NCBI GenBank assembly: GCA_007128865.1
Contig: SKWP01000180.1
Coordinates: 1 to 17,358, forward strand
DNA: 17,358 nucleotides
DNA from: Paracoccaceae bacterium
GTDB lineage: Bacteria; Pseudomonadota; Alphaproteobacteria; Rhodobacterales; Rhodobacteraceae
Direction: 5' to 3'
This document shows, one piece after another, positions 1 to 17,358 of this stretch; position 1 is the stretch's first letter, and every line of letters begins with the position of its first letter. The notes beneath the pieces are model-generated. The model ran no database searches, was not told where the DNA came from, and saw only the letters and a program-made list of their open reading frames with translations. A program made the translations under genes and the position numbers.

Positions 1-226
1 CCGCCGAGGCGGTGTTGCAGGCCAGGATGACCAGATCGCAGCCTTCGGCCCACAGCCGCTCGACCCCGGCGCAGGTCAGCGCGTAGATATCATCGGGCTC
101 GCGGGTGCCGTAGGGGGTATGGGCATTGTCGCCGCAATAGACGAACGGCACCTCGGGCAGGCGGCGCAGCAGCGCCTCGAGCACGGTCAGCCCGCCTAGC
201 CCCGAATCGAAAACACCCACTGCCAT
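1..226 (-). CDS. murI: Glutamate racemase, N-terminal 75 residues (runs off the left edge)
   Basis: Glutamate racemase interconverts L- and D-glutamate in the cytoplasm and supplies D-glutamate for peptidoglycan. Only the first 75 codons are present; the gene continues beyond base 1. The visible protein has the family's N-terminal [12 protein letters not shown] motif at residues 4-15, which carries the Asp-Ser pair of the active site (D7, S8). It also has a [10 protein letters not shown] segment at 31-40 and ACNTAS at 69-74, which holds the first catalytic cysteine (C70). The ATG at 224-226 is preceded on the minus strand by GGAGGA at good spacing, which fixes the start. It is co-oriented with the upstream oxidoreductase gene, which ends 67 bases away, so read-through is possible. 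A relative in the Asp/Glu racemase superfamily is the only realistic alternative, but the motifs fit MurI well. Confidence 0.9.
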
Positions 227-293
227 CGCCCGTCCTCCGCAGCCGCATGATTGCCAGATATGGAAGCCGGGCGGCGGAATCCAGCGCCGATCC

Positions 294-3200
294 TCACTCG
301 GCCGCCTGCGCGGCGGGGCTGTCACCGGCGCGGATGACGGCCCAAAGCTCTTCGCGGCGTTTCGCGGCCTCGAGTTCCGCCTGCGCCTTGACCGGGCCGA
401 AGCCGCGGATCGCCAGCGGCAGTTCGGCAAGCGCCACTGCGGCGTCCATGATCTCGGCCCGCAGCAGCGGCCCGAGCGCTGCCATGTCGGCCTCGTACTG
501 GCGGATCAGCGCCCGTTCCATCCGCCGTTCGGCGGTGTAGCCGAAGGGGTCAAGCGGCGTGCCGCGCAGAAAGCGCAGCGCGGCAAGCACCCCGAACACC
601 CGGCGCATCCACGGCCCGAAGGCACGCTTGACCGGCCGGCCATCGCTGCCGCGGCGCGAAAGCAGCGGCGGCGCCAGATGGTAGGTCAGGCGCAGATCGC
701 CGTCGAATTCGGCCCGAACCTTCCTCTCGGTTTCCAGATGCAACCGGGCGACTTCGTATTCGTCCTTGTAGGACAACAGCTTGTGATATCCTCTTGAGAC
801 CGCTTCCCGCAGGCGTTCATCGTCGATCCGGTCAACCATCTGCCGGTAACGCCGGGCCAGCCGTTCGGACTGATAGGCGCGCAGATGCGCTGCACGACGG
901 GCAATCCGGCTCTCCAGCGTCACCGGCACGGCCGCAGGTTCCGGCGCGACGAGGCGTTCGGCCGGTTCGGGGTGCAGAACCGCCCAACGCCCGATCTCGA
1001 AGGCGCGGCGGTTGGCTTCGGGCGCGGCACCGTTGAGGTCGATGGCCCGCATGATGGCGTCATGCGACAGCGGCACGAAACCGCGCTGCCAGGCCGCGCC
1101 GAACACCATCATGTTGGAATAGATCGAATCGCCCATCGCCGCACCGGACAGAGCAGAAGCATCGAAAAGGCCCAGCCGTTCCTGAAGTCTTGCTTCAAGA
1201 GAAAGCCGCAAAGCCTTGGCAGGAATTCTGAATTCCCGGTCTCTGGTAAACTCACCGGTGATGATCTCATGGGTATTGACCACCGCACCGGTGCGCCCGG
1301 CCCGCATCAGCCCCAGCGTGCGCGCGCCGGCTGTCACGACCAGATCGCCGCCGATCACGCAATCGGCCTCGCCGGTGGCCACGCGAATCGCGCTGATGTC
1401 TTCGGGTCGATTGGCGATGCGGCAGTGGATGTGCACCGCGCCGCCCTTCTGCGCCAGCCCGGCCATCTCGATCATGCCTGCGCCCTTGCCATCGAGATAC
1501 GCGGCCATGGCCATGATCGCCCCCACCGTGACCACCCCGGTCCCGCCGACACCGGTGATGACCACGTTATGGGTGCCGCGAATTTCGGGCAGCGCCGGTT
1601 CGGGCAGCGCGGGCAGGTCCAGATCGGTAGCGGTGGCCTGCTTTGGCGTCGCGCCCTCCACGGTCACGAAGCTGGGGCAGAAGCCCTTCAGGCACGAATA
1701 ATCCTTGTTGCAGGACGACTGGTCGATGGCGCGCTTGCGGCCGAATTCGGTTTCCACCGGCACGATCGAGACGCAGTTGGACTGGATGCCGCAATCGCCG
1801 CAACCCTCGCAGACATCGGTGTTGATGAACACCCGCCGGTCGGGGTCGGGGAAGGTGCCGCGCTTGCGCCGCCGCCGCTTTTCGGCGGCACAGGTCTGCA
1901 GGTAGATGATCGCCGAAACCCCCGGCAGGGTGGCAAGGCGTTCCTGCACGGCCATCAGCGCGGCGCGTTCGTGACGCTCGACCGAACGCGGATAGGCGGC
2001 GAAATCGGGGCGTTCCTTGTCGTCGTAGACCAGCGCCACATGCCGAACGCCCATGGCGACAAGCTCGTGCGCGATGCGGTCGGCGGTCAGCCCGCCTTCG
2101 TTCTTCTGTCCGCCGGTCATGGCGACGGCGTCGTTGAACAGGATCTTGTAGGTGATGTTCACCCCTGCAGCCAGCGCTGCGCGGATCGCCTGCACTCCGG
2201 AATGGTTGTAGGTGCCGTCGCCGAGGTTCTGGAACACATGCGGACGGGTAGAAAACGGCGCCTCGCCGATCCAGTTGGCGCCCTCGCCGCCCATGTGGGT
2301 GAAACCCACGGTGTTGCGGTCCATCCACTGCACCATGTAGTGGCAACCGATCCCGGCATAGGCGCGGTGGCCTTCGGGCAGCCGCGTCGAGGTGTTGTGC
2401 GGACAGCCCGAGCAGTAATAGGGCAGCCGCGCGGCAAGCTCGGGGGCGTTGTCGGCGCGGCGGGCCTCGGCGATATGGGCAAGGCCGGCCTGCACCGACT
2501 CGGTGGCGCGACCTTCTTCGGCAAGGATTTCGCCGATACGCTCGGCGATGCTGACCGGGTCGAGCGCATAGCGGGTCGGAAACAGTTCCAGCCGGCGGCC
2601 GTGTTCCCAGCTGTCGCCCTTGTGCCAGCCATAGACGCGGCGGCCGCGGCGGTCGTCGAAGATCGCCTCCTTGACCTGCACCTCGATGAGCTTGCGCTTT
2701 TCCTCCACCACCACGATCAGGTCGAGCCCCTCGGCCCAGTCGTGGAAGCTGTCCATGTCCAGCGGCCAGGTCTGCGCGACCTTGTAGGTGGTCAGACCAA
2801 GGCGGTCGGCGGCTTCGGCGTCGATGCCCAGAAGGCCCAGCGCATGCACCAGATCGAGCCAGTTCTTGCCGGCGGCGACAAAGCCGATCTTCGCCCCCGG
2901 GCGCCCCCAGACGCGGCGGTCGATACCGTTGGCACGCGCAAAGGCCTCGGCGGCAAAGCGCTTGTGGTCGATCATGCGGGCTTCCTGCGCCACCGGCGTA
3001 TCGCCAAGACGGATGCCCAGCCCGCCGGGCGGCATCGGGTAATCGGGAAGCACGAAGGAAAGCCGATGCGGGTCTCCGTCGATGACCGCGGTCGCTTCCA
3101 CGGTTTCCTTGACCGTCTTCAGCCCCACCCAGACGCCGGCAAAGCGGCTGAGCGCATAGCCGTAAAGCCCGAGGTCGATCACCTCCTGCACGCCGGCCGG

Positions 3201-3716
3201 CGAAAGCACCGGGATATAGGCATCGACCATCGCCCAGTCGGACTGGTGCAGCACGGTGGAGGATTCGCCGGTATGGTCGTCGCCAAGCGCCATCAGCACG
3301 CCGCCATGGGGCGCGGTGCCGGCCATGTTGGCGTGACGGATTGCATCGCCCGACCGGTCCACCCCCGGCCCCTTGCCATACCAGAGCCCGAACACCCCGT
3401 CGAAACGGCCCTCTCCGCGCAGTTCAGCCTGCTGGCTGCCCCAGAGCGCGGTTGCGGCGAGGTCTTCGTTCAACCCTTCGTGAAAGCGGATGTTTGCCGC
3501 CTCCAGCCAGCGTGCGGCCCGGCGCATCTGCATGTCGACCGCACCAAGCGGCGATCCGCGGTAGCCGGTGACATAACCGGCGGTGTTCAGACCTGCCGCC
3601 CGGTCGCGTGCGGCCTGCGCCAGTACCAGCCTGACCAGCGCCTGTGTCCCGTTCAGCAACACCGGCGATCTTTCGAGATCGAAACGGTCGTTCAGGGTTA
3701 CATTCTCGCGGCCCAT
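294..3716 (-). CDS. Indolepyruvate ferredoxin oxidoreductase, fused single-chain form
   Basis: This 1140-residue cytoplasmic enzyme belongs to the family that oxidatively decarboxylates aryl-pyruvates such as indolepyruvate to the acyl-CoA with ferredoxin as electron acceptor, in aromatic amino acid breakdown. The N-terminal half is the IorA-like thiamine diphosphate part: YYCSGCPHN at about 433-441, a cofactor-binding GDGTYNHSG at 499-507 and [11 protein letters not shown] at 527-537. A cysteine cluster at about 636-680 (CEGCGDC, then further cysteines) would bind iron-sulfur. The IorB/gamma domain starts at GVGGTGVVT near 722. A long C-terminal extension, common to the fused alphaproteobacterial proteins, ends the chain. 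The ATG at 3714-3716 follows AGGAGGT with five bases between, a strong ribosome binding site. The gene is divergent from a LysR regulator, with an inverted repeat in the shared promoter region. The family assignment is firm; the exact 2-oxoacid used is inferred. Confidence 0.93.
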
Positions 3717-3760
3717 GACTTACCTCCTGTCGGTGGCAGCGGCGCCTTGGCCCCATGGCA

Positions 3761-3789
3761 ATGATAGGTCAAATCAGCTGACCTACAAA
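3761..3789 (-). promoter_or_regulatory. Candidate promoter of the indolepyruvate oxidoreductase gene
   Basis: Read on the minus strand, TATCAT (plus bases 3761-3766) matches five of six bases of the -10 consensus. TTTGTA (3784-3789), 17 bases upstream, is a poor -35. A start site near 3753 would give a leader of about 37 bases. The weak -35 suits an activated or otherwise regulated promoter, and the inverted repeat at 3765-3785 lies across the spacer. Confidence 0.35.
3765..3785. promoter_or_regulatory. Perfect inverted repeat, likely operator in the divergent promoter
   Basis: The arms TAGGTCA (3765-3771) and TGACCTA (3779-3785) are perfect inverted copies separated by seven bases. The inner part starts with T and ends with A at T-N11-A spacing (3769-3781), the pattern of LysR-type boxes. 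It sits between the start codons of the oxidoreductase (minus) and the LysR gene (plus), the classical place for a LysR binding site that controls both. Its sequence differs from the T-N11-A box at 4841-4855, so the two may bind different proteins. The binding protein is inferred, not shown. Confidence 0.55.
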
Positions 3790-3874
3790 GCGCAATCTGG
3801 TGATTTCGCAAACCCGCGCGTCCGGGGTAATGATCTGTCACGCAGGGCGGGCGAGCACAGGGCAGGATTACCCC

Positions 3875-4777
3875 ATGGATTGGGACAAGCTAAGGATATT
3901 TCACGCGGTCGCGGATGCGGGCAGTCTGACCCATGCCGGCGATACGCTCAACCTGTCGCAGTCGGCGGTCAGTCGGCAGATTCGCGCGCTCGAGGACGGG
4001 CTGAACACCACGCTGTTTCACCGCCACGCGCGCGGCCTGATTCTGACCGAACAGGGTGAGCTGCTGTTCGACGCGACCCGCGCGATGACCAAACGCCTGG
4101 AAGCGGCCGAGGCGCGGATCCGCGACAGCGAGGAGGAAGTGTTCGGGCAGTTGCGGGTGACGACGACCACAGGGTTCGGATCGCTGTGGCTGGCGCCGCG
4201 TCTGACCGCGCTTTATGCCAAATACCCGCATATCCGCATCGACCTGATGCTCGAGGAACGTGTGCTGGACCTGCCCATGCGCGAAGCCGATGTCGCCATT
4301 CGCATGAAGGAACCCAGCCAGGCCGATCTGATCCGCAAGCGGCTGATGAGCGTCCGCATCCGGCTCTATGCCTCGCCGGGTTACCTGCGGGACAACCCCG
4401 CACCGGAAACGGTCGAGGATCTGGCCCGGCATCGTCTGGTTTGCCAGAATGTCACATCGGCGCAGGTTTCGGCCGCTGCCGCGCTGGTGCGGATGCTGAT
4501 GGCGGGACAGATCGGTTCCATGCTCACGGTCAACAACTATTTCGGGGTGCTGCAGGCGGTGCTTTCGGATGTGGGAATCGGTGTGCTGCCGGACTATCTG
4601 ACCGATGATTTCCCTGACCTTGTTCGGGTATTGCCTGATATCGAGAGCGTCGAGGTGCCTGTATACCTCGCCTATCCCGAGGAGCTGCGCCAGTCCAAAC
4701 GTGTCGCGGTGTTCCGGGATTTCGTCCTGGATGAAGTCATGGCCTACCGGCGCAAAAGGCGTGCCGATGCTGCCTGA
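3875..4777 (+). CDS. LysR-family transcriptional regulator, LsrB/VtlR-like
   Basis: This is a 300-residue DNA-binding regulator. The N-terminal winged helix-turn-helix spans residues 2-62 and includes the recognition region LSQSAVSRQIRALE at 27-40. The effector-binding domain fills residues 90 to about 290. The opening (MDWDKLRIFHAVADAGS) and the FHRHARGLILTEQGE stretch at 48-62 match my memory of the LsrB/VtlR regulators of Rhizobiales, which control envelope, stress and small-RNA genes. LsrB is described as redox-sensitive through several cysteines, but this protein has only one (C190), so that mechanism may not carry over. I chose the ATG at 3875, which follows AGGA with seven bases between and starts exactly at the family's DWDKLR, over an upstream in-frame ATG at 3800. 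The gene is divergent from the oxidoreductase and is followed by a candidate small RNA. LysR family is certain; the LsrB/VtlR subgroup is likely. Confidence 0.92.
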   Translation: MDWDKLRIFHAVADAGSLTHAGDTLNLSQSAVSRQIRALEDGLNTTLFHRHARGLILTEQGELLFDATRAMTKRLEAAEARIRDSEEEVFGQLRVTTTTGFGSLWLAPRLTALYAKYPHIRIDLMLEERVLDLPMREADVAIRMKEPSQADLIRKRLMSVRIRLYASPGYLRDNPAPETVEDLARHRLVCQNVTSAQVSAAAALVRMLMAGQIGSMLTVNNYFGVLQAVLSDVGIGVLPDYLTDDFPDLVRVLPDIESVEVPVYLAYPEELRQSKRVAVFRDFVLDEVMAYRRKRRADAA

Positions 4778-4840
4778 GCGCCGGCCAACCGCGACTCTGC
4801 CGGAAGTTGATCGCCGCATTTCCGCCACAAACCGAGGTAT

Positions 4841-4855
4841 GTATGCAACGCATAC
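4841..4855. promoter_or_regulatory. LysR-type T-N11-A box upstream of the candidate small RNA
   Basis: GTATGCAACGCATAC is a perfect palindrome of two 6-base arms around AAC and contains TATGCAACGCATA, an exact T-N11-A LysR box. Its centre is about 74 bases upstream of the predicted small RNA start, near the usual position of a LysR recognition site. A looser copy of the half-site, TATGTGCAAAC at 4867-4877, lies closer to the -35 and could be the activation site. The LysR gene ending at 4777 is the obvious candidate to bind here. Confidence 0.6.
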
Positions 4856-4886
4856 CGGAAATGTACTATGTGCAAACTGATTAATC

Positions 4887-4915
4887 TTGCAGCGACTCCG
4901 GAACATTCCTATCTT
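4887..4915 (+). promoter_or_regulatory. Sigma70-type promoter of the candidate small RNA
   Basis: TTGCAG (4887-4892) and TATCTT (4910-4915) match the -35 and -10 consensus at four positions each and are separated by exactly 17 bases. Transcription should begin near 4922. No start codon with a ribosome binding site follows before the terminator at 4982-5010, which argues that the product is an RNA and not an mRNA. Confidence 0.65.
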
Positions 4916-4921
4916 GATTTT

Positions 4922-5010
4922 CGAAGGCGCAGGGTAGCCGGCGACGGCGAGACGCTCCTTCTTACCTCCCTGTTGGACTAAGGCCGAGCCTTTGGCTCGG
5001 CCCTTTTTTT
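4922..5010 (+). ncRNA. Candidate trans-acting small RNA (AbcR-like architecture), about 89 nt
   Basis: No coding frame is supported here, but the segment has every part of a small RNA gene: a LysR box and a promoter upstream, and an intrinsic terminator at the end. The predicted RNA has a 5' hairpin GCCG-GCGA-CGGC (4937-4948) closed by a GNRA tetraloop. A largely unpaired CU-rich stretch follows (4955-4976) with CUCCUU and CUUACCUCCC, both complementary to Shine-Dalgarno sequences, and then the terminator stem. In Rhizobiales the AbcR small RNAs have this layout, lie beside or under control of an LsrB/VtlR LysR protein, and silence transporter mRNAs by covering ribosome binding sites. The assignment to AbcR is by architecture and neighbourhood, not by sequence alignment. 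The 5' end is uncertain by a few bases. Confidence 0.65.
4982..5010 (+). terminator. Rho-independent terminator
   Basis: A 9-bp perfect stem, GGCCGAGCC (4982-4990) with GGCTCGGCC (4994-5002), is closed by a TTT loop and followed by seven T (5004-5010). It is the clearest intrinsic terminator in the window. It ends the candidate small RNA and would also stop read-through from the LysR gene before purL. Confidence 0.93.
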
Positions 5011-5105
5011 GTGCCCGCCCGGCGCGCAGAGCGTCCCCGGTGGCCCTTTTACCCTTCGCCCGCATGCCGTAAGAAGCGCCCGCATCGCCAGCCAGGGAGC
5101 GCGGC

Positions 5106-7265
<2,160 letters not shown>

Positions 7266-7330
7266 ACCCGCACTTGCCCGCGCAGCACGGGCGATTTACA
7301 TCGGACACAGGGACCGTCCGGAGGACAGCC

Positions 7331-7573
7331 ATGGCCATGCAGGCTCACGAGATCGAGGCGCTGCTGCGCGAAACCTTTCCGCAGGCGCGCATCACCATCA
7401 CCGACCTTGCCGGGGACGGCAACCATTATGCCGCCGAGGTTGTGGACGAAAGCTTTCGCGGGCTGAACAGGGTGCAGCAGCAGCGTGCCGTCTATGCTGC
7501 GCTGAAGGGCAGGATGGATGGCAGCCAGGGCGAACTGCACGCGCTTGCGCTGACGACCCGGGCGCCGGATTGA
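7331..7573 (+). CDS. BolA/IbaG-family iron-sulfur protein
   Basis: This is an 80-residue protein of the BolA family, which pairs with monothiol glutaredoxins to bind a shared [2Fe-2S] cluster in iron sensing and cluster delivery. The class II KH-like fold is recognisable from GDGNHYAAEVVDESFRG near residues 28-44 followed by NRVQQQRAVYAAL. The histidine in NHY and the one near the C-terminus (ELHALAL) are candidate cluster ligands. ATG at 7331 lies seven bases after GGAGG at 7320-7324; an upstream in-frame start at 7232 lies inside the end of purL and lacks family similarity. The next frame begins four bases after the stop and grxD follows, so BolA and its glutaredoxin partner are co-transcribed. 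A BolA-fold acid-stress role is the alternative reading; the Grx neighbour favours iron-sulfur work. Confidence 0.92.
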   Translation: MAMQAHEIEALLRETFPQARITITDLAGDGNHYAAEVVDESFRGLNRVQQQRAVYAALKGRMDGSQGELHALALTTRAPD

Positions 7574-7577
7574 ACCG

Positions 7578-7736
7578 ATGATTCATGGTGCCCTCGCGCT
7601 TCTGGTTCTGGTTGCGGTGGCCATCATCGCCACCCGGGCGCGCGGCGGGCACGACGACGACGATGACAGCAACGGTCCGGGCGGAATGCGGCGCAGGCGC
7701 ATTACGGTACGGACAAACCCGAAAGGACCGAAATGA
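7578..7736 (+). CDS. 52-residue single-pass membrane miniprotein between bolA and grxD
   Basis: I do not recognise this protein. The frame opens with ATG four bases after the bolA stop, and its TGA overlaps the grxD ATG as ATGA, the signature of translational coupling. Residues 4-19 (GALALLVLVAVAIIAT) form one hydrophobic helix. A run of five aspartates (26-30), a glycine-rich turn, four arginines (38-41) and a basic tail ending PKGPK follow. This suggests a small inner-membrane protein with a charged tail. No clear Shine-Dalgarno stands before its ATG, so it probably depends on ribosomes finishing bolA. The gapless fit between two functionally linked genes is the main evidence that it is real. 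It might tie the BolA-Grx complex to the membrane, but that is speculation. Confidence 0.6.
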   Translation: MIHGALALLVLVAVAIIATRARGGHDDDDDSNGPGGMRRRRITVRTNPKGPK

Positions 7737-8092
7737 GCGCGCAGGACAGCATTCGCCAGACCATCGAGGGCCACGACGTGGTGCTTTACATGAAAGGCAC
7801 CAAGACCATGCCGCAGTGCGGCTTTTCCAGTCGCGTGGCTGGCGTTCTCAACTTCATGGGCGTGGAATATGTGGATGTGAACGTGCTGGCCGATGAAGGC
7901 ATCCGTCAGGGCATCAAGGATTTTTCCGACTGGCCGACGATCCCGCAGCTGTATGTGAAGGGTGAATTCGTCGGCGGCTGCGACATCATCACCGAGATGA
8001 CCCTTTCGGGCGAGCTTGACCAGCTGTTCGACACCAAGGGCATCGGCTACGACAAGGACGCAGCCGAAAAGATCCGCGAGGCCAACGCCTGA
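7733..8092 (+). CDS. grxD: Monothiol glutaredoxin, Grx4 family
   Basis: This 119-residue glutaredoxin carries the CGFS active site at residues 29-32 (MPQCGFSSR) that defines monothiol Grx4/GrxD proteins. They hold a glutathione-ligated [2Fe-2S] cluster, transfer it to client proteins and form a heterodimer with BolA. K21 in YMKGTK and the WPTIPQLYVKGEFVGGCDI stretch at about 66-84 are the expected glutathione-contact segments. AAGGA lies upstream of the ATG, and the ATG overlaps the stop of the 52-residue frame. It is the last gene of the bolA cluster and converges on the ABC-F gene about 96 bases downstream. Both identity and start are well supported. Confidence 0.96.
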   Translation: MSAQDSIRQTIEGHDVVLYMKGTKTMPQCGFSSRVAGVLNFMGVEYVDVNVLADEGIRQGIKDFSDWPTIPQLYVKGEFVGGCDIITEMTLSGELDQLFDTKGIGYDKDAAEKIREANA

Positions 8093-8120
8093 TACGGATC
8101 TTCTGATCAGTCGGGTTGAC

Positions 8121-8173
8121 CAACGGCCATTCCCCGGCCGCGCCCGTTGCCCGATCGCGGGCGCCATCCCGCG
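8121..8173. terminator. Candidate bidirectional terminator region between convergent grxD and the ABC-F gene
   Basis: Two GC-rich stem-loops lie between the convergent stops: CAACGG...CCGTTG (8121-8126 with 8144-8149, with CGGCC/GGCCG nested inside) and CGCGGG-CGCCAT-CCCGCG (8156-8173). Neither is followed by a T run, so termination is plausible by position but not proven. Confidence 0.35.
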
Positions 8174-8188
8174 CCGTGCTATAGGTGA

Positions 8189-10024
8189 TCAGCCCTGCTG
8201 TTCGGCACGCTCGGCCAGATCGAGCCATTCGGCCTCGGCCGCACCGAGCTTTTCCTGAGCCGCGGCCAGCGTCCCGCCCAGCTTCTGCGCGCGCTCCGGG
8301 TCACGGGCGAACAGGGCCGGGTCTGCCAGTGCTTCGGCCAGCCGTGCGACCTCGGCCTCGAGCCCGGCGATCACGTCGGGCAGGCGTTCAAGCCGGTGGC
8401 GTTCGGAAAAGCTGAGGGCCGGCGTTCCGCCGGCCGCCCTGGACGGCCTTGGCCCCGCGGCCGCTGGCGAAACCTGCGCGGGTGCCCTCGGTTCGGGCCG
8501 GGTATCGGCCGCGGCGGCCGGCCGCGCCGGCGGCAGATCCGACCATCCGCCGGCATGCACAACCACGCGGCCGTTGCCTTCGAACAGCAGCGTCGTGGTG
8601 GCCACGCGGTCGATGAAATCGCGGTCATGGCTGACCATCAGCACGGTGCCGTCGTAGTCGCCCAGCACCTCCTGCAGCAGATCGAGCGTTTCCATGTCCA
8701 GATCGTTGGTCGGTTCGTCCAGCACCAGCAGGTTCGATTCCCGCGCCATGATCCGGGCCAGCATGAGCCGCGCCTTCTCGCCCCCCGACAGCGACCGCAC
8801 CGGCGCCCGGGCGCGGGTTTCATCAAACAGGAAATCCTTGAGATAACCGACCACATGGCGCGGCCGACCGCGCACCATGACCTGATCGCCATTGCCCGCG
8901 ACACCAAGCAGCGGATCGCCCGTCAGGCTGTCCCAGAGGGTTGCATCGGGGTCAAGCCCGGCGCGGGCCTGATCGAATTCGGCGATGCGCAGGTTGCTGC
9001 CCAGCCGAAGCGTGCCGCGGTCCGGCGCCTCCTGCCCGGTCAGCAGCCGCAGCAACGTGGTCTTGCCCGCACCGTTCGGGCCGGCCAGCGCCACCCGGTC
9101 GCCGCGCAGCACCCGCAGCGAGAAATCGCGCAGCACGCAGCGCCCGTCATAGGTTTTCCACAGCCCTTCGGCCTCGATCACCATGCGGCCGGATTGGCTG
9201 CCGGATTCCAGCGCCAGCGCCCCGGCGCCCTGCCGTCGCTGCATCGACGCGCGTTCGGCCCTGAGTGCCGCCAGCGCCCGCACCCGCCCCTGGTTGCGCT
9301 TGCGCCGGGCGCTGATGCCCTCCACCGCCCAGCGGGCCTCGGCCTTGATGCGGCGGTCAAGCTTGTGGCGGGCGGCATCCTCTTCGGCCCAGACGGTATC
9401 GCGCCAGTCCTCGAAAGCGTCAAAGCCGCGGTCGAGCCGGCGCAGGCTGCCGCGGTCGAGCCACAGGATCGCCCGCGCAGCCGTGCGCAGAAAGGCGCGG
9501 TCGTGGCTGATGGTGACCACAGCGCCGCGAAACCCCGCCAGGCGTTCCTCCAGCCAGGCGATGGCGGCGATGTCGAGGTGGTTGGTCGGTTCGTCCAGCA
9601 GCAGCACATCGGGTTCGGATGCCAGAAGCCGTGCCAGCGCTGCCCGCCGCCTTTCCCCGCCCGATGCCGTTGCGGCCGGCAACGCGGGGTCAAAGCCCAG
9701 CCCCTCGGCCGCGGCGGTGGCACGCCACACATCCTCGGGCGCAAGCCCGGCGGCGGCATAATCGCCCAGGGTGTCGAAGCCCGAAAAGACCGGTTCCTGC
9801 TCCATGTAGCCGACGCGGGTTTCGGGCGGCAGCGTCCGGTTGCCGGTGTCGGGCTCGACCAGCCCGGCCATGATCTTCAGAAGCGTGGATTTGCCGGTGC
9901 CGTTGCGCCCCACCAGCGCCAGCCGGTCGCCCGCGTGCAGGACCAGATCGATACCATCGAACAGCCGGTCACCGGGGAGACCAAGGCCGATGCCGGAAAG
10001 CTGAAGCAGGGGTGCGCGCGCCAT
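8189..10024 (-). CDS. uup: ABC-F family ATPase, Uup type
   Basis: This is a 611-residue soluble protein with two ABC nucleotide-binding domains and no membrane segments. ABC-F proteins act on ribosomes; Uup is linked to ribosome function and to limiting excision of transposons. Walker A motifs are GRNGTGKST (39-47) and GPNGAGKTT (315-323). Signature motifs are SGGERRR (121-127) and LSGGEKAR (412-419), and Walker B with the D-loop are DVLLLDEPTNHLD (139-151) and NLLVLDEPTNDLD (431-443). The linker contains SARRKRNQGRVRAL (about 238-251), the typical Uup block. The C-terminal 65 residues form a predicted coiled coil (SERHRLERLPDVIAGLEAEV...), the Uup DNA-binding tail. The start ATG lies at 10022-10024. 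The gene is on the same strand as, and 50 bases downstream of, the acyltransferase gene. Uup is preferred over EttA or Ycf-like members because of the tail and linker. Confidence 0.92.
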   Translation of the reverse strand: MARAPLLQLSGIGLGLPGDRLFDGIDLVLHAGDRLALVGRNGTGKSTLLKIMAGLVEPDTGNRTLPPETRVGYMEQEPVFSGFDTLGDYAAAGLAPEDVWRATAAAEGLGFDPALPAATASGGERRRAALARLLASEPDVLLLDEPTNHLDIAAIAWLEERLAGFRGAVVTISHDRAFLRTAARAILWLDRGSLRRLDRGFDAFEDWRDTVWAEEDAARHKLDRRIKAEARWAVEGISARRKRNQGRVRALAALRAERASMQRRQGAGALALESGSQSGRMVIEAEGLWKTYDGRCVLRDFSLRVLRGDRVALAGPNGAGKTTLLRLLTGQEAPDRGTLRLGSNLRIAEFDQARAGLDPDATLWDSLTGDPLLGVAGNGDQVMVRGRPRHVVGYLKDFLFDETRARAPVRSLSGGEKARLMLARIMARESNLLVLDEPTNDLDMETLDLLQEVLGDYDGTVLMVSHDRDFIDRVATTTLLFEGNGRVVVHAGGWSDLPPARPAAAADTRPEPRAPAQVSPAAAGPRPSRAAGGTPALSFSERHRLERLPDVIAGLEAEVARLAEALADPALFARDPERAQKLGGTLAAAQEKLGAAEAEWLDLAERAEQQG

Positions 10025-10074
10025 TCCGGCGGGCTATCGCCCTGCTCCGGCGCCGTCAAGCCGCCGGCGGGCCA

Positions 10075-10824
10075 TCATTGCAGCAAGCCCTGTGCCGCAG
10101 CACGCAAGAGCCGCGCCCGCCCCGGCGGAACCGAGCCGGGCTCGAGCCCGGTAAAGACATGCAGCGTTCCGAGATCGGGATCGATCACCGCATGGTCGGA
10201 TACCCGGCACCCAAGGCCCAGATACCCGCGCAGCAGCGGCGGCATCCGGTGCATCCCCGCCCCGCGCCGCGCCGTTGCCGCCGATGCCGCACGCGCGAAG
10301 GGATAGACGCAGGGCGCGCGGCGGCGCGGGCGCCAGCGGTCCGGCGCGATCCTGCCGCGCAGCTGGTCGAAGCTGGCCAGATATGGCGCCGGGTCGGTCC
10401 CGGCAAAGCTGGTCGCGCCGAACAGGAACCGGATTTCCTCGTCCAGAACCACCGCCGACAGCGCCGCGAAGGCCAGCCGCAGCACCTCGGGGTCGGCACG
10501 CTCGGGATGGGTGCAGAGCCGGCCGACCTCAAGCATTCGCCCGGTCATGTCGCAAAGCGGCGCCAGATCGTAGAACTGCGCGCAATAGGCGGTGTGTTCG
10601 GCATCGGCCGGGGAAAGCACCTGCAGGCGCAGGCAGCCCTCAAGCGCGCCATCCTGCGTCGATTCGATCAGAAGATGCCGGCAAAGGTCGTCGAAACGGT
10701 CGCGGTCGCCCTGCGGGCCGGCATCCTGCCGGAACACCAGCGCGCGCAGTTGTAGCACCCGGGCCATGTCCTGCGGCGAGGTGGCCCAGCGAAGCACATG
10801 GCGCCCGATCCGGACGGGAAACAT
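10075..10824 (-). CDS. GNAT-type ornithine N-acyltransferase-like protein (OlsB family)
   Basis: This 249-residue protein resembles OlsB, which attaches a 3-hydroxyacyl group from acyl carrier protein to the alpha-amino group of ornithine to make lyso-ornithine lipid at the membrane. Typical family stretches are LRALVFRQD (26-34), DRFDDLCRHLLI (42-53), LEVGRLCTHPE (98-108) and RFLFGATSFAG (132-142). The frame is open far upstream, but only the ATG at 10822-10824 starts the recognisable protein; it has GGAG eight bases before it, so I discard the longer version, which runs antisense through msrB. The second enzyme, OlsA (1-acyltransferase), is not adjacent in this window. It is divergent from msrB across 120 bases. 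A related acyl-ACP-dependent hemolysin-type acyltransferase cannot be excluded. Confidence 0.8.
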   Translation of the reverse strand: MFPVRIGRHVLRWATSPQDMARVLQLRALVFRQDAGPQGDRDRFDDLCRHLLIESTQDGALEGCLRLQVLSPADAEHTAYCAQFYDLAPLCDMTGRMLEVGRLCTHPERADPEVLRLAFAALSAVVLDEEIRFLFGATSFAGTDPAPYLASFDQLRGRIAPDRWRPRRRAPCVYPFARAASAATARRGAGMHRMPPLLRGYLGLGCRVSDHAVIDPDLGTLHVFTGLEPGSVPPGRARLLRAAAQGLLQ

Positions 10825-10856
10825 TGCGGCCGCTCCGGTCTGCCTGGGGCCGGGGC

Positions 10857-10884
10857 TTGGCTGTCCGGCCTTGCCGACTAGATT
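10857..10884 (+). promoter_or_regulatory. Candidate promoter of msrB
   Basis: TTGGCT (10857-10862) and TAGATT (10879-10884) resemble the -35 and -10 elements with a 16-base spacer. They lie in the divergent region between the acyltransferase and msrB, giving a leader of about 53 bases. No better candidate is visible on this strand. Confidence 0.4.
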
Positions 10885-10891
10885 GCCGGAA

Positions 10892-10915
10892 GGCGGGGGG
10901 TGATGCAACCCCGCC
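10892..10915 (+). other. GC-rich stem-loop in the msrB leader
   Basis: GGC (10892-10894) plus GGGGT (10897-10901) pairs with ACCCC (10908-10912) plus GCC (10913-10915), leaving a GATGCA loop and two bulged G. It lies between the predicted start site and the msrB ribosome binding site (GAGGA at 10934-10938). It could be a protein-binding palindrome or an RNA structure; the sequence alone does not decide. Confidence 0.35.
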
Positions 10916-10944
10916 ATCCGGCGCAGCGCAGACGAGGACATGCC

Positions 10945-11376
10945 ATGACCGATCCCACAAGGCCCGAAGACACCGCCAGGGTTGTCCGCAGCGATGCCGA
11001 ATGGCGCGCCTTGCTGCCCGATCTGGCCTATCGCGTAACCCGCCGCCATGCCACCGAACGGCCCTTCAGCCACGAGAACTTTCCTGCCGGTCCCGGCCGG
11101 TTTGCCTGTGTGTGCTGCGGGGCGGTGCTGTTTGACAAGGCGCAGAAGTACGACTCGGGCAGCGGCTGGCCTTCCTTCTGGGCCCCGGCTGCGCCCGATG
11201 CTATCGGCGAGCGCAGCGACAACAGCCTGTTCATGCGGCGCACCGAGGTTCATTGCGCGCGCTGCGAGGCCCATCTCGGCCATGTGTTTCCCGACGGGCC
11301 CGAACCGACCGGCCTGCGCTATTGCATCAACGGCGTCGCGCTGCGCTTCGAGCCCGCAGGTCAGGGCACCGGCTGA
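10945..11376 (+). CDS. msrB: Peptide-methionine (R)-S-oxide reductase
   Basis: MsrB reduces the R-form of methionine sulfoxide in oxidised proteins, usually with thioredoxin as electron source. The 143-residue cytoplasmic protein has two CXXC pairs that bind structural zinc (C55/C58 in CVCC and C104/C107 in HCARC). The family motif GSGWPSFW lies at 72-79 and HLGHVF at 110-115. The catalytic cysteine C127 is in RYCIN. The ATG at 10945 follows GAGGA at six bases and gives the normal family length; the longer in-frame start at 10900 adds a basic stretch without similarity. No signal peptide is seen, so it is the stand-alone cytosolic type. It converges on the GntR regulator and has no partner msrA in the window. 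Confidence 0.96.
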
Positions 11377-11427
11377 GTCCCCGACCAGCGCCTGCCAGAC
11401 GTCAGCCCCGATGGCCCGACCGCGCAG

Positions 11428-11484
11428 GCCGGCAATGGCATGCGTCGTCGGTGCGGCGATGATCGTCCTGCGGTCATTGCCGGC
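11428..11484. terminator. Inverted repeat between convergent msrB and GntR genes
   Basis: GCCGGCAATG (11428-11437) and CATTGCCGGC (11475-11484) are perfect 10-base inverted copies with a 37-base loop. The right arm touches the stop codon of the GntR gene. The position suits a bidirectional terminator, but there is no T run and the loop is long. Confidence 0.35.
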
Positions 11485-12245
11485 TACTGCGCTTTGCCCA
11501 GTTCCAGCGCGAGGTCGCCGGCGGTGGCGGCGAAATGTGCGGTAACGAGCGTACAGGCCAGATCGGCATCGCGTTCCAGCACCGCCGCTGCAATTTCCTG
11601 GTGTTCGGCCGCGAGGTCGCGCTTTCCGCGCCGACGGTAGATGGAGGCGCGGCGATACCGTTCGCACTGGGTATGCAGCCCTTCGCGGATGCGCAGCAGC
11701 CAGTTCGACCCGCAGGCGGCAACCGTTGCGCGATGAAAGGCGGCATTCGCGGCTTCCCAGTGATCAAGCAGGCCATCAGCCGTGCCGTCGGGTTGCGCAA
11801 CGCCTTCGGGCTGCACGGTTCTTTCGCTGGCGATTGCCCTGTCGGCCTTGCCGATCAGATAGGCGGCAGAAACGACCTGCGCCTCCCAGAGTTCATCGCC
11901 ACGGGCAATGGCGAGGCGCAGGGCTTCCCTTTCAACCGCAGAACGTGCGGTATTGAGATCGTCGAAATCGGCAAGGTCCAACGGGCTTGCGGTAAAGCCG
12001 CGATTGCCGTCGGCGCGCACCAGCCCTTCGGCACTGAGCCGCTGGAGCGCCTCGCGAAGGGGCGTCGGCCCCACATCATAGAGCCGTCGAAGCCGTTCGA
12101 TCCGCAACCGTTCGCCCGGCGCGTGGCGTCCGCGAACGAGATCGTTGCGCAGAGACCGGTAGGCTGCTTCGGTCAGGGTTTCGCCAGCGCCGGGATGCAG
12201 TGGCGTTACCTGTGCGCGGCCGTCGGTCAGGCTTGGATCGTTCAC
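11484..12245 (-). CDS. GntR-family transcriptional regulator with FCD domain
   Basis: This is a 253-residue regulator. Residues 22-87 form the GntR winged helix (LTEAAYRSLRNDLVRG ... GPTPLREALQRLSAEGLV). Residues 90-245 form the all-helical FCD ligand domain, where H171, H215 and H237 are placed like the metal ligands of this family. FCD regulators typically repress a neighbouring catabolic gene and release on binding an organic acid. The frame is open further upstream, but that part runs antisense into the hydrolase gene. I choose the GTG at 12243-12245 because the conserved domain starts about 20 residues later and there is no in-frame ATG nearer. Its ribosome binding site is weak, so the start is the least certain part. 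It is divergent from the FAH-family gene, which is therefore its likely target. The inducer is unknown. Confidence 0.87.
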   Translation of the reverse strand: MNDPSLTDGRAQVTPLHPGAGETLTEAAYRSLRNDLVRGRHAPGERLRIERLRRLYDVGPTPLREALQRLSAEGLVRADGNRGFTASPLDLADFDDLNTARSAVEREALRLAIARGDELWEAQVVSAAYLIGKADRAIASERTVQPEGVAQPDGTADGLLDHWEAANAAFHRATVAACGSNWLLRIREGLHTQCERYRRASIYRRRGKRDLAAEHQEIAAAVLERDADLACTLVTAHFAATAGDLALELGKAQ

Positions 12246-12268
12246 GGTGGGGCTCTGGCTTTCCGGAT

Positions 12269-12290
12269 TCGTGGCGGGATGTATCCACGA
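12269..12290. promoter_or_regulatory. Inverted repeat, candidate GntR operator
   Basis: TCGTGG (12269-12274) and CCACGA (12285-12290) are perfect inverted arms 10 bases apart, and a second palindrome GGATGTATCC (12277-12286) lies inside. The site is between the divergent GntR and hydrolase starts, directly before a TTGACC (12291-12296) that could be a -35 for the hydrolase gene. It does not match a textbook FCD operator exactly, so it is a candidate only. Confidence 0.4.
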
Positions 12291-12353
12291 TTGACCATCC
12301 CCCTGCCCTGTGCAAGCTAGGATTATCGATGAAACAGGGGAAGTATCGACAAA

Positions 12354-13226
12354 ATGAAACTGGTGACATTCCGCCACGGCGGACAAACCGGCGCGGGGTT
12401 TCTTGATGGCGATCAGATCGTGGTATGCGCAACGGGCGATGCGTCGGTCACCGCCGTGCGCGACCTGATCGCCAAAGAGGACGGGCCGAAACGCTGGCTG
12501 GCCATGGCCGGGCAGGCGCCAAGGGTGGCGCTCGGCGCGGCCACGCTGCTGGCACCCATTCCCGAGCCGCGGCGCAACATCTTCTGCGTGGGAAAGAACT
12601 ATCGCGCCCATGCGGCCGAATTCCACGCAAGCGGCTTTGATTCATCGGCACAGGAACAGGTGCCCAGCGCCCCGGTCATCTTCTCCAAGGCCACCACCGC
12701 CGTTGTTGGCCCCGACGCGCCGGTTCGTGGCAGCCTGGATCCCACCGCTTCGGTCGATTACGAGGGCGAACTGGGCGTTGTCATCGGCAAAATTGCCTTC
12801 CAGGTGCCCGAAGATGCCGCCATGGAGCACGTATTCGGATTTGTCATCGTCAATGATGTCACCTCGCGCGAACTCCAGCGCCGGCACAACCAGTGGCTGA
12901 TCGGCAAGGGACTGGACAGTTTCTGCCCGATGGGGCCATGGCTGGTAACGGCGGACGAGGTACCGGACGTTGGCGCAATGGAACTGACCACCCGCATCAA
13001 CGGCGAGTTGCGCCAGAATGCCCGGGTTGCCGATCTGATATTCGACATTCCGACGCTGATCGCGACGCTGAGCAGGACAATGACCCTGCTGCCCGGCGAC
13101 ATCATCGCCACCGGGACACCCGAGGGGGTCGGCATCGGCTTCAAGCCGCCTCGCTACCTCAACAAGGGTGATCGAATGGCGGTTTCGATCACCGGGCTCG
13201 GCGTGCTGGAAAACACAATCGCCTGA
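12354..13226 (+). CDS. Fumarylacetoacetate hydrolase family protein
   Basis: This 290-residue cytoplasmic enzyme belongs to the superfamily that hydrolyses or isomerises C-C bonds of acylpyruvate-like acids in the breakdown of aromatic compounds or sugar acids. The catalytic domain begins near residue 74 (IFCVGKNYRAHAAEF). The divalent-metal ligands are expected at E138 and E140 in DYEGELG and at D168 in VNDVTSRE. K185 in LIGKGLD and the GTPEGVG turn at 254-260 are also conserved. The first 70 residues are the smaller N-terminal domain. ATG at 12354 has AGGGGAAG ten bases upstream. The gene stands alone, divergent from a GntR regulator. The substrate cannot be read from the sequence; hydroxyheptadienedioate isomerase, ureidoglycolate lyase and acylpyruvase activities all occur in this family. 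Confidence 0.93.
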   Translation: MKLVTFRHGGQTGAGFLDGDQIVVCATGDASVTAVRDLIAKEDGPKRWLAMAGQAPRVALGAATLLAPIPEPRRNIFCVGKNYRAHAAEFHASGFDSSAQEQVPSAPVIFSKATTAVVGPDAPVRGSLDPTASVDYEGELGVVIGKIAFQVPEDAAMEHVFGFVIVNDVTSRELQRRHNQWLIGKGLDSFCPMGPWLVTADEVPDVGAMELTTRINGELRQNARVADLIFDIPTLIATLSRTMTLLPGDIIATGTPEGVGIGFKPPRYLNKGDRMAVSITGLGVLENTIA

Positions 13227-13285
13227 CGGCTCGCCGATGGGCCCGGCGGCATCGTTCCGGATCCGCTTGATCGGGCCTGAAGGCA

Positions 13286-13422
13286 CGGGCGGAGGCTTGC
13301 GGATGACCCTTCGCAGCGATCCGCCCGACAGGGCTGAACCACGGCCGCGAGGCACCAGGCCGAAGCGTCCCGTGGTTCGCCCGACCGCCGGTATCCGACG
13401 TCCCTGCAACGGGGTCTACCGG
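13286..13422. other. Cluster of three back-to-back hairpins, possible structured RNA or repeat element
   Basis: The 221-base gap between the hydrolase stop and tRNA-Asp has no credible gene but holds three consecutive stem-loops. The first is CGGGCGGA (13286-13293) with TCCGCCCG (13320-13327) and an inner GC/TGCG stem. The second is GGGC-T-GAACCACGG (13331-13344) with CCGTGGTTCGCCC (13370-13382), 13 pairs with one bulge. The third is CCGGTA (13388-13393) with TACCGG (13417-13422) and an inner GAC/CCC stem. They are only 3 and 5 bases apart. No T run follows on either strand, so they are not standard terminators. The strand, if transcribed, is undetermined. Confidence 0.45.
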
Positions 13423-13447
13423 ATCGACTGACAATTCCAGTGGATAA

Positions 13448-13524
13448 TGGCGCGGTTGACGGGACTCGAACCCGCGACCCCCGGCGTGACAGGCCGGTAC
13501 TCTAACCGACTGAGCTACAACCGC
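13448..13524 (-). tRNA. tRNA-Asp (anticodon GTC)
   Basis: Read on the minus strand, the 77-base gene folds into a standard cloverleaf. The acceptor stem is GCGGTTG with CAACCGC, the D arm contains AGCTCAGTCGGTTAGAG, and the anticodon stem CCGGC/GCCGG encloses the loop CTGTCAC with anticodon GTC (plus bases 13488-13490). The T arm carries GGTTCGAGTCC. The discriminator G is followed by a genome-encoded CCA (13448-13450). It lies directly downstream of the LysR gene on the same strand but has its own promoter. Confidence 0.97.
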
Positions 13525-13535
13525 GCTGCAAGTGC

Positions 13536-13564
13536 CAGATAATGGCATGCTGCGGCCACGTCAA
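13536..13564 (-). promoter_or_regulatory. Promoter of tRNA-Asp
   Basis: On the minus strand TTGACG (plus 13559-13564) and TATCTG (plus 13536-13541) are separated by exactly 17 bases, and the tRNA begins 11 bases after the -10. The -35 overlaps the TGA stop codon of the LysR gene (13561-13563), so the promoter is packed against the end of the operon. Confidence 0.7.
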
Positions 13565-14511
13565 CCATCGGCAGCGCGCCGCGCCACGGCATCGTCGAGC
13601 CACGCAAGTTCGGGCTCGACCCCGGCGCAGTAGTCGGAAACCGTTGCCTTGGCATGCTCGACCACCTGCCACAGAAAACCCTGATCGCTTCCGGCGCGAT
13701 AGGAGGCCACGATCGGCATCGGCGGGAAACGTTTGGCCACCTGCAGCGGCACCAGCAGCCCCTGGGCGATCTCGCGGCGGATGCTCACGGTCGGAATTGC
13801 ACCGATGCCGAAACCGTCGATCAGCAGATTGACCATGGCATAGAGCGAATTGCAGCTTGTCAGCTTGGAGGCCAGAACCTGCTCGTCATGAAAGAACGGG
13901 GCGATCATCTGGAAGGGCGGTGAATTGCGCGGAAAGGAGATGATCGGCATTTCAGCCAGTTCGGCAACGCTGTAGCGGCGCTCGCGTTCGATCAGCGATG
14001 GCGCACCGGCCCAGAGCATCTGCAGGACACAGGCGATGTAGCTGCGAAAGCCGTCATCCAGGACCGGGTGAAGGCAGAAAACCATGTCCAGGTCACCGTT
14101 GCGCATGCCATCGACAAGCGGGCGTGTTCCATCGACGGTCAGTTCGATGCGCAGTTCGGGAAAGGCGGCGCGCAACGTCTCGATCAGTCCCGGCATCCAG
14201 GTTGCCGAAACCGAATCGATGGCCCCGAGCCGCAGCGGCTCGCGTCGCGCGAGCCCCTCCTGCCCCAGACTCAGCCGCAGCGCGTCGATTTCGGCCAGCG
14301 TCTGCTGGAATTGTGCCAGCACCCGTCGCCCGGCCGGCGTCAGGGCAAAGGCACGGTCACCGCGATGGACGAGCCGGCAGCCAAACTCGGCCTCAAGGGC
14401 CGCAAGCCGGCTGGAAATGGCCGGCTGGGTGGTGTTGAGCTCTTCGGCGGTGCGACCGAAATGCCGGTTTCGCGCCAGCGCCACAAAGGTTTTCATGTCG
14501 ATGTCGCGCAT
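13561..14511 (-). CDS. LysR-family transcriptional regulator at the end of an ABC transporter operon
   Basis: This is a 316-residue regulator. The N-terminal winged helix (residues 3-62) has FGRTAEELNTTQPAISSRLAALE as the helix-turn-helix, and the periplasmic-binding-like effector domain covers about 90-300. It begins 18 bases after the stop of the ABC transporter ATPase on the same strand, so it is probably the last gene of that operon and may sense the transported compound. GGAAGG lies eight bases before the ATG at 14509-14511; the ATG five codons further in is an alternative start. No divergent target lies next to it, which is unusual for LysR genes. The effector and targets are unknown. 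It is a different LysR subgroup from the protein at 3875-4777. Confidence 0.93.
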   Translation of the reverse strand: MRDIDMKTFVALARNRHFGRTAEELNTTQPAISSRLAALEAEFGCRLVHRGDRAFALTPAGRRVLAQFQQTLAEIDALRLSLGQEGLARREPLRLGAIDSVSATWMPGLIETLRAAFPELRIELTVDGTRPLVDGMRNGDLDMVFCLHPVLDDGFRSYIACVLQMLWAGAPSLIERERRYSVAELAEMPIISFPRNSPPFQMIAPFFHDEQVLASKLTSCNSLYAMVNLLIDGFGIGAIPTVSIRREIAQGLLVPLQVAKRFPPMPIVASYRAGSDQGFLWQVVEHAKATVSDYCAGVEPELAWLDDAVARRAADG

Positions 14512-14529
14512 TGCTCCCGACCCTTCCGG

Positions 14530-15603
14530 TCAGCCGTCCGGCGCGGGCAGCACCCGAATCCGCGATGGATCAACCCCGAGCTGTACCGTGCCGCCATCTT
14601 CCAGCGTGCGATCGGCACCCGACAGCACCCGCAGCCGTGTGTCGCCCAGATGCACGACATAGCGGTTGCGCGCGCCCAGATAGACCCGCGTTCCCAGCCT
14701 TGCGCGCAAGGTTGCCCGGCCATCCGGCAGGGTTTCATCGGCGGCGAAAAGGCCGATGTCCTCCTGCCGCAGCGCGAGCGTGACCGGTCCGCGCAGGTGA
14801 CAGCCCTCCGGAAGCGGAAGGGTCTGCCCGTCCTCGAAACGTGCAACCGGACCGCCAGGGCCATCCTCGACGACTGCGGCAACGAGATTGGCGGCGCCCA
14901 GAAAGCTGGACGCGAAGGGCGTCGCAGGGTTGGTGTATATCTCGGTCGGGCTGTCCTCCTGCTCGACCCGGCCCTCGTTGATCAGCACGATATGATCGGA
15001 CAGCGAAAGCGCCTCCTCCTGATCATGGGTGACAAACAGCGTGGTAAGGCCCAGCCGCTTGTGCAGTTCGATCAGCTCGACATGCATGTCCTCGCGCAGA
15101 CGTGCATCGAGGTTCGAAAGCGGTTCATCCAGCAACAGCACCTTGGGACGCGAGACAATGGCACGGGCCAGCGCAACACGCTGCTGCTGCCCCCCTGACA
15201 GCTGCCGCGGCCGGCGTTCGGCCAGATGGCCGAGTTGCACGGTCTCAAGCGCCTCCCGCACCCGGTCGCGCTGTTCGCCCGGTGCGCCGATGCCGCGCAT
15301 GCGCAGCGGAAAACGGACATTTTCGGCCACGTTCAGATGCGGCAGCAACGCATAGGACTGGAACATCATTGCGATATCGCGCTTTTCCGGCGGCAGATGG
15401 GTGACATCGCGGCCGTCGATCTCGACCGTGCCGTTGGTGGTGCTTTCCAGCCCGGCAACGATGCGCAGCAGTGTGGTCTTGCCGCAGCCCGAGGCACCGA
15501 GAAGGCTGATGAAGGCCCCGGAAGGGATATCGAGCGAAATGCCATGCAGGACCTCGGTCTGCCCGAAGGACTTGCGGATATCGCGCAGGCGCAGATTTGC
15601 CAT
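14530..15603 (-). CDS. ABC transporter ATP-binding protein, polyamine/opine (PotA-like) family
   Basis: This 357-residue ATPase powers the two permeases encoded just upstream. It has Walker A GASGCGKTT (36-44), the Q-loop FQSYALLPHL (81-90), signature LSGGQQQR (135-142), Walker B LLLDEP (156-161) and the switch histidine H193 in THDQEEA. A C-terminal TOBE domain (about 275-350) marks the PotA/FbpC/UgpC-type importers. It starts two bases after the stop of the second permease, so the genes are translationally coupled. The family imports spermidine, putrescine, related amines, iron or sugars; sequence alone points to the polyamine/opine branch because of the paired permeases, but the cargo stays open. 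Confidence 0.93.
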   Translation of the reverse strand: MANLRLRDIRKSFGQTEVLHGISLDIPSGAFISLLGASGCGKTTLLRIVAGLESTTNGTVEIDGRDVTHLPPEKRDIAMMFQSYALLPHLNVAENVRFPLRMRGIGAPGEQRDRVREALETVQLGHLAERRPRQLSGGQQQRVALARAIVSRPKVLLLDEPLSNLDARLREDMHVELIELHKRLGLTTLFVTHDQEEALSLSDHIVLINEGRVEQEDSPTEIYTNPATPFASSFLGAANLVAAVVEDGPGGPVARFEDGQTLPLPEGCHLRGPVTLALRQEDIGLFAADETLPDGRATLRARLGTRVYLGARNRYVVHLGDTRLRVLSGADRTLEDGGTVQLGVDPSRIRVLPAPDG

Positions 15604-15605
15604 GA

Positions 15606-16409
15606 CTAGCTGCTCGCCACTTTCTGAATCCCGAGTATGCGGTCGATGATCACTATAAGGGCAACGGTTATGGCGATCATGATCGTCGAAACCGCCGCCA
15701 CCGACGGGTCCGGGCTGAATTCAAGCTGGTTGTAGATGTGAACCGGAAGCGTCGTCAGCCCGGGCCGCCGCAGGAACAGCGAAACCACGGCCTCGTCGAA
15801 GGACAGGTTGAAGGCAAAGAAGGCTCCGGCAGCAAGACCGGGCACGCATTGCGGCAACACCACCAGCCACAGTCTCTGCAACCGTCCCGCGCCCATGGTG
15901 GCAGCGGCTTCCTCGAGGAAGGGGTCGCTGTCGGCCAGCACCGCAAGCGTGGTACGCACCACATAAGGTGCGGCAATCACCGTATGTGCGACCCAGAGCG
16001 TAAGCAGCGAAACCGGGCCGAACAGCGCGCTCCACAGCATCAGCATGCCCAGGGCATAAATGATCGTCGGCAGCACCAGCGGAGACAGAAAGAAGGTAGC
16101 CATCGCCTCGGACGCCGGCAGCCGCCGGCGGTGGATCGCAACAGCCGCTGCGCCGCCCAGCAGCGTGGCAGAAAACGTGACCAGCACCGCCAGCCGCAGG
16201 CTCAGCCAGGCTGCGGCCAGGTAGGTATCCGAGCCCAGCACCGCCTGATACCAGCGCAGGCTGAACCCGCTGGGCGGAAAGGCGATGAACCGGCTTTCGG
16301 AAACCGAAACCCCGATCACCACGATCAGCGGACCGATCAGGAACAAGGCGCTGAGCGCGACGAACACCCAGGCAAGCAGGCGCAGCAACGGCGGAACCGA
16401 CCTAACCAT
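15606..16409 (-). CDS. ABC transporter permease, PotC-like
   Basis: This inner-membrane permease of 267 residues has about six hydrophobic segments, the first at about residues 10-32. The cytoplasmic EAA loop, EEAAATMGAGRLQRLWLVVLPQCVPGL, lies near 166-192 and docks with the ATPase. It is the second permease of the pair and corresponds to PotC by order and by the SFDEAVVSLFL stretch after the EAA loop. The ATG at 16407-16409 overlaps the stop of the preceding permease by eight bases; a GTG six bases further upstream is an alternative start. The overlap indicates coupled synthesis of both permeases. The substrate is not known. Confidence 0.91.
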   Translation of the reverse strand: MVRSVPPLLRLLAWVFVALSALFLIGPLIVVIGVSVSESRFIAFPPSGFSLRWYQAVLGSDTYLAAAWLSLRLAVLVTFSATLLGGAAAVAIHRRRLPASEAMATFFLSPLVLPTIIYALGMLMLWSALFGPVSLLTLWVAHTVIAAPYVVRTTLAVLADSDPFLEEAAATMGAGRLQRLWLVVLPQCVPGLAAGAFFAFNLSFDEAVVSLFLRRPGLTTLPVHIYNQLEFSPDPSVAAVSTIMIAITVALIVIIDRILGIQKVASS

Positions 16410-17226
16410 GCCCACCCCGCCGCGTCAGGGCGATGTAGGGGATCAGTATCAGCGCCACCCCCGCGAACAGGATCACCGCCTGCGCCGCGGCAAAGTTCCA
16501 GTCGAGTGTCTGGGTGACCTGACGGTAGATGGACGCCGCCAGCACCTGCACCCGCGGGCCGCCCAGCAGGTTCGGGGTCACGAAGGAGGATGCCGACAGG
16601 GTAAACACCAGCAGCGAACCGGCGACGATGCCCGGCACGGAAAGCGGCAGCACCACGGTCCGGATCGTCCGCAGGAAACTGCATCCCATGGTGCGCGCGG
16701 CCTCCTCGAGCCGCGGGTCGATCCGCATCATCACCCCGAGGATCGAAAGCGCCATGAACGGCAGCAGCACCTGAACCATGCCGATCACGATCGCGGTCTC
16801 GGTGTGCATGAGCGAAAAGGCCCGCCCGACAAGCCCCATGTCGCGCAGGGTCGAGGGGATCAGACCGGAGCGCGAAAGCACCACCATCCAGCCGAAGGTG
16901 CGCACCACGACCGAGGTCATCAGCGGCAGGATCACCATCACGATCAGCCACAGCCGCGCCCGTGGCCCCACCCGCGCCATGATGTAGGCAAGCGGAAAGC
17001 CGATGGCCAGACAGCACGCCGTGATCAGTGCCGACAGTCGAACTGTTCGCCACAGGACCGCGCGATAGAAATCATCGCCCAGAAAGCGGCGAAAATGATC
17101 GAGCGTCCAGCCATCGGGGCCTTCGAAGGCCAGTACCAGCATCTGCCCGATGGGGACCAGAAACGCGACCGCGAGCAGTGCCACGCCCGGCAGAACCAGC
17201 AAGAGGTTTTCCTGTCGGTCGGTCAT
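16402..17226 (-). CDS. ABC transporter permease, PotB-like
   Basis: This inner-membrane permease of 274 residues begins MTDRQENLLLVLPGVALLAVAFLVP in the usual PotB style: a short cytoplasmic tail, then the first helix at about 8-30. The EAA loop, EEAARTMGCSFLRTIRTVVLPLSVPGI, is at 174-200, and SSFVTPNLLGGPR follows in the next loop. The open frame extends to 17346, but the extra 40 residues are arginine-rich and would cover the hairpin at 17310-17334, so I take the ATG at 17224-17226 with GGAGGG twelve bases upstream. It is the first gene of the permease-permease-ATPase-LysR operon within the window. The matching substrate-binding protein is not present and is expected to the right. Confidence 0.91.
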   Translation of the reverse strand: MTDRQENLLLVLPGVALLAVAFLVPIGQMLVLAFEGPDGWTLDHFRRFLGDDFYRAVLWRTVRLSALITACCLAIGFPLAYIMARVGPRARLWLIVMVILPLMTSVVVRTFGWMVVLSRSGLIPSTLRDMGLVGRAFSLMHTETAIVIGMVQVLLPFMALSILGVMMRIDPRLEEAARTMGCSFLRTIRTVVLPLSVPGIVAGSLLVFTLSASSFVTPNLLGGPRVQVLAASIYRQVTQTLDWNFAAAQAVILFAGVALILIPYIALTRRGGHG

Positions 17227-17309
17227 CGGCCAGACCAGCCCTCCGTCTTCGCGGCCATGAGCAAGGTGAAAGGATCGTACCCGCCCTGTCGACTGCACCG
17301 CAAGCAAAC

Positions 17310-17334
17310 AGGCGGCGGCGCCATGCCGCCGCCT
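17310..17334 (-). terminator. Strong hairpin upstream of the permease operon, likely partial terminator
   Basis: A 10-bp perfect stem (AGGCGGCGGC with GCCGCCGCCT) is closed by a five-base loop and followed on the minus strand by the T-rich TGTTTGCTTG. It lies 83 bases before the first permease start and just after a TGA at 17343-17345 that could end an upstream gene. Such hairpins often follow the binding-protein gene of ABC importers and lower expression of the downstream permeases. Confidence 0.6.
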
Positions 17335-17358
17335 GCGCGCCTTCACATTGCCCGGTCG

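Follow-up and report, generated by a model that had tools for sequence, protein, structure and literature searches.

In this study, we found that the window, the whole stretch of 17,358 nucleotides analysed here, contains a complete small-RNA gene between a LysR-type regulator gene and purL. By sequence comparison, the RNA is an orthologue of SorY and not an AbcR, and the regulator is an orthologue of LsrB/VtlR. The comparison also points to conservation of the gene order, of a LysR-type box and an RpoH-type promoter before the RNA, and of the form of its 5' hairpin in Rhodobacteraceae.

Elements and Predicted Fold of the Small-RNA Gene

A preliminary description of this DNA had proposed a complete small-RNA gene beside a LysR gene. 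We read positions 3600-5400 directly and found all of the listed elements, with coordinates correct to within a few bases. Matches to the Rfam SorY and SorX models were beyond chance. The small-RNA gene is confirmed as complete, and its elements are shown in Table 1.

Table 1. Positions of the regulator gene, the small-RNA gene with its elements, and purL in the window.
Feature	Position	Strand	Basis
LysR-type regulator, LsrB/VtlR orthologue by sequence, 300 aa	3875..4777	+	Pfam HTH_1 and LysR_substrate; 9HH1; reciprocal choice by class orthologues
LysR-type box ATGT-N7-GCAT (T4840-N11-A4852)	4839..4853	+	Family comparison; consensus ATGC-N7-GCAT
GCATACCGGAAAT, one base off the VtlR/LsrB box GCAT-N3-TG-N3-T	4850..4862	+	Sequence against the published box
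Predicted RpoH-type promoter CTTGCA-N16-CCTATCT	4886..4914	+	S. meliloti RpoH1 consensus; pattern in family loci
Small RNA, SorY by sequence, about 90 nt	4921..5010	+	Start inferred from the mapped SorY start; Rfam RF02651/RF02784; aligned bases
5' hairpin GAAGG...CCTTC	4923..4961	+	Predicted fold; GCGA-capped tip 4937-4948; form conserved, sequence not
Anti-Shine-Dalgarno core ACCTCCCTGTTGGACT	4964..4979	+	Sequence; unpaired in the centroid fold
Intrinsic terminator	4982..5010	+	Stem of 9 pairs (8 G-C), followed by C and seven T
purL	5106..7265	+	NF002290, 950 bits; downstream neighbour in the conserved order

The fold predicted for 4922-5010 (-38.3 kcal/mol) has a hairpin at its 5' end, followed by an open linker and the terminator; its z-score of -1.82, taken alone, is modest. 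The hairpin GCCG-GCGA-CGGC named in the preliminary description forms in this fold as the tip of a longer stem starting at 4923. The anti-Shine-Dalgarno stretch was likewise located, and the terminator with its seven T tops the terminator list of the whole window. The window has 13 terminator-like sites, about as many as shuffled sequences do (10.9).

We also examined the RNA in the family (Rhodobacteraceae). A 5' hairpin reaching from near the start to the core was predicted, in a count made without a shuffle control, in all 55 RNAs with a definable start (of 57), and its sequence varies among them. These 55 RNAs have a median length of 81 nt, and in every one the unpaired probability of the anti-Shine-Dalgarno octamer averages above one half (mean 0.73). 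The variable 5' stem was missed by consensus folding of alignments A1 and A2, since this region cannot be aligned across the sequences; the stem was assessed sequence by sequence instead. In A2, whose sequences had been chosen by the core, the columns CCTCCCTGTTGGACT are invariant. One pair of the terminator stem switches from A-U to G-C in 6 of 40 sequences.

The RNA as an Orthologue of SorY

Rfam models were scanned against the window at E ≤ 5. The SorY model (RF02651) matched 4931-5010 with 45.3 bits (E 1.9e-6; curated score 111), and the SorX model (RF02784) matched 4936-5008 with 40.4 bits (E 7.3e-7; curated score 46.6). The mmgR/suhB model also matched (32.2 bits, E 0.0025), as did, weakly, a betaproteobacterial toxic RNA (23 bits, E 0.75). 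In the family, RF02651 matched 185 of 198 genomes at E ≤ 0.001. Only one of the 198 (G051) passed the curated score of 111, and the window's match lies far below it. The curated threshold therefore marks near-identity to Rhodobacter sphaeroides, and what we claim for the window RNA is orthology to SorY, not curated membership of RF02651.

It has been reported that R. sphaeroides SorY has its own promoter and a main 5' end at genome position 1,632,642 (PMC6238624). This position falls 3 nt from the RF02651 match in G051 (C4:1632645-1632727), just after the same LysR gene (C4:1631580-1632467). From this agreement in coordinates, G051 must be R. sphaeroides 2.4.1 and the family Rhodobacteraceae, and SorY itself is therefore the RNA between this LysR gene and purL. 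When the mapped start was aligned to the window, it fell on 4921, and in both the gap between -10 element and start is 6 nt.

The window RNA thus has in common with SorY the order LysR-RNA-purL, the 16-nt core, the 5'-hairpin form, the promoter type and the gap between -10 element and start. However, its sequence is divergent (45.3 of 111 bits), and its 5' hairpin differs in sequence and has a GNRA-capped tip. SorX shares ACCUCCCUGUUGGAC and the terminator form with the window RNA, but SorX arises by cleavage within the 3' UTR of an OmpR-like mRNA (PMC6238624), whereas the window RNA has its own promoter and a different neighbourhood.

The Neighbouring Regulator as an Orthologue of LsrB/VtlR

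The best match of the window's LysR among solved structures was 9HH1 (236 bits; next 115 bits), which is Agrobacterium tumefaciens LsrB (PMC11975290). All 67 class orthologues selected it as best among 7 of the genome's own 18 LysR matches, by at least 2.19-fold in bits, and the next paralogue in its own genome reached 105 bits compared to 648. A match at E ≤ 1e-100 was found in 187 of 198 family genomes, one in each, and at E ≤ 1e-40 in 109 of 190 class genomes. These results indicate that the neighbour is an orthologue of LsrB/VtlR by sequence, as the preliminary description had supposed. In the available text of a 2025 report, LsrB is stated to be unique to Rhizobiales, R. sphaeroides being among the species examined there (PMC11975290). 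The present sequence data disagree with that statement.

Upstream of the regulator, trxB directly precedes the LsrB orthologue in 58 of 67 class loci, an arrangement also published for rhizobia. In contrast, trxB was found upstream of LysR in none of the 32 family loci, the window included; 30 of them have a divergently oriented indolepyruvate oxidoreductase gene there. A. tumefaciens LsrB has two conserved redox cysteines, C144 and C273, and the corresponding positions are V140 and A266 in the window's LysR and V and A in 32/32 family orthologues; both cysteines together were present in none of the 67 class and none of the 32 family orthologues. Since they are missing, redox sensing by a C144/C273-type switch is unlikely in the window's LysR.

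Conserved Neighbourhood

Among the 30 best SorY loci (L003-L032), 28 carry an orthologue of the window's LysR next to the RNA, with 67-78% identity; in one of them (L003), the RNA is flanked by LysR and PurL. We then used loci centred on LysR and picked without regard to the RNA (32 family, 67 class). The core with a T-run lies downstream of LysR in 30 of the 32 family loci and 36 of the 67 class loci, never on the opposite strand. Elsewhere in the same loci, with both strands counted, the pattern occurred in 0/32 family loci (206 kb) and 1/67 class loci (580 kb). Within the flank examined, purL is downstream in 17/32 family loci. These results support the earlier suggestion that regulator and RNA are conserved neighbours.

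The core was absent within 700 nt downstream of LysR in two family loci, L084 (genome G105) and L086 (genome G064). The RNA lies about 1.5 kb from LysR in G105 and, in a further genome, G034, about 174 kb from it. In G064, no core was recognisable within 3.7 kb behind LysR despite a perfect box there. Behind LysR in this genome (L279), purL is in place, and the RNA is possibly lost or strongly diverged.

Other genes of the window were noted. BolA and glutaredoxin genes lie just downstream of purL (7298-8092, plus strand), and ABC transporter genes with one ATPase and two permease-like frames occupy 14530-17346 on the minus strand; these look polyamine-type. In the available text, a spermidine transporter subunit is the published target of SorX.

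The LysR-Type Box

The perfect palindrome GTATGC-AAC-GCATAC that had been described at 4841-4855 (T4842-N11-A4854) is present, but the conserved register lies 2 nt to the left. In that register, the window has one mismatch to the family consensus ATGC-N7-GCAT. The best match 70-200 nt upstream of the core was counted in 57 unique family loci, 3 duplicates of 60 having been dropped. It was perfect in 43 loci, one mismatch off in 12 and two off in 2, compared to 0.5 perfect and 7.1 off by one expected from dinucleotide shuffles. The LysR-centred loci agree: 24 of 32 in the family and 34 of 67 in the class (0.7 and 0.4 expected) have a perfect box no more than 350 nt past the LysR stop codon. In a control stretch, 700-1050 nt downstream of LysR, a perfect box was present in 0/32 family and 0/64 class loci. 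On the upstream side of LysR, the adjoining 350 nt contained one in 0/32 family and 3/66 class loci (0.4 expected). The box is therefore conserved in relatives. In both G034 and G105 (the L007/L024 pair), a perfect box lies beside the RNA, and no box better than two mismatches was found within 350 nt behind LysR. In these two genomes, therefore, the box goes with the RNA.

It has been reported that S. meliloti LsrB binds and activates abcR1 via tandem T-N11-A motifs and a GCAT box (PMC8844928). The window's GCAT-N3-GG-N3-T has G where the published box GCAT-N3-TG-N3-T has T. We also counted the pattern GCAT-N3-[TG]G-N3-T on either side of LysR. Of the 350-nt stretches behind the gene, 22 of 32 in the family and 23 of 67 in the class contain it (2.3 and 3.2 expected). 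Of the 350-nt stretches before the gene, 29/66 in the class (2.8 expected) and 1/32 in the family do; the class enrichment may reflect autoregulation or the coding sequence of trxB. The idea that the box serves a wider regulon in this genome was examined with ATGYN7GCATANCGG and dropped: the only sites were that of the window and C144:8651-8670, which appears by eye to be inside a gene and is likely a chance match.

The Promoter

A promoter with 17-nt spacing had been described at 4887-4915. The spacing is present, but the type is better read as RpoH-type, shifted by one position (Table 1). The window's CTTGCA-N16-CCTATCT agrees with the S. meliloti RpoH1 consensus, CTTGAA-N16-CCTATAT (PMC8844928). 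A loose pattern, CTTG-N17-19, was found in 53/57 family loci, counted without a shuffle control. A sigma-70 scan did not list the site, and the sigma-70 reading was set aside. The AbcR1 promoter has been published as sigma-70 type (PMC8844928), and SorY has been counted among the RNAs of the RpoE/RpoHI/RpoHII network (PMC8307010). The window thus appears to contain the RNA's own RpoH-type promoter, as SorY has, and its RNA gene would carry both kinds of signal, an LsrB-type box and an RpoH-type promoter. S. meliloti, in contrast, splits the two, LsrB driving abcR1 and RpoH1 driving abcR2 (PMC8844928).

LsrB-Linked RNAs in Other Families

Downstream of LsrB, CCTCCCTGTT with a T-run was found in 36/67 class loci. 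By eye, the other 31 comprised 10 with a recognisable or decayed form and 21 without an RNA of this sequence. The hairpin GTCTCCCAGAC lies downstream of LysR in 35/67 class loci and 0/32 family loci. In named genomes, the pattern CGTCTCCCAGACGTNAANCCTCCCTGTT occurred in at least 119 stretches, and 80 loci from the matches listed were examined. Among these 80, 63 have LsrB on the same strand no more than 1200 nt upstream, with TrxB before LsrB in 47 of the 63. In two others the distance to LsrB is 1347 and 2020 nt, and 15 have no LsrB upstream, 7 of these with less than 900 nt of upstream sequence. All Rfam matches in the 42 of 67 class loci scanned (17, 14 and 11) were below the curated scores.

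We built a model, R1, from 46 RNAs. All of these have the GTCTCCCAGAC hairpin, which is missing from the family, and none of their genomes was marked as belonging to that family. In the window, its only match at E ≤ 10 was 4936-5010 (27.5 bits, E 4.8e-6), and in the whole genome the window RNA was the best of 5 matches (E 7.9e-4; second E 0.0125). R1 holds 6 base pairs, and the match rests mainly on core and terminator. A similar slot, often trxB-LsrB-box-anti-Shine-Dalgarno RNA, recurs in other alphaproteobacterial families. The AbcR1 region has been called syntenic across alphaproteobacteria in a report whose main text, as available, has no mention of Rhodobacter (PMC8844928). The RNA of the form ACGTCTCCCAGACGT-gAAgCCTCCCTGTTnnACT-terminator, found in Azospirillum, Reyranella, Thalassospira, Magnetovibrio and others, is extremely conserved and apparently undescribed.

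Several single observations were made during these scans. A second SorY/SorX-like RNA of the same genome (G000:C68:3824-3900, L002 1501-1577) scored 29 bits with RF02651 and 23.2 with R1; a 541-aa open frame runs on the other strand. Weaker still was a third RNA-model match, at G000:C10:595-693 on the minus strand (19.2 bits, E 0.15). In L102 (3591-4188), three such RNA matches stand in tandem behind one LsrB orthologue, like abcR1/abcR2 in rhizobia. In some class loci, among them L047, L051 and L058, the GTCTCCCAGAC hairpin has another 5' hairpin, of the type GATGTTGCGnCGCAGCATC, ahead of it, so that the RNA there may reach a length of about 150 nt or more. Two loci titled Rhizobium sp. Q54 (L164, L199) have the LsrB-linked RNA seen mostly in Rhodospirillales-type records and are possibly mislabelled metagenome bins.

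Candidate Targets

SorY represses takP by acting on its mRNA (PMC6238624) and is Hfq-dependent; both have been published for R. sphaeroides only. In this genome, a scan for ACAGGGAGG-N3-9-ATG gave 6 sites, and the reversed control gave 0. One site (C10:631) was dropped, being antisense to the RNA-model match C10:595-693. Another (L272) has 11 contiguous complementary bases; the gene that follows it encodes a TctC-type transporter receptor (PF03401) and has CAACAGGGAGG in its leader, ahead of the ATG. The genes after the remaining four sites are those of a short-chain dehydrogenase, a molybdopterin-binding protein and a cytochrome c, and one frame that has no Pfam match. These sequence-based candidates are weak, suggestive only.

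Proposed Mechanism and Alternative Readings

We consider it likely that SorY is transcribed here from the RpoH-type promoter with activation by LsrB at the box and that, together with Hfq, it silences transport and metabolic mRNAs via their ribosome-binding sites. Stress would raise RpoH activity at the SorY promoter. The LsrB/VtlR orthologue would bind the ATGC-N7-GCAT box, whose centre is some 75 nt upstream of the start, and assist transcription; we infer this binding and activation, as well as targets of this kind in the organism. SorY, made up of the 5' hairpin, the single-stranded anti-Shine-Dalgarno linker and the terminator, would expose CCUCCCUGUUG, which with Hfq would pair to the ribosome-binding sites, and translation of these mRNAs would fall during stress. 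The locus would be the Rhodobacteraceae form of a wider alphaproteobacterial arrangement of LsrB, box and anti-Shine-Dalgarno RNA.

The preliminary description had filed the RNA under AbcR (alpha-r15). The RNA does lie downstream of LsrB, as abcR1/abcR2 do in A. tumefaciens and S. meliloti, with an anti-Shine-Dalgarno linker between hairpins and a presumed LsrB box. However, the AbcR model (ar15, RF02345) was not among the window's covariance-model matches at E ≤ 5, whereas SorY, SorX and mmgR do match, and the window RNA has one anti-Shine-Dalgarno segment (4964-4979), not the two of AbcR1/AbcR2. AbcR membership was rejected as strongly disfavoured and very improbable. RF02345 matched nowhere in 190 and then 385 class genomes, controls included, and is thus uninformative on distribution; alpha-r15 has been placed in Rhizobiaceae and Brucellaceae (PMC3712013). 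As a counterpart of AbcR, the SorY orthologue stands for its position and its presumed wiring, but not for sequence homology, which is not demonstrated; a LysR-type box and a presumed anti-Shine-Dalgarno action on transporter mRNAs are further points in common with AbcR1/AbcR2. The module first supposed was largely right in RNA gene, regulator, neighbourhood and conserved box, and unsupported in the AbcR filing. Another reading makes SorY purely RpoH-regulated, the LysR a bystander and the box the property of another regulator or of the 3' part of the LysR transcription unit. It would fit the RpoH-type pattern of 53/57 loci and the box without a recognisable RNA behind LysR in G064. The published accounts, as available, name only sigma factors for SorY transcription, and no LsrB binding or expression data on SorY were found in the literature for any Rhodobacteraceae. 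However, the box adjoins the RNA and not LysR in G034 and G105, is LysR-type and resembles the published LsrB box, and recurs downstream of LsrB in other families. We regard regulation by RpoH alone as improbable.

The resemblance to RNAs of other families can also be read in two ways. We lean slightly towards a module of LsrB, ATGC-N7-GCAT box and anti-Shine-Dalgarno RNA that would be ancestral in Alphaproteobacteria, with SorY, AbcR1 and the apparently undescribed conserved RNA as its lineage forms. SorY and the LsrB-linked RNAs of other families may instead have converged on an anti-Shine-Dalgarno stretch and a terminator. The common block is short, the SorX and mmgR models match too, the 5' hairpins differ (GTCTCCCAGAC in class loci only), and R1, with so few base pairs, matches mainly by core and terminator. 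This origin is nevertheless doubtful, since the RNAs occupy the same slot and strand after an orthologous LsrB, the same ATGC-N7-GCAT box is present, and the core reaches beyond a Shine-Dalgarno complement (CCTCCCTGTTnnACT).

Significance

The RNA itself is already known as SorY. In the literature searched, which did not include the original SorY paper, the link to the regulator and the arrangement across the class appear to be new. There, SorY was found together with AbcR1 in no paper, with VtlR in none of those listed, and with LsrB only in a Salmonella paper; SorY with LysR gave one mention each in the available text of an R. capsulatus paper and an enterocyte effacement paper. The scans point to a widespread RNA that stayed under all Rfam thresholds in the 42 loci examined, and the regulator contradicts the printed restriction of LsrB to Rhizobiales. 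Most LsrB orthologues would be predicted to respond to a signal different from oxidation of the known cysteine pair, and if the ancestral module is true, the thiol redox switch of LsrB would be a rhizobial addition. SorY, a much-studied stress RNA, gains a candidate transcription factor encoded next to it. SorY in Rhodobacter and LsrB-AbcR in rhizobia, which have been studied separately, may thus be tied into one testable arrangement.
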